A stretch of 55,618 nt of DNA, from positions 1 through 55,618 of the forward strand of contig JAVCCE010000077.1 of the NCBI GenBank assembly GCA_030765645.1, given 5' to 3'. This stretch comes from Candidatus Hinthialibacter antarcticus (lineage in GTDB: Bacteria > Hinthialibacterota > Hinthialibacteria > Hinthialibacterales > Hinthialibacteraceae). The position numbers and the translations under genes are program-made. Each line of letters begins with the position of its first letter. Within the stretch, counting starts at the first letter, position 1. Shown in pieces: positions 1-55,618 of this stretch. Under the pieces are notes generated by a model. The model did not search any database and was not told the DNA's origin. It saw nothing but the letters and a program-made list of their open reading frames with translations.

Positions 1-1
1 C

Positions 2-121
2 GAAGGAACCAACAACAAAATCAAAACCATGAAACGCCAAGCCTATGGATTTCGAGATCAAGAATTCTTTAAACTCAAAATCATGGCCATCCATCAATGT
101 AGGTACTCATTTACCGGATGA
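2..121 (+). CDS. ISL3-family transposase, C-terminal end (cut by window edge)
   Basis: An open frame enters from the left edge and stops with TGA at 119-121. Its 39 residues include NNKIKTMKRQAYGFRD followed by EFFKLKIMAIH. This is the characteristic end of DDE transposases of the ISL3 (IS204/IS1001/IS1096/IS1165) family, where an asparagine and lysine-rich stretch leads to a K-R-x-A-Y-G-F/Y-R motif. The catalytic DDE residues would lie to the left, outside the window, so activity cannot be judged. The stop codon lies inside the sequence GGATGAACC, which also ends three other repeats in the window, so the IS terminus is probably at about base 124. Short length is the main uncertainty; the motif itself is distinctive. 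Confidence 0.75.
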   Translation, partial: EGTNNKIKTMKRQAYGFRDQEFFKLKIMAIHQCRYSFTG

Positions 122-124
122 ACC
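75..124 (+). repeat. Right end of the ISL3-like element, shared with dispersed repeats
   Basis: The last 50 bases of the transposase gene, ending in GGATGAACC, recur with a few substitutions at 29949-29998 (same strand) and, inverted, at 10234-10283 (more diverged) and 55467-55516. Similarity stops directly after AACC in every copy, which is what an element terminus looks like. The matching inverted terminus is not in the window. Confidence 0.7.
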
Positions 125-156
125 ATATTTATTTTCATTCCAATTTTACCCTTACC

Positions 157-250
157 ACCCCTGACACCCTTGACTCCATACTGAAAACATTAGACTTACA
201 GCGTCAGAGGTCGGTCTACAAAAACAACCAACCCCCGACACCCCTGACAC
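157..250. repeat. Pair of direct repeats ACCCCTGACAC
   Basis: The 11-mer ACCCCTGACAC occurs at 157-167 and again at 240-250, just past the 3' end of the helicase gene. A related GTCAGAGGTCGG lies between them on the other orientation. The repeats could be iteron-like sites or a chance pair; nothing else in this gap looks functional. Confidence 0.25.
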
Positions 251-1786
251 TTAGATACCATCCCAAAAAATATCATTTTCATATTTTTCGTCATCAATGG
301 ATTCATCTTCATCATCGGTAAACAAAATAATTGGTTTTGCATCATCGTCTATTGGTGACCACTGAATTGTTGATCCAATGTATTGTTCAAACGACTGACG
401 ACACACGCTCAAATCTGGAAAGACATAATAAACGACTCGCTGTTTTTGATTGCCAAATCCATCCGTGTTGTAAACTGTCTTTCTGGTATCTCTTACCGCT
501 GGAATGATCTTACTGATTTCTTTGGCAAATTGACCTTCCCAATTCCTGCGACGAACTCCAGCAATAGACGATGCTTCACAGTACGCTTGGTACAGATCGT
601 GTTTTGCAATCTCGTTGTTCCATCCATCATGCGTATCCAGCCACTGTCCTTCCATCAAACGATCATAGACAAATCGATCTACTGCTTCCAAAGATTGAAT
701 TTTCTGTTCCAGTAATGCGTCCGTTTTTGGTATGGATCGAAGATTGAAGTTGGAGATGTCGTACGTTAATAGAAAATGCAAAAATGCTTCACTACCGCCA
801 TCATCGAGTTCCATTTTCAATTCTGCAAAATATCCGTTGTCTTGCTTTCGCTCTTCGCTTACTTGCAGCACAACAAACCGTCGATCATCAATGTTCGCTG
901 GAACCACCCAGTCCTCATTTGACGCCATAATAATTCGCAATCGATTCGGCGTTGTAAATACATCGCGACCTTTTGGTTCAATCGCAATTTCTGGTTCAGT
1001 TATGAGCGCTTTAAGAGTATTTTCACCCTGCTTATCACCAGCCCAAAATGCTTCATCGGCAAACAGTACCAGTGTGTTGGCTAAATGGCTGTTAAAATTT
1101 CCGACTAAGTGCTTACTCTGCGATACCTGTTTATAGTGGACTCCAAACAATGATCCAAACGCATTAACGAAGAACCCTTTACCTGTACCTTGTCCACCCT
1201 GAAGAACCAATGCCGTTTCTGGTCGTTGCGCTGGATACTGTACTGCATGAGCCATCCAAGCAAGCACATACTGATAGAGTTCATCATTGCGATTACAGAT
1301 GATATTGCGAATATGATTCAGATATTTTTCGCAAGTACCTTCAACAGGTTCAACTGCGAACCCTTTCCACAAATTATAGTGACATGGATTTGAATTCTCT
1401 GGATCAAACACCACTTTGTCATACGTACGTCTATCTCGATGTTCAAACCAGTATTTTGCCAGTGATACGGTTTTCGTTTTTTTTGCTGGCTTGATCTTTA
1501 TCTTCTTATTTGCTTGATGGTCAATTAAATCTTGCTTACGAAGAAATTCTGGAACCATTGCAATCGACTTTCCGTCTTTCACTTCACGAATGATAACGCA
1601 TCGTGAACCATAGAATGAAACCGCGTATTCTTCGTTGTATTTTTCGATTAAATCGTTTATTTCAGACTCAGTTAATACTTTATTTGATTTTGGCTGTAAT
1701 TGGTTTAATGCTTCTTCGCTGCTGATTTCTTCAATGCTTGAATTATTTATGAGAGCGTCATCAATACCCTTATTTTTTTCTGGCAT
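251..1786 (-). CDS. DUF5906-type (D5/SF3-like) replicative helicase of a mobile element
   Basis: A 511-residue protein with an SF3-like ATPase core. Walker A GGQGTGKG is at residues 197-204, Walker B LVLFADEA at 239-246, and a motif C-like segment ending in ASN at 288-290. The arrangement and the HxPxxRPETALVLQG-like lead-in match the DUF5906 helicase domain found in phage and plasmid primase-helicases. The N-terminal 110 residues are polar and unassigned. The gene starts 8 bases after the stop of the primase gene on the same strand, so the two probably form a replication operon that unwinds and primes the element's DNA. Base composition is AT-rich like the neighbouring integrase genes and unlike the rest of the window. 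Confidence 0.8.
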   Translation of the reverse strand: MPEKNKGIDDALINNSSIEEISSEEALNQLQPKSNKVLTESEINDLIEKYNEEYAVSFYGSRCVIIREVKDGKSIAMVPEFLRKQDLIDHQANKKIKIKPAKKTKTVSLAKYWFEHRDRRTYDKVVFDPENSNPCHYNLWKGFAVEPVEGTCEKYLNHIRNIICNRNDELYQYVLAWMAHAVQYPAQRPETALVLQGGQGTGKGFFVNAFGSLFGVHYKQVSQSKHLVGNFNSHLANTLVLFADEAFWAGDKQGENTLKALITEPEIAIEPKGRDVFTTPNRLRIIMASNEDWVVPANIDDRRFVVLQVSEERKQDNGYFAELKMELDDGGSEAFLHFLLTYDISNFNLRSIPKTDALLEQKIQSLEAVDRFVYDRLMEGQWLDTHDGWNNEIAKHDLYQAYCEASSIAGVRRRNWEGQFAKEISKIIPAVRDTRKTVYNTDGFGNQKQRVVYYVFPDLSVCRQSFEQYIGSTIQWSPIDDDAKPIILFTDDEDESIDDEKYENDIFWDGI

Positions 1787-1793
1787 AATTTAT

Positions 1794-2702
1794 TTACCAT
1801 TTTTCTACGCGTATTGCGTAGCCTCTATTTTTCAATTCCGTTAACAGTTCATATAAACATCTTCCTACGTTTTTATTTGTGAAAGCGTCTTGATCGAACG
1901 CGACTTTCACGTTAGTAATCTTCATCGCTTTTAGTGTGGAAAATACCATTCGCCAATTGCTAACTCCTGGTACCGATATTGTTAATAAGCCAGATAACGC
2001 AGTAGCAATATCCGCTTTGAGTTCACCTTCAGTAATCCGTATTTCATTTCCAATTGGTTGATCAAAAAGTGGAATATGAATGTGACTACCGGATGATGCT
2101 CCACCATGATAACTGCTGGAGAGATAGCGGTATTTGCCGTAACCATCATCGTTATTAACGCGGACTTTTAATGCAATGATTCGCTGTTGCATATCTCGAA
2201 CCGGAATCAACAAACCGGACGAACCAGCGATAGTCCAATAGGGTGAATAGTTACCATCTTTAATGAAAAACCCTGGTGTGGTTAGCAATTGGTCGTCGGC
2301 GAAATGGGTGGCGACCTGCTTGGCGATCTTCCAGCGATCTGAGTCTGGAAGAGTGCGATATTGGCGTTTTTGTATTTCATGTTCTGATAAACCTCTTTTG
2401 AGTAAATTTTCATGGTGCTCTGGTGATAGTTCCAGATAATGCAGCAAACTGCCATAAACGGCGTTTAACGTATCTTCATCGGCGCGTTGAATTGGTTTGA
2501 TTGAAGTTGCTACTGGTTGTGGAATGGAATTGTTCTGTGGATGCAGCCAATATAATGACCCGTTGGCGTCAGTTTTCGCTATGGCGTTGATTCCGCCGCT
2601 TCTTCGGCATAAAACCATATTGCCGTCACTGGTCGTAGCGCACCACGAATCATGACCACAAATGGGACATGGATTTCTTCTGGAAGCGGGTATGTAGTTC
2701 AT
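1794..2702 (-). CDS. Primase-like protein: zinc finger plus Toprim domain
   Basis: A 302-residue protein when started at the ATG at 2702; the longer open frame upstream overlaps the next gene in another frame and is not coding. Near the N-terminus CPICGHDSWC and a later VLCRR form a CHC2/P4-type zinc ribbon typical of primases. The C-terminal third has EIRITEGELKAD followed by VKVAFDQDA, the glutamate and DxD signature of a Toprim fold (DUF3854-like). It should make RNA or DNA primers at the element's origin and hand over to the adjacent helicase. Only 19 bases separate it from the upstream small gene. The functional call comes from the domain order; the exact family is inferred. Confidence 0.72.
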   Translation of the reverse strand: MNYIPASRRNPCPICGHDSWCATTSDGNMVLCRRSGGINAIAKTDANGSLYWLHPQNNSIPQPVATSIKPIQRADEDTLNAVYGSLLHYLELSPEHHENLLKRGLSEHEIQKRQYRTLPDSDRWKIAKQVATHFADDQLLTTPGFFIKDGNYSPYWTIAGSSGLLIPVRDMQQRIIALKVRVNNDDGYGKYRYLSSSYHGGASSGSHIHIPLFDQPIGNEIRITEGELKADIATALSGLLTISVPGVSNWRMVFSTLKAMKITNVKVAFDQDAFTNKNVGRCLYELLTELKNRGYAIRVEKW

Positions 2703-2721
2703 TGCATGTATTACGCGGTTT

Positions 2722-2997
2722 TTAGAATTTATCCGCAAATGGATCAGAAATGGCGGCAAATTCGTCTGCTGGTACATCGTCGATGTCCGTAAAGACAACT
2801 TCGTATTCATTTTCATTAAGCCAATAGTCGTAATCTTTATTGGTTTCCAGCTCGCGTGGATCAATCTTTTCCAGAGCATCAGTAAGCAAGTCACTGATGA
2901 CCGAGCTGAAATTGGATCCCCGTTTTCCAGCGATAGATTCAATCGCTTGATAATCGGCTTCATTCATTTCGATTTCGAGTTTAAACTTTTGATTCAT
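2722..2997 (-). CDS. Small ribbon-helix-helix-like protein with acidic tail
   Basis: A 91-residue protein. The start chosen is ATG 2997 because GGAG lies 8 bases before it; an earlier in-frame ATG at 3018 has no such site. Residues 3-40 read as one beta strand (KFKLEIEM) followed by two helices, like a CopG/Arc ribbon-helix-helix DNA-binding domain. The last 45 residues are strongly acidic and ordered only in part. It is the first gene of the primase-helicase operon and could be the element's repressor or copy-control protein. Family membership is inferred from pattern, not from a signature motif. Confidence 0.5.
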   Translation of the reverse strand: MNQKFKLEIEMNEADYQAIESIAGKRGSNFSSVISDLLTDALEKIDPRELETNKDYDYWLNENEYEVVFTDIDDVPADEFAAISDPFADKF

Positions 2998-3121
2998 AAA
3001 ACTATCTCCTTCGCGCATAGTTGCGCAGGTTTTTTAATTTATTGGCAGAAAATAAAATGAAGACAAATATGTTTTTTTAATATATTGTTATTTTTATACT
3101 TATGATGTAATATTATGTATT

Positions 3122-3808
3122 ATGTGTAATGATACCGAAATAAAAGAAATCAGAATTTTCATCGATTTGATGACAGAATTGAACAAGGAGAATGACCCAC
3201 TTACAATACAAACAGTGGTGGTCATGAAACTGGGTTTTTATACTGGTTTGAAGTTCAAGACGCTTGTTGGACTAAAGCCGTCTGACATAACGTTCAATCC
3301 TCGAAAAACGCCAATATTAATCGCTGGTTATGAAGTTGGAGCCGCTAAGAAAGCATTAAAGAAGTATCTCGCATGGTTGAGTTCAAACTCGCCTAATAGC
3401 ACTCTTCTATTTCCTTCTCTGACGTATGAGAAGATAATTCAGCGTCAATTAAAAAAACATAAATATGATTACAAAGGAATCCAGATTCTTGGTAGAAAGC
3501 ACTTCTACTATTCCCAAAGCAGAATAAATCTTTCAGAAGAAACTCTGTTTAACATGATCGCTGATCATTTTCAAATATCATTTGATTGGGCGTGTAGAAC
3601 TCGGTTTCAACCACTTTCAATTACTAAATATAAACCACGAGAATCTCTGCTGGAGCAAGCAAAAGATGAAATCCGATGGACAAGAGAATGGTCTACGAAG
3701 CGTGAGCAGTATATAAAAAAATTGAAATCAATATACCGAAGAATGAAAAAAACTGATGACCGACAAGAAGTTGAAAGATTGGCTACTGCTGCTGGAATTG
3801 TGTTGTAA
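3122..3808 (+). CDS. Tyrosine-recombinase-like protein lacking catalytic residues
   Basis: A 228-residue protein transcribed opposite to its neighbours. Residues 30-60 (LGFYTGLKFKTLVGLKPSDI) follow the box I pattern of tyrosine recombinases, but the invariant arginine of TGLR is lysine. No HxxR box and no C-terminal LGH...Y motif can be found. The last 50 residues are lysine and arginine-rich and probably helical. It may be a catalytically dead recombinase relative that binds DNA, for example an accessory or directionality factor, or a decayed integrase. The start lacks a clear ribosome binding site, and a later ATG (DLMTEL) is possible. Confidence 0.45.
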   Translation: MCNDTEIKEIRIFIDLMTELNKENDPLTIQTVVVMKLGFYTGLKFKTLVGLKPSDITFNPRKTPILIAGYEVGAAKKALKKYLAWLSSNSPNSTLLFPSLTYEKIIQRQLKKHKYDYKGIQILGRKHFYYSQSRINLSEETLFNMIADHFQISFDWACRTRFQPLSITKYKPRESLLEQAKDEIRWTREWSTKREQYIKKLKSIYRRMKKTDDRQEVERLATAAGIVL

Positions 3809-3834
3809 AAAATTCACTACCTGCTAAATACGAA

Positions 3835-3863
3835 AGAGCGCCGGAAAATGGCTCCGACGCTCT
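3835..3863. terminator. Stem-loop between convergent genes
   Basis: AGAGCG pairs with CGCTCT and, after one mismatch, CGGA with TCCG, around a 7-base loop. It sits between the 3' ends of the recombinase-like gene and the excisionase-like gene. There is no strong T run on the plus strand; on the minus strand a T-rich stretch follows about 20 bases later. A weak bidirectional terminator is the simplest reading. Confidence 0.45.
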
Positions 3864-3897
3864 CTGACTTAACTTAACGATCTTATCTGTTATTGTA

Positions 3898-4128
3898 TTA
3901 TTCTACAGTATCGCCGAAATCAATCGTTCTAATTTCTGGTGTATGTGAATTTTTTTCAATAAACTCTTTAATTTTAACTGGGTCGAATCGAAGTCGACCG
4001 CCAATTTTTGTGTAAGGTATTTTTTCTTGATACCGCATATCGTAAACTGCTTTTGGATCGACCTTTAGAATCTTTGCTACTTCATCAACATCTAATAAAT
4101 GCGACAATTCAACGACGGTTTTTTTCAT
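3898..4128 (-). CDS. Excisionase-like helix-turn-helix protein
   Basis: A 76-residue protein. Residues 11-60 (DVDEVAKILKVDPKAVYDMR, then IPYTKIGGRLRFDP and IKEFI) have the layout of HTH_17/MerR-like excisionase family DNA-binding domains: helix-turn-helix, then a wing with the GGRxRF signature. Such proteins control directionality of excision by the adjacent integrase, bending DNA at the attachment site. It lies 185 bases from the integrase on the same strand. AAGGAA upstream of the ATG serves as ribosome binding site. The family is clear; its specific role as Xis is inferred from context. Confidence 0.72.
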   Translation of the reverse strand: MKKTVVELSHLLDVDEVAKILKVDPKAVYDMRYQEKIPYTKIGGRLRFDPVKIKEFIEKNSHTPEIRTIDFGDTVE

Positions 4129-4313
4129 GTTCTATAAGTTCCTTATTTAACCTTAGTTACCTCCTCTGATAGAATATTTTTTTTGGGGTGTTATAGAATC
4201 TTGTAACGCGACTTTTTAGGGGACCCGGATTTCCTACTTTAAGGTCTTTTTACCTCCAATCTGGTATATTATACCTCGTTCAATAAAAAATGGCGCAAAA
4301 AGTTGCATTTTTC

Positions 4314-5351
4314 TTAAAATTCCAAGCAATCAACAGCATTTTTTAAATGACCTGGAGCCAAATGGCTGTACAGTTTCGTCGTTTCCGTATTGCTGTGACC
4401 AAGCAGTTGAGCGACTGTATAGAGCGGAATCCCTTTCATCACCAAATTAGACGCAAACGTGTGTCTCAGCGTGTGTGCGGTCACTTTATCTTCCCCCGTC
4501 GTAGGTAGTCCCGATTGCTCAATTAATCGCTTAAAGCGCTTCTTTAAAGCGTCATAACTCAGATTCAGAACCATCTCGCTGGATGGATTGCTCTGCTGAT
4601 AAGATTGCAGAAAATCATGCAGAGGTTGGTTCATGGGAATATCTCTTCTTTTCCGCGTCTTGGTTGTCCACCCTTCTCGCGGTGCAACAGTTATCAATTT
4701 GCTTGTGAAATCAATGTCTCTCCAGCGCAAAGCAACAATCTCTCCCGCTCTCATCCCAGTATTCAAAGCGATAGTCACAAAACAATGAATTTCACCAGAC
4801 TGGTTTTGAGCGGTTGTAATCAATTGCTGGATTTCTTGTTGATTTAAAAAACGAAGTCGGCCTTCTGTCTCTGGCAGTTTGGCGACTTTAGGTATGGAGG
4901 AAGCCGGCAATATTTTCCAATCAACCGCCTTATTTAACATCACGAGTAAGACATGGTGAGTGTCTATGTTAACGGTTCTTGCTGATACATCTTTGAGACG
5001 TTCTCGTTGGTATTCTTCAATTTTCATTCCGGTGATTCGCTTGATGTCAGTATCTTTTCCAAAAAAGGGAATAATCTTGTTTTCCAGGATAAGCCGCTTG
5101 TTGTAAACCCACCGTTCCGCTTGAGTGGATGAAACGAATTCCAGATATTTTTCTTTCAGTGTTTCAAGTGTGATTTTCTTGCGCTTGGTGGGTAGCTGGT
5201 TCGCGTCTAGAGATAATTCAACGCGAAATCGCGAAAGTACATCTTGAGCGATCTTCTTCTTATCTGTCTTGGTTGAAAACCGTCTTCGTTTTCCGGCTGC
5301 ATCGAAATAATCAACGTACCAAATTCTTCCACGTTTTACTAAACTTGCCAT
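4314..5351 (-). CDS. Site-specific tyrosine recombinase (integrase)
   Basis: A 345-residue integrase when started at ATG 5351, which has AGGAG nine bases upstream; the ATG at 5360 abuts that site and is unlikely. N-terminal residues 1-50 look like an arm-binding domain, 60-150 like the SAM-like core-binding domain, and 165-345 are the catalytic domain. The catalytic set is complete: R201 in TGMR, H293 and R296 in HTLR, H319 in LLGHS, and the nucleophile Y328. It should catalyse integration and excision of this element. The gene faces away from the tRNA-Gly 178 bases away, the usual geometry for an integrase at a tRNA attachment site. Confidence 0.9.
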   Translation of the reverse strand: MASLVKRGRIWYVDYFDAAGKRRRFSTKTDKKKIAQDVLSRFRVELSLDANQLPTKRKKITLETLKEKYLEFVSSTQAERWVYNKRLILENKIIPFFGKDTDIKRITGMKIEEYQRERLKDVSARTVNIDTHHVLLVMLNKAVDWKILPASSIPKVAKLPETEGRLRFLNQQEIQQLITTAQNQSGEIHCFVTIALNTGMRAGEIVALRWRDIDFTSKLITVAPREGWTTKTRKRRDIPMNQPLHDFLQSYQQSNPSSEMVLNLSYDALKKRFKRLIEQSGLPTTGEDKVTAHTLRHTFASNLVMKGIPLYTVAQLLGHSNTETTKLYSHLAPGHLKNAVDCLEF

Positions 5352-5387
5352 GAATTGCATCTCCTGATTTGCTTGTATTGATTACAG

Positions 5388-5430
5388 TGTACATGGAGAT
5401 GAAATAAGTGTGTACACAATTTTGTACACA
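5388..5430. promoter_or_regulatory. Three TGTACA sites upstream of the integrase
   Basis: TGTACA occurs at 5388, 5411 and 5423. The last two are part of direct copies of TGTACACA, and the first of these lies in the perfect palindrome TGTGTACACA (5409-5418). They sit between integrase start and tRNA-Gly. They could be integrase arm-type sites or an operator for the integrase promoter; sequence alone does not decide. Confidence 0.4.
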
Positions 5431-5528
5431 AAAAAATCACGAAACAGCCAGAAACGGTAAGTACAGGAGAGAATCTGAAAAGTGGTAAAAGTGTCGTAAA
5501 TAGTTGGAAATTAAGAACTTTTAAGTAA

Positions 5529-5600
5529 GCGGGAGACGGGGTTCGAACCCGCGACCCTCAGCTTGGGAAGCTGATGCTCTACCAACTGAGCTACTCCCGC
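5529..5600 (-). tRNA. tRNA-Gly (anticodon CCC)
   Basis: 72 bases fold as a cloverleaf: acceptor GCGGGAG/CTCCCGC, D stem GCTC/GAGC, anticodon stem TCAGC/GCTGA with loop TTCCCAA, and T arm with TTCGAAC. The anticodon is CCC, reading GGG. CCA is not encoded. The 3' end points at the integrase, so the 3' half is the likely attachment site; no second copy of it is visible in the window, so the far end of the element must lie to the left or has been lost. Confidence 0.95.
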
Positions 5601-5802
5601 AAAGAGTACGGTTTGCTGCTTATCATTATTCGCCGTCGCCTTCCGCTGTCAAGCGATTGCTAAAACAATAATTCACGCGCCGCTCTCGCTTACAACCAGC
5701 AATTCGTTTCTCCGCAGTATTACGATATGATACAGTATGAACGTAACATCAACCGTGATCGCGAATTTAGATGCGCAAGTTCATTCACTGGTTGGAGGAA
5801 CC

Positions 5803-6177
5803 ATGCCAAAAACAGTATTAATTGTCGAAGACCACCAAGACAGCCGCGAACTGCTGGCGGATGCGTTGGAGTTTTCAGGCTACGCCGTGTTGCAAGCGAG
5901 CGACGGAGAAGAAGGCGAACGCATCGCGATTGAAAATGCGCCGGACGTGATTTTGCTTGATATTTCGTTACCGAAAAAATCGGGCTGGGACGTCGTTGAA
6001 GCGTTGCGTCTCTGCGACGCCACCAAAGAGACGCCCATCATCGCGCTCACCGCCCACGCCCGCGCCCAAGACGAGAGCAAGGCTATGCAGGTGGGCTGCA
6101 ACCACTATTTGCCCAAACCCGTTAAACCCAAGCAAGTGCTGCAAACCATCCAGGCGCTCTTGGGAGAAGACGCCTAG
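5803..6177 (+). CDS. Stand-alone response regulator receiver protein
   Basis: A 124-residue single receiver domain. The ATG at 5803 is chosen because GGAGG precedes it by 5 bases; a longer frame to 5737 has no such site. Acidic pocket E9-D10, phosphoacceptor D53 in LLDISLP, T83 and K105 in LPKPV are all present. There is no output domain, as in CheY/DivK-type proteins, so it would signal by protein contact. No kinase is adjacent. The next gene begins 17 bases downstream, so the unknown protein 6195-7463 may be co-transcribed. Confidence 0.88.
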   Translation: MPKTVLIVEDHQDSRELLADALEFSGYAVLQASDGEEGERIAIENAPDVILLDISLPKKSGWDVVEALRLCDATKETPIIALTAHARAQDESKAMQVGCNHYLPKPVKPKQVLQTIQALLGEDA

Positions 6178-6194
6178 CCGAAAAGCGACGCCTT

Positions 6195-7463
6195 ATGCAA
6201 CTCAAGCGGACTCATTCTACGTCTCAATCTGTCGCATCGTCCGCTTCGTCGCCTATCCAGACGCCGCGGTTGAAGGACGGGTCTGGTTCCGGTTCGGACA
6301 AACCGCGTACGCTGCAAGAAAAAAAAGCCGCGCTTAGAAAATATTTGGCTTCATTGGAGCCGGAAAAACGCAAGAAAGTCATCGCTGCGCTGGCGAAAAA
6401 ACAAAAAGAAAAGCGTTCGCAAAAGCCAAAGCCCGACGCGGACGAAGCGCCCTCCACAACAAGCGATCCACTTGAGGATGCGCCAAGCGCCCCAACGCCG
6501 CCGCCGGGGCCTTCTCGAGCGAGGCCTGCCCGGTCGTCGCGTACGCCTTCCACCAAAATTCTGTCCAAGGTGCAGTATCGAAAAGCCAGTGGGATCATGC
6601 TCAAACGCCGTGTGATTCAGATTATGTGTTTGTTTTTCTTTCTTGCGCTTGGGGCCGGTTGGGTCGCTTTTATTGGTTACGACCAGTCGAGCGTCATGAT
6701 TATTATGGATGCGTCAGCCAAAGGTCTCGGTGCGCTTGAGGACGATAAGTTTGATGAAGCGGCGTCCCACTTTCAAATTGTGTTAGACGTTTTTACTGAA
6801 TACAACAAAACCAAAAACGCTTGGTGGCGTCGGCCTGATGTGCAGTTAGTTCCCCAACTGTTACGCGTTGCCATCGGTTGGCGCGTATTGGGCAAGACTG
6901 GCAACGCGGTCGAACTCTTTCATCAGACGGCCCTCTATTTGCCTGAGGGTTTGGAGTCGTGGCAGGGAGATGAGTTCAAAAAACAGTTCGAGGAACTTTT
7001 GAATCCTGATTATTGGTCGGAGCCTGACGCGGCGGAACTCTACACGCTTTTGGTCGCCGCCGATCCTGCGTCCTGGGGAGAAGCAGGCAATTATCTGGTC
7101 GAAAATACCGAACGGGTTGGGTTTTGGTTGGCTCCATTGTGGAGGCGTTATCAAGATGCGGAGATTATTGTCTATGGCAATCCGCGCAGCGTCAGCGACG
7201 GCAAAGACGGCGAGTTTGTCGTGGATGCGGAGATCATCTACAAGGCGGACCGCGAGCCCGGTTTGTTTTATTTTCAACCTGTGGAGGAAATGACTCCGAT
7301 CGAACGCAAACGTCTCGACTGGTATCTTGCCTCAGAAGAAAAATGTATTTTATTTGGGACAATGGATGGTGACAAAGGCCGCTTGAATAGCATCGAAGGC
7401 GTTGTGATTAGCCGTCCCTCCACAGTCGATGAATTTAACGGAATTGTTGTATATTCAAACTAA
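6195..7463 (+). CDS. Unknown single-pass membrane protein with disordered basic N-terminus
   Basis: A 422-residue protein I do not recognise. Residues 1-130 are rich in Lys, Pro, Ser and Ala and look disordered, with an RKYLASLEPEKRKKVIAALAKK helix. A membrane segment spans about residues 140-162 (IMCLFFFLALGAGWVAFIGY). The remaining 260 residues are soluble, with a helical TPR-like start (GALEDDKFDEAASHFQIV) and a mixed C-terminal part. By the positive-inside rule the basic N-terminus is cytoplasmic and the C-terminal domain periplasmic. It lies between the receiver protein and the large membrane protein, with short gaps on both sides, which suggests one transcription unit. Confidence 0.7.
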   Translation: MQLKRTHSTSQSVASSASSPIQTPRLKDGSGSGSDKPRTLQEKKAALRKYLASLEPEKRKKVIAALAKKQKEKRSQKPKPDADEAPSTTSDPLEDAPSAPTPPPGPSRARPARSSRTPSTKILSKVQYRKASGIMLKRRVIQIMCLFFFLALGAGWVAFIGYDQSSVMIIMDASAKGLGALEDDKFDEAASHFQIVLDVFTEYNKTKNAWWRRPDVQLVPQLLRVAIGWRVLGKTGNAVELFHQTALYLPEGLESWQGDEFKKQFEELLNPDYWSEPDAAELYTLLVAADPASWGEAGNYLVENTERVGFWLAPLWRRYQDAEIIVYGNPRSVSDGKDGEFVVDAEIIYKADREPGLFYFQPVEEMTPIERKRLDWYLASEEKCILFGTMDGDKGRLNSIEGVVISRPSTVDEFNGIVVYSN

Positions 7464-7483
7464 CTTGCGTTGGCGTTATTTGC

Positions 7484-10204
7484 ATGAATGCTTCACTCCC
7501 TACCCAAAATTGGTTGCAAGATTCATACGCCCGCTTTCTGTCATCGGTGTGGTTTCCGTTGGCGTTTACGTTGTTTGTCTTTCTGTTCAAAGCGCCGTAT
7601 ATGGACCTGCCCGTCTATGACGACGGGGCGACATTTTATAACGGCTGGCGGATTCTCAACGGTGATTTTGGCGCGTTGAATTTTCAGTGGTCGCCGTTGT
7701 TGACGTTTCTCTGCGCGGCCATCCAGGTCGTTTTGCCGGAGCATCCCATCGAAGGATTTTTTCTGTTTCATGCGCTTGGGCATGTGTTCATCGCGCTCGG
7801 CGGATACGCCATGCTGCGCGTCTTGGACGTTGAGGAGCGCTATGCGGCGCCGCTGGCCGCGGCCTGGTGCGGATTTATTCACGCGATGGGCGTGATGATG
7901 GAGTTCCCGACGCTGCACTTATATCACACCGGCGTTCCTCTATTGGTCGGCGCTTATTTTCTTCAGAAAAAACCCGTGTCGCTTATGACGGGGCTGGGGT
8001 TATCGGCTCTGTTGTTTTTGTTGCGCAACGAGGCCGTGTTGGTGATGTTGATCTTGCTGGCGGCGGGCGCAATGCGGCGGCGCAGCATCGAGGCGCCGTT
8101 ATGGAAACGAAACGTCGCGGCGTCATTGGTCGTTTGGATTGCGCTGGGGGCGTCGCTGTGGGCGATGAACCAAGATGCGCGCAACTGGCAGGCGGAGCGA
8201 ATGCAGCAGGCGTTCCGGCAGAAGTTTTATGTGTATGCGCTTTCGACGGTGCAATTTGACGCGGTGTATCCAATGACGTATGAGGCCGAGTTTCGCGTGT
8301 TAGAAAACGCGTTCGGCGATGGCGCCGACGAATTGAGCGTACCGCAGTTGTTGCTTAGAAACCCCGGCGCTTTTTTGGGCTTCATGGGCATGAATGTTCA
8401 AATGGTTCTCAATGGCGAACTGGGCTACGACGACCATCACTGGTTGATTTCCTATTACATTTCGGTGCTATTTGTGTTGGGGTGTTTGGCGCTGGGGGCT
8501 GCCGCCGTCCGCCGCAGGCAATGGTGGATCGCTCTTTTATTGTTCACCGTTTTGTTGAAAGTCCCCTTATTATTGATTACGGTTCCGCGCGTACGGTATT
8601 TTGGCGACGCGCTGTTCATCGCGCTGTTTGCCGCCTGGCCGTTATTGAATGCGCGGCGCGGGGCGCGGTGGAGCGACGGCGTCGCCAGCGGATTGGTTTG
8701 CCTCGCGGCTTATTCATTTTTCTTTTTGCCCGCAATCAAGCCGCTGGGCGTTCGTCCCAATATGGATCGTGCGTTGTTTGTGCGATACGCCGACCCGTTT
8801 CTCGATTTTGAGAATAAAAGCATTGCCGAAAATTACCCGACGTTTTCTACTGCGTTTGGTTCGCGCGGGTTTCGCGAGTCGTTTCCGGCGGACGATTTCG
8901 TCTATCAATACGGCGACTTGCTGTATGGTCGCGATGGGCGGGTGTGCGATTACATACTGTTGGAAGACGGCTTGCCGGTGGTCGCGGGGATTGGCAAGTG
9001 GGGCAGCAGCCATACGCCGTTGCTATCGCAGGGGCGCTTTCACTTATATGCGCAATCCGAAGGCGGCGAGGCGGTGGAAATTCATAACGAGCAAGACCTC
9101 GCGGTGTGGACGACCGACGACTATCTCAGCGAAGATATCCTGGATGGCCGTCTCGATTTTGATGAATACCCGCACCCGGACGTCGCCGTAAAATGGGATT
9201 TGACACGCATGGCGATTGAAGATATCCGTTCGGTTTCAGACGTTCACCTTTATGTTGAAATCAACGGCGGCGACGAAATGCAGCCGCTGGGCGCTCCCTA
9301 TCAAGTGCAGGCGCCGTTTTTTGAATGGACTGCGAACTCGCCGCTTGTGAATCCTGCGATGCAATCCGGCCCGGCGTTTGGCGCGGCTTATCGGTTTGGC
9401 GTCTTTGTTCGTCTCGCGGGGCAGGAACATTTCCGCCCGCCTTGGATGACCTCGGAGCCGGTGCGTTTTCAATCGTTCCTTACCGTCCATGATTCAATCG
9501 ACAGCCGCATCGACCTCAGCGACGGATTCGATGTAGACGATGAAGACGCGAGGAACCTGGTCATTCGCTGGAACCTGCCGCCGGACGTGCTCCAATCCTA
9601 TCAGATTATTGATTTTCATGTGTATGTTCGCAGTCGCGGGGCCGAAGCCATCCAGTATCTGGGGCAGACCATGAGCGGCGACGTCTTTCATTTAGAATGG
9701 AAGCCCGGCAATCCGGGCATCGCGCCCGACTTTCGCAATGGTCCCCAATTCGGCAATGAATATGAATTTCTGGTGTACATCATTCCAGAGGAACGCATGA
9801 AGACGCCCAAGGCGCCCTATCGAACCTTCGGGCCGGTGCGGTATTTCAATACGGCGCAAGCAGGCGAGTCATTGCCGACGGTGACGGCGCAAGCAAACAA
9901 AGATGGAGTCGCCGTGCGCTGGCAATATGATGACGCGTGGTTGAGCGAGCATCCGGTCAATGGGTTTGATGTGTATGTCCATCAAAAAGGCAGCGAGGAT
10001 GTGCTATTTTTGGGGCGCAGCGGCGTAGAGAACCCCGGCGCGTTGCAATGGAGAAAAGATAATCCATCACTTGCAGAGCGGTTTCAAACACGCCAGCCTT
10101 CTTATGGCGAGTATGAGTTTGCTGTTTACCCGCTGATGAATACCATGAGCGGGATGGTCGGCCCCGCATACAGTCCGTTTATACAATTGCCATCCAATTG
10201 GTAG
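7484..10204 (+). CDS. Large multi-pass membrane protein with three C-terminal Fn3-like repeats
   Basis: A 906-residue protein. The N-terminal 430 residues contain roughly ten hydrophobic segments, with an early loop YDDGATFYNGW that resembles the acidic first loop of GT-C glycosyltransferases (ArnT/PMT type). Three repeats of about 100 residues follow (near 560-660, 675-775 and 795-900). Each has a pattern such as VAVRW or VIRWNL, then DVYVH/HVYVR, then GxxYEFAVY, like fibronectin type III beta-sandwiches. It could transfer sugars from a lipid carrier while the repeats bind polymer outside. Catalytic residues cannot be proven here, so this is a structural call, not a functional one. A 20-base gap separates it from the preceding gene. 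Confidence 0.68.
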   Translation: MNASLPTQNWLQDSYARFLSSVWFPLAFTLFVFLFKAPYMDLPVYDDGATFYNGWRILNGDFGALNFQWSPLLTFLCAAIQVVLPEHPIEGFFLFHALGHVFIALGGYAMLRVLDVEERYAAPLAAAWCGFIHAMGVMMEFPTLHLYHTGVPLLVGAYFLQKKPVSLMTGLGLSALLFLLRNEAVLVMLILLAAGAMRRRSIEAPLWKRNVAASLVVWIALGASLWAMNQDARNWQAERMQQAFRQKFYVYALSTVQFDAVYPMTYEAEFRVLENAFGDGADELSVPQLLLRNPGAFLGFMGMNVQMVLNGELGYDDHHWLISYYISVLFVLGCLALGAAAVRRRQWWIALLLFTVLLKVPLLLITVPRVRYFGDALFIALFAAWPLLNARRGARWSDGVASGLVCLAAYSFFFLPAIKPLGVRPNMDRALFVRYADPFLDFENKSIAENYPTFSTAFGSRGFRESFPADDFVYQYGDLLYGRDGRVCDYILLEDGLPVVAGIGKWGSSHTPLLSQGRFHLYAQSEGGEAVEIHNEQDLAVWTTDDYLSEDILDGRLDFDEYPHPDVAVKWDLTRMAIEDIRSVSDVHLYVEINGGDEMQPLGAPYQVQAPFFEWTANSPLVNPAMQSGPAFGAAYRFGVFVRLAGQEHFRPPWMTSEPVRFQSFLTVHDSIDSRIDLSDGFDVDDEDARNLVIRWNLPPDVLQSYQIIDFHVYVRSRGAEAIQYLGQTMSGDVFHLEWKPGNPGIAPDFRNGPQFGNEYEFLVYIIPEERMKTPKAPYRTFGPVRYFNTAQAGESLPTVTAQANKDGVAVRWQYDDAWLSEHPVNGFDVYVHQKGSEDVLFLGRSGVENPGALQWRKDNPSLAERFQTRQPSYGEYEFAVYPLMNTMSGMVGPAYSPFIQLPSNW

Positions 10205-10233
10205 ATGTTCCATTGAGATGCTTTCTTTTAAAA

Positions 10234-10452
10234 GGTTCATCCGGCAAGTGAGCGCCTGGACTGTTAGATGCCTTAATTTTGATTACGGAAACGTATTCCG
10301 CCCTATCAAAAATTGACAAACCAATTCAGGCATGGGTGCAACTCTGTAAGCGCCTGTGCATAAGGGCCTGAAAGCCCGCACTGAAGCGAGCAGAGTTGTA
10401 CCCATGCCACGCGCAGCGAAAGATCAAGTATTTAGGAGATGGCTTCTAGAAA
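10234..10452 (+). repeat. Dispersed ISL3-tail/hairpin repeat, copy A
   Basis: The copy starts with GGTTCATCCGG, the inverted end of the ISL3-like element, though its next 40 bases have diverged. Then come ATCAAAAATTGACAAACCAATTCAGG and the stem-loop core at 10331-10406, where CATGGGTGCAACTCTG pairs with CAGAGTTGTACCCATG (two internal mismatches or wobbles). An inner GGGCCTGAAAGCCC hairpin sits inside. A tail GCAGCGAAAGATCAAGTATTT...GGCTTCT to 10452 is shared with the copy near 33.1 kb. It fills the gap before the first fucosidase gene. Confidence 0.8.
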
Positions 10453-10547
10453 TCTCAATTCAGTATCCAATTTACGGAAGAACCTTTTATAAAGTGTATC
10501 AATGCTGAGGGAAATAAGTTATAAATAACGCACAGAGAAGGCCTGGT

Positions 10548-12020
10548 ATGAAATTATCTTTTACCATCACAACAGCCATTACCGTTTTATTTTTCTCACT
10601 CAATGCTTATAGCCAAACGTTTGAACCTACCTGGGATTCTCTTAAACAATATGAGACGCCCGAATGGAATATAGACGCGAAATTTGGCATTTTCATTCAT
10701 TGGGGAGCCTATGCCGTTCCTGCGCATGGAAGTGAATGGTATCCCCGCAATATGTACCGCCCGGAAGATAAAATTTTTTCTTACCATAAAGAAGCGTGGG
10801 GAGACCAGTCTAAGTTTGGCTATAAAGATTTTATCCCCATGTTTGAAGCCGAAAAATGGAACCCTGACGAATGGGCTGAGTTGTTCCAAAAATCAGGCGC
10901 AAAATATGTTGTCCCTGTTGCTGAACATCATGATGGGTTTGCGCTGTATGGCTCAAGCCATACCAACTGGAATTCGGTGAACATGGGCCCCAAACGGGAT
11001 ATATGCGGTGATCTTGCGAAAGCGGTCCGCAAGCGTGGAATGAAATTCGGCGTTTCATCTCACTACGCTTGGAACTGGCGTTATTACAATATCCAGGATT
11101 CATTTGATAATTCCAACCCGGAATTCGAAGCGCTGTATGGAAAACGCCATGAGCCGGATGCGCCTGCGAGTGAGGAGTTTATTGCACACTGGCATGCGCG
11201 AACACAGGAATTGATCGATCAATATCAACCGGACTTGCTTTGGTTTGATTTTGGTTTCTGCTATCCAGAATTTGAACAAGACCGGAAAGAAATTGCGGCG
11301 TATTACTACAACAAAGGAATTGAGTGGAACAAAGGCGTCGCGCTGAATTATAAGCGATGGACGAAACCGCAAGAGGGCGTGACTCAAGTCGCTTTTCCCG
11401 ACGGCGCCGGGACGCTCGATCTCGAGCGGGAAAAATCGCCCCGGATACGAGAATTTTTTTGGCAAACCGATACATCAATCAGTAAAAAATCTTGGGGCTA
11501 TATTGAGAATGATGAATTTAAATCTCCCAACCTGCTGGTTGACGACCTGATTGATATTGTTAGTAAAAACGGTTGCATGCTCTTAAACATCGGCCCCCGC
11601 GCAGATGGCGTGATTCCTCAAGAGGCGCAACAGGTGCTCTTATCAATTGGCAAGTGGTTAAAGTTGAATGGTGAAGCCATTTACTCTACCCGCCCGTGGA
11701 AGGTCTACGGCGAAGGCCCGACGGGCGTCGCAGAGGGGCATCTTTCTGAAAACAAAAACAAGCCCTTCACATCAGAAGACATTCGTTTTACTCAGCGTGA
11801 TGACGTTCTTTACGCCATTGCCTTAGAGTGGCCTGAGGATGGAACATTAAAGATCAAGAGTTTAAAAAAGAACAACACGTTAAGTGGAGAGATCAAATCA
11901 ATCAAAATGATTGGCTCGAATGAACGCCTTCAATGGGTCCAAGACGAAGGCTCGCTTTCAGTTCAGTTTCCACAAACAAAGCCTTGTGAGTTTGCGTTTG
12001 TGTTAAAAATCGAACGTTGA
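10548..12020 (+). CDS. Secreted alpha-L-fucosidase, family GH29
   Basis: A 490-residue protein with a signal peptide (about residues 1-22, cut after AYS). GH29 hallmarks are present: FGIFIHWG at 46-53, EHHDGF at 126-131, and PDLLWFD with the predicted nucleophile D234. The C-terminal part carries LLNIGPRADG and a beta-sandwich domain. It should hydrolyse terminal alpha-L-fucose from glycans outside the cytoplasm with retention of configuration. The acid/base glutamate is variable in this family and I do not assign it. It is followed by a sulfatase remnant and a second GH29 gene, so the locus probably handles fucose-containing, perhaps sulfated, polysaccharide. Confidence 0.9.
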   Translation: MKLSFTITTAITVLFFSLNAYSQTFEPTWDSLKQYETPEWNIDAKFGIFIHWGAYAVPAHGSEWYPRNMYRPEDKIFSYHKEAWGDQSKFGYKDFIPMFEAEKWNPDEWAELFQKSGAKYVVPVAEHHDGFALYGSSHTNWNSVNMGPKRDICGDLAKAVRKRGMKFGVSSHYAWNWRYYNIQDSFDNSNPEFEALYGKRHEPDAPASEEFIAHWHARTQELIDQYQPDLLWFDFGFCYPEFEQDRKEIAAYYYNKGIEWNKGVALNYKRWTKPQEGVTQVAFPDGAGTLDLEREKSPRIREFFWQTDTSISKKSWGYIENDEFKSPNLLVDDLIDIVSKNGCMLLNIGPRADGVIPQEAQQVLLSIGKWLKLNGEAIYSTRPWKVYGEGPTGVAEGHLSENKNKPFTSEDIRFTQRDDVLYAIALEWPEDGTLKIKSLKKNNTLSGEIKSIKMIGSNERLQWVQDEGSLSVQFPQTKPCEFAFVLKIER

Positions 12021-12116
12021 TACGGGTTGCGGCGTTTCAACCAAAACCCGATCACATTCACACGGTGCTCTAACCCGGCGGAGCCGCAGTGTCGATCTAT
12101 AAATCAACCATACTAA

Positions 12117-12206
12117 CTGAAATCAGAGTTAGCAAGAGAAAAAGAAGACGTCGGCGATACGGATGAGCGCTACCCTGAATTGGCAAAGTTAGCGAAAGAT
12201 TCTTAA
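12117..12206 (+). pseudogene. Scar of a sulfatase gene (C-terminal DUF4976-like end only)
   Basis: Thirty codons ending at TAA 12204 read LKSELAREKEDVGDTDERYP, then ELAKLAKDS. This matches the end of many secreted sulfatases (DUF4976 region), where a helix of the type LKxELxxLxxxxGDTDE(R/K)YPEL closes the protein. An in-frame TAA at 12114 precedes it and no start or catalytic C/S-x-P-x-R motif is present, so only a fragment survives. It lies exactly between the two fucosidase genes, suggesting the cluster once had a fucosidase-sulfatase-fucosidase order. The match is from memory of the family and short. Confidence 0.55.
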
Positions 12207-12246
12207 TAAAAATTGCAGATATAAACGCACACATAGGATAAGCAAA

Positions 12247-13749
12247 ATGAAGAATACGATGATGGCCATTGTGGTGATATTTTGGGTGTTTATCGCTCTG
12301 TCTAATGCAAAATACATCCAATGCCAGGAGGAAGAGCGCTATAACTCGACTTGGCATTCAGTGGTGCAACATCAAGACCCCGAGTGGTTTCGCGATGCGA
12401 AATTCGGCATTTATTGCCATTGGGGCCCCTATTCGGTCCCCGCCTATGAAACCGAGTGGTATTCACACTCTATGTATGTGAGCGGTCATAAGATTCGCAA
12501 ACATCATGTCGAAACTTATGGGCCGTTATCTGAATTTGGCTACAAAGATTTCATCCCAATGTTTAAAGCCGAAAAGTGGAACCCCGATGAATGGGCGCAT
12601 TTGTTCAAACAGGCGGGCGCGCGCTTCGCGGGAATGGTGGTCGAACACGCTGACGGATTTGCGATGTGGGACAGCGAATTGACATCCTGGGACGCAAAAG
12701 ACATGGGGCCTGAAAGAGACTTGGTCGGTGATTTAGAAAAAGCGATCAAACAATCGGGGTTAAAATTTATCGCGACGTATCACCGCCAATGGCTTTATGG
12801 CTGGTACCCGACATTAGATCCAAGCACGGATGCTTCGCTTCCTGAATATGCTGGCTTATATGGAGCGCCTCTCCCGATATCCGCATTTGTCGGCTCCCGT
12901 ACTTTCCCCGAACCACTGCCGGATGCAACATTCTCGAAAGAATGGTTGGAGCGCATCCAGGAAGTAGTTGACAAATATGAGCCGGACCTTGTTTGGTTTG
13001 ATAACAAGCTTGATATTCTCCACGAAAAATACCGCCTCGATTTTTTGAGCCATTACTACAACAAAGGCTTAGAGTGGAAAAAAGACGTTGCCGTAACCTA
13101 CAAACACGAGGAATTTTACCCCGGGGCGGGGATACTCGACCTGGAGCGCTCGCGGATGAGTGAGGCGAGAGAGTTCCCCTGGTTGACCGACGATTCGGTG
13201 GATTGGAAATCATGGGGCTATATATCGAATCCCGAATACAAAACAGCCAACCGCTTGATTGACGCTCTGGTGGATATTGTCAGTAAAAACGGGTGCCTTC
13301 TACTCAATATTCCACCCAAGCCGGATGGAGAAATCCCGTTGGCTGTAAGGGAACTATTGTTGAAAATCGGGCAGTGGCTAGAGGTCAACGGCGAAGCGAT
13401 TTACGAAACAAGGCCTTGGGAAGTGTATGGCGAAGGGCCTTCGAGAGTGGTTGAAGGACACTTGAGCGAAAGACAAAACTCTGACGCTACGTATGAAGAT
13501 ATTCGCTTTACTCGCAGCAAAGACAATAAGGCTCTGTATGTGTTTCTTTTGGGTTGGCCCGGCGCAGGAGAAACGGTAACGGTTCAATCGTTGACCGCAG
13601 GCAGCCAATCGCCAAATATACAATCTCTTGAAATGTTAGGAGTTGATGGCTCGATTGACTGGAGCCTGACGGACAAAGGCCTTTCGATTCGGATGCCGGA
13701 GAAGCCTCCTTTTGTCGAGTCGGTATGCTTTAAGTTGACGCTTCAATGA
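12247..13749 (+). CDS. Secreted GH29-family protein, divergent paralog
   Basis: A 500-residue protein with a signal peptide (hydrophobic residues 5-19). It aligns over its whole length with the GH29 protein encoded just upstream: FGIYCHWG at 53-60, VVEHADGF at 131-138, PDLVWFD with the predicted nucleophile D252, LLNIPPKPDG, and the same C-terminal sandwich with RPWEVYGEGP. The second histidine of the EHHDGF motif is alanine here (A135), and the glycine that normally follows the nucleophile region is replaced (WFDN). Active-site pocket changes imply a different glycan or reduced activity. It probably arose by tandem duplication. Confidence 0.85.
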   Translation: MKNTMMAIVVIFWVFIALSNAKYIQCQEEERYNSTWHSVVQHQDPEWFRDAKFGIYCHWGPYSVPAYETEWYSHSMYVSGHKIRKHHVETYGPLSEFGYKDFIPMFKAEKWNPDEWAHLFKQAGARFAGMVVEHADGFAMWDSELTSWDAKDMGPERDLVGDLEKAIKQSGLKFIATYHRQWLYGWYPTLDPSTDASLPEYAGLYGAPLPISAFVGSRTFPEPLPDATFSKEWLERIQEVVDKYEPDLVWFDNKLDILHEKYRLDFLSHYYNKGLEWKKDVAVTYKHEEFYPGAGILDLERSRMSEAREFPWLTDDSVDWKSWGYISNPEYKTANRLIDALVDIVSKNGCLLLNIPPKPDGEIPLAVRELLLKIGQWLEVNGEAIYETRPWEVYGEGPSRVVEGHLSERQNSDATYEDIRFTRSKDNKALYVFLLGWPGAGETVTVQSLTAGSQSPNIQSLEMLGVDGSIDWSLTDKGLSIRMPEKPPFVESVCFKLTLQ

Positions 13750-14186
13750 GTCCCCGTTTGCGACGCAAGCATTGTTGCCGACTCACAACGCGACTTTTGT
13801 CGGAAGGGCTTTCAGTCAAACATTCGTGCAGTTTCTTGTCGAGCAATAAGTATATTTTTTTTATGTATTAAGTAAACTTTTTGATTTCTTTAACCCGAAA
13901 ACTCATCATTATTATCAGATTTATCTCAAAATAGGTGCAATGTAAGTTCTTGTTTGGGAAGCAATAACATGGCTTAATAAATGATTTGTTTTATCTATTA
14001 TATTAACATTAATAATTAACAAAGAGATGCTTATATTTAGTTTAAATTCCGTGAAAATGGTAGCTGCCATCTTGCAAAACGATAAAAAAATAAGTATGTT
14101 AGTTATGTTGTAAGGTTATTCTCATCTGAGAGAAACATCTTTCAGAGAGAGTTTCATCATCACGAATCAGCAACGGGAGGTACTCC
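13750..14186. other. Non-coding leader region before nifJ
   Basis: A 437-base, strongly AT-rich stretch without a convincing open frame. It holds several A/T runs and TTAACATTAATAATTAAC-like palindromic AT motifs near 14005, plus a short imperfect repeat CTGAGAGAAACATCTTTCAG at about 14127-14146. GGGAGG at 14174 is the ribosome binding site for nifJ. The length suggests a regulated promoter, but I recognise no known riboswitch or operator. Confidence 0.5.
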
Positions 14187-17100
14187 ATGGCACGCCGAAT
14201 GGTAACCCTGGACGGCAACCAAGCTGCAGCACATGTAGCGCACAAGACTAACGAAGTTTGCGCTATTTACCCAATCACTCCGTCATCCCCGATGGGTGAA
14301 TTTTCCGATCAATGGTCATCTGAAGGCAAGACGAATATTTGGGGCGTTGTTCCTGACGTCGTCGCATTGCAAAGCGAAGGCGGCGCTTCCGGCTCCGTAC
14401 ACGGCGCATTGCAAGCAGGCGCATTGACCACAACCTTTACGGCATCACAAGGGTTGTTGTTGATGATCCCCAACATGTTTAAGATTGCCGGCGAATTGAC
14501 CTCAACCGTCTTTCACGTCACGGCGCGTTCAGTCGCGTGCCAGGCGTTGTCGATTTTCGGCGACCATAGCGACGTGATGGCGACTCGGACTACGGGCTTC
14601 GCTTTGTTGGCGTCCAACTCAATTCAAGAAATAATGGACTTCGCCCTGATCTCACAAGCGGCGTCGTTAGAATCACGCATTCCGTTTGTTCACTTCTTCG
14701 ACGGCTTCCGCAGCTCGCACGAAGTGATGAAGGTCGAAGAACTGACAGTCGATGACATGAAAGCGATGATCTGCGATGATCTGGTTCGCGCACACCGCGA
14801 CCGCGCGTTGTCGCCTGACCACCCTGTTATTCGCGGGACGGCGCAAAACCCCGACGTATATTTCCAAGGCCGTGAAACCGTCAACACGTTTTATAACGTC
14901 TGCCCGGATATCGTCCAGAAACAAATGGACAAGTTCGCGGAACTAACGGGACGCCAATATAATTTGTTTGACTACGTTGGCGCGCCCGACGCGGAAAACG
15001 TCATCATGCTGATGGGTTCCGGCGCTGAAGCCGCCCATGAGATGGTCGAACACATGAACGCCAACGGCGAAAAAGTCGGCGTGTTGAAAGTGCGTTTGTA
15101 CCGTCCGTTTTCAATGAAGCACTTTGTTAACGCCTTGCCAAAGTCGGTGAAAAACATCGCCGTCTTAGACCGCACCAAAGAACCCGGCGCGGGCGGCGAG
15201 CCGCTTTATCTCGACGTGGTCAACGCGTTGTATGAAGCCGTCAACGATGGCGTCGCGCCGTTTAGCGCGATTCCAAAAGTGATCTGCGGCCGCTACGGCC
15301 TGTCGTCGAAAGAATTCACCCCGGCGATGATTAAAGCCGTGTTTGAAAACTTGGCTTCCGCGAAACCGAAAAACCACTTCACCATCGGTATCATTGATGA
15401 CGTGACTCACACCAGTTTGGACTTCGATCCGACCTTCTCAATTGAGTCGAACGAAGTGGTGCGCGGCATGTTCTACGGTCTGGGTTCAGACGGTACCGTC
15501 GGCGCCAACAAAAACTCGATTAAAATCATTGGCGAGGGAACCGACAACTACGCGCAAGGCTACTTTGTTTATGACTCCAAAAAGGCCGGTTCGGTTACGG
15601 TGTCTCACTTGCGCTTTGGCTCCAAACCGATCCGTTCCACCTATCTCATCAATTCCGCCAACTTCATCGGCTGCCATCAGTTCGTTTTCCTTGAGAAATA
15701 CGACGTGTTGGCCTCTGCTGCCGAGGGCGCGGTGTTCTTACTCAACAGTTCGTACGGCGCGGATGAAGTATGGGACAAAATCCCTCGCCGCGTACAAGAC
15801 CACATCGTTAACAAAAAACTGAAATTCTACGTCATCGACGCTTACAAAGTAGCGCGTGAAAGCAGGATGGGCGTTCGCATCAACACCATCATGCAGACCT
15901 GCTTCTTTAAAATTTCCGGCGTCTTGCCGCCAGATGAAGCCATCCAGGCGATTAAAGACGCGATCCAAAAATCGTACGGCGCTAAGGGCGAAGAAATCGT
16001 CAAGATGAACAACAACGCCGTCGACCATTCAGTCAGCAATCTGTATGAAGTAAAGGTTCCGGCGACAGCAACCGGCACGATTGCGATTCCGCCAGTGGTA
16101 TCGCCAGACGCGCCGAAGTTCGTGCAAGAAGTCATTGCACCGATTATCGCAGGCAAGGGCGACGAAGTTCCCGTTAGCCTGATGCCGGTCGACGGCACCT
16201 TCCCGCTCAGCACCACCCGCTGGGAAAAACGCAACATCGCGTTAGAAATTCCCGTGTGGGATGAAGCGGTGTGCATCCAATGCGCAAAGTGCTCGATGGC
16301 CTGTCCTCATGCGGCGATCCGCGTGAAGATTTACGACGGCGCCAGCGTTAACGGCAAACCGCCAACCTTTAAGATGGATGACGCGCGCGGCAAAGAATTT
16401 GAAGGCATGAAATTCACCCTTCAAGTCGCGCCCGAAGATTGCACCGGGTGCGGCGCTTGCGTCCACATCTGCCCGGCGAAAAACAAACAAGAGCCGTCGA
16501 AAAAAGCGATCAATATGGTAGACCAAGTTCCGCTTCGCGAAAGTGAACGCGAAAATTGGGATTACTTCCTCGGCTTGCCTGACATTGATCGCACTAAATT
16601 GAAACTGAATACCATCAAAGGCTCGCAATTGTGCGAACCGCTGTTTGAATTCTCCGGCGCCTGCTCGGGCTGCGGCGAGACGCCTTACGTCTTGCTGATG
16701 ACCCAGCTGTTCGGCGACCGGGCGCTCGTCGCGAATGCAACGGGTTGCTCGTCAATCTACGGCGGAAATTTGCCGACCACCCCGTATGCGGCCAACAAAG
16801 ACGGGCGCGGCCCGGCCTGGTCAAACTCGCTGTTTGAAGATAACGCCGAGTTTGGCTTTGGGTATCGTCTCGCGATTGACCAAAACAACCGTTTCGCCAA
16901 AGTGCTCTTAGAGCGCTTGGCCCCGCAAATCGGCGACCAACTTGTGCAAGAGATTCTCAACGCTGACCAAAGCGATGAGGCCGGTCTCGCTGCGCAACGC
17001 GACCGCGTAGCCGCTTTGAAAAGTAAACTGGGCGGCGGCGATTCAAACGACGCCAAACATTTGCTCAACATTGCTGACTATCTCGTGAAGAAAAGCGTGT

Positions 17101-17753
17101 GGATCGTCGGCGGCGACGGTTGGGCGTATGACATCGGCTACGGCGGGCTCGATCACGTTCTCGCCTCAGGCCGCAACGTCAACGTCCTGGTTTTGGATAC
17201 CGAAGTCTACTCCAACACCGGCGGTCAGATGTCGAAAGCAACGCCGATGGGCGCAGTCGCAAAATTTGCGGCGGCGGGCCGTCCGATGGGCAAAAAAGAC
17301 ATGGGCATGATCGCCATGTCTTACGGCAACATTTATGTCGCTCATGTGGCCATGGGCGCCAACGACCTGCAAACCGTCAAAGCGTTTATCGAAGCCGAAG
17401 CCTATGACGGACCGTCATTGATTCTCGCTTACAGCCACTGCATCGCGCACGGTATCAATATGCGTACCGGCAACGATACGCAAAAGCAGGCGGTTGATAG
17501 CGGTCACTGGCCGTTATATCGCTACAATCCTGACCTGATCAAGGAAAACAAGAATCCGCTGCAATTGGATTCACGCGATCCGAAGATTTCCTTCCAGGAT
17601 TTCGCATACAACCAAACGCGCTTCAAAATGCTCACCAAGAGCAAACCCGAACGCGCGCGCGAATTGCTCAAAAAAGCGCAGGAAGATGTGACCAGCCGTT
17701 GGAGCCTCTATCGGCAAATGGCTGACATGAAATACGGACAGTCAGACGAGTAA
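14187..17753 (+). CDS. nifJ: Pyruvate:ferredoxin (flavodoxin) oxidoreductase, single-chain
   Basis: An 1188-residue protein, the normal length for the homodimeric enzyme that converts pyruvate and CoA to acetyl-CoA, CO2 and reduced ferredoxin. Domain order is complete: the pyrimidine-binding and core domains at 1-400 (with YPITPSSPMGE near residue 30), the gamma domain at 410-620, two 4Fe-4S clusters (CIQCAKCSMACP near 695 and CTGCGACVHICP near 752), a further cysteine site in ACSGCGE, and the thiamine-diphosphate domain with GGDGWAYDIGYGG near 975. The enzyme is cytoplasmic and oxygen-sensitive, implying anaerobic or microaerobic metabolism. The pyrD-like gene follows after 33 bases. Confidence 0.96.
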   Translation: MARRMVTLDGNQAAAHVAHKTNEVCAIYPITPSSPMGEFSDQWSSEGKTNIWGVVPDVVALQSEGGASGSVHGALQAGALTTTFTASQGLLLMIPNMFKIAGELTSTVFHVTARSVACQALSIFGDHSDVMATRTTGFALLASNSIQEIMDFALISQAASLESRIPFVHFFDGFRSSHEVMKVEELTVDDMKAMICDDLVRAHRDRALSPDHPVIRGTAQNPDVYFQGRETVNTFYNVCPDIVQKQMDKFAELTGRQYNLFDYVGAPDAENVIMLMGSGAEAAHEMVEHMNANGEKVGVLKVRLYRPFSMKHFVNALPKSVKNIAVLDRTKEPGAGGEPLYLDVVNALYEAVNDGVAPFSAIPKVICGRYGLSSKEFTPAMIKAVFENLASAKPKNHFTIGIIDDVTHTSLDFDPTFSIESNEVVRGMFYGLGSDGTVGANKNSIKIIGEGTDNYAQGYFVYDSKKAGSVTVSHLRFGSKPIRSTYLINSANFIGCHQFVFLEKYDVLASAAEGAVFLLNSSYGADEVWDKIPRRVQDHIVNKKLKFYVIDAYKVARESRMGVRINTIMQTCFFKISGVLPPDEAIQAIKDAIQKSYGAKGEEIVKMNNNAVDHSVSNLYEVKVPATATGTIAIPPVVSPDAPKFVQEVIAPIIAGKGDEVPVSLMPVDGTFPLSTTRWEKRNIALEIPVWDEAVCIQCAKCSMACPHAAIRVKIYDGASVNGKPPTFKMDDARGKEFEGMKFTLQVAPEDCTGCGACVHICPAKNKQEPSKKAINMVDQVPLRESERENWDYFLGLPDIDRTKLKLNTIKGSQLCEPLFEFSGACSGCGETPYVLLMTQLFGDRALVANATGCSSIYGGNLPTTPYAANKDGRGPAWSNSLFEDNAEFGFGYRLAIDQNNRFAKVLLERLAPQIGDQLVQEILNADQSDEAGLAAQRDRVAALKSKLGGGDSNDAKHLLNIADYLVKKSVWIVGGDGWAYDIGYGGLDHVLASGRNVNVLVLDTEVYSNTGGQMSKATPMGAVAKFAAAGRPMGKKDMGMIAMSYGNIYVAHVAMGANDLQTVKAFIEAEAYDGPSLILAYSHCIAHGINMRTGNDTQKQAVDSGHWPLYRYNPDLIKENKNPLQLDSRDPKISFQDFAYNQTRFKMLTKSKPERARELLKKAQEDVTSRWSLYRQMADMKYGQSDE

Positions 17754-17786
17754 ACATCGAGGCGATACAACGAAAGGAACGGCGTC

Positions 17787-18776
17787 ATGGATTTGTCAAC
17801 GACATATATGGGACTCCAACTCAAGAACCCGATCGTGCCCTCCAGCTCGCCCTTGTCGCGTGAAATCGACACCGTCAAGCGAATGGAAGACGCAGGCGCA
17901 TCAGCAATTGTGTTATGGTCTTTGTTCGAAGAACAACTGCAATTCGAATCACAGGAGTTGTCCCACTTTTTAGATTACGGGACCGAAAGTTTCGGCGAAG
18001 CGCTTAGCTACTTCCCCGAAGCGGAAGATTACAACGTCGGCCCCGACGGTTATCTGGAGCACATCCAGAAACTGAAACAAACCGTCGATATCCCCATCAT
18101 CGGAAGCCTCAACGGCGTCTCGACCGGCGGGTGGATCGACTATGCCAAAAAGTTAGAAGAAGCGGGCTGCGATGCGATGGAACTCAACGTCTATTACATC
18201 CCGACCAAAACCGACCTGAACGGCGCGAGCGTTGAAGATATTTATCTCGACGTGCTCAAAGCGGTCAAGTCGGCGGTCAAGATTCCCGTTGCGATGAAGC
18301 TCAGCCCCTATTTCACCTCAATGGCGAATATGGCCAATCAATTGTCGGATGCGGGCGCGGATGCGCTGGTCATGTTCAACCGCTTCTATCAGCCTGATAT
18401 CGACATCGACACGCTTGAAGTCAAGCCGAACCTGCTGCTCAGTACGCCGCAGGAAATGCGCTTGCCATTGCGTTGGATCGCGCTGCTATACGGTCGAGTC
18501 GCCATTGATATGGCGGCTACCACCGGAATTCACACCGCGCAAGACGTGATTAAGTCGATGATGTCCGGCGCAAAAGTGGCGATGATGTGTTCGGCGCTGC
18601 TGCGTTACGGCGTTGACCATATTGGCAAGGTGCTCGATGAAACCAAACTCTGGATGGAAGAACACGAATATGATTCCATCAAACTCATGCAAGGCAGCAT
18701 GAGCCAGAAAGCCTGCCCCGAACCGGCGGCCTTCGAGCGCGCAAACTATATGAAGACGCTGCAAAGTTACGTATAA
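17787..18776 (+). CDS. Dihydroorotate-dehydrogenase-like protein partnered with NifJ
   Basis: A 329-residue TIM-barrel flavoprotein of the dihydroorotate dehydrogenase superfamily. It begins [24 protein letters not shown] and has the FMN-phosphate region near the C-terminus ([25 protein letters not shown]). MELNVYYIP replaces the usual ELNxSCPN motif of true PyrD, so it probably does not act in pyrimidine synthesis. Genes of this type commonly lie next to nifJ in diverse anaerobes; the actual substrate is unknown to me. AAGGAA precedes the start, and a strong terminator follows, so nifJ and this gene appear to be a two-gene operon. Confidence 0.85.
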
Positions 18777-18827
18777 CCTGAATGGGACTGTTGTCCCACG
18801 GGTTGGTCAGCGGAACAATCAATAATA

Positions 18828-18861
18828 AACGCCGGTTGGGTTTTCCCGACCGGCGTTTTTG
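18828..18861 (+). terminator. Rho-independent terminator of the nifJ operon
   Basis: AACGCCGGTTGGG pairs with CCCGACCGGCGTT around a TTTT loop, with one internal T-G position, followed by a T run. This is a textbook intrinsic terminator. Confidence 0.92.
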
Positions 18862-18881
18862 TTGTCTGTATCAGCGAGTCA

Positions 18882-19163
18882 TTACGGTTGCTTTCGCAAC
18901 ACAATTTTAATTGAAATATATGGGAGTAAAAAGAAGAGCATGACGGCCATTTTCCAAAACATCAGCCCCATATACATCATGATGTCAAATTGCTGGCGGC
19001 TGAAAGATCCAAACTGAGAATGAATCGAATAGGCGAAATCCATAAATCCAATCAAGATGAACCCGAACCAAATCAGCAAAATTCCGAATCCAATTACTGT
19101 ACACCAAAATAAGACGCTGGCGGTGAGTTGTAATGCGGCTTTTGAGTCTTCTGTTACGCTCAT
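18882..19163 (-). CDS. Small two-pass membrane protein, DUF6868-like
   Basis: A 93-residue protein started at ATG 19163, which follows GGGGAAAG; a longer frame upstream looks non-coding. Two hydrophobic segments, at about residues 12-36 (VLFWCTVIGFGILLIWFGFIL) and 62-85, flank a loop with SIHSQFGSFSRQQFD. The WCTVI(N/G)(F/Y)GILL start and the LHxxxFxxSxxQFD loop are as I remember the DUF6868 family, which has no known function. It sits on the minus strand between the nifJ terminator and a second small membrane gene. Confidence 0.65.
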   Translation of the reverse strand: MSVTEDSKAALQLTASVLFWCTVIGFGILLIWFGFILIGFMDFAYSIHSQFGSFSRQQFDIMMYMGLMFWKMAVMLFFLLPYISIKIVLRKQP

Positions 19164-19252
19164 GGCTTTCCCCTTTGCCGTGTTTTTCTTGACCATAAAT
19201 GATGCTTTAGAGAATGTGAATGGGAATGATGGGGAGGCGGGGTAAAATAAAT

Positions 19253-19277
19253 CGGGGCCTCTCAAATGTAGGCCCCG
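19253..19277 (-). terminator. Terminator downstream of the 53-residue membrane protein gene
   Basis: CGGGGCCT and AGGCCCCG form a perfect 8-bp stem with a 9-base loop. On the minus strand it is followed by ATTTATTTT, so it probably ends the transcript of the gene at 19302-19463. It lies upstream of the DUF6868-like gene, which would then need its own promoter. Confidence 0.7.
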
Positions 19278-19301
19278 GCAGGAAAGTCAAAAAAACGCGC
19301 G

Positions 19302-19463
19302 TTAAATCGAGACGTAAAAGAAAACGAAGGCGTAAAATAGCGCTGTGATAATCGCGGCGTACATCAAGGGTTTTTTGTGAAAATCCCACCCGTAGGCTTC
19401 GTATTGGTTGTCGTCAATTGACTGTTTGTCTACCTGTGAATTCTCATCAATATGTTCGTTCAT
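19302..19463 (-). CDS. Small single-pass membrane protein of unknown function
   Basis: A 53-residue protein started at ATG 19463, which has AGGAG 7 bases upstream. Residues 1-30 are acidic and polar (NEHIDENSQVDKQSIDDNQYE), then GWDFHKKPLMYAAIITALFYAFVFFYVSI gives one C-terminal membrane segment. Such tail-anchored small proteins often accompany transporters or respiratory complexes, but no partner is evident here. It is followed by its own terminator. I do not recognise a family. Confidence 0.6.
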   Translation of the reverse strand: MNEHIDENSQVDKQSIDDNQYEAYGWDFHKKPLMYAAIITALFYAFVFFYVSI

Positions 19464-20138
19464 CAGACACTCCTGCCATCGGTTTTGCAGCATAATTCAG
19501 TATATGCTTGATTCTAAGAAATACGTATGGCTGAAACAAAAGTGGCGATAAAAAACACTTATTCGTCATCTTTCTTTCAATGTTAAACTATTTTGCAATT
19601 AAAGGTGTAATTTATTTACACCTTCTGCTTACTTCATCCTATTGGTCTATAGAATTGGATAACAAATGGTTCAAATGTTTCCACTCTGCGCGATTCGTTC
19701 CATATAAGAATCTAACTCTCAAATTCTCTTGAGTTTATGTCTGAGGGCTTTAGTGCGTTTCGATTGTGGAAGTATTGGGATGGAAGGAACGTTCCGAGTT
19801 TAAGTTTAGAAAATTTAACGAAATATTATCATCAATACAAAAATTTTGATGAAGTGTGGTATAAACGTTCCAGTAAAATGCAATTTTCTATTGCCAAAGC
19901 AATTTTTTTCCCTTAAAGTATTGATTGTACGTAACCTTTGGGTTTCGATCGAAAATAAAAGAGCTTTTCTTCAATTTTACTCGTCTTGTATATTAAACAA
20001 GATTAGCAGAGTTTCTTTTTGGTCGAAATGATAAAAAAAAGTTGCATGTAGTAATAACCATTTTGTTATTTAATTTTGCCCTGATTGAATTTAAGCGTGA
20101 GAGATCATGGGGATTCTTCCTCCCTGGAGATGATGAGT
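19464..20138. other. Long AT-rich intergenic region before the sensor kinase gene
   Basis: About 675 bases without a convincing gene; the only open frame (61 codons, 19846-20031) has neither ribosome binding site nor coding character. The palindrome GGAACGTTCC lies at about 19786-19795, and AACGTTCC recurs near 19864, so it may be an operator. The region must hold divergent promoters for the small membrane gene and the kinase operon. Confidence 0.4.
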
Positions 20139-20957
20139 ATGGAAAACGCGATTAAGCGCGTAGAAATGTCTCAATCTACGGATGCTTCAAACGGGCAGCA
20201 CTTTGAAATTCATGCGCAAACGTTGGCGCAAATGGAAAAACTCGCGGCGATTGGTCAACTGTCGTCAAGCGTAGCGCATGAAATGCGCAACTTGCTTGGC
20301 GTGATCCGCAACGCTGCGTTTAACATAGACCGGGCCTTGCCTGATTGCGACCCCTCCTTACAGCGAAACCTCGATATGATTAATCGAAGCGTAGGGCGGG
20401 CGAGACAGTTTATTGATAACCTTCTTAACTTGTCGAGAATGCCAGCGGGCGCTGAAGAAGTGATCGACATCGGCGCCGCTGTGGGTGAATTGTTGGTGTT
20501 GTTTTATAAAGAAATGGAATGGCGCAACATTGAACTGGTTCGTCATTACGAAACGCTTTGCATCTTTCATATCGACCGCAACCGCTTGCAAGAATGCATC
20601 CTCAATTTAGTCATCAACGCGATCCAAAGTATGGACCACGACGGCATTCTGACCGTCCGGGTTGAGCCTTGGCGTAAAGGCGTACGCATTCAGATCGAAG
20701 ATACAGGCTGCGGCATCGCTCCCGAGATGTTGTCGGATATTTTTAACCGCTTCTTTACCACCAAGGCCAACGGCGAAGGCACCGGACTGGGGCTGACCAT
20801 TTCAAAAACGCTTGCCCATGAAATGGGTGGCGAGATTCATGTCGAAAGTACGATTGGCGAAGGCAGCGTGTTTACCATTTTGCTGCCGCTGCTTTCCGCC
20901 GCCAGTCATGCGGGGCCTGAACCCATCAAGGCGCCGTCTTTGGTTAAAGTGAAATAA
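20139..20957 (+). CDS. NtrB-like soluble sensor histidine kinase
   Basis: A 272-residue kinase started at ATG 20139, which has GGAG 9 bases upstream; an open frame continues to a TTG at 20085 but is less well placed. There is no membrane segment and only about 30 residues before the dimerisation helix, so no sensory domain is encoded. The H box is SSSVAHEMRNLLGVI with H47. The ATPase domain has ECILNLVINAIQSM (N box), IEDTGCGI, FFTTKANGEGTGLGLTI. It should phosphorylate the NtrC-type regulator encoded 16 bases downstream. Signal input must come from a partner protein or from an intracellular condition. Confidence 0.88.
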   Translation: MENAIKRVEMSQSTDASNGQHFEIHAQTLAQMEKLAAIGQLSSSVAHEMRNLLGVIRNAAFNIDRALPDCDPSLQRNLDMINRSVGRARQFIDNLLNLSRMPAGAEEVIDIGAAVGELLVLFYKEMEWRNIELVRHYETLCIFHIDRNRLQECILNLVINAIQSMDHDGILTVRVEPWRKGVRIQIEDTGCGIAPEMLSDIFNRFFTTKANGEGTGLGLTISKTLAHEMGGEIHVESTIGEGSVFTILLPLLSAASHAGPEPIKAPSLVKVK

Positions 20958-20973
20958 TGGAGCGCAACCCCGG

Positions 20974-22362
20974 ATGAACACGGCTACGTTAAATTCTTCT
21001 CTTCGCGTCTTGGTTGTCGATGACGAGCCAGACATGGTGACAACGCTCACCCAATTGCTGCAACAAGATGGGTGCAGCGTTGATACGGCTTGCAGTGCGC
21101 AGGAAGCATTGACCTTTCTCGACACGCAAGGCTATGACTTGGTATTGAGTGATTTGTCTATGCCGGGCATGGATGGCGTTGAACTCCTGCGTGAAGTCAA
21201 AACCCGCAACGCCGCCGCCGAGGTGGTGATTATTACCGGGTATGGAACCATCCACAGCGCCGTCGAAGCCATGCGGGTGGGCGCGTTTAATTATTTAATC
21301 AAACCAGTCGAACCGGAAGAAATTTTGGCCGCCGCTGAACGCGTACGTCGCCGTCTTTTCGTTGAACCCAGCGAAGGCGTGAGCGCAAGCGATGGGTTCC
21401 GTTTTCATAAATTGATTGGTCGTTCGCCGCGCATGCGCAAAATTTTTTCGCTGATTCCAAAAGTCGCGCGGATGCACGGGTCGGTGTTGATTCAGGGCGA
21501 AAGCGGCGCGGGTAAAGAACTGGTCGCGCAGGCGATTCATGTTTGCAGTCCGCGTTCTAAAAAACGGTTTGTGCCCATCGACTGCGGTGCGCTGACGGAG
21601 ACGCTGCTCGAAAGCGAATTGTTTGGACACAAGCAAGGTTCGTTTACCGGTTCGACGTCTGATCGCGTGGGCATGATCGAGTCGGCGCACGGCGGTACAT
21701 TGCTGTTGGATGAAATCGGCAACTCGACCGCGCATTTGCAGTCGCGTTTATTACGCGTCATCGAAGAAAAAATGGTGCGTCGTATTGGCGAGAACAGTTC
21801 GATCTCCGTCGATGTTCGCATTTTGGCCGCATCGAACATTGACCTGTGTGATATGGTCGAGAAGGGAAACTTTCGCGAAGATTTATATTACCGCCTCTGC
21901 GGATTTGTGATCGACATCCCGCCGTTGCGCGAACGCAAAGAAGACATCCCGTTGTTGGTGCAGCACTTTATCGAAACCAACGCTGAACTGTATGACAAAA
22001 TTCCGACGGCGTTCAGTGCGGAAGCGATGGACGCGTTAATGCAATATCAATGGCCCGGCAATGTACGCGAACTGCGCGTGGTGGTTGATCGCGCGGTCGC
22101 GTTGGCGGAGGGGCCGATTATAGATAAGAAGGATTTGATTTTTAGTCGTTCGTTTCGTACCAGCGCCCCTCCGGCGAGCGGCATGAATGACTTCGCGCCT
22201 GTAATTGAAACGCCGTTCTATGACGCGGTGGAAACCTATGAACGGCGCTATCTGGAAGAACTGTTAGAACGAACCAACGGCAATATCTCGCAGGCTTCGC
22301 AACTATCAGGCGCCAGCCGAAAAACGATTCGTGAAAAAGGCCGCAAGTTTGGGTTGCTCTAA
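20974..22362 (+). CDS. NtrC-family sigma-54 activator, response regulator
   Basis: A 462-residue protein with a receiver domain (D60, K110), a central AAA+ domain (Walker A GESGAGKE at 175-182, Walker B GGTLLLDEIGN) and a C-terminal Fis-type helix-turn-helix (ISQASQLSGASRKTIREK). The sigma-54 contact loop reads GSFTGS at 222-227 instead of GAFTGA; the essential F-T-G is kept. Phosphorylation by the kinase encoded immediately upstream should let it activate sigma-54 promoters. Its targets are unknown. A bidirectional terminator lies 36 bases after the stop. Confidence 0.92.
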   Translation: MNTATLNSSLRVLVVDDEPDMVTTLTQLLQQDGCSVDTACSAQEALTFLDTQGYDLVLSDLSMPGMDGVELLREVKTRNAAAEVVIITGYGTIHSAVEAMRVGAFNYLIKPVEPEEILAAAERVRRRLFVEPSEGVSASDGFRFHKLIGRSPRMRKIFSLIPKVARMHGSVLIQGESGAGKELVAQAIHVCSPRSKKRFVPIDCGALTETLLESELFGHKQGSFTGSTSDRVGMIESAHGGTLLLDEIGNSTAHLQSRLLRVIEEKMVRRIGENSSISVDVRILAASNIDLCDMVEKGNFREDLYYRLCGFVIDIPPLRERKEDIPLLVQHFIETNAELYDKIPTAFSAEAMDALMQYQWPGNVRELRVVVDRAVALAEGPIIDKKDLIFSRSFRTSAPPASGMNDFAPVIETPFYDAVETYERRYLEELLERTNGNISQASQLSGASRKTIREKGRKFGLL

Positions 22363-22398
22363 CCGGGGCGGTCGTTCATCAAAAAAAGCCAACAAAAA

Positions 22399-22428
22399 AA
22401 CAGGGACGCTGCAATCGGCGCCCCTGTT
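22399..22428. terminator. Bidirectional terminator between convergent genes
   Basis: AACAGGG pairs with CCCTGTT, then after one A-C mismatch CGC with GCG, around an 8-base loop. A run of seven A on the left gives a T run for minus-strand transcripts, so it ends the oxidoreductase gene well. TTCTTGTTT on the right serves the plus strand less strongly. Confidence 0.85.
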
Positions 22429-22453
22429 CTTGTTTCGTATGGTTTTGCTGTGA

Positions 22454-23776
22454 TTAAATTTTGTGCATGGGCAGTTTCCACGGCGCGCGGTATTCGCGTT
22501 GGAACTGCGGGCAATCCATCGCCGACGGTTCGTTGGTGATGACCTCGCGGTCTGCGTCCCACTCGAGTTTCATGCCGGTGCGGAACGAAATGTTGGCGAG
22601 GTGACAAAGCGCCGTAGTTTTGTGCATCGACTCGATGTCAGAGCGCGGCTTATTGCGCGTCTTCATGCAATCAATAAAGTTGGCCTGATGGCTCTCTTTG
22701 ATTTCGTTGATAGTTTCCGGTTTCTTGTCGCCCAGGCGGTCGCCTTCGGGGAAGACTTCCCACTTGCCGCGATTGACGCCGAACTGTCCGTTGCGCCCGA
22801 TCCATTCCGCGCCGTGTCCGGCGGAGAAGCCGTCGACGCCGCGTCCGTTGCCCCAGCGCACTTCCCAATGTAAAACAAAACTGGGGAACTTAAAGATCGC
22901 GACTTGCGTATCGGGGGTGTCGCGTCCGTCTTTGATGAAGAAGTTATCGCCGAATGATGACACTTCGAGCGGGTCCCATTCGCCCATCGCGAGGCAGACG
23001 ATGTCCATCATGTGGACGCCCCAGTCAGCCGTCTGTCCGCCGGCGAAATCAAACCACCAGCGCCAGTCCCAGTGGAAGCGGTTCGATTGGAACAGCGAGA
23101 AGGGGGCGGGTCCGAGCCACATATCGTAATCGACGCCTTCGGGCGCCTGGCTTGGGTAATGGAAACCCATGCCGTCGCTGTTGCCGAGCAGCCAGGCGCG
23201 GCACATGGTGATGTCGCCCAACGCGCCGGAACGGACAAAGTCGATAGCGTCGACGAAATGCTGGACGCTGCGCTGCCACGAGCCGATCTGTACCACGCGC
23301 CCGTATTTCTTCGCGGCGTTGACCATGGCGCGGCCTTCGACGATGTTGTGCGAGATGGGCTTTTCACAGAAGACGTCCAGCCCCAGCTCGCAAGCGGAGA
23401 TAAAGGGGATCGCGTGCCAGTGGTCGGGAGTGCCGATGTTGATCGCGTCGAGGTCTTTGTTATCGAGCAGATAGCGGAAATCTTTATGCGGTTTGGGGCG
23501 CATCGACTGGCGTTCTTCAAACTCGTTGTTAAATTTTTCGAGCTCGCGGGCGTCGACGTCGCAGGCGTCAGTGACGCGCACGTTGGGGACTTGGATCAGT
23601 TCGCGGGCGTTGTGTTTTCCCTGACCGCGTACGCCGATGCAGCCGATGTTGATGGTATCATTCGCGCCCAGCACCTTACCGGTGAACGGAGCCGAGGTCA
23701 TGGCGGCGACAGTGAATCCAGCGGTTTTGGCGAAACGGCGCCGGGTGGGTTTGGATGTTTCCTTATTCGTGCTCAT
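22454..23776 (-). CDS. Tat-exported Gfo/Idh/MocA family oxidoreductase
   Basis: A 440-residue protein started at ATG 23776 with GGAG upstream. The N-terminus TRRRFAKTAGFTVAAMTSAP is a Tat signal. Then INIGCIGVRGQGKHN is a Rossmann NAD(P)-binding motif, and DKDLDAINIGTPDHWH plus CEKPISHNI are the conserved Gfo/Idh/MocA sites, where the lysine of EKP is usually essential. The C-terminal half has the WWFDFAGGQTADWGVHMMD substrate-side motif frequent in secreted members from Planctomycetes-like genomes. It probably acts on a sugar or inositol derivative in the periplasm with tightly bound cofactor. It is a single-gene unit ending at the shared terminator. Confidence 0.9.
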   Translation of the reverse strand: MSTNKETSKPTRRRFAKTAGFTVAAMTSAPFTGKVLGANDTINIGCIGVRGQGKHNARELIQVPNVRVTDACDVDARELEKFNNEFEERQSMRPKPHKDFRYLLDNKDLDAINIGTPDHWHAIPFISACELGLDVFCEKPISHNIVEGRAMVNAAKKYGRVVQIGSWQRSVQHFVDAIDFVRSGALGDITMCRAWLLGNSDGMGFHYPSQAPEGVDYDMWLGPAPFSLFQSNRFHWDWRWWFDFAGGQTADWGVHMMDIVCLAMGEWDPLEVSSFGDNFFIKDGRDTPDTQVAIFKFPSFVLHWEVRWGNGRGVDGFSAGHGAEWIGRNGQFGVNRGKWEVFPEGDRLGDKKPETINEIKESHQANFIDCMKTRNKPRSDIESMHKTTALCHLANISFRTGMKLEWDADREVITNEPSAMDCPQFQREYRAPWKLPMHKI

Positions 23777-23905
23777 TCGCTTGCTCCTCGATAGGGTAAT
23801 GTCTTTCCGAACCAATACGATCCTTTGAATGATGCGGGAAATCCTAGAAATAATTAAGGGGAATGACGGCGGGGGATTGAGTCATTTATTCTTCCTCTGA
23901 TAGAA

Positions 23906-23924
23906 CCTGCCTGCCGCAGGCGGG
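23906..23924. repeat. Short GC-rich palindrome
   Basis: CCTGCCGCAGG (23910-23920) is a perfect palindrome around one C and extends by four further pairs including a T-G wobble (23906-23924). It resembles a short REP-like hairpin of the kind scattered between genes; there is no T run, so it is not a good terminator. Confidence 0.4.
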
Positions 23925-23975
23925 GGTAAGGATGCAATGACACGGAGTTTACATTTCAAGACAGTTGCTATCGGT

Positions 23976-24042
23976 CTTGGGTGAATTTCGAATTTGCTTC
24001 AAGGGCTGGCTTCATTTCATTCAGCCTTGGCTCGCCACCCAG
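23976..24042. repeat. 60-bp direct repeat, copy 1
   Basis: CTTGGGTG...GCTTCAAGGGCTGGCTTCATTTCATTCAGCCTT...GCCACCCA is repeated at 24598-24657 with few changes. The inner part GGCTGGCTTCATTTCATTCAGCC is itself an imperfect inverted repeat. The two copies flank the split-barrel gene at 24133-24504. Confidence 0.75.
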
Positions 24043-24132
24043 TCAGAAATAAGTAATCGGGCCTACCTGATTTGACAGAAGCCGATAGTATGAAACCAGA
24101 GCAAACATAATGAGTAATAGCTGGAGAATTTA

Positions 24133-24504
24133 ATGTTCAACGAAAAATTTTTGGAAGTCATAGAAAAAGAAGGCGTCGTTTCTATTGTCTCATGCGCGAA
24201 TAATGAAGCGCATGTCTCAAACTCCTGGAACAGTTACCTTGTAATACCAAAAGATGGCACCCTCTTTATCCCTGCCTGGAAAATGAGAAAGACCGAGAAA
24301 AACATACAAAAGAATAACAAGGTATTACTCACCGTTGGGAGCAAAGAGGTCGTAGGGACTATGGGCCCGGGCGCGGGTTTTTTGGTCGAAGGTACTGCAA
24401 GATTCATATCTTCCGGCCCAGACTTTGATCTGATGAAAGAGAAGTTTTCTTTTGTTACCCGTGTTCTAGAAATTACCGTTAATTCGATTACACAAACGAT
24501 ATGA
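24133..24504 (+). CDS. Pyridoxamine 5'-phosphate oxidase-like split-barrel protein
   Basis: A 123-residue protein with the split beta-barrel pattern of small FMN or F420-binding proteins: residues 13-22 VVSIVSCANN, 25-38 AHVSNSWNSYLVIP, 43-57 LFIPAWKMRKTEKNI and a middle strand VLLTVGSKEV with GAGFLVEGTARF. Such proteins reduce or bind flavins, haem or oxidised substrates; the substrate here is unknown. TGGAGA upstream of the ATG is the ribosome binding site. Base composition is lower in GC than the flanking genes, and it lies between two copies of a 60-bp repeat, which suggests it may have arrived as a cassette. Confidence 0.72.
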   Translation: MFNEKFLEVIEKEGVVSIVSCANNEAHVSNSWNSYLVIPKDGTLFIPAWKMRKTEKNIQKNNKVLLTVGSKEVVGTMGPGAGFLVEGTARFISSGPDFDLMKEKFSFVTRVLEITVNSITQTI

Positions 24505-24597
24505 ATTTTATTGAGGCTTTTTTTGACGCGGTCGGTTTGGTTGCGCTTTATTAAACCTCTATTTTTTAAGCGTTGATAATGGTGGGGCTTGGGTGTA

Positions 24598-24657
24598 ACT
24601 CGATTCGCTTCAAAGGCTGGCTTCATTTCATTCAGCCTTGCCCTTGCCGCCCAACCG
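24598..24657. repeat. 60-bp direct repeat, copy 2
   Basis: This is the second copy of the repeat at 23976-24042, in the same orientation and about 620 bases away. It keeps the core GGCTGGCTTCATTTCATTCAGCC exactly. A minus-strand open frame over it (24234-24737) follows the repeat rather than a gene. Confidence 0.75.
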
Positions 24658-24741
24658 TAAAACGCGCGAGATATCATTTGCTCTCTCCTTGATGTATTCT
24701 CTTCCCGAATAATATAAAAAATATTTACGAAAGACAAGAGA

Positions 24742-25485
24742 ATGGTGAGTTCGTCAATTTTACTGGATAGTCAGCCGGCGAGGCCGTGGGTGTTTATGGA
24801 CGCGGGCGATACTTTCATCTATGGATACCCGACCTTCTACGAAGCGGTGCGCGACCGCTGGGGCGCGGTCGGTTCCGAAATCAGCCTCGATACCGTCAGA
24901 CACGAAACCAACCATTTTTTCGCGAACAACCCCAAAGCCGAACTCACCTCGCAAGAACGCTTCGAGGTCTATTTCAAAACGCTCTACCGCCATGTGTTGA
25001 CCGAACTCGGCTTCCCCGGCGTGATCGAAGACCACGTCGAAGGCCTGTGGCAGGAATGGGAAAGCGGACACCGCCTGCGCCTGTTCGACGACGCCCGCTC
25101 GGCGCTGGATATGCTCAAGCGGGCGCGCTTCAAACTGGGCGTCATTAGTAATTGGGACCTCTCGATGGAGCCGGTCATCGAACGCCTGGGCGTACGCGAC
25201 CGCTTTAATGTTTTGGTGTGTTCCTGCAGAGTCGGCGTGGCCAAGCCTAACCCGGGCGTGTTTGAACATGCGCTCGATCAAGCAGGCGCGGCGCCGACCC
25301 AGGCGTGGTACATTGGCGATCAGGTTGAATATGACATCGCGCCCGCGAAGGCGCTGGGCATGAAAACCGCACTGGTCGATTATTACGGTAAGATCAAAGA
25401 GCAAGACCGCAATGAGGCGGATATCTATGCGCCGAGTTTGAGCCTCGCGGTTTCTGAAATCATGCGTGAAGAATTGGGGCGTTAA
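24742..25485 (+). CDS. HAD-superfamily hydrolase
   Basis: A 247-residue haloacid-dehalogenase-type phosphatase. Motif I is VFMDAGDTF with nucleophile D20; the usual second aspartate of DxDxT is glycine, followed by D23, which resembles HDHD3-like members. Motif II is ISNWD, motif III lysine lies in VAKPNPGVF, and motif IV is YIGDQVEYDI. The cap domain is the helical stretch 30-110. It probably dephosphorylates a small metabolite in the cytoplasm. It is a single-gene unit ending in a strong bidirectional terminator. Confidence 0.85.
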   Translation: MVSSSILLDSQPARPWVFMDAGDTFIYGYPTFYEAVRDRWGAVGSEISLDTVRHETNHFFANNPKAELTSQERFEVYFKTLYRHVLTELGFPGVIEDHVEGLWQEWESGHRLRLFDDARSALDMLKRARFKLGVISNWDLSMEPVIERLGVRDRFNVLVCSCRVGVAKPNPGVFEHALDQAGAAPTQAWYIGDQVEYDIAPAKALGMKTALVDYYGKIKEQDRNEADIYAPSLSLAVSEIMREELGR

Positions 25486-25490
25486 AAAAA

Positions 25491-25530
25491 GCATGAGCGC
25501 AATAGGGTGCGCTCATGCTATCATTTTTTC
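25491..25530. terminator. Bidirectional terminator
   Basis: GCATGAGCGCA pairs perfectly with TGCGCTCATGC over 11 bp, with a 6-base loop. Seven A precede it and ATCATTTTTT follows, so it ends both the HAD gene and the convergent coiled-coil gene. Confidence 0.93.
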
Positions 25531-25551
25531 GACCGGTGTTCTTAATGAAAA

Positions 25552-26577
25552 CTACCCTCGGCGTTGGTCCATAATCGCCATGCGGATGCGCTTTTTCTTG
25601 GCTTGCTCCGCGTCCTCTTGTTTGGACTCTTGAGGCGCTTCTTGCGCAGCGGGTGGTTGCGCAGCGCGTTCTTCCTTGGGCTGTTCGGTAGGAGCGACGC
25701 CTAGTGTTTCCTGCAATCCGCTGATGACGCCTTCGGTTTCTTTTTCTTTCTGAGTCAGGTACGAAATTTCACGTTGCACGGCTTCGAGCTCCGATTGGTT
25801 GGTGTCGAGTTGGGTTTCGCGCTGACCGAGTTGCGACTTGTAGGCGTCGACTTTTTCCTTCACGGTGCGTTGCAGCAACACCTTGAGGTTGTCGATTTTT
25901 TTGCGCAGGTCCTGGCTTTCTTCCTGCAAGACGCCTTCGCGCTGTACGGCGAGGTAGCGTTGTAGGCTGAGGATGCTTTTCTTTTTTTGCTGCAAGTCCA
26001 AGCGTACCGAATAGCCTTCGTTGGCGTCGTGTTGCAGGGCTTTGCTGATGCGGATGTAGCGCGGTTTCATGTTTGCCAGCGCTTGGGCCAGCGGCAGCGC
26101 ATCTTTCGAGTGTCCGCTGCGTTGCATCTCGAGCAGTTCGGCCATTTTGCCTTCAAATTCGCCCATGACCGGATTTTTTTTGCGCGTACTTTCGATGCGG
26201 GTGATTTCTTCAACCGGGATGAGTTGGTTTTCGCGGTATTGATTGAGCGTTCCGGTGGAGATGGTCAGCAAGACCTGCATTTCCATCGCTAGAATACGCG
26301 AATCCCCGCGCAGCGCGAATTGGACGCTGCGTTTCAGGTTGGCGTCTTCGTCGCCTTTCAGGTCGTTGACGTGTTCTTCCGCCTCGGCGGCGGTCATCCA
26401 ACGAACCACGCCGTTATCAACCACGCGAACCAGTTCGCGCGGCGAGCGACCGCTGCTCTCCATCGACTTCGATACGACGTCGTCGAGTAGAGATTCGAGC
26501 TGGTCGACGGTTACATTTTCCGGCGAGGAACCAAATAAATCTTCAAAGGACAACGCCGGGCTTCCTGAGGCAATCAT
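25552..26577 (-). CDS. Coiled-coil protein of unknown family, paralog 1
   Basis: A 341-residue protein I do not recognise. Residues 8-35 (LSFEDLFGSSPE then VDQLESLLDDVV) form an N-terminal motif; 46-62 (ELVRVVDNGVVRWMTAAEA) is a small conserved patch. Residues 125-185 are helical, with KKNPVMGEFEGKMAELL and RYIRISKALQHD. A long heptad-type coiled coil covers about 195-285, and the C-terminus is a Q/E/A/P-rich low-complexity tail ending basic. There is no signal peptide or membrane segment, so it is cytoplasmic. It shares the same order of motifs with the gene just upstream on the same strand, so the two arose by duplication. A structural or scaffold role is possible but unproven. Confidence 0.65.
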   Translation of the reverse strand: MIASGSPALSFEDLFGSSPENVTVDQLESLLDDVVSKSMESSGRSPRELVRVVDNGVVRWMTAAEAEEHVNDLKGDEDANLKRSVQFALRGDSRILAMEMQVLLTISTGTLNQYRENQLIPVEEITRIESTRKKNPVMGEFEGKMAELLEMQRSGHSKDALPLAQALANMKPRYIRISKALQHDANEGYSVRLDLQQKKKSILSLQRYLAVQREGVLQEESQDLRKKIDNLKVLLQRTVKEKVDAYKSQLGQRETQLDTNQSELEAVQREISYLTQKEKETEGVISGLQETLGVAPTEQPKEERAAQPPAAQEAPQESKQEDAEQAKKKRIRMAIMDQRRG

Positions 26578-26637
26578 ACTATCTCCAATGCGTTTATGAT
26601 TGCCCTACAACCACAGATCAAATGATCAAATAAAAAA

Positions 26638-27681
26638 TTACCGCCTAAAGTGCATTCCATGTGCGCGTGATTTCTTCTGTCCGTCATCCGCCGGTTCTGC
26701 TGTCGCTTTGGGCGCGGACATTTGCTTCTTCTCTTGCTTGGCTTTGATGCCTTCCATATCAACTTTCGAGTCAACTTCGCCCAAGATATTTTCGGCGATA
26801 TGTGAAATCACAGCGTCCACTTCATGTTCTTGCCGCTCAAGAATCGAGCTCTCTTTTTCGAGTGAATTCAGTTCGGTGGCCTTTTGTTCAATTTCTTTCT
26901 GTGCGCCTTCAACGTCATAGAGGCGCAGTTTGCTGATTTCGGCGGAGGCTGAATCCATGCCGCGTTCTTCTGCGTCCGCCGTACTGTTTTTTACTAGAGT
27001 GATGCTCGATTGCAAATCATGCAACTCAATCTGCAGCGCGTCGATGCGCGTCGCGCAGATATCGTTTTGCGTATTAAGAATGCGCTTTTTGGTTTTTTGT
27101 AAATTTAAACGGTGATACTGGATGGTGCGGATATCTGGCTCAATGGCGCGTGAGAGCAGGATGTATTTTTTCTTTCTCTCCGCTAAAATGCGCGCCAGAC
27201 GTAAGGCTTCATCCATATTGCCTTTGGCTTTTTCGTTTAAAAACTGCCCCATCATTCCTTCATACTCATCTAACATGGGGTTGCGGCGGCGTTTTTCTTG
27301 AAGCAGCGCCTCACTCTGGGCGGTTTGATTGACGCCTTCGCTAATTTCATGTTGCCGACGAACCAGGCTCGGTTCGATTCGCGCAATTTCTGCAGGCTCA
27401 ATGGCTTCTTGGTCTTTATATTTTCGGACAGTGTAAGTTGCTAAGGCCAGCAGAATTTCGAGTTCCTGCCGGATAATTTTAAGGTCAGCCTTTAAGGCGA
27501 GCTGGACGTCGCTGGCGAGCGAGCCGCTTTCGCCCTGGTCCATATAATTGACGGCTTGTTCCTGCGTCATCCAGACGACTTTGCCTCTGTGCATGACGCG
27601 GACAAGCTGGTTGGGGTTGATCTGAACGCGGTCAGAAATGGCGGACATGATTTTGTCGAGAAAGACCTCGATATTGTCCAT
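26638..27681 (-). CDS. Coiled-coil protein of unknown family, paralog 2 (N-terminus out of frame)
   Basis: A 347-residue frame that aligns with paralog 1: QLVRVMHRGKVVWMTQEQA matches its conserved patch, RRNPMLDEYEGMMGQFL and KKYILLSRAIEPD match the middle, and a coiled coil spans about 190-300. It begins at ATG 27681 without a ribosome binding site. The missing N-terminal part is encoded directly upstream in another frame (ATG 27760: MNDFDLSTIPGVSFKDLMGG), which corresponds to the start of paralog 1. The two frames would join if the G7 tract had one more G. The gene is therefore frameshifted in this sequence, switchable, or mis-assembled. Function unknown. Confidence 0.62.
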   Translation of the reverse strand: MDNIEVFLDKIMSAISDRVQINPNQLVRVMHRGKVVWMTQEQAVNYMDQGESGSLASDVQLALKADLKIIRQELEILLALATYTVRKYKDQEAIEPAEIARIEPSLVRRQHEISEGVNQTAQSEALLQEKRRRNPMLDEYEGMMGQFLNEKAKGNMDEALRLARILAERKKKYILLSRAIEPDIRTIQYHRLNLQKTKKRILNTQNDICATRIDALQIELHDLQSSITLVKNSTADAEERGMDSASAEISKLRLYDVEGAQKEIEQKATELNSLEKESSILERQEHEVDAVISHIAENILGEVDSKVDMEGIKAKQEKKQMSAPKATAEPADDGQKKSRAHGMHFRR

Positions 27682-27760
27682 CGAAAACGCGCCGTCATCT
27701 CCCCCCCATCAAATCTTTGAAGGAGACGCCGGGTATTGTGCTGAGATCAAAATCGTTCAT
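27682..27760 (-). pseudogene. Out-of-frame 5' part of coiled-coil paralog 2
   Basis: From ATG 27760 the minus strand reads MNDFDLSTIPGVSFKDLMGGR then stop. GVSFKDLMGG aligns with ALSFEDLFGS of paralog 1. Reading past the tract in the other frame gives GDDGAFS and then the MDNIEVFLDK of the annotated frame, which aligns with VDQLESLLDD. Addition of one G restores a continuous protein of about 373 residues. Confidence 0.6.
27701..27707 (-). repeat. Homopolymeric G7 tract at the frame break
   Basis: Seven C on the plus strand (G7 on the coding strand) lie exactly where the reading frame of the coiled-coil paralog breaks. Such tracts are prone to slippage in replication and to sequencing error. 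Confidence 0.85.
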
Positions 27761-28039
27761 TATTGCCTGGTATACTCAAAATAGTTTGAGATCAATCCCC
27801 CAACACACTTCATCGCATTAGAAGTTCTATATGACTATGAAAAAACAAAACGCCCCTGGAGAAAGTATCTCTCCCCTTTTGGAGTTAGAGCAACTATTAT
27901 AGTGTAACGTCTAAATCTAAAAAAGCGAACGGATTTCTTTCTTCGTTTTACTATTATCGCATTGTGTGCAACTGTAGCGAAGTCGCATAGATAGCATTTC
28001 TCGCATGAGAGAAAAATAAAGGCTCCGGCGAAACAGTTT
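27761..28039. other. Divergent promoter region
   Basis: About 280 bases between the coiled-coil genes (minus) and the ABC ATPase gene (plus), so it must hold two promoters. The only structure I see is GGAGAAAGTATCTCTCC, an imperfect hairpin near 27860. No clear sigma-54 or sigma-28 element was found. Confidence 0.4.
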
Positions 28040-28798
28040 ATGATCCGTATTGAACAACTTACTAAATTTTACGGAAAAACGAAAGCGCTAGATAATCTCG
28101 ATCTAGACATTCGCCCCGGTGAATTTTTTGGCTTTCTTGGGCCAAACGGCGCCGGTAAGACGACAACCATTAAAATTACGGTCGGGCTGTTGCGTCCGAC
28201 GTCAGGCCGCGTTTCGGTTGGCGGCGATGGTTTGGACGGCGGCGTCGATGTCTTACAAGAGCCAGAGCGCGCCAAAGCTTTAATTGGGTATATTCCCGAT
28301 AGCCCCTATTTATACGACAAACTGAGCGGGTATGAATATGTTCACTTTGTCGGCGGGTTGTACGGCGTTCCGGTCAAAAAAATTGACGCTCATATCAAAG
28401 AATATTTTAAAATGTTTAATCTGACTCATGCAGAACATTCGCTGGTCGAGTCGTACTCGCATGGCATGAGGCAAAAACTGGTTATGACGGGCGCGATGGT
28501 GCATGACCCCAAAGTGTTGATCGTTGATGAACCGATGGTGGGGTTAGACCCGCGCAGCAGCCGCGTCGTAAAAGATTTGCTCAAACAAAAAAGCCGTGAA
28601 GGCATGACGATTTTCTTGTCAACGCATACGCTCGACGTGGCGGAAGAACTCTGCGACCGCGTCGGCATCATTCGCCGCGGTCAATTAATTGCGGTCGGCG
28701 GCATTGATGAATTGCGCGGTCAAGCAGAAGATGGCAGCTCTGACTTGCGCCTTGAATCGCTCTTCCTTAAACTAACAGATGAAGCGGCTGAAGCGTAA
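28040..28798 (+). CDS. ABC transporter ATP-binding protein
   Basis: A 252-residue ATPase subunit with Walker A GPNGAGKTT at 34-42, signature YSHGMRQKL, Walker B VLIVDEPMVGLDP, and the switch histidine in LSTHTLDVAEE. The sequence resembles the ATPases of ABC-2-type exporters (CcmA/NatA-like). No permease gene is adjacent; the next gene is fliW. It may pair with a permease elsewhere or energise a gliding or efflux system. No clear ribosome binding site lies before ATG 28040. A 47-base gap to fliW suggests co-transcription. Confidence 0.9.
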   Translation: MIRIEQLTKFYGKTKALDNLDLDIRPGEFFGFLGPNGAGKTTTIKITVGLLRPTSGRVSVGGDGLDGGVDVLQEPERAKALIGYIPDSPYLYDKLSGYEYVHFVGGLYGVPVKKIDAHIKEYFKMFNLTHAEHSLVESYSHGMRQKLVMTGAMVHDPKVLIVDEPMVGLDPRSSRVVKDLLKQKSREGMTIFLSTHTLDVAEELCDRVGIIRRGQLIAVGGIDELRGQAEDGSSDLRLESLFLKLTDEAAEA

Positions 28799-28845
28799 CC
28801 CGGCGACGGGCTTGTGAATTTAACAGGGGAGACCCCAATATCGGA

Positions 28846-29406
28846 ATGAATACATCCAACACCTCCGACGCGATGATCGAATTTGAAACGACACGGTTTG
28901 GGAGCATTACCATTCCCGAAACCGATGTCCTAGATCTGCCGGAAGGTTTGGTTGGGTTCAATCTCTATCACCGATTCACAATTCTGAAAGACCCCGAACA
29001 GGAACCCTTCTTGTGGCTGCAATCGCTGAATGAACCGGACCTGGCGTTTGTGGTGGTCAACCCGTTTCTCTTTTTTCCGGGATATGAAATCAAAGTTAAA
29101 AATTCTGACTTGGCGAGCATCGGGTTAGACGACCTGGCGAAAGCCGAGGTGTTGACCATCGTCACCATCCCCACCAACCCGATGGACCTGACCACCAACC
29201 TGCGCGGCCCAATGGTGGTTAATGTTGAAGATAAAGTCGCCAAGCAATTTGTCTTGATTGATGATCGTTACAATACCAAGCATTTCTTGTTGCATGACAT
29301 ACCGCCCGAACTCGCCGCCCCGGTTGCCGATTCATCCACGCCGAAACAGGGCAAAGTGGTTGAACTGGACGCAGGCAAGCGCCGCGATGAAGGGAAGGGA
29401 ACATGA
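28846..29406 (+). CDS. fliW: Flagellar assembly factor FliW
   Basis: A 186-residue protein. It contains the family pattern: ETTRFGSITIPETDVLDLPEGLVGF at 13-37, WLQSLNEPDLAFVVVNPF near 57-74, and VLTIVTIPTNP with MTTNLRGPMV-like LTTNLRGPMVVN near 115-125. FliW binds CsrA allosterically and releases it when flagellin is secreted, so flagellin translation follows assembly. The C-terminal 30 residues are a charged extension beyond the usual length. csrA follows 49 bases downstream, the standard partnership. No flagellar structural gene is in the window. Confidence 0.93.
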   Translation: MNTSNTSDAMIEFETTRFGSITIPETDVLDLPEGLVGFNLYHRFTILKDPEQEPFLWLQSLNEPDLAFVVVNPFLFFPGYEIKVKNSDLASIGLDDLAKAEVLTIVTIPTNPMDLTTNLRGPMVVNVEDKVAKQFVLIDDRYNTKHFLLHDIPPELAAPVADSSTPKQGKVVELDAGKRRDEGKGT

Positions 29407-29455
29407 TGAACGCCTGCCGGAGATGCAGTCGTGACTTCGGGCATAGGAGGCCCTC

Positions 29456-29701
29456 ATGCTGGTTCTAAGCCGAAAGCGCGATGAAAGCATAATCATCGGC
29501 GATGACGTCGTCGTCACGATCGTCGACGTTAAAGGCGAGCAGGTGAAGATCGGCATCAGTGCGCCCAAAACGGTTTCGATTCACCGTAAAGAGGTGTATG
29601 AAGCGATTCAACAAGAAAACCAGGCCGCCGCAAAAACGCCCATGCAAAACCTCAGCGGCCTTGTCCAAGTCCTCAAAACGCAAAAACCCGCCGGGTCGTA
29701 A
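29456..29701 (+). CDS. csrA: Carbon storage regulator CsrA
   Basis: An 81-residue RNA-binding translational regulator. It starts [20 protein letters not shown] and continues [22 protein letters not shown], the complete CsrA fold with the conserved arginines that bind GGA motifs (R6 and the IHRKE arginine). The last 20 residues are an extension. AGGAGG lies 7 bases before the start. It should repress flagellin and other mRNAs unless held by FliW. The terminator stem begins inside the last codons of the gene. Confidence 0.96.
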
Positions 29702-29716
29702 ACCGAGCGGGTTTTT
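29682..29716 (+). terminator. Terminator overlapping the csrA 3' end
   Basis: AAAACCCGC at 29683-29691 pairs with GCGGGTTTT at 29707-29715, followed by T. The left arm is inside the csrA coding sequence. Confidence 0.82.
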
Positions 29717-29784
29717 CATTTCAGATTTATCAATTTTGGTTCTTCCGGTATTTGGATACTTTATCACAAATTGAATTGCGTTTT

Positions 29785-29998
29785 TTGACGCTTTTTCGTA
29801 ATTTCTTGATCTTTTGCTGTATCAGGCATGGGTACAACTCTGCTTGCTTCAGTGCGGGCTTTCAAGCCCTTATGCACAGGCGCTCCCAGAGTTTCACCCA
29901 TGCCTGATTGGTTTGTCATTTTTTGATATGCCGGAGTTCGTTTCTGAATCAAAATTATGGCCATCCACCAATGTAAGTACTCATTTACCGGATGAACC
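29785..29998 (-). repeat. Dispersed ISL3-tail/hairpin repeat, copy B
   Basis: On the minus strand it starts at 29998 with GGTTCATCCGGTAAATGAG and runs through the transposase-tail part, which still encodes IMAIHQCKYSFTG and stop when read on the plus strand. It continues through GACAAACCAATCAGG to the stem-loop core (29827-29902) and the tail CAGCAAAAGATCAAG. It is the best-preserved full copy and separates csrA from the convergent membrane gene. Confidence 0.82.
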
Positions 29999-30046
29999 TC
30001 AATTTTTAATGTTCCATGATCTTGTGAACTAACGAACCCGCTCCTT

Positions 30047-30895
30047 CTAAATCACTTCATACTCCACCTGGCGGGCGGCGATGGGCAGCGGGACATCGGT
30101 TAATGACGGATGGCGGTAGAGAGCGCTGTCAATCTTGTCCAAACTAAATTCGTCCGGCGGCGCCTCGAATGTTTGCAGATCATCCAGCGTCGGTTCCGGC
30201 AAATGGAATGCTGAAGCGCGTTGGTCTTCTTCATAAAATAAGTAGCGCGATAGTTTCACGTCTTTTTCAACCGGTTGCAACCGTTTTAAATCGACCGGGA
30301 TTTGCAGCAGGATGTCTTCCATCAATCCTTCGCGTTCATGGCGCTTGCGACGAATTTGAAACAGGCAGATTGCGCTGTTATTTTTTATTTTGTTGTCAAA
30401 TACATACAGGCGGGCGGCGGGAAAATAATCAAGAAATCGCTGCACGGTTTCGCAGCCTTTCGCGATATCCGCAATCGACGCCGCGCCGATGACTTCGGTC
30501 TCCTGCTTTTTGAGCCAGCGGGGGTAGTACCACGATGCGAACGCGACCGGCGCAACCACCGTCAACACAAACGACCCGCCATACGCGATTTGCCAGGGGA
30601 TGCCCAACAACCGCAATGGAACCACGGTCGCGATATGAGCGAGCAGGACCTTATCGACCATCCATTGCAGGTCTTGCATGTAGGTGCGTTTCAGAAAATC
30701 GGCAGAGAATTTGTCAAGTAGAACCAGTAAGACAGCGGAAAACCAATAGTAGGCGTAGTGGCATTCCACTAGCCAAGATGGGTAAATTTCGACTGACTGG
30801 CCAAACATTTTCACAAATGTTTGAATCGTGAAATTAACGCCGAGCGACGCGGTAACAATGATGGTTGCGAATGTCCACAGCAACATTGACGTCAT
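30047..30895 (-). CDS. Multi-pass membrane protein of unknown function
   Basis: A 282-residue protein with hydrophobic segments at about 5-30, 45-65, 80-97 and 102-122, then a soluble C-terminal half of 150 residues that is presumably cytoplasmic, with RFLDYFPAARLYVFDNKIKNN and an acidic stretch near 220-260. I do not recognise the family. Its ATG overlaps the stop of the upstream TPR-like gene by four bases (ATGA), so the two are translationally coupled and probably act together. Confidence 0.68.
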   Translation of the reverse strand: MTSMLLWTFATIIVTASLGVNFTIQTFVKMFGQSVEIYPSWLVECHYAYYWFSAVLLVLLDKFSADFLKRTYMQDLQWMVDKVLLAHIATVVPLRLLGIPWQIAYGGSFVLTVVAPVAFASWYYPRWLKKQETEVIGAASIADIAKGCETVQRFLDYFPAARLYVFDNKIKNNSAICLFQIRRKRHEREGLMEDILLQIPVDLKRLQPVEKDVKLSRYLFYEEDQRASAFHLPEPTLDDLQTFEAPPDEFSLDKIDSALYRHPSLTDVPLPIAARQVEYEVI

Positions 30896-31404
30896 GACGG
30901 CGGTCGGCTGCCTCTCGCGCGTTGTTGGCTGTCAACCACATATTTGACCATGCTGGGGTCTTTTTTAATCGCGATTTCCAGCGCTTGGCGGTAATACTCG
31001 TCGGCGTTGTCCCAATCGTCTTTGAGCCCATATATTTCCGCAGCGCGCATCCAGAAACTAGGCCAGTCGTCCGGGAACGGCTTCAGCGCGGCCAGTGCTT
31101 CTTCGAGGGCTTTGTCAAAAAACGCCTGCTGAGAGCTGTGGTTCGATTGGTGAAAGGCTTTGAGCAGATATAAAAAACTCAGTTGATAGCGCTCGCGCGA
31201 GCGGTCGCGCAACGAGAGGTTGTCGGCGCTTAAGACCAAGCGGCGCTCATTGATGTCGCGGTCGATCACTTCATCAGTAGACTGTTGAAGATAGCGGGCG
31301 TAATACCGGGGCGCGGGGCGCGGCGGTTCCCAGCGCATGGATTGAAAACACGCCCATCCATACGATAACCACACAATCGTCAATAACGCATAGAGAAACT
31401 TCAT
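30892..31404 (-). CDS. Small TPR-like exported or anchored protein
   Basis: A 170-residue protein. The N-terminus MKFLYALLTIVWLSYGWACFQ is a signal peptide or anchor; the cysteine at 19 could be a lipidation site but lacks a good lipobox. Residues 85-150 carry two helical repeats of TPR type (FFDKALEEALAALKPFPDDW, then AAEIYGLKDDWDNADEYYRQALEIA). It is the first gene of a coupled pair with the membrane protein that overlaps its stop codon. Family not recognised. Confidence 0.68.
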   Translation of the reverse strand: MKFLYALLTIVWLSYGWACFQSMRWEPPRPAPRYYARYLQQSTDEVIDRDINERRLVLSADNLSLRDRSRERYQLSFLYLLKAFHQSNHSSQQAFFDKALEEALAALKPFPDDWPSFWMRAAEIYGLKDDWDNADEYYRQALEIAIKKDPSMVKYVVDSQQRARGSRPPS

Positions 31405-31558
31405 GCCGTCTGGTCAATCTGCTTTCATCAAAAATAGGCGCATCTTCCTATTCGATAGTATACGACGAAAATCCTCAATCGACGAATAATCCGCTTTTGG
31501 TCTGCCCTTGATTGGAACAATATCGGTTTCCCCGTTACAATGTCCACACGATTCTCAT

Positions 31559-31573
31559 TGGCGCGCTTACTGC
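31559..31573 (+). promoter_or_regulatory. Possible sigma-54 promoter before the radical SAM gene
   Basis: TTGGCGCGCTTACTGC has GG and GC separated by exactly 10 bases, the spacing of the -24/-12 elements, but the -12 box is CTGC rather than TTGC. It is 41 bases before the start codon. Weak match. Confidence 0.25.
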
Positions 31574-31613
31574 GCATCATTGAATTAACGCTCTTACGTC
31601 TGGGGAGACGCTC

Positions 31614-32930
31614 ATGTCACTGATGGAACTGCCAGTCATCCAACCGGTTCGCTCCAAGCCGCTGCAATCGGTCTTGGTGAAGCCCACCGGGGCGGATTGC
31701 AACCTGGATTGCGTCTATTGCTTTTATCTCGAAAAAGCGGCGCTGTATCCTGAATCAAAAGTCCACCGCATGAGTCTTGAAGTGCTCGAACAAATGGTGA
31801 GCCAGATCATGCAAGACGGCGGGCAGCAGGTCTCGTTCGGCTGGCAGGGCGGCGAGCCGACCATGATGGGGGTCGACTGGTTTCGTAAGGCGGTTGAGTT
31901 TCAACAAAAATACGGACGCACCGGACAGGTGGTCGGCAACGGCTTGCAAACCAACGGGCTGCTGATTAACGACGAGTGGTGCGACTTTCTAAAAGAATAT
32001 CAATTTCTGGTCGGCCTGTCGCTCGACGGCCCGGCGCACATCCACGACAAATACCGCTTCACCAAGGGCGGTAAGCCTTCGTGGGAGAAAGTTCAAAACG
32101 CGGGCCGTTTGATGCTCGACTCCGGCGTGGCGGTCAACGCGTTGGTGGTGGTCAATGACTATTCCTGCCATCACGCCGAAGAGATATACAAATATCACAA
32201 AGACATGGGCTTCGAGTTCATGCAGTTCATCCCCTGCGTCGAGGGCGACCCCAACGACCCCGCTCAAGCGGCTTCGTGGTCGGTCACCGCCGAAGAGTAC
32301 GGGCAGTTTTTGTGTGATATTTTCGACTTGTGGAAACTCGATTTCGTCGATGGAAAACCCACCACATCCGTGCGCTGGGTCGATTCGGTCTTTCATACCT
32401 ACGTCGATATGGCGCCGCCTGAATGCACTCTGCTCGAAGAATGCGGCTGTTACGTCGTGGTCGAGCATAACGGCGACATTTATGCCTGCGACTTTTTTGT
32501 GGAACCGGAATGGAAACTCGGCAACCTCACCGAAGGCCGCATCGTGGAGATGCTCAATAGCGACCGTCAGACTGAATTCGGTCTCTGGAAAAAAGAACTG
32601 CCACCCGAATGCCCGGACTGCCAGTGGCTAAAACATTGTTACGGCGGTTGCACCAAAGATCGGCTGCGCGACCCTGGCGACAGCGGCTCGAACCATTTTT
32701 GCCGCTCATATATCATGTTCTTTGAACACGCCGACGAAGAACTGCGCCGCCTCGCCGATGAGTGGCTCGAAGGCCAGCGCCGCGAACATGAAGCGTCGAT
32801 CCAGCGCCTGCGCGACTTACAGGCCGCTTCCGCGTCGTCTCAAATGGCGGAACATGCGCCTGAAATTGGACGCAATGAGCTTTGCCCCTGCGGCAGCGGC
32901 AAGAAGTATAAAAAATGCTGCGGACGTTGA
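31614..32930 (+). CDS. Radical SAM enzyme, anaerobic sulfatase-maturase type, with SEC-C tail
   Basis: A 438-residue protein. C29-x3-C33-x2-C36 (CNLDCVYC) binds the radical SAM 4Fe-4S cluster; GWQGGEPTMMG follows. The SPASM region has CTLLEECGCYVVVEHNGDIYAC and CPDCQWLKHCYGGC, the cysteines for two auxiliary clusters, as in anaerobic sulfatase-maturating enzymes that convert a Cys or Ser of sulfatases to formylglycine. The last 18 residues, RNELCPCGSGKKYKKCCG, are a SEC-C zinc motif. GGGGAGA precedes the start. No intact sulfatase lies in this window; only a sulfatase scar at 12.1 kb does, so its clients are elsewhere. Confidence 0.9.
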   Translation: MSLMELPVIQPVRSKPLQSVLVKPTGADCNLDCVYCFYLEKAALYPESKVHRMSLEVLEQMVSQIMQDGGQQVSFGWQGGEPTMMGVDWFRKAVEFQQKYGRTGQVVGNGLQTNGLLINDEWCDFLKEYQFLVGLSLDGPAHIHDKYRFTKGGKPSWEKVQNAGRLMLDSGVAVNALVVVNDYSCHHAEEIYKYHKDMGFEFMQFIPCVEGDPNDPAQAASWSVTAEEYGQFLCDIFDLWKLDFVDGKPTTSVRWVDSVFHTYVDMAPPECTLLEECGCYVVVEHNGDIYACDFFVEPEWKLGNLTEGRIVEMLNSDRQTEFGLWKKELPPECPDCQWLKHCYGGCTKDRLRDPGDSGSNHFCRSYIMFFEHADEELRRLADEWLEGQRREHEASIQRLRDLQAASASSQMAEHAPEIGRNELCPCGSGKKYKKCCGR

Positions 32931-32964
32931 GCGGCTAGTATTGCTTAGTCGTTTATGGAAGATA

Positions 32965-33144
32965 ATTCAAATATATAATTTCGTGATTGGATTTCGGCCT
33001 GCCAAAATATGACTAGTTAATGTTGGCATGGGTGCAACTCTGGGAGCGCCTGTGCATAAGGGCCTGAAAGCCCGCACTGAAGCGAGCAGAGTTGTACCCA
33101 TGCTTTACTCAGCGAATGTATAAGTATTTTGAGACGGCTTCTTT
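32965..33144 (+). repeat. Dispersed hairpin repeat, copy C
   Basis: The stem-loop core at 33027-33102 is nearly identical to the other copies. Its tail CAGCGAATGTATAAGTATTTTGAGACGGCTTCT matches copy A. The left part is strongly diverged and the ISL3 tail with GGTTCATCC cannot be recognised, so the hairpin can be maintained without it. Confidence 0.75.
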
Positions 33145-33168
33145 AATTGATTTTTTTTGGAGAGAAAA

Positions 33169-34209
33169 ATGAAACGGTTACTTCTATGTCTATGTGCATC
33201 TTTTCTATTGGTTCAATCAACGACCTTTGCTGACGAAGTCACGCAATATCCTGACATCCCACGGATCGACGTTCACACTCACATCACCAGCGATGTGGAA
33301 GCAATCGAAAAGTTTCATTCCTTACGAAAAGCGTTGAAAGATACCAACAAGATTGATCTCGCTCTCTGGTTGAATCTGGGCGGTGGCAGCGACGCGATGG
33401 AAAACAACGACGAAGCCATGGCTGCCGGTCAGGGGCGGATGCTTTGCGCCATCAGCGATTATTCGTCGCACGACGGGTTGAAATACGATCCGGCTGAACT
33501 GCAACAATGGTTGGATCGCGGTTATGTCGGTTACAAAATCTGGGCGGGGCCTGCGGGGCGCAAACTGAAACCAGACGAAGACGGCATTCGCTTTGTTGAT
33601 AACCCCGCTTTAGAGCCGACCTTCGCCAAGATGGAAGAAATCGGCATGGTGGGCGCCTCGATCCATATCGCAGACCCGAACGGCCCCTGGGGCGCCCGCA
33701 CCAAATGGCTTCCCGATCCGGTCGCGTATTGGAAAGAGATTCTCGCGTGGCGCAATGTGCTCGAACGTCATCCGAATCTGGTCGTGGTCAACGCGCACGG
33801 CATGTGGTCGCTCTGTCAGGATGCGCAGATTGATTACTTGCGAAACACGCTGTCAACCTTCCCAAATTTGCACGTCGATTTGGCGGCGACCTTTCAGTAT
33901 TTCAACCTGGTTGACCGCGATAATCTGCGCGATTTTATGATTGAATATGACGACCGCATCTTGTTTGGAACCGACGTAGGCAAATGGACGGAGCCGGAAG
34001 AAACCGAATACAATCGCCAGCGCTTCTTCCAAGCCTTTCAAATATTAGAAACTGACGAAACTATTGCAGGCAGTTTTTTTGGCGATCAGCCGACGCAAGG
34101 GTTGAACCTGCCCCGTGAGACGCTGGAAAAAATCTATTACAAAAACGCCGCGAGAATTTATCCGCGCGTCAAAGAAAGCCTTCAAGCGCTTGGTTATTCC
34201 GTCGAGTAA
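33169..34209 (+). CDS. Secreted amidohydrolase (TIM-barrel metal hydrolase)
   Basis: A 346-residue protein started at ATG 33169 with GGAGAG just upstream; an in-frame TTG 12 bases earlier overlaps that site. The signal peptide is MKRLLLCLCASFLLVQSTTFA, cut before D22. Metal ligands H36 and H38 in RIDVHTHI, later histidines in IHIADP and VVNAHGMW, and the aspartate in ILFGTDVG fit the amidohydrolase_2 superfamily (decarboxylases and lactonases). Substrate unknown. It is preceded by a hairpin repeat and faces the cytochrome gene, with only 21 bases between the two 3' ends. Confidence 0.85.
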   Translation: MKRLLLCLCASFLLVQSTTFADEVTQYPDIPRIDVHTHITSDVEAIEKFHSLRKALKDTNKIDLALWLNLGGGSDAMENNDEAMAAGQGRMLCAISDYSSHDGLKYDPAELQQWLDRGYVGYKIWAGPAGRKLKPDEDGIRFVDNPALEPTFAKMEEIGMVGASIHIADPNGPWGARTKWLPDPVAYWKEILAWRNVLERHPNLVVVNAHGMWSLCQDAQIDYLRNTLSTFPNLHVDLAATFQYFNLVDRDNLRDFMIEYDDRILFGTDVGKWTEPEETEYNRQRFFQAFQILETDETIAGSFFGDQPTQGLNLPRETLEKIYYKNAARIYPRVKESLQALGYSVE

Positions 34210-34230
34210 GAATTATGTCAATACACAAAC

Positions 34231-35742
34231 TTACATCGCGTCGGGCGAATGGCATTCATGGCAGTTCTGCCCCTGCCAGTCGTCGCCAAAGCCGCGCGGG
34301 TGATAGAAGTCTTGTTTTTTATAATCCATATTGGCAATTACGTCCCATCCTTCTCCCTGGCGAATAATTGTGTGGCAGAGGTTGCAATCGTTTGAGATGA
34401 CTTTCGGCTCGGCGTCTTGAGTTCGGTGGTTATCGTCATGACAGCGGTAGCAGCCAGGGAACTGAAAGTGGCCGATGTTCCACGGGTATACCGTCCAATC
34501 AACTTTCCATTCAGTAAAAATGTTCGTCCGGTAGATTTCCTGCGCTTTATCAATCGCTTTGTCGACGGATTGCTTCATCGCATCGTCCAACTCTTTGCCA
34601 TCATCAAAATTCGTTAATACGGCGGTTTGAATCGCATCGAGCGCTTCTGGAGTGGTTTCGTATTTTTCCTGCATTGCATCTAGCAAAATGGATTTGATAT
34701 TCGGAATCTTCGGGTCGATTGCGCCCGCTTGCATCGCAGTATTGATCGCCTGAATCGGCGAAAGATAACGGTGAGAGGGCCGGTTGTGGCAATCAATGCA
34801 ATCCATCTCGCGAATTTGTTCTTCATCCATTTTCGCAACGTCAAATTCTGTGTTGGTTTCGTCTACATATTCAATAGTGCGTCCATCATCGTACGTCACC
34901 CGCACCCAGGGAATAATTTGGCGGTCTTCATCTTGCGGGTAATATTCGAGCTTATGGTCGAGGCCGATATGCCAGTGGATGCCGTGCGACGATTCGTTTT
35001 CGGTCACGCCTCCGACTTTCAGCAGCAAGTCTACTTGATACGGCGTATTCTCATCGTCTGAAGCATAAGCCACAATCGATTTTTCAATGGATTGAGAAAA
35101 CTTTTCCGGCCAGTGGCATTCCTCGCACGTGTCGCGCGCAGGGCGCAACGCTTTGACGGGAGTGTCAATCGGCAAGGTATAGGATTTCGTCACTACGCTG
35201 TAGACCTGATAAAGCCCTGAAATTTTGCTTTTCACATACCAGTTGGCGCCGGGGCCGATATGGCATTTGACGCAATCCACCCGCGCATGAGGCGAATTTT
35301 GATACGCGGTGTATTCGGGCAGCATCACCTGATGGCAGACCGTGCCGCAGAACGCCGTCGATTCGGTGATGTGATACGCCTGGTATGAACCCACCATCGA
35401 TAGAATGACGAATATTGTTGTTCCAACCACAAAGATGCCCAGATACACCCGGTGGCGGGGCGAGTTGAGATCAAAGATCGGCAGCGCCTTGTGTTCGATG
35501 CCGCGCAACCGCCGTTTATGCTCGCGCCACATTCCAAACGGAATTAACAGCAATCCAAAAATTAAAAAGGCGGGTGCGATTAGATAAATAAGGATGCCGA
35601 TATAGGGATTATGCGTACCATAAAATAGGTCAAGCAGAATAATGATGCTTTCAGCGATGAAAAATGTGACAGTGACCGTAAAACCAAAAATGGTGATCCA
35701 GTTGTCGGATAAGGGATGGCGTTCGCCCGGTTGATTTTGCAT
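34231..35742 (-). CDS. Seven-heme membrane cytochrome c, NapC/NirT type
   Basis: A 503-residue protein. Membrane segments lie at about 17-40, 47-70 and 100-122, then a large periplasmic part. Heme motifs: CGTVCH at 132-137 (CX3CH), CVKCH at 157, CEECH at 206, CIDCH at 315, CYRCH at 431, CNLCH at 453 and CHECH at 494, seven in total. The MLPEYTAYQNSPHARVDCVKCHIGPGA region matches the NapC/NrfH-like quinol-oxidising N-terminal domain. It probably passes electrons from membrane quinols to periplasmic acceptors. The three-residue spacing of the first motif is known in this family. No partner reductase gene is adjacent. Confidence 0.9.
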   Translation of the reverse strand: MQNQPGERHPLSDNWITIFGFTVTVTFFIAESIIILLDLFYGTHNPYIGILIYLIAPAFLIFGLLLIPFGMWREHKRRLRGIEHKALPIFDLNSPRHRVYLGIFVVGTTIFVILSMVGSYQAYHITESTAFCGTVCHQVMLPEYTAYQNSPHARVDCVKCHIGPGANWYVKSKISGLYQVYSVVTKSYTLPIDTPVKALRPARDTCEECHWPEKFSQSIEKSIVAYASDDENTPYQVDLLLKVGGVTENESSHGIHWHIGLDHKLEYYPQDEDRQIIPWVRVTYDDGRTIEYVDETNTEFDVAKMDEEQIREMDCIDCHNRPSHRYLSPIQAINTAMQAGAIDPKIPNIKSILLDAMQEKYETTPEALDAIQTAVLTNFDDGKELDDAMKQSVDKAIDKAQEIYRTNIFTEWKVDWTVYPWNIGHFQFPGCYRCHDDNHRTQDAEPKVISNDCNLCHTIIRQGEGWDVIANMDYKKQDFYHPRGFGDDWQGQNCHECHSPDAM

Positions 35743-35894
35743 AGATACAGCGCTGCCTTTCTACACCATGCAATTAAGTTCAGAACAGAAGAAATAATAT
35801 CTATTAAAATAACAAAAAAAGGGTTGACTGTTCACGCTCGCCCTATCGGTCGCTTATTGTAAGCAACTGGATATTAATTAAGGCATCGCGGCCT

Positions 35895-35925
35895 CATCCA
35901 AGAAGGAGAGCGTCCTGTTTGGATG
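35895..35925 (-). other. Stem-loop between the small ORF and the cytochrome gene
   Basis: CATCCAA pairs with TTGGATG over 7 bp, and AGGA with TCCT forms an inner stem. It starts 3 bases after the small ORF's stop codon. Without a T run it is more likely an mRNA processing or stability element, or an attenuator, than a plain terminator. Confidence 0.5.
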
Positions 35926-35928
35926 ATT

Positions 35929-36030
35929 TCAGAACAACATAACAAATGCTGCATACATTAATGCAGAAAACATAACAATGACCAACGAAATTGAAATGAA
36001 GCTGTTTACGACAGAGAGATCGATTTTCAT
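35929..36030 (-). CDS. 33-residue single-pass membrane protein
   Basis: A short frame from ATG 36030 to TGA 35929 reads MKIDLSVVNSFISIS, then a hydrophobic LVIVMFSALMYAAFVMLF. GGGGGAGAG ends 5 bases before the ATG, an unusually strong ribosome binding site, and this argues for translation. A perfect 9-bp hairpin sits 27 bases upstream and another right after the stop. The gene points toward the seven-heme cytochrome, about 190 bases away, so it may be a small accessory subunit of that complex. No family recognised. Confidence 0.55.
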   Translation of the reverse strand: MKIDLSVVNSFISISLVIVMFSALMYAAFVMLF

Positions 36031-36056
36031 TTTGTCTCTCCCCCGGTAAAGTATGT

Positions 36057-36078
36057 AAACCAGGATTTATCCTGGTTT
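36057..36078 (-). promoter_or_regulatory. Perfect hairpin in the leader of the small membrane ORF
   Basis: AAACCAGGA pairs with TCCTGGTTT (9 bp) around TTTA. It lies 27 bases upstream of the ATG of the 33-residue ORF, so it is probably in the 5' leader, or is the end of a transcript arriving from upstream. Confidence 0.5.
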
Positions 36079-36426
36079 GATCTGCATATCAATTTCTTTT
36101 ATAAACGAATAGACAATTGCGCGTCAATTCATGCAAAACAACTGTATCTCTATTTCAAGCGTAACTGAATAAAGTCTTAGCTGTCAACTAAAATCTGATA
36201 TTAAAGGTAATAAATAAATTTTAGTATTTTGGTAATGATTCAGCGCCTGTAATTTCACCGGCTCTCTTTTCATAACAAAACGGATTTTTGACAAGCGCTC
36301 TAAGAAAAATAAAAATAATGCTACGATTGAATGTAAGGTGAAAATAAATATTCGTTTTTCGATTATTGGTTTCTAATTAACAATGTATTATAAATTTTCA
36401 AGGACCCAATTCAGGACAAACCACTT
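36079..36426. other. AT-rich non-coding region before the GH16 gene
   Basis: About 350 bases with no gene. TTGACA at 36298-36303 is a good -35 box, followed 17 bases later by A/T-rich sequence that could serve as a weak -10. No other structure was seen. Confidence 0.4.
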
Positions 36427-37224
36427 ATGAAGACCCATCTCTTTCGCTTTCTCCTCTTTGTTTTTTCATGCTTGATCTTGCAGATTGGCGCGGCGGCCCC
36501 GCCTGAAACGTCTCAGTGGGTCGCAATTGAAGAATTAACGGATGAATTTGATGGTTCGGTAATCAATGCGGATAAATGGCATGATTACAATCCGCAATGG
36601 AAAGGCCGTCAACCGGGGCTCTTTTCGAAAAAGAACGTCGCGGTTTCCAATGGCGAATTATTGCTCACTGCGCGGGCTGAGGCGCTGCCTGACCTGCCAG
36701 AAGGGTATCATACTTTCACGACGGCGGCGGTGAAAAGCAAAGCAATTGTCAAGTACGGCTATTTCGAAATTCGTTGTAAACCCATGGATTCGCGCGCGTC
36801 CAGCGCTTTTTGGTTTTATGAAAGTACGCCCGAAATCTGGACCGAGATCGACGTTTTTGAAATAGGCGGCAAAGCGCCCAAACATGAAAATTCCTATCAC
36901 ATGAATGCTCATGTTTTTCATACACCCACAATAAAAGAACATATTTCCCATGCAGGCATCTGGAAATCTCCCTACCGGTTAGCCGATGAATATCATATTT
37001 ATGCGCTTGAGTGGGACGAGGAATCGTTGAAATGGTATGTTGACGGCAAGATCGTTCGGACGTTTAAGAACGACCACTGGCATCAGCCGTTGCGCATGAA
37101 CTTCGATAGCGAAACCATGCCCGAATGGTTTGGGCTTCCTGATGCAGAAAACCTTCCTTCGACTTTTCACATTGACTATGTTCGATCATGGAGAAAAGTG
37201 GATGCGACGGACGAGAAGCCGTAG
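36427..37224 (+). CDS. Secreted glycoside hydrolase family 16 protein
   Basis: A 265-residue protein with a signal peptide (residues 1-23). The GH16 catalytic motif is WTEIDVFEIGG, with nucleophile E140, D142 and acid/base E145. DEFDGSVINADKWHDYNPQWKGR near the N-terminus, FSKKNVAVSNGELLLTARAE, and YALEWDEESLKWYVDGKIVRTF are the usual jelly-roll strands. The sequence most resembles agarase, porphyranase or carrageenase-like GH16 members, so a red-algal galactan is a reasonable guess, but the subfamily is not proven. It stands alone between the AT-rich region and exonuclease III. Confidence 0.88.
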   Translation: MKTHLFRFLLFVFSCLILQIGAAAPPETSQWVAIEELTDEFDGSVINADKWHDYNPQWKGRQPGLFSKKNVAVSNGELLLTARAEALPDLPEGYHTFTTAAVKSKAIVKYGYFEIRCKPMDSRASSAFWFYESTPEIWTEIDVFEIGGKAPKHENSYHMNAHVFHTPTIKEHISHAGIWKSPYRLADEYHIYALEWDEESLKWYVDGKIVRTFKNDHWHQPLRMNFDSETMPEWFGLPDAENLPSTFHIDYVRSWRKVDATDEKP

Positions 37225-37360
37225 GTTCCCTCCTGTGCGTTTTCTGTCATTGAATTGCATCGCGCTCAAAAGACTGCTTCCGGTTTGCTCGGCGTTTCTA
37301 TTTGGTGCATTCGCCTTATACTAAAGCAAAAATTTTTAATGGCGGATGAAAGAATAAACA

Positions 37361-38113
37361 ATGGAATTTATGTCTTGGAACGTGAACGGAATTCGGGCGG
37401 CGGTCCGAAAGGGTTTTTTAGATTTTGTCGCCGAGGCCGACCCGGATGTCTTGTGTTTGCAGGAAGTCCGCGCCGAACCCGATCAAGTGGATTTGCCACT
37501 GCCTCAATATCATATCTATTGGAACTCAGCGGAGAAAAAAGGCTATTCCGGCGTGGCCACGCTGACGAAGAAAAAGCCAATCAACGTCACCTATGATATG
37601 GGCGTCGAAAAACACGACCACGAAGGGCGCGTGGTTACGCTTGAATACAAAAGCTATTTTCTCGTGAATGTCTACACGCCCAATTCAAAACGCGGACTCA
37701 ACCGCCTCGAGTATCGCACCCAAGAGTGGGACGTCGATTTTTTGGCCTACGTAAAAAAATTAGAAGAAACTAAACCCGTTATTTTTTGCGGCGACCTGAA
37801 CGTCGCCCACACAGCAATCGACTTGGCCAACCCCAGAAGCAACGAACGCAACGCAGGGTACACCATCGAAGAGCGCCGCAGTTTTGACGCGATTGTCGAG
37901 AGCGGGTTTGTTGACACGTTCCGCGAATTTACCAAAGAGGGCGGGCATTATTCCTGGTGGAGCAACTTTGGCCGCGCGCGCGAAAAGAACGTGGGCTGGC
38001 GCATTGATTATTTTTGCATCTCGCAAGCGCTGCGCAAGAAATTAAAAGAAGCGACCATCTTGCCTGAAGTCCAAGGCTCCGACCATTGCCCGGTGCGGAT
38101 TGTGTTGAAATAG
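37361..38113 (+). CDS. xth: Exodeoxyribonuclease III (AP endonuclease)
   Basis: A 250-residue EEP-fold nuclease. FMSWNVNGIRAAV gives N7; LCLQEVRAE gives the metal ligand E35; VNVYTPNS, VIFCGDLNVAH and IDYFCIS follow, and GSDHCPV gives the catalytic histidine near the C-terminus. The enzyme cleaves at abasic sites and degrades DNA from 3' ends in base excision repair. Length is normal for the family. The start has no strong Shine-Dalgarno sequence but no better in-frame start is available. No DNA-repair neighbour is adjacent. Confidence 0.94.
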   Translation: MEFMSWNVNGIRAAVRKGFLDFVAEADPDVLCLQEVRAEPDQVDLPLPQYHIYWNSAEKKGYSGVATLTKKKPINVTYDMGVEKHDHEGRVVTLEYKSYFLVNVYTPNSKRGLNRLEYRTQEWDVDFLAYVKKLEETKPVIFCGDLNVAHTAIDLANPRSNERNAGYTIEERRSFDAIVESGFVDTFREFTKEGGHYSWWSNFGRAREKNVGWRIDYFCISQALRKKLKEATILPEVQGSDHCPVRIVLK

Positions 38114-38145
38114 CGCGCCGTCGGCGTGTTACGCAACGCTTGCCG

Positions 38146-38979
38146 TCACTCCCCATACTCGGCGCCGATGGAAATGAGATAGTCGCGAAAGCCCGCTAGA
38201 TATTCTTTTTCTGAAATGACATGTCCATCATTATGCGTACCGTGGATTTCTAGAAACCACTTCGGCTCGGGCGCGGCGTCAAACAACGCCTGTCCGTGAT
38301 GGAAGGGGATCAACTCGTCGTCAAAACTATGCGCGACCAAGACGGGCGCGTTTAACTGGGGGATTTTTTCGATTGAATTATATTCAATCACACTCACCCG
38401 CCGCACAGGCAAAAACGGATATATTTCCTCGCCCAAATTGGTGATCGACGTAAAGCCGCTCTCAACCACTACGCCGTCAGCCTCGACTCGCGACGCCAGA
38501 TCGACCGCAATCGACGCCCCGAGCGAGCGCCCAAAGATCACCAAGGGGCGCTGCGGGTTCTGCGCCCATAGCCATTCATACGCCGCCTGTGCGTCGAGGT
38601 AGGTGCCCTTTTCGCTCAAGCGACCGCCGCTGGAACCAAACCCCCGGTAATCAAAGATAAAGACATTCAAGCGAATGGAATGAAACTGACGGAACGATTC
38701 GAGCCGATAGCTGATATTGCCGGCGTTTCCATGACAAAACAGCAGAGTCGCGACCGGGTTATCGTGTGTTAGATACCAGCCGTGAAGCGTAACGCCGTCG
38801 GATGATTGAAAGGTTACGTCTTGATAGTCGAGGCCGATTGAATCAGGCGTTGCAACGATTCGGCTTTTGGGAACCCAAACGGTGGCGCGTTCAAACCAGC
38901 GTAAACTGAAATAAACCAGGAAAGAGACGACCAGCAACGAAAAGAAGGATGCCATGAGTAAGAAGAAAATGCGTTTCAA
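38146..38979 (-). CDS. Membrane-anchored alpha/beta hydrolase
   Basis: The catalytic region is clear: LLFCHGNAGN (oxyanion side), nucleophile elbow FGRSLGAS, aspartate in SFDDELIPF, and histidine in HNDGH. The fold matches BEM46/YqiA-like serine hydrolases, with an N-terminal membrane anchor (FFLLMASFFSLLVVSFLVYF). The start is uncertain: TTG 38979 has AGGGA 7 bases upstream and gives a 277-residue protein with a KR anchor; ATG 38955 gives 269 residues but lacks a binding site; TTG 38997 is the longest. Probable esterase or lipase of unknown substrate, located at the membrane. The two tRNA-Ser genes lie upstream on the same strand. Confidence 0.82.
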   Translation of the reverse strand: MKRIFFLLMASFFSLLVVSFLVYFSLRWFERATVWVPKSRIVATPDSIGLDYQDVTFQSSDGVTLHGWYLTHDNPVATLLFCHGNAGNISYRLESFRQFHSIRLNVFIFDYRGFGSSGGRLSEKGTYLDAQAAYEWLWAQNPQRPLVIFGRSLGASIAVDLASRVEADGVVVESGFTSITNLGEEIYPFLPVRRVSVIEYNSIEKIPQLNAPVLVAHSFDDELIPFHHGQALFDAAPEPKWFLEIHGTHNDGHVISEKEYLAGFRDYLISIGAEYGE

Positions 38980-39053
38980 TCCACAATCCCTGTACAAAAA
39001 ATTAGGGCAAAAGCAAACAACCAGAGCATTGAAACGTGAGACAAGAAGTAAAC

Positions 39054-39139
39054 GGAGGAGGAGGGATTCGAACCCTCGATACAGTTTCCCGTATGCCGGT
39101 TTAGCAAACCGGTGCCTTCAGCCGCTCGGCCACCCCTCC
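39054..39139 (-). tRNA. tRNA-Ser (anticodon GCT)
   Basis: 86 bases: acceptor GGAGGGG/CTCCTCC, anticodon stem CCGGT/ACCGG with loop TTGCTAA (anticodon GCT, reading AGC/AGU), a long variable arm with CATACGGG...GTATCG, and T arm with TTCGAATCCC. The long variable arm is diagnostic for serine tRNA. Confidence 0.95.
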
Positions 39140-39204
39140 GGAAAAGATTGTTCTATTTTAGTGTAGACGCCGCGCCCGCGAAACCCGCCCCTTCTCAATT
39201 AAAC

Positions 39205-39291
39205 GGTGGGGGTGGGATTCGAACCCACGGTACAGTTTCCCGCACTCCGGTTTTCAAGACCGGCGCCTTAAACCAGCTCGACCACCCCACC
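39205..39291 (-). tRNA. tRNA-Ser (anticodon TGA)
   Basis: 87 bases: acceptor GGTGGGG/CCCCACC, anticodon stem CCGGT/ACCGG with loop CTTGAAA (anticodon TGA, reading UCA), long variable arm, and T arm with TTCGAATCCC. It is 65 bases upstream of the other tRNA-Ser on the same strand; the two are probably co-transcribed and arose by duplication. Confidence 0.95.
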
Positions 39292-39451
39292 TGTTGTCTT
39301 TATGATTTTACCAATCAAATTTAGAGACGCATCCAAGTGACCGGCTGACTCTACCACGGAGTTTATAACTCAATCCGCCTCTGCGTTCAAGGAATTCAAC
39401 GCCGACAATCGGCTTGGATGGTCATTTTCGTTTGAATTCGATATACTTATT

Positions 39452-40966
39452 ATGGATTTTACTTGGGGAGCATGTTGGTTGCGTATCAGGCTTATACTCA
39501 TTTTTTCTATGATTTTCACAACGGCGCTCACATGGGCGGGCGGACCGTTGCAGATATGGAACGACCAAGCGGTGGTTTGGGACTCGTCGACGTTTCCAGT
39601 TCCTTACCATCTTGACCAGGGCGCACTCGGCCCCTTTTCCGCCGAAGAAGCCAAATCCCTTATTGAACAAGCCTTCGCTTTGTGGAGCCGCGTCGCCACA
39701 TCCTCCATTTCATTTATGGCAGGCGGGGCGATGCCGATTGATATTGACGGCGCCAATTACCTTGATTACATCGACGGTCGCGCACCGGGGTTCAATCCCA
39801 TTATTTTTGACGACGACGGCGGCATCACAGAAGCGGTGTTTGGTCAGAACGCCCAAAATGACATCCTGGGCTTCGCCAGCATCACCGAAAGCAATGAGAC
39901 CACCATTCTTTCATCCCAAGTGGTGTTCAACGGGGCTTATCTCACCGCCCAAAATATTTCGGCGGCCGCCTATCAAGCCACCATCTTACATGAATTGGGC
40001 CATTGGATTGGCTTAGACCACTCTCAATTGCTGCGCCACATCGCCAACGACGGCGTCGGCTCCAATGACGTTTGGACGCCGATCATGTTCCCCACAACCA
40101 CTGACGACGAAACCCAACGCACCTTGCTTACTGATGATGACCAGTGGGCGTTGTCCAATTTATATCCCCGCGACGGCTTCCATGAATCGACAGGCTCGAT
40201 TCGCGGGCTGATTCAACAATATACGGAAGAAAAGCCCGGGTTGAACGTCATTGCGCGCCGGGTGGGCCATGTAACCGATCATATCTATTCGACGGTCAGC
40301 GGCGCCTTTGATACGCTGGGCGGGTCGTTTGAATTTAACGGACTCCCGGTTGGGGACTATCAGGTTTACATTGAACCGGTCGACTTGTTCTACCGGGGCA
40401 GTTCGTCGGTGGGGCGTTACGCCGCAACATTTAACAGCCTGTCGTTTCGGGACCCGCCGCCCGCGCAATACTTTCATACTGGCGACGACCGCATCAACCG
40501 CAGCCGTTGGACGCCCATTTCAGTTGAGGCGAACAGCACAAACAACGAAATTAACTTTGATCTGAATTTCGACATCGCTTCATTTGACGAAAATGATTCT
40601 CAACTTTTCGGATTGCCCGATGAGCAAATTGGCGCGGCGCCGCCCAACGCATCCACCCGCTACCAATACATTATGACCCTGGGCGGCAATGAAACGGCTG
40701 TCGAAATCAAAGTGAATAGCGCCCCTGATTCGCTGTTTGATTTATTGGTTGGAATGGAGCGGCGTCCCGGCGCGTTTGATCTGCCCACGGCGAGCAGCGT
40801 CAACGGCAACGCGAAGTTTCTGCTAACGCCGTCAAGCGACCCTCCGTTGCAGATTGCGCGCTATTTCATCGCAGTGCGAAACCGTTCGGAGGTTGATGCG
40901 CCCTTTACCCTGACGACCCAAACGCCAACAGCGAACACTCGCGTAGACTACGAACTGTATCGCTAG
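39452..40966 (+). CDS. Secreted matrixin-like zinc metalloprotease, paralog 1
   Basis: A 504-residue protein. HELGHWIGLDH at 180-190 is the zinc-binding HExxHxxGxxH of metzincins, followed by a methionine turn near PIMFPTT. The signal peptide is hydrophobic residues 12-29. TTG 39479 is an attractive alternative start because GGGGAG lies 8 bases before it and it gives a cleaner signal peptide (MRIRLILIFSMIF). Residues 240-320 look like a carboxypeptidase-regulatory-like beta domain (SIRGLIQQY...GSFEFNGLPVGDY). The protein is probably secreted and degrades protein. The gene after it is a paralog. Confidence 0.85.
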   Translation: MDFTWGACWLRIRLILIFSMIFTTALTWAGGPLQIWNDQAVVWDSSTFPVPYHLDQGALGPFSAEEAKSLIEQAFALWSRVATSSISFMAGGAMPIDIDGANYLDYIDGRAPGFNPIIFDDDGGITEAVFGQNAQNDILGFASITESNETTILSSQVVFNGAYLTAQNISAAAYQATILHELGHWIGLDHSQLLRHIANDGVGSNDVWTPIMFPTTTDDETQRTLLTDDDQWALSNLYPRDGFHESTGSIRGLIQQYTEEKPGLNVIARRVGHVTDHIYSTVSGAFDTLGGSFEFNGLPVGDYQVYIEPVDLFYRGSSSVGRYAATFNSLSFRDPPPAQYFHTGDDRINRSRWTPISVEANSTNNEINFDLNFDIASFDENDSQLFGLPDEQIGAAPPNASTRYQYIMTLGGNETAVEIKVNSAPDSLFDLLVGMERRPGAFDLPTASSVNGNAKFLLTPSSDPPLQIARYFIAVRNRSEVDAPFTLTTQTPTANTRVDYELYR

Positions 40967-41056
40967 CCATATCAAATGTTCTTCGAGAAGAGAACCAAAT
41001 CTCTGATGAACTGTTTTGTAGTAGAACGATATTTATAAGCAGAATGACGGTCATTC

Positions 41057-42751
41057 ATGTATAAAACAATTTGCGTGGTTTTCATCCTTGCAGCGACAGC
41101 GCTTTCAGTGCATGCTGGCGGCCCATTGATTATTGTGAATGAGCGTGAAACCGTCTGGCCAGGCAATCTCGTCACATACTCCGTTGATCCAGGCAAATTG
41201 GGCGACCTATCTCACAACGACGCCGCGTTTTTGGTCGAGCAGTCGTTCCAGGCATGGAGCGATGTCGATACATCGTTGCTGCGCTTTCAGCGAGCGAACA
41301 ATTTGTCCCGCGACGTGGATTCATCTAATTATAAAAATGTAAACAATTATCTGCCTCGAAACGTGGTGAACCCCATCATTTTTGACGACGATGGGGAAAT
41401 TATCGAAAACATCTTTGGGTCTGGTTCCAAACAACAAATTTTAGGCGGAGCGCTCCCTGAATATATTGGAAACCGGATCGTGCGGGCGGAGATCATCTAT
41501 AACGGATTGTTCTTTTCGAGCAACAACTCCAGCGACGAAGAAATTCTGGTCACGATGAAGCATGAAGCCGGGCATATCTGCGGGCTAGACCATACCCAAC
41601 ACTCGCGGCAGTTCGCCAACAACGGCATTGACGAAGACGACGCCGCGCTTTCGATCATGTATCCGACCACGTCAGATGATGATGCGTTTCGTTTGGCCCT
41701 CAGTTTCGACGACCGGATCGCATTGTCGAATTTATATCCCGGCACGAACCATTTGCCCAATTCAGGCCGCGTAACGGGCAGGGTGCGGCGCGGCTCGCGT
41801 CAGTTGCCCGGCGTCAATGTGATCTTGCGCGACGTCGAAGACCCATTTTTCAACATCATGTCAACCGTCACGGGCACGTTTGATAAAAACCAGGGGACGT
41901 TTGAGTTTACTGGCGTGCCTCCAGGGAAGTATCACGTATTGGTTGAGCCGATTGACGATGTGTTTACTTTGGCCTCAAGCGTGGGGCAGTACGCCGAGTC
42001 GCTTAACGACGATTCGTTCAAGAATCCAGTCAAGATTGAATATTACAACGACTCTGACGAGGCGTCAGAAGGGCGCAGCGTTGCAACTGTGATTGAAGTA
42101 AAAAAAAACCAGTCAAAAGATAACATCAACATCCAGGTTGATTCTAACAATACGACGGATGATGAATATCGCTACGGCTTGGTTCCAGTCGACGGCGTCA
42201 TGCGGGGATATACCGATAACGGGCGTTTTTTGTTTGAGCCCAGCGGCGATGAAGACCGCATTGTCTTTCGCATCGAATTTGACTTTGCTACGCGATACTA
42301 CATCGAAGTGGCGAGAGAGCGCTCAAACGGCTCGCTTGAAACCAGTGAGTTTTTAGCGCCGGACCAACAGACTTCAGTAGAAATTGTATTGTCCAACCGG
42401 GGGGATGTTGACTTAGACGACACCCGCTATTTTATTCTCATGGCGACAACAGAATTTCGAAATGTTCCCTTTACGCTCACAACAATAACAGGGGACGAAC
42501 CGACCCCGACACCAACGCCTGAACCTACGCCCACGCCTGCGCCGACCGCGACGCCGGTCCCGCTCTCAATCGCGGACGTAAACCAGGACGGCGCGGTCAA
42601 TGCGATTGATCTGTTTTCGTTTGCGCAAGATTGGCAGCGCGCCCATGAAGGCCAGGCGCGTTTTAACAGTTTGTTTGCGGGCGAAGATTCAGGCAAAGTC
42701 GACCATTTCGACCTCGTCGCCTGGGCGCGCCTATACTTGCAGGAACACTGA
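41057..42751 (+). CDS. Secreted matrixin-like metalloprotease with dockerin-like tail, paralog 2
   Basis: A 564-residue protein, same layout as the protein encoded upstream: signal peptide (residues 1-17), NPIIFDDDGEI, zinc motif HEAGHICGLDH at 169-179, SIMYPTT turn, and a regulatory-like beta domain with GTFEFTGVPPGKYHV. It adds a Thr/Pro linker (TPTPTPEPTPTPAPTATP) and a C-terminal segment ADVNQDGAVNAIDLFSF then KVDHFDLVAWARLYL, a dockerin-type calcium-binding pair. The tail may attach the enzyme to a cohesin-bearing surface protein or simply stabilise it. Tandem duplication with later domain gain is likely. Confidence 0.85.
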   Translation: MYKTICVVFILAATALSVHAGGPLIIVNERETVWPGNLVTYSVDPGKLGDLSHNDAAFLVEQSFQAWSDVDTSLLRFQRANNLSRDVDSSNYKNVNNYLPRNVVNPIIFDDDGEIIENIFGSGSKQQILGGALPEYIGNRIVRAEIIYNGLFFSSNNSSDEEILVTMKHEAGHICGLDHTQHSRQFANNGIDEDDAALSIMYPTTSDDDAFRLALSFDDRIALSNLYPGTNHLPNSGRVTGRVRRGSRQLPGVNVILRDVEDPFFNIMSTVTGTFDKNQGTFEFTGVPPGKYHVLVEPIDDVFTLASSVGQYAESLNDDSFKNPVKIEYYNDSDEASEGRSVATVIEVKKNQSKDNINIQVDSNNTTDDEYRYGLVPVDGVMRGYTDNGRFLFEPSGDEDRIVFRIEFDFATRYYIEVARERSNGSLETSEFLAPDQQTSVEIVLSNRGDVDLDDTRYFILMATTEFRNVPFTLTTITGDEPTPTPTPEPTPTPAPTATPVPLSIADVNQDGAVNAIDLFSFAQDWQRAHEGQARFNSLFAGEDSGKVDHFDLVAWARLYLQEH

Positions 42752-42761
42752 GAACTTGTGC

Positions 42762-43613
42762 TTATTGCGCCTGCGGCGCTACTTCTTGCGGCGCTTGCGG
42801 CCCATCGTGTTTTTGAGAGAAATCAGCAAGAATTTCTTTTAAATGCAACGCCATGTAATCCAAAATCGTCGCGTTGCCTTCCATAACAAACTGGTCGGTG
42901 TTTTGCGCGATCAATTCAGCGTTTTCTTGAATAAACGTCACATCATTCACTTTGCCCAACAGGCTATCGAGTTGAATGTCGTTACCGTCAATCTGAAATT
43001 GGCCGGTATTGATATTCATACCTTTTATATGATCGCGCGCTTTTTCAAACGCCGGGATGTAGTTGTCCCACATGGTTTGCCCGGCCTCAAATTCGTTGTC
43101 TTTGGCTTTTAAGAGAACGCCCAGCACTTCCCTGGTAAACCAAACGTATTCGTCAGGCGACATTTGGGCTTCGCGCAATAATTTGAGATGCTCATTGCCG
43201 ATGGTGGCGGGCATCATCGCGGCTTGTTTAATGATCTCGCCAATCTTGCCCGCGCCTGAAATTTTTGACGAGACTCCGCCCTTGTCAAACGTCTGGCCGA
43301 TCTCATCGCCCATTTTGCCGAATGTATCGCCATATTGCTCTGCAAATTTGACTGCGCTGGAACGGACCACAAAATACTCTTTTAAGCGCTCGTCAGTGAA
43401 TAATTGATTTTCGGGCGGCGTGAAAGCAATCTCCTGGTCGAGCTGCTCATAATTTTGCGTGAGGGTGGTATATTCTTTGGCGATTTCAGTGCCAAACTGA
43501 ACGGCTTGATAGGCGAAAAAGCCGACCCCGCCAAGCGCTAACACAATCAACAACGCGAGAAATCCGCCGCAGCCTAAACAACCCCACAATAATACTTTTT
43601 TTGTACTTGCCAT
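42762..43613 (-). CDS. Single-pass membrane protein of unknown function
   Basis: A 283-residue protein. Residues 7-36 (LLWGCLGCGGFLALLIVLALGGVGFFAYQAV) form an N-terminal membrane anchor with three cysteines. The rest is mostly helical, acidic, and ends in a Q/A/P-rich tail. No motif for a known enzyme was seen. The 3' end faces the metalloprotease gene with only a 10-base gap. It is likely periplasmic or cytoplasmic depending on topology, which the sequence does not fix. Confidence 0.65.
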   Translation of the reverse strand: MASTKKVLLWGCLGCGGFLALLIVLALGGVGFFAYQAVQFGTEIAKEYTTLTQNYEQLDQEIAFTPPENQLFTDERLKEYFVVRSSAVKFAEQYGDTFGKMGDEIGQTFDKGGVSSKISGAGKIGEIIKQAAMMPATIGNEHLKLLREAQMSPDEYVWFTREVLGVLLKAKDNEFEAGQTMWDNYIPAFEKARDHIKGMNINTGQFQIDGNDIQLDSLLGKVNDVTFIQENAELIAQNTDQFVMEGNATILDYMALHLKEILADFSQKHDGPQAPQEVAPQAQ

Positions 43614-43747
43614 GATTCAAACCCCTTGAAGGTGATATTGGTCTCTCGAACTGACTGGGTCTTGCTTGGAAACAATGCGTAATCATGTTATCACGCGATA
43701 TGGTAGTTTATATCAAATATAACTACGACCGAAAAGAGGCAAACCTT

Positions 43748-45292
43748 TCATGCGTTTTTGCGGTTGGCCCTGAATGCCAAAATACCAGCAATGAGTAGCG
43801 CGGCAACAGCAACAAACGCCGCGCGGATACAGGCGGCCATATACAATTCGTTCTGAAGAATAATCGGCCACAGCGAAGAGGCTTGCCCGTTCCAGATGGC
43901 GTTCCAGTGCAAGACCGGCGATGAGAACTGGGGCAGGTAGACGTTGAATTGCAGCAGCATCGAGGCCAGCGGCATGCCTGGCGCGACCTGGATTTCTGGA
44001 TAGCGCATCAAAAACGTACGGATCGTTTCAACCGGGTCAATCGCGATGCCGAGCAGTTGGATTACAACCGCAAACGCGCCCAGCGCGATCAGTGCGGCGG
44101 ATTTCCATTTAGTATTGAACCAGGCGCCGTCATTCAGCCCCGCTGCGCCGATCAACATCACAAAGGGCGTGATCTGAAAGATATGCCTCGGCCCCCAATC
44201 AAAACCGCCCGCCCAGTTTTGCCACATCGACATGACAACGAGATAACTTCCGACCAGTAGATACACGCCGCCCGCTAGCCAGCGGTCGCGCTTCCAAAAC
44301 GGGACTAGGCCAAACAATGCGAACAACAGCGGCGGCGAGTAGAGAAACAAACTGCGCCCCGGCGTGAAGAAAAACCCGTGCAGCCCCACCAATACTGGAG
44401 TCGTGAAATGCACGCCTTCGCTCTGGTCTTCGTAGCCCGTCGAGAAAAATGAATCAAAGCGGTATTGATTATAGAGAAGAACCACGAGGCCAAACACAGC
44501 CCACGGCGCCGCGAAGGCGATAATGCGCGTCCAGTCGATTTGAATGGGCGACTCTTTTTTATCAGGATCAATCAGCAGCAACCACAGCGCAGCCAGCCCG
44601 GTGACCAGGGTGTCGGGCCGGGTGAAGACGCCGTACGCCCAACAAAACCCGGCGAGCAGGTACCACTTCCACAGGCCGTTTTGTCGCGCCTGGAACAGCG
44701 CCCAAAATGCAGCGAGCAGACACAGCGCCGTCAGCGGTTCGGTGAAAAACGTGCGTCCATGCTGCCATTGGTAGGTACCAAAGGCGTACAATAATCCGCA
44801 AATGATTGTCCACTGGGTTTGAACGCCCACCAATAATAATAAATCGACCAACACCACGACCGTCAGCGCAGAAATGAGGATGGTAAACACACTCGCCCAG
44901 ATTTTCAGAAAGAAATAGCCGTCGGGGTCTACAATGTCTGGAATCTGGTCTTCCATTGTTCCGGGAGGCTGCTGCATCCAAGCGGCGAAGTCGAGTTCTT
45001 CGCCGGGGTAGAGCATTCGTCCCAGCGCCATCCAAGACGCGGCGGCGACGGGCAACCCGAGGCCGTATTGGGCGTACTCTTTGCCGTCGATGCCTCTCTT
45101 GCTTGCGAACCCCGCCGGAAACGCGGGGATCGCGCCGCGCTGGCCCTCTAGCAGCGAAAGCGTTGTACGCAGGTTGATCTGTTCGTCCGGCGTGGTCAGA
45201 AAATGCCCCGGCAGAAACAGTAAATAAACGCTCAGCGTCGCGCCAAAAAAAGCAAAGACAATCCGTCGCCGCGCCGATGGGATATTCGTCAT
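43748..45292 (-). CDS. Multi-pass membrane protein, GT-C glycosyltransferase-like
   Basis: A 514-residue protein with about ten to twelve membrane segments. The first is followed by HFLTTPDEQINLRTTLSLLEG, an acidic D-E in the first periplasmic loop as in ArnT/PMT-like GT-C enzymes; the middle contains QWQHGRTFFTEPLTALCLLAAFWALFQ, also seen in lipid-carrier sugar transferases. The last segments lie near residues 480-505. It probably transfers a sugar or acts in envelope polymer synthesis; donor and acceptor are unknown. It has a 118-base divergent gap to yebC. Confidence 0.65.
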   Translation of the reverse strand: MTNIPSARRRIVFAFFGATLSVYLLFLPGHFLTTPDEQINLRTTLSLLEGQRGAIPAFPAGFASKRGIDGKEYAQYGLGLPVAAASWMALGRMLYPGEELDFAAWMQQPPGTMEDQIPDIVDPDGYFFLKIWASVFTILISALTVVVLVDLLLLVGVQTQWTIICGLLYAFGTYQWQHGRTFFTEPLTALCLLAAFWALFQARQNGLWKWYLLAGFCWAYGVFTRPDTLVTGLAALWLLLIDPDKKESPIQIDWTRIIAFAAPWAVFGLVVLLYNQYRFDSFFSTGYEDQSEGVHFTTPVLVGLHGFFFTPGRSLFLYSPPLLFALFGLVPFWKRDRWLAGGVYLLVGSYLVVMSMWQNWAGGFDWGPRHIFQITPFVMLIGAAGLNDGAWFNTKWKSAALIALGAFAVVIQLLGIAIDPVETIRTFLMRYPEIQVAPGMPLASMLLQFNVYLPQFSSPVLHWNAIWNGQASSLWPIILQNELYMAACIRAAFVAVAALLIAGILAFRANRKNA

Positions 45293-45410
45293 GGGTTCCC
45301 TATTTTTTCAGCCGCTTGTTCGTTGATTCGCCAGTGATATACTACGTTCTTGCGGAGACCCAGGCTAGCAATCCGCTTCACAAAACTGAATACATAAAGG
45401 AACCAATTCG

Positions 45411-46169
45411 ATGTCCGGCCATTCTAAATGGAGCACGATTAAACACAAGAAAGCCAAACTCGACGCTGCGCGGGGCAAGGTTTTTACCAAGATTATTCGC
45501 GAGTTGACCACCGCAGCGCGCATCGGCGGCGGCGACCTTTCCAGCAACCCGCGCCTACGCACCGCCGTTGACGCCGCCCGCAGCGCCAACATGCCCAAAG
45601 ACAATATTGATAAAGCCATCAAAAAAGGTACGGGCGAACTGCCCGGCGTTACCTATGATGAAATGACCTACGAAGGCTACGGCCCTGGCGGCGTGGCGGT
45701 CTTTCTTGAAGTATTGACCGATAACAAAAACCGCATCACGGCGGAACTGCGCCACATGTTTAGTAAATTCGGCGGCAACCTGGGCGAATCGGGCAGCGTC
45801 GCTTGGATCTTTGAGCGCAAAGGCCAAGTCATTCTAGAAGCGGAAGAAGGCCAGACGCTCAACGAAGATGAGATCATGGAAACCGCCATCGACGCCGGCG
45901 CCGAAGACGTTGAATTTGATGACGGCTACTGCACTGTCTCCACTAGCGTTGAAGACTTCAACGCTGTCTCGGAAGCGCTTCGTGAAAAAGGCTTCAACGT
46001 GACCGAAGCCAATCTGACCCGCATCCCCAGCACTACGGTTGCGCTCGAAGGCAAAAACGCTAACACCATGTTGAAGCTGATGGACCATCTCGAAGATAAC
46101 GACGACTTGCAAAACGTCTACGCAAACTTCGATATCCCCGAAGAAATCATGGCGGCGATGGAAGCCTAA
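45411..46169 (+). CDS. YebC/PmpR family protein
   Basis: A 252-residue protein of the YebC/PmpR/TACO1 family, starting MSGHSKWSTIKHKKAKLD with ARGKVFTKIIRELTTAAR. The rest (NPRLRTAVDAARSANMPKDNIDKAIKKGTG and a later GYGPGGVAVFLEVLTDNKNRT-like segment) is well conserved. Members were first described as transcriptional regulators and later as factors that help ribosomes through difficult stretches; either role is cytoplasmic. It lies upstream of ruvC and ruvA, the common bacterial order, but here a terminator and a repeat lie in between. Confidence 0.93.
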   Translation: MSGHSKWSTIKHKKAKLDAARGKVFTKIIRELTTAARIGGGDLSSNPRLRTAVDAARSANMPKDNIDKAIKKGTGELPGVTYDEMTYEGYGPGGVAVFLEVLTDNKNRITAELRHMFSKFGGNLGESGSVAWIFERKGQVILEAEEGQTLNEDEIMETAIDAGAEDVEFDDGYCTVSTSVEDFNAVSEALREKGFNVTEANLTRIPSTTVALEGKNANTMLKLMDHLEDNDDLQNVYANFDIPEEIMAAMEA

Positions 46170-46193
46170 GCGCACCATTCATATCAAATATCC

Positions 46194-46223
46194 AAAGGCG
46201 GGGCGTTTGCTCCGCCTTTTTTT
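46194..46223 (+). terminator. Terminator after yebC
   Basis: AAAGGCGG at 46194-46201 pairs with CCGCCTTT around GGCGTTTGCT, followed by seven T in total. Strong intrinsic terminator. Confidence 0.92.
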
Positions 46224-46280
46224 ATTAATATGAAATCCCCTCTCCCTCTGGGAGCAATGTCATTGACTTAAGACTTTTAG

Positions 46281-46350
46281 CCCCCCCCCCTTTTTAAGGG
46301 GGGATGGCGCTGAAAGCGACAGGGGGGATTCGGGCGCAACGCGTTGCGCC
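46281..46350. repeat. Palindromic repeat cluster upstream of ruvC
   Basis: C10 (46281-46290) with TTTTTAA and G6 forms a hairpin. GGGGATGGCGCTGAAAGCGACAGGGGGGATT follows, and then the perfect 18-base palindrome GGCGCAACGCGTTGCGCC (46333-46350). Such blocks resemble REP-like repeats scattered between genes. The palindrome ends 29 bases before the ruvC start and could also affect its expression. Confidence 0.6.
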
Positions 46351-46379
46351 ATACGAACAATTTAGATTACAATGCCTTT

Positions 46380-46898
46380 ATGATAACAGTCCCTCCCTTA
46401 CGAATTTTAGGCATTGACCCTGGCTTGCGGTTTACCGGCTTTGGGGTTGTTGACGCGGTCAATCGGCAGGCGAAGTTAGTTGAATACGGCGTCATCACGA
46501 CAACATCCGATGCGCCGCTGCCGGAACGCCTCAAAATCATCCATGACGGCGTCGCGGCGGTGATAGAAAAGCATCAGCCCGACCGCATGGTGTTCGAGAA
46601 GCTGGTGTATTGCAAAAATGTGTCCATCGCGCTGCTATTGGGGCAGGCGCGGGCGGCGGCGATCCTCGCGGGGGCGCAACAGGCGATGCCGATGGATGAA
46701 TACAGCCCGGCGGAAATCAAACAGGCCGTGGTCGGCAAGGGCCGTGCTTCCAAAGAACAAGTACAAAAAATGGTGCGGCTGCTGCTGTCGCTCGCTGAAA
46801 CGCCGGAGCCGGACCACGCAGCGGATGCGTTGGCGGCGGCGCTGACCTATATTCACTCCAAACCCGTTCACGACCTCTTGCAGCGGGCGCGCAAATAA
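46380..46898 (+). CDS. ruvC: Holliday junction resolvase RuvC
   Basis: A 172-residue endonuclease when started at ATG 46380; the longer frame to 46344 runs through the palindromic leader. Catalytic acids are D13 in LGIDPGLRFTGFGV, a glutamate in VFEKLVYCKNV, and the pair in PDHAADALAAAL. The KQAVVGKGRASKEQVQKMV loop is the usual DNA-binding segment. RuvC cuts Holliday junctions moved by RuvAB. ruvA follows after 15 bases; ruvB is not in the window. Confidence 0.95.
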   Translation: MITVPPLRILGIDPGLRFTGFGVVDAVNRQAKLVEYGVITTTSDAPLPERLKIIHDGVAAVIEKHQPDRMVFEKLVYCKNVSIALLLGQARAAAILAGAQQAMPMDEYSPAEIKQAVVGKGRASKEQVQKMVRLLLSLAETPEPDHAADALAAALTYIHSKPVHDLLQRARK

Positions 46899-46913
46899 CC
46901 CACAATCCAAAAC

Positions 46914-47516
46914 ATGATTGACTTTCTCTCTGGAACGCTGACCGACAAGCGCGAGACCTACGCCATCGTCGGCGTGGGCGGCGTCGGGTTCCGCGTGAAC
47001 ATTCCACTGTCCACTTATCGTGAGTTGCCCCGCAGCGGCGAGGCGGTGCATTTATTTACTGTGCTTATCGTACGCGAGGATGATCTGAAGTTGTTCGGCT
47101 TTGCTACCGAAACCGAGCGCGATCTGTTCAATATATTGTCCAGCCTTAGCGGCGTGGGCGGAAAACTGGCGATGGATATACTCTCGTATGTCCCGGCGCC
47201 GCTGCTGGCGCAGGCGGTGCAACGCGATGAGCCAGCGCTGCTGTGTCAGGCGCCCGGCGTTGGCAAAAAGCGGGCGGAGAAGATCATCTTTGAACTCAGC
47301 CGTCAAAAACACCCATTATTGTTGATGACGACATCAACAGGGTCGGGCGGCGAAGAGGTTCCTATCACCGATGCGGGCCAGGAAGCGCACGAAGCCCTGT
47401 TAGCGCTTGGACTCAAACCCGCCGACGCCCAACGCACCCTTTCAAAAGCGGTTGAAACCCTCAGCGCCGAAGCCGAAGTCTCCTCCCTGATTAAAGAAGC
47501 CCTCAAATATCGCTAA
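46914..47516 (+). CDS. ruvA: Holliday junction branch-migration protein RuvA
   Basis: A 200-residue protein with the three RuvA domains: an OB fold at 1-65 (MIDFLSGTLTDKRETYAIVGVGGVGFRVNIP), helix-hairpin-helix motifs at 70-140 (SLSGVGGKLAMDILSY and APGVGKKRAEKIIFEL), and a C-terminal RuvB-contact domain after a flexible linker (EAHEALLALGLKPADAQR). It binds the junction as a tetramer and loads RuvB. It forms an operon with ruvC. Confidence 0.95.
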   Translation: MIDFLSGTLTDKRETYAIVGVGGVGFRVNIPLSTYRELPRSGEAVHLFTVLIVREDDLKLFGFATETERDLFNILSSLSGVGGKLAMDILSYVPAPLLAQAVQRDEPALLCQAPGVGKKRAEKIIFELSRQKHPLLLMTTSTGSGGEEVPITDAGQEAHEALLALGLKPADAQRTLSKAVETLSAEAEVSSLIKEALKYR

Positions 47517-48010
47517 ACGCCGCTTGGAGGATGAATTCAGCCAAATTGTCCGCTCTTTTTTGTGAGGGATAGATCGTTGCATCTGTTTTATCTTACTAAT
47601 ACATATAGGTTTATGGAATAAAATCCAATGCTTTCCTCGTGATATTTCTATCCGATTCTACTGAACTTTCCTGTCTCGCCATTCTCATTCTAATCTCCAG
47701 GTGGAGTCTTTTTTATATGATTACGTAGTAATCATCTGTTTTTAAATGGGTTAGGTAAAAAGATGGCATTTGCGCTTTCAATCACATTCTTACAAATTGA
47801 GTAACGGCTTCGATTACAAATTCGATTTCGAATCTCTCAATTCGTCAAATCGATATTCTAATTTCGAAAAAAAATGTAGCAAAATCAGTAGGTAAGAACA
47901 AACTTTATACTAGTTTTCTTTGTTTTTATGTTTGGTATGACAATTGATATAAGAAAACCCGAATGAACGAAACTCAGTTAATGTCATTCAACTTGGAAGG
48001 AGACAAAATC
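47517..48010. other. AT-rich promoter region of the chemotaxis operon
   Basis: About 490 bases with no credible gene. TTCGATTTCGAA at 47821-47832 (arms TTCGA/TCGAA) and a looser copy, CGATATTCTAATTTCGA, at 47851-47867 could be operator sites. GGAAGGAGA at 47995-48003 is the ribosome binding site of cheY. I found no convincing sigma-54 or sigma-28 promoter here. Confidence 0.4.
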
Positions 48011-48376
48011 GTGGGTAAATCAGTAATGATCGTGGACGACGCCGCATTCATGCGCGCGACATTGAAAGATCTCATCAGCAAAGGCGGTTTCGAAGTCGTT
48101 TCAGAAGCCGAAAACGGCCGGGACGCAGTTGATAAATACAAAACCTTTAAACCTGACCTGGTCACCATGGATATCACCATGCCAGAAATGGACGGGCTTG
48201 AAGCGCTGAAGAAGATTAAAGAAATTGACGGCAACGCCAAAGTGATTATGTGCAGCGCAATTGGTCAACAAGCCAACGTTTTATCGGCAATCAAATCCGG
48301 CGCGAGTGATTTTATCGTCAAGCCGTTCCAGCCAGACCGGGTGCTTGAAGCGCTCAACAAAGTTGCTGGTCAATAA
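48011..48376 (+). CDS. cheY: Chemotaxis response regulator CheY
   Basis: A 121-residue receiver domain started at GTG 48011, which has GGAAGGAGA 7 bases before it; the open frame to ATG 47963 would put that site inside the gene and lacks its own. Acid pocket D9/D10, phosphoacceptor D54 in TMDITMPEMDG, S82 in IMCSAIG and K104 in VKPFQ are present. GKSVMIVDDAAFMRATLKD is typical of CheY proteins of the Thermotoga/Bacillus type. Phospho-CheY should bind the flagellar switch. It is first in the cheYXRAB operon. Confidence 0.92.
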   Translation: MGKSVMIVDDAAFMRATLKDLISKGGFEVVSEAENGRDAVDKYKTFKPDLVTMDITMPEMDGLEALKKIKEIDGNAKVIMCSAIGQQANVLSAIKSGASDFIVKPFQPDRVLEALNKVAGQ

Positions 48377-48411
48377 CTGTCGCATCAGGATACCGCCTAA
48401 GGAGCAACACC

Positions 48412-48882
48412 GTGAAAGTAGAATTTATTAATCCGTTTATTGAAGCAGCGTCTCAAGTGTTGGAAGAAATCGCCCAATTAAAATCGGAGCGAGGCGCACT
48501 TCGGCTGAAAAATACCAATGAGCCTTTTCGAGATGTCTGCGCCATTATTGGTTTGGTTGGCGATGTTCAGGGGCAAGTCATTTATGGCTTTGACCAAACC
48601 ACCGCGCGCAGCGTGGTCTCTAAAATGATGATGGGCGCCGAAGTTACCGAATTTGACGAAATGGCCCGTAGCGCCCTGGGCGAACTCGGCAACATTATCT
48701 CAGGCAAAGCCTCCATCGGAATGGAAGAACTCGGCCTCATGATTGACTTATCGCCTCCGACCCTGGTCATGGCGCAAAACGTCCACATTTCAACCTTGAA
48801 GATTCCAATGATCGTGGTCCCGCTCGATACCGAATGCGGAATCATTGATTTATATGTTGGAATTGAACAGAAAGAGAAATAA
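48412..48882 (+). CDS. cheX: CheY-P phosphatase CheX
   Basis: A 156-residue protein of the CheC/CheX/FliY phosphatase family. SALGELGNIISG carries the catalytic E-x-x-N; the N-terminal MKVEFINPFIEAASQVLEEI is the usual CheX start. It has a single active-site motif, as in dimeric CheX and unlike CheC. It should switch off phospho-CheY, replacing CheZ, which is absent. cheR begins 3 bases after its stop, so the genes are co-translated. Confidence 0.9.
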   Translation: MKVEFINPFIEAASQVLEEIAQLKSERGALRLKNTNEPFRDVCAIIGLVGDVQGQVIYGFDQTTARSVVSKMMMGAEVTEFDEMARSALGELGNIISGKASIGMEELGLMIDLSPPTLVMAQNVHISTLKIPMIVVPLDTECGIIDLYVGIEQKEK

Positions 48883-48884
48883 CG

Positions 48885-49781
48885 ATGAGCGTCACCGCAA
48901 CCATTCCCAATTCTGAGAAAACTCAAACGCCGGCCGCCAGTCGGTTTCTGTCTCCGGCGATGAGCGACAAAGAGTTTAAAGAATTACGCAGCCTCATCTT
49001 CGATTCCATTGGGATCGAAATTCGCGAACACAAAAAACACTTGCTGGTGAATCGCCTCGCCAAACGGCTGCGCCAATTGGGGCTGCCGCGCTTTAGCGAC
49101 TATCTCGGGTATCTGGAAACCAGCCAAAACCGCCATAAAGAAATGGTTGAGTTGGTTGACGCCGTCACCACAAACAAGACTGACTTCTTTCGCGAACCCA
49201 AGCATTTTCAAGTGATGGATGAAGTCTCGTTACCAGCGCTGTTAGCAGACCCGGCGCGAAACAATCGAAATGTGAAAGTTTGGTGCTCGGCGTCTTCGTC
49301 TGGCGAAGAGCCTTATACCTTAGCGATTTGTTTAGCGGAATATTTTCAGAAGAAGCCTGGATGGACGTTTGAAATTCTCGCGTCTGATGTTTCTGAAACC
49401 ATGTTGCGCACGGCGGCGTCTGGCATCTACCCGGAAGAGCGCATCCAGCCGGTTCAGTTTGAGTTATTACGAAAATATTTTCTCAAAGGCGAGAAACGCT
49501 ACAAAGTCAAACCGGAACTGACCAAGCACGTTACCTATAAAAAAATCAACCTGAAACACGATTTTCATAATTCGCTATCGGGTTATGACATTATTTTTTG
49601 CCGCAACGTATTGATTTATTTTAACCAGGATTCACAAGACCAAATCATTGAAAAACACTGGCGCGTATTAAAACCCGGCGGCTACTTATTTTTGGGGCAT
49701 AGCGAAACGCTCCATAAAACCAGCGGTCTGTTTGAATACATCGCGCCGTCTGTTTATCGAAAACCTATGAAAAGCGCCTAG
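48885..49781 (+). CDS. cheR: Chemoreceptor methyltransferase CheR
   Basis: A 298-residue SAM-dependent protein-glutamate methyltransferase. The N-terminal helical domain (to about residue 90) is followed by TNKTDFFREPKHF, the SAM-binding VWCSASSSGEEPYTLAI and YDIIFCRNVLIYFNQ, with LKPGGYLFLGHSET near the end. It methylates receptors to allow adaptation. No receptor gene occurs in the window. The start gap to cheX is 2 bases and cheA follows after 15 bases. Confidence 0.94.
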   Translation: MSVTATIPNSEKTQTPAASRFLSPAMSDKEFKELRSLIFDSIGIEIREHKKHLLVNRLAKRLRQLGLPRFSDYLGYLETSQNRHKEMVELVDAVTTNKTDFFREPKHFQVMDEVSLPALLADPARNNRNVKVWCSASSSGEEPYTLAICLAEYFQKKPGWTFEILASDVSETMLRTAASGIYPEERIQPVQFELLRKYFLKGEKRYKVKPELTKHVTYKKINLKHDFHNSLSGYDIIFCRNVLIYFNQDSQDQIIEKHWRVLKPGGYLFLGHSETLHKTSGLFEYIAPSVYRKPMKSA

Positions 49782-49796
49782 CACCGGAGGAACACC

Positions 49797-51911
49797 ATGT
49801 CATTTGATACGCAACAATATATAGAACTCTTTTATCAAGATGCAGAAGAACATCTCCAACTGATGACGGACGCCTTGTTGGATATGGAAAAAGACTCGGG
49901 CGATAAAGAGGCGCTTGGCGCGCTCTTTCGCGCGGCGCATACGCTGAAGTCGTCATCTGCGATGGTGGGTTTTATGCACGTGAGTGAATTCACCCACAAA
50001 ATGGAAGACCTGATCGGCCATTGGCGCGACAGCAACGCGACCATCACAACCGAACAAGTGAACCTGCTCTTCAGTTCATTTGACGTGTTAAAAGATATGC
50101 TCGCCCATTTGCAGGAATCCGCCGCTGAAGAAGAAAAGAACCAGGTCAAACACAAAGCGAGCGACTTGATCGCAGTCTTCAAGCAAATCGTTTCCGGCGA
50201 AGAGCCTGAGCAGGAAGCAAGCAATGATGGCAAGAAAAAGCCGCGCGTTCGCTTGGATGAAGAATTGCGCAACCGCGTCGAAGAATTTCGCTTGGCGGGC
50301 GAACATATTTATGAACTGAATGTTGAATTTAAGGCCGATGTTCAAATGGCCATGACCCGCGCCTACTTGATCGTCAGTAATGTAGAAAAAATTGGCAATT
50401 TAATTGCCAGCGATCCGTCAATCGACGGCGACGGCGAAGAATTTGGAACCCACTTTACTGCGCTCATCGCTTCACATGAAAGCGAAGACAATGTGAAAGC
50501 CGCTTGCGATATTTCTGACGTCGAGAGCACGCAAGTCAGAGAAGTGACCGAGTCGGAACAGTTCGAATGGGGCGAAGAACAAGAAGCGGCGTCTCTCGCA
50601 GCAGCGCAAGTCTCAACGCCGGAGACGGAATCGCCAACGCCGGAAGCGCAAGCCGCCGATGCGGCGGTTGCGAAAAAAGTCGAGACCTCATTTGATCGTC
50701 GGGAAGACCGCTCAAAAACGCAGACCGTGCGCGTGAATATTGAAAAACTCGATCGTCTGCTCAATCTGGCCGCCGAACTCGTGATTCAACGCGGGCGCGC
50801 TTACGAACTGACGCAAGGTTTAGTCGCAGCGAATGGAAAAGGCGGTCCCGAAGAAGAACTGCTCGACGTGATTACCCAACAGGGCATGTTCATGTCGCAG
50901 CTGCAAGAAACCATCATGGAAGCGCGTATGGTGCCGATGGGCATGGTGTTCTCGCGTTTCCGCCGCGTGGTGCGCGACCTCGCCCAAGCAAGAGGAAAGA
51001 AAGTCAGCCTGGTCATCGAAGGCGAAGAAACCGAACTCGATAAAAAGATCATCGACCAGATCGGCGATCCGTTGATGCACATGGTGCGTAACGCCGTCGA
51101 TCACGGACTCGAAACAACCGAAGACCGCAAAGCCGCAGGCAAAGCCGCCGAAGGCGAGTTGCATCTGGACGCGATTCATCAAGGCAACAACATCGTGATT
51201 AAAGTGCGCGACGACGGTCACGGTCTCAACGCAGACAAACTCAAAAACAAAGCGATTGAAAAAGGCGTCATTACGCCGGAAGAAGCGGCTTCGATGAGCG
51301 ATAAAGAAGCGTGGCATTTGATTTTCCGCGCGGGCTTCTCGACCGCCAAAGAAGTGACCGACATCTCGGGCCGCGGCGTCGGCATGGACGTTGTGCGCCG
51401 TTCCATCGAGCAGCTGGGCGGTTCCGTCGAGATCGACTCGAAAATGGGAGAGGGCACGACCTTCTCGCTTAAACTGCCGCTGACGTTGGCCATCATTCAA
51501 GCCTTGCTGGTCGAAACGCACGAAGAACTTTACGCATTGCCGATATCCGCTGTTTCAGAAACCATTCGCATCGAACGCAGCGAAATCTTTAGCGTTCAAG
51601 GCAAAGGCAAAGTAATTCGTCTGCGCGATGAAGTGGTCCCCATTTTGAACCTGAGCCGCGTGGTGGGCAAAAAAATGGACGACGATGAAGATGAGCGCTT
51701 GTATGTTGCGGTGTTGCGCCAGGGCAATAATTATGTCGGCATCATTGTCGACCGCATGGTCAACGAGCAAGAAATCGTAATCAAATCATTGGGCGGAGAA
51801 GTCTCAAGAGCAGCCTACATCGCGGGCGCCGCGATCTTAGGCAATGGAAAAGTCATTCTGATTCTTGATACAGCGTCATTGGTTGAAAAATCGCTTGGAT
51901 CCGCCGCTTGA
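49797..51911 (+). CDS. cheA: Chemotaxis histidine kinase CheA
   Basis: A 704-residue kinase. The Hpt domain has phosphorylated H48 in FRAAHTLKSSSAMVG. Residues 140-290 are acidic and Ala/Glu-rich, where CheY/CheB binding domains usually lie, but no clear P2 fold is seen. Dimerisation starts at VRVNIEKLDRLLNLAAELV. The ATPase domain has HMVRNAVDHGLE (N box), RDDGHGLN and SGRGVGMDVVRRSIEQLGG. The last 140 residues are a CheW-like domain. Receptors are absent here, so it must connect to distant ones. Confidence 0.95.
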   Translation: MSFDTQQYIELFYQDAEEHLQLMTDALLDMEKDSGDKEALGALFRAAHTLKSSSAMVGFMHVSEFTHKMEDLIGHWRDSNATITTEQVNLLFSSFDVLKDMLAHLQESAAEEEKNQVKHKASDLIAVFKQIVSGEEPEQEASNDGKKKPRVRLDEELRNRVEEFRLAGEHIYELNVEFKADVQMAMTRAYLIVSNVEKIGNLIASDPSIDGDGEEFGTHFTALIASHESEDNVKAACDISDVESTQVREVTESEQFEWGEEQEAASLAAAQVSTPETESPTPEAQAADAAVAKKVETSFDRREDRSKTQTVRVNIEKLDRLLNLAAELVIQRGRAYELTQGLVAANGKGGPEEELLDVITQQGMFMSQLQETIMEARMVPMGMVFSRFRRVVRDLAQARGKKVSLVIEGEETELDKKIIDQIGDPLMHMVRNAVDHGLETTEDRKAAGKAAEGELHLDAIHQGNNIVIKVRDDGHGLNADKLKNKAIEKGVITPEEAASMSDKEAWHLIFRAGFSTAKEVTDISGRGVGMDVVRRSIEQLGGSVEIDSKMGEGTTFSLKLPLTLAIIQALLVETHEELYALPISAVSETIRIERSEIFSVQGKGKVIRLRDEVVPILNLSRVVGKKMDDDEDERLYVAVLRQGNNYVGIIVDRMVNEQEIVIKSLGGEVSRAAYIAGAAILGNGKVILILDTASLVEKSLGSAA

Positions 51912-51955
51912 ACTGTTGATCGGCGTTGAGGGACTACTAGAGAAAGAGGGAGATC

Positions 51956-53053
51956 ATGAATTCTAAAATCCGGGTACTTGTGGTTGACGATTCCGCCTTA
52001 ATTCGAAAAATGCTTTCGGATTTGTTGAACCAAAACCCTGAAATTGAAGTTGTCGGTTCGGCGCAAGACGGGGCGTTTGTCATGAGGAAAATTGAACAAC
52101 TCAAGCCTGACGTCATTACGCTTGATGTCGAAATGCGCACCAAGGGCGGGCTTGAAGTGTTACCTGAAATTGTCCGGGAACATCATATCCCGGTGATAAT
52201 GGTGAGTGCTCATACCGAACAAGGCGCTCACTCGACATTAAAAGCGCTCGAACTTGGCGCAGTGGATTTTGTGACCAAGCCTCAGGCCGGTTTAGGCGTG
52301 AATCTGGAAGAAATTGTCGATGCGTTATGCCAAAAAATTATTGCGGTTGGCCGCTCTCGCGCCCGGACGCCCCAGCGGACGTTAACCGCTTTGCATAAAC
52401 CGACAGCCTCGCGTCCTGTTTTACAGCGCCCCATTATTCCCGCATCGTGCGGCAAGGTCGACTTGATTGCGGTCGGCGCTTCAACCGGCGGGCCGGAAGC
52501 GCTGAGAGAATTATTGGTTAACTTGCCCGGAAACTTGCCCGGCATTTTAATCGTACAACACATGCCCGCAGGCTTTACCAAAGCGTTCGCAAACCGGCTT
52601 GACGGGCTTTGCGCGATGCATGTGAAAGAAGCCGAAGAGGGAGACCCCGTCTCAAAAGGGACCGCATTAATTGCGCCCGGCAGCCATCACATGGAACTGG
52701 TGCGCTCTGGCAGCGGTTACCGCGTCCGGTTGTTGGATACGGACCCGGTCAACCGCCACCGTCCCGCTGTGGATGTTCTCTTTAATTCCGTCGCGCGCCT
52801 GGTTGGCAAGCGTTGCGTCGCCATTCAAATGACCGGCATGGGCGGCGACGGTTCACGCGGCTTGTTGAATATTTTTGAGACGGGCGCGATGACCATCGCG
52901 CAGGACCAGGATTCATGCGTCGTGTTTGGAATGCCCAAAGAAGCGATCAAGTTGGGCGCGGCGACCCATATTCTACCGTTACAACAAATTGCGCCGTTTG
53001 TCACTAAGAGCCTCGGTGTTGAGCGTCAAATGCAAATGGCGGCGTCGAACTAA
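51956..53053 (+). CDS. cheB: Chemotaxis methylesterase CheB
   Basis: A 365-residue protein with a receiver domain (D57 in ITLDVEM, K108) and a methylesterase domain with catalytic triad S176 (GASTGGP), H202 (VQHMPAGFT) and D298 (MGGDGS). It demethylates or deamidates receptors when phosphorylated by CheA. It is last in the cheYXRAB operon; AAAGAGGGAGA precedes its start. A bidirectional terminator follows. Confidence 0.95.
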   Translation: MNSKIRVLVVDDSALIRKMLSDLLNQNPEIEVVGSAQDGAFVMRKIEQLKPDVITLDVEMRTKGGLEVLPEIVREHHIPVIMVSAHTEQGAHSTLKALELGAVDFVTKPQAGLGVNLEEIVDALCQKIIAVGRSRARTPQRTLTALHKPTASRPVLQRPIIPASCGKVDLIAVGASTGGPEALRELLVNLPGNLPGILIVQHMPAGFTKAFANRLDGLCAMHVKEAEEGDPVSKGTALIAPGSHHMELVRSGSGYRVRLLDTDPVNRHRPAVDVLFNSVARLVGKRCVAIQMTGMGGDGSRGLLNIFETGAMTIAQDQDSCVVFGMPKEAIKLGAATHILPLQQIAPFVTKSLGVERQMQMAASN

Positions 53054-53083
53054 AGAATATCTCATCATCGCGTTTGAAAAATC

Positions 53084-53123
53084 AAAAACGCCAATTGATA
53101 ATTAAATATCCGTTGGCGTTTTT
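53084..53123. terminator. Bidirectional terminator between cheB and the activator gene
   Basis: AAAAACGCCAA pairs with TTGGCGTTTTT over 11 bp with an 18-base AT-rich loop. T runs on both strands serve both convergent genes. Confidence 0.9.
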
Positions 53124-53148
53124 CTGTTTTCGATGAGAACGCTATCCG

Positions 53149-54585
53149 CTAGTTTTTGCGAAAATCACTCGCTGAGAGTCCACACCGCGACATCACCCGA
53201 TACATCGCTTCGCGGGTCAGCCTCGCTTTTGATGCGGCGTCGCGAACGTCGCCTTCGGTTTCATCCAGCAATTTTTTGATATACGCCGTCTCGGCGCGCA
53301 ACAACGCGTTATCGCGAAATGATTTAAAATCTTGCGAGGTATCCACAGCGGGTTGGGCGGCTGCGGAGGCCGCTTGCGGCGGTGTTACGCCGTCTAGCGA
53401 TAAATGTTCCGGGCCAATTTTTGCGCCGTCGCATTGGAAGAAAGCCGATTCAATCACAAAACGCATTTGCCGGATATTGCCGGGCCAGGGATACGCGCAC
53501 AACATTTTTAATGCGTCCGTTGAGAATTCAATCTCTCTCTCATTGCTTTCTCTGATGCGCGCAAGAAACTGCTGAGCAATCACGGGGACGTCATCGACGC
53601 GCTCGCGCAACGGCGGCAGGCTGATGCGCACTGCTGAGATGCGGTAAAACAAGTCGGTGCGAAACGATCCCGTCTTGGTTTCCGCGTGCAGGTCGCGGTT
53701 GGTGGCGCAAATGATGCGAAAATCGCTCACCGTTTCTTTGGTAGCGCCGACCGGGCGAAAGCGCCCTGTTTCGAGACAGCGCAATAATTTCGGTTGGATG
53801 TCGGCTTCAATTTCACCCACTTCATCTAAGAACAACGAACCGCGGTGCGCGGCTTCCAACAAACCCTTGCGTTCGACCGCGCCTGTGAATGCGCCTTTGG
53901 TGGAGCCAAACAATGTCGCTTCGATCAAGGTGTTTGGCGTTGCGGTGCAATCCATAACAACGTATGAATGAGATTTGCGCTGGCTGTTGAGATGGACGGC
54001 TTCGGCGATAAATTCCTTACCCGAACCGGTTTCGCCTTCGATCAAAATGGGCAGCGAACTATGCGCCGCCCGCAAAACGGCTTCATAGACCGGCGCCATG
54101 ATTTGAGACGGGCCAATCACGCCCGAAAATTCAAAATTGTGGTCAATGACCTTGCGCCGATAATCTTGACCGCGCCGTAAGTTACAGATTTCTTCGAGGC
54201 GCTCTAGCTTCTCTAATAGAATACCGCTAGTAATTGGTTTGGCGATAAAATCCCACGCGCCCTGGTGCATCGCCTCGACGGCTTTTTCAATCGTGCCGAA
54301 GCCTGTGACGATAATGGTTAACATGTTAGGGAACTGCAAGCGGATTTTTTTCATCAATACGATGCCGTTTTCTTTTCCCAGCATCAAATCAATGATCGCA
54401 ACATCAATCGGGTGAGTTGTCACCAGATCGAGCGCCGCTGACGGGTTGGACGCTGCGTGGACCAAATATCCGCTCCGCTCTAAAATCGATTTGAGCGCAT
54501 CGAGCACCATGACGTCATCATCGACCACTAAGATAGTGATCGACTTCTTGTTCTTCTTTTGAGCTTCTGTCGTATTTGTTTTCAT
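53149..54585 (-). CDS. NtrC-family sigma-54 activator beside cheW
   Basis: A 478-residue protein with a receiver domain (D22/D23, D66, K116), AAA+ domain (Walker A GETGSGKE at 184-191, sigma-54 loop GAFTGA at 231-236, Walker B GSLFLDEVGEI) and Fis-type helix-turn-helix near the C-terminus (GDVRDAASKARLTREAMYRVM). It should activate sigma-54 RNA polymerase when phosphorylated; no kinase gene is adjacent. It is divergently transcribed from cheW, whose upstream region has a good sigma-54 promoter, so cheW is the likely target, though this is inference. Confidence 0.92.
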   Translation of the reverse strand: MKTNTTEAQKKNKKSITILVVDDDVMVLDALKSILERSGYLVHAASNPSAALDLVTTHPIDVAIIDLMLGKENGIVLMKKIRLQFPNMLTIIVTGFGTIEKAVEAMHQGAWDFIAKPITSGILLEKLERLEEICNLRRGQDYRRKVIDHNFEFSGVIGPSQIMAPVYEAVLRAAHSSLPILIEGETGSGKEFIAEAVHLNSQRKSHSYVVMDCTATPNTLIEATLFGSTKGAFTGAVERKGLLEAAHRGSLFLDEVGEIEADIQPKLLRCLETGRFRPVGATKETVSDFRIICATNRDLHAETKTGSFRTDLFYRISAVRISLPPLRERVDDVPVIAQQFLARIRESNEREIEFSTDALKMLCAYPWPGNIRQMRFVIESAFFQCDGAKIGPEHLSLDGVTPPQAASAAAQPAVDTSQDFKSFRDNALLRAETAYIKKLLDETEGDVRDAASKARLTREAMYRVMSRCGLSASDFRKN

Positions 54586-54908
54586 TTTGATTCACAGAAT
54601 ATTAAATTACACATCTTGATAAGATTGTAATCACGCAGGTTACAACCGTAATGTGAATTTTCAACTTATAAAAAATATCTCTACGGCGTATCTGACATGA
54701 CGCCAAAGAGGCTGTGGCTGTAACTCATTATATATGTGTTGGTTATGGAGGTGCTGGGCGCGGATGTTTATTCGCCATTATTTATCTGTACCGATACCGA
54801 GAATTGGCGCCGGGATTGCTTTTCCTTAAGGTCATAACAAATACGCAAATCAGGTTACGGCCTGAAACGAATTTTGCGATCAACTCTACATAATGTATGG
54901 AGGCTCTC
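54586..54908. other. Divergent regulatory region between activator and cheW genes
   Basis: About 320 bases with no gene. It contains a sigma-54 promoter for cheW (54804-54823) and must hold the activator's own promoter. An upstream binding site for the activator is expected about 100 bases before the promoter; AAGATTGTAATCACGCAGGTTACAACCGTAA-like inverted elements (TTGTAATC near 54625, GGTTACAA near 54637) are candidates. Confidence 0.4.
54804..54823 (+). promoter_or_regulatory. Sigma-54 (-24/-12) promoter of cheW
   Basis: TTGGCGCCGGGATTGCTTTT matches the consensus: GG and GC are exactly 10 bases apart, -24 box TGGC and -12 box TTGC. The predicted start lies about 12 bases beyond the GC, leaving a leader of about 75 bases before ATG 54909. 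Confidence 0.7.
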
Positions 54909-55388
54909 ATGGGCGCCGAAACTCAACAAGATTTACAGATCAACCAATACGTTAGTTTTGTCTTGCACGGCGAAGAATACGGCGTGCCCATTCTTAGCGT
55001 ACAAGAAATCATTCGTCACGAAACGCTGACCCGCGTCCCGCAAAGCCCGGAATTTGTTGACGGTGTATTAAACTTGCGCGGACAGGTCATTCCCGTCATT
55101 AACTTACGCCGCAAATTCGGCTTGCCCGCATGCGAACAAGATAAAGCGACCCGCATTATTGTCGTTGAAGTAAGCGACCGGGTAATGGGCATTGTCGTCG
55201 ACGAAGTATCTGAAGTGTTGCAGGTCAACCCCGACGACGTCTCCAGCACGCCGCCGATGGGAACGCAGGTGCGCCATGATTTTATTTCCGGCATGGCCAA
55301 GATCGGCGAAACTCTGGTGATTTTGTTGGAGATCGACAAAATTCTCACCACCGAAGAAAAAATTCTCGCAGAAGAAGCTGTTGCGTAA
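54909..55388 (+). CDS. cheW: Chemotaxis coupling protein CheW
   Basis: A 159-residue protein started at ATG 54909, which has GGAGG 5 bases upstream; an ATG at 54897 overlaps that site. NQYVSFVLHGEEYGVPILSVQEIIRH, then VPQSPEFVDGVLNLRGQVIPVINLRRKFGLP and GIVVDEVSEVLQVNPDDV are characteristic of CheW. It links CheA to chemoreceptors. It is transcribed on its own, divergently from a sigma-54 activator gene, and ends in an intrinsic terminator. Confidence 0.95.
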   Translation: MGAETQQDLQINQYVSFVLHGEEYGVPILSVQEIIRHETLTRVPQSPEFVDGVLNLRGQVIPVINLRRKFGLPACEQDKATRIIVVEVSDRVMGIVVDEVSEVLQVNPDDVSSTPPMGTQVRHDFISGMAKIGETLVILLEIDKILTTEEKILAEEAVA

Positions 55389-55432
55389 CGCAAAAACAAC
55401 GTTGCGTAATCGTCATTATCTCCTTCTTACTT

Positions 55433-55465
55433 GGGGGCCTTCACCGGCCCCTCTTTTCTTTTTTT
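55433..55465 (+). terminator. Terminator after cheW
   Basis: GGGGCC pairs with GGCCCC around a 6-base loop, followed by a long pyrimidine/T run. Confidence 0.88.
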
Positions 55466-55466
55466 A

Positions 55467-55618
55467 GGTTCATCCGGTAATTGAGTACTTGCATTGATGG
55501 ATGGCCATAATATTTATTCAGAAACAGGCTCCGGCATTTCACAAATTGACAAACCAATCAGGCGTGGGTGGAACTCTGGGAGCGCCTGTGCATAAGGGCT
55601 TGAAAGCCCGCACTGAAG
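55467..55618 (+). repeat. Dispersed ISL3-tail/hairpin repeat, copy D (cut by window edge)
   Basis: It begins GGTTCATCCGGTAATTGAG at 55467. Read on the minus strand the first part still encodes MAIHQCKYSITG and stop, the ISL3 transposase tail. GACAAACCAATCAGG and the left arm of the stem-loop core follow (from 55563). The window ends inside the loop. Confidence 0.8.

Follow-up and report, generated by a model that had tools for sequence, protein, structure and literature searches.

Tandem coiled-coil paralogues of an order-restricted family in Candidatus Hinthialibacter antarcticus, one with a frame break at a G7 tract that is most likely an isolated indel

The window, i.e. the whole stretch of 55,618 nucleotides analysed here, comes from the 5.15-Mb genome of Candidatus Hinthialibacter antarcticus and has a GC content of 49.5 %. 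Both values are close to those reported for Ca. Hinthialibacterota (OLB16), where genome sizes range from 3.39 to 7.54 Mb and GC contents from 49.66 to 65.03 % (PMC11382960). Two genes, here called A and B, lie in tandem on the minus strand, between a convergent HAD hydrolase gene and a divergent gene for an ABC transporter ATPase that is followed by the genes for FliW and CsrA (Table 1). The initial annotation had described A and B as two unrecognised coiled-coil proteins with a common motif order, and this was borne out for both genes. Judged by alignment, A and B are true paralogues belonging to one family: A as a query recovers B at about 60 bits, and both fall into the same family in the multiple alignment.

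Table 1. Features of the A–B locus and its neighbours (positions in the window; G002 to G005 denote genomes of relatives).
Feature	Position	Strand	Basis
HAD hydrolase, convergent downstream neighbour	24742..25485	+	Pfam HAD_2; synteny in G002-G005
Gene A, coiled-coil protein of 341 aa (coordinates include the stop)	25552..26577	minus	ORF and orthologues
RMAIMDQRRG, gene A C-terminal motif	25555..25584	minus	
Gene A junction RIE/STRKKNP; relatives have ~25 extra residues here	26185..26196	minus	multiple alignment; pairwise DNA alignment with G004
LVRVVDNGVVRWMT, gene A (LVRVxxxGxVxWMT region)	26392..26433	minus	ORF and alignment
SFEDLFG motif, gene A N-terminus	26530..26550	minus	ORF and alignment
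Gene B, 347-aa ORF, internal ATG to stop	26638..27681	minus	ORF
GMHFRR, gene B C-terminal motif	26641..26658	minus	
LVRVMHRGKVVWMT, gene B, predicted beta-hairpin and helix start	27565..27606	minus	alignment; model of G004 orthologue
Gene B 5' piece in the other frame, MNDFDLSTIPGVSFKDLMGGR then TGA	27695..27760	minus	translation; codons 1-18 match G004 MNDFDLNSIPGISFTDLL
G7 tract (C7 on the + strand) at the frame break	27701..27707	minus	one base longer segment than sister gene
SFxDLxG motif, gene B N-terminus	27704..27724	minus	translation; conserved in alignment
ABC transporter ATPase, divergent neighbour	28040..28798	+	Pfam ABC_tran; synteny in G003, G004, G005
FliW, flagellin-binding CsrA antagonist	28846..29406	+	PF02623, E = 3e-38; synteny in G003, G004, G005
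CsrA	29456..29701	+	PF02599, E = 2.4e-26; synteny in G003, G004, G005

Both window genes carry the signature of the family, which consists of the LVRVxxxGxVxWMT hairpin, the RRNP..EYE core and a C-terminal [RG]M motif. Gene A is 57–62% identical to its orthologues in G004 and 38–39% to those in G003 and G005, and gene B shares 70% identity with its G004 orthologue across 345 columns. The best relative in a protein search was found at E = 6e-72, and the motifs are far beyond chance. Relatives that bear a name come from metagenome-assembled genomes whose records carry the names Candidatus Omnitrophota (isolates SURF_12, Zod_Metabat.949 and Ch114) and 'bacterium isolate RI_285'. Gene A had been taken as the intact yardstick for gene B. 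Its frame is indeed unbroken, but it lacks an in-frame segment of 75 nt (25 residues) near position 26190, between RIE and STRKKNP, which nearly all close relatives carry. Either a deletion or an assembly collapse accounts for this gap.

Information on the architecture of the proteins was obtained from an AlphaFold2 model of the G004 orthologue of B, computed with nine relatives (mean pLDDT 73.8). In this model the LVRVxxxGxVxWMT region is covered by two strands (E52-57 and E60-65) followed by a helix (H66-75), and the conserved helical core, for which a long coiled coil is predicted, includes an 85-residue helix. The SFxDLxG motif lies in the low-confidence N-terminus, and confidence is also low from residue 329 onward. 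Based on the model, the poorly conserved linker and tail are probably disordered. Foldseek returned no match among PDB folds at E <= 0.001; resemblances to AhlC-like and axonemal folds (TM about 0.2–0.5, high rmsd) are typical of generic long helices and were dismissed.

The family is new to the databases searched. No Pfam or NCBIfam family scored above its curated cut-off, PHROGs gave no significant E-value, with weak coiled-coil matches only, and a search of PDB sequences revealed no convincing relative. Pfam matches to Lebercilin and CoV_S2, each seen in one or two members, are coiled-coil noise. By these sequence comparisons A and B represent an unrecognised coiled-coil family that is absent from Pfam, NCBIfam, PHROGs and the PDB sequences.

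A single-protein scan of genome contigs found no family match. A six-row alignment of gene B orthologues was suited to scanning; one of 25 rows was too diverse. Profile searches, covering 14 genomes of the phylum, matched all nine that belong to a single order, and had no hit in the five remaining members of the class. Widening the set to 386 genomes added just two matches, both weak and local (61–81 profile columns). Each genome of the order encodes several paralogues, and the distant paralogue groups can be joined by profile-profile comparison (222 columns, 99.6 % probability). In the tree, the gene A clade is supported at 97/96 and spans both families of the order. The A–B tandem arrangement is therefore old, since it is present in both of these families.

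Some paralogues deviate from the full-length form. Short ones (L032:8386-9180:- and L035:8525-9310:+) consist of the helical core only, lack both terminal motifs and are located directly behind a full-length member. At loci G000:C8 and G004:C30 the gap between a full-length member and the shorter protein behind it is ~18–23 nt; this shorter protein matches the distant profile and has neither terminal motif. It is possible that the core-only paralogues are hetero-oligomer partners. A very divergent gene in G003 (L037:7317-8276:+), which immediately precedes a second copy of gene B, encodes a hairpin-like N-terminal motif and a C-terminal RMAF, and its product is probably a divergent family member.

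Common to close and distant members is a short, previously unnoticed motif at the extreme C-terminus, which roughly takes the form of [RG]M[AVH], two to three residues and [QRK]. Within 929 kb of this genome it was present in five of five members and in none of 761 other ORFs, with ~0.9 expected by chance. The idea that the motif tags unrelated proteins was discarded: none was found in the 929 kb, and the one extra ORF that carries it (L037:7317-8276) looks like the divergent member mentioned above. Where a conserved peptide comes after a variable linker, it is usually a site of binding; the C-terminal peptide of the family, placed in this way, is thus a putative binding site. Cytoplasmic coiled-coil adaptor or scaffold proteins with short terminal binding motifs are known in bacteria. 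A and B would resemble them in having a coiled-coil core, a flexible linker and a conserved C-terminal peptide; they differ in that no sequence or fold relative of the family was found.

In gene B the reading frame hinges on a homopolymer tract. A short frame starts with the ATG at 27760 and ends at a TGA just past the G7, and the long frame begins downstream at an internal ATG (27681). The two ATGs are 79 nt apart (phase 1), compared with 78 nt in the sister gene of G004 (locus L034), which is intact, and the stretch between the tract and the internal ATG measures 25 nt in the window versus 24 nt in the G004 sister. Thus, by comparison with the sister sequence, the break amounts to one extra base (or two missing bases) and not to one missing base. 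The initial annotation correctly located the break, which is real in the assembly, at the G7 tract, but its single missing base is the opposite of what the spacing indicates. Since a base is extra rather than missing, the eight G that it named as the mark of an assembly error are the wrong tract length.

The piece upstream of the break is genuine coding sequence, because its codons 1–18 show a third-position bias and its residues resemble those of the sister. Nucleotide changes relative to the sister number 3, 3 and 13 at first, second and third codon positions, respectively, and the third-position excess (13 of 19 changes) has a binomial p of 0.002; 14 of 18 residues are identical (13 if conservative changes count as different). 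In those orthologues whose 5' end is complete, the upstream part is in frame. The N-terminal motif hence belongs to gene B, as had been assumed, and the possibility that orthologues begin at the internal ATG, which would have refuted this, is contradicted. One might nevertheless argue that gene B has lost its N-terminal motif in this lineage, with translation starting at the internal ATG and the upstream piece being a relic. The ORF left over does keep hairpin, core and C-terminal motif intact across 347 codons, and the lost residues map to a low-confidence, probably disordered region of the model. Given the coding signature of the upstream piece, and with no obvious ribosome-binding site at proper spacing ahead of the internal ATG, we regard such a loss as unlikely.

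The tract had originally been interpreted as the site of slippage-based on/off switching. According to that model, slipped-strand mispairing in the G7 would switch gene B, or its N-terminal motif, within the population. Like homopolymeric poly-G contingency loci, gene B has its frame break right at a run of G close to its 5' end, a classic place for such a switch, and the parts on both sides of the break stay conserved. It differs from these loci in that the tract is not conserved, is short and single, and does not belong to a family of similar loci. When one genome per species was compared, no G run was present at the break site in the orthologues of G001–G005, nor in the paralogues compared there. 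In a whole-genome protein search of 61 genomes, the window copy was the sole one flagged for an internal stop, and a profile search of the phylum showed the other close family copies, across nine genomes, to be uninterrupted.

Runs of this length are not enriched either. The window contains two G/C runs of at least seven, compared with 2.7 expected from a first-order Markov model of the window, and G7 matches number 197 genome-wide, with overlapping ones and both strands counted. A G7 alone is not beyond chance. Among 63 unique G/C runs of at least seven sampled from the same genome, approximately 20 (coding tracts of 7–8) sit inside long intact reading frames, and none besides the gene B tract was found to break a gene. 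Apparent frame switches at L127 and L149 turned out to be boundaries between neighbouring genes, and the run flagged at L134 was placed by its flanking sequence in a dispersed intergenic repeat. Because the surveyed runs leave genes intact, the assembly is not generally failing at G7 and no sign of a tract-based switching system is seen; on this sample of 63 runs, a repertoire of phase-variable genes is rejected. Phase variation of gene B itself is very unlikely in view of the missing tract in orthologues, the absence of other broken copies, and the other G7 and G8 tracts in intact genes. A literature search on phase variation in metagenome assemblies retrieved nothing useful. Many of the longest G/C runs of the genome belong to the dispersed intergenic repeat, which is palindromic (CCCCCC-TTTTTAA-GGGGGG beside GGCGCTGAAAGCGCC) and occurs in the window at 46270-46330 and also on L157, L165, L168, L174, L178-L180 and L182.

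A switch at the level of translation was likewise considered. In this scenario a ribosome paused at the rare codon AGA (1.75 per 1000 codons) slips one base forward on GGG-GGG-AGA and restores the frame of the sister without any change in DNA. The slipped product would have the same length as the N-terminus of the sister, and a stop codon follows directly after the AGA. Programmed sites are usually conserved, however, and the orthologues lack the site and are read without a shift, which renders programmed +1 frameshifting exceedingly improbable. Taken together, an isolated one-base indel, rather than a conserved phase-variation switch, is the most likely explanation of the break in gene B; the indel originated either by an assembly error or by a recent strain mutation.

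The genomic neighbourhood offers a hint to the function of the pair. The gene order HAD–A–B–ABC ATPase–FliW–CsrA is kept in four genera. Moreover, distant paralogues are located directly upstream of FapA in G000, G003, G004 (twice) and G005, with a TPR gene coming next in the loci scanned. The link to FapA is partial, because a family gene adjoins only five of the ~36 FapA matches in the order. In their position upstream of FapA and a TPR gene, the distant paralogues are reminiscent of FapA (DUF342) operons; the difference is that the window pair is not located beside FapA and that the family proteins match neither FapA model. Specifically, PF03961 and PF20250 (FapA/DUF342) had no match in A or B, nor were they among the most-matched families of 25 members. 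Nothing useful emerged from a literature search on FapA with DUF342. Based on the synteny with FliW–CsrA and FapA, we tentatively suggest that the predicted proteins most likely function as cytoplasmic adaptors linked to the flagellum.

Alternatively, the proteins may be unrelated to flagella and form a scaffold peculiar to this lineage, such as one of the nucleoid, the envelope or the cytoskeleton, with the FliW–CsrA and FapA neighbours being incidental. Several paralogues adjoin unrelated genes (phosphoglucomutase, a tRNA synthetase, MnmE and a MutS-family gene), and family f2 does not have the A–B pair next to FliW. A search for FliW found none in G001 and G002, both of which contain family members, and flagellins are present in each of the 14 genomes of the phylum analysed, whether or not it encodes the family. 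On the other hand, FapA is the neighbour of two separate groups of paralogues, and in four genera FliW–CsrA lies next to the pair. We consider a non-flagellar scaffold a serious possibility whose chances fall somewhat short of even. Flagellin-type genes are very long in the order (G000-G008), mostly with open frames of 800–960 aa (e.g. L111:166-2850 and L111:4325-7006), compared with mostly 470–670 aa in other families of the class; there are up to 7–9 Flagellin_N matches per genome in the order.

We favour, with a probability of roughly one half, an explanation in which A and B are ancient tandem paralogues of an order-restricted family that serve as soluble cytoplasmic, flagellum-linked adaptors, and in which an isolated insertion of one base has broken B. 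The two proteins would assemble through their coiled coil as adaptors or scaffolds, their terminal motifs would hold a partner, and they may be tied to the assembly of the flagellum or to its control at the post-transcriptional level. The insertion at the G7 would represent an assembly error or a mutation that arose recently in the strain, the gene being unbroken in every relative sampled. It is tempting to go further and to speculate that the ~5–8 paralogous coiled-coil adaptors per genome make up an order-specific system in which one shared C-terminal peptide docks them to a single hub connected with flagellar assembly, and that the N-terminal docking motif of gene B is switched by G7 variation or frameshifting; this combined proposal is, in our estimate, highly improbable.

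The frame break in gene B mainly conveys a note of caution: seen in a single draft assembly and checked against relatives, such a break at a homopolymer is best read as an isolated indel. Our analysis defines an undescribed family in an uncultured lineage by concrete signatures, namely an N-terminal hairpin motif and a linear motif at the extreme C-terminus. The shared tail predicts that the members of this family may have a common binding partner.
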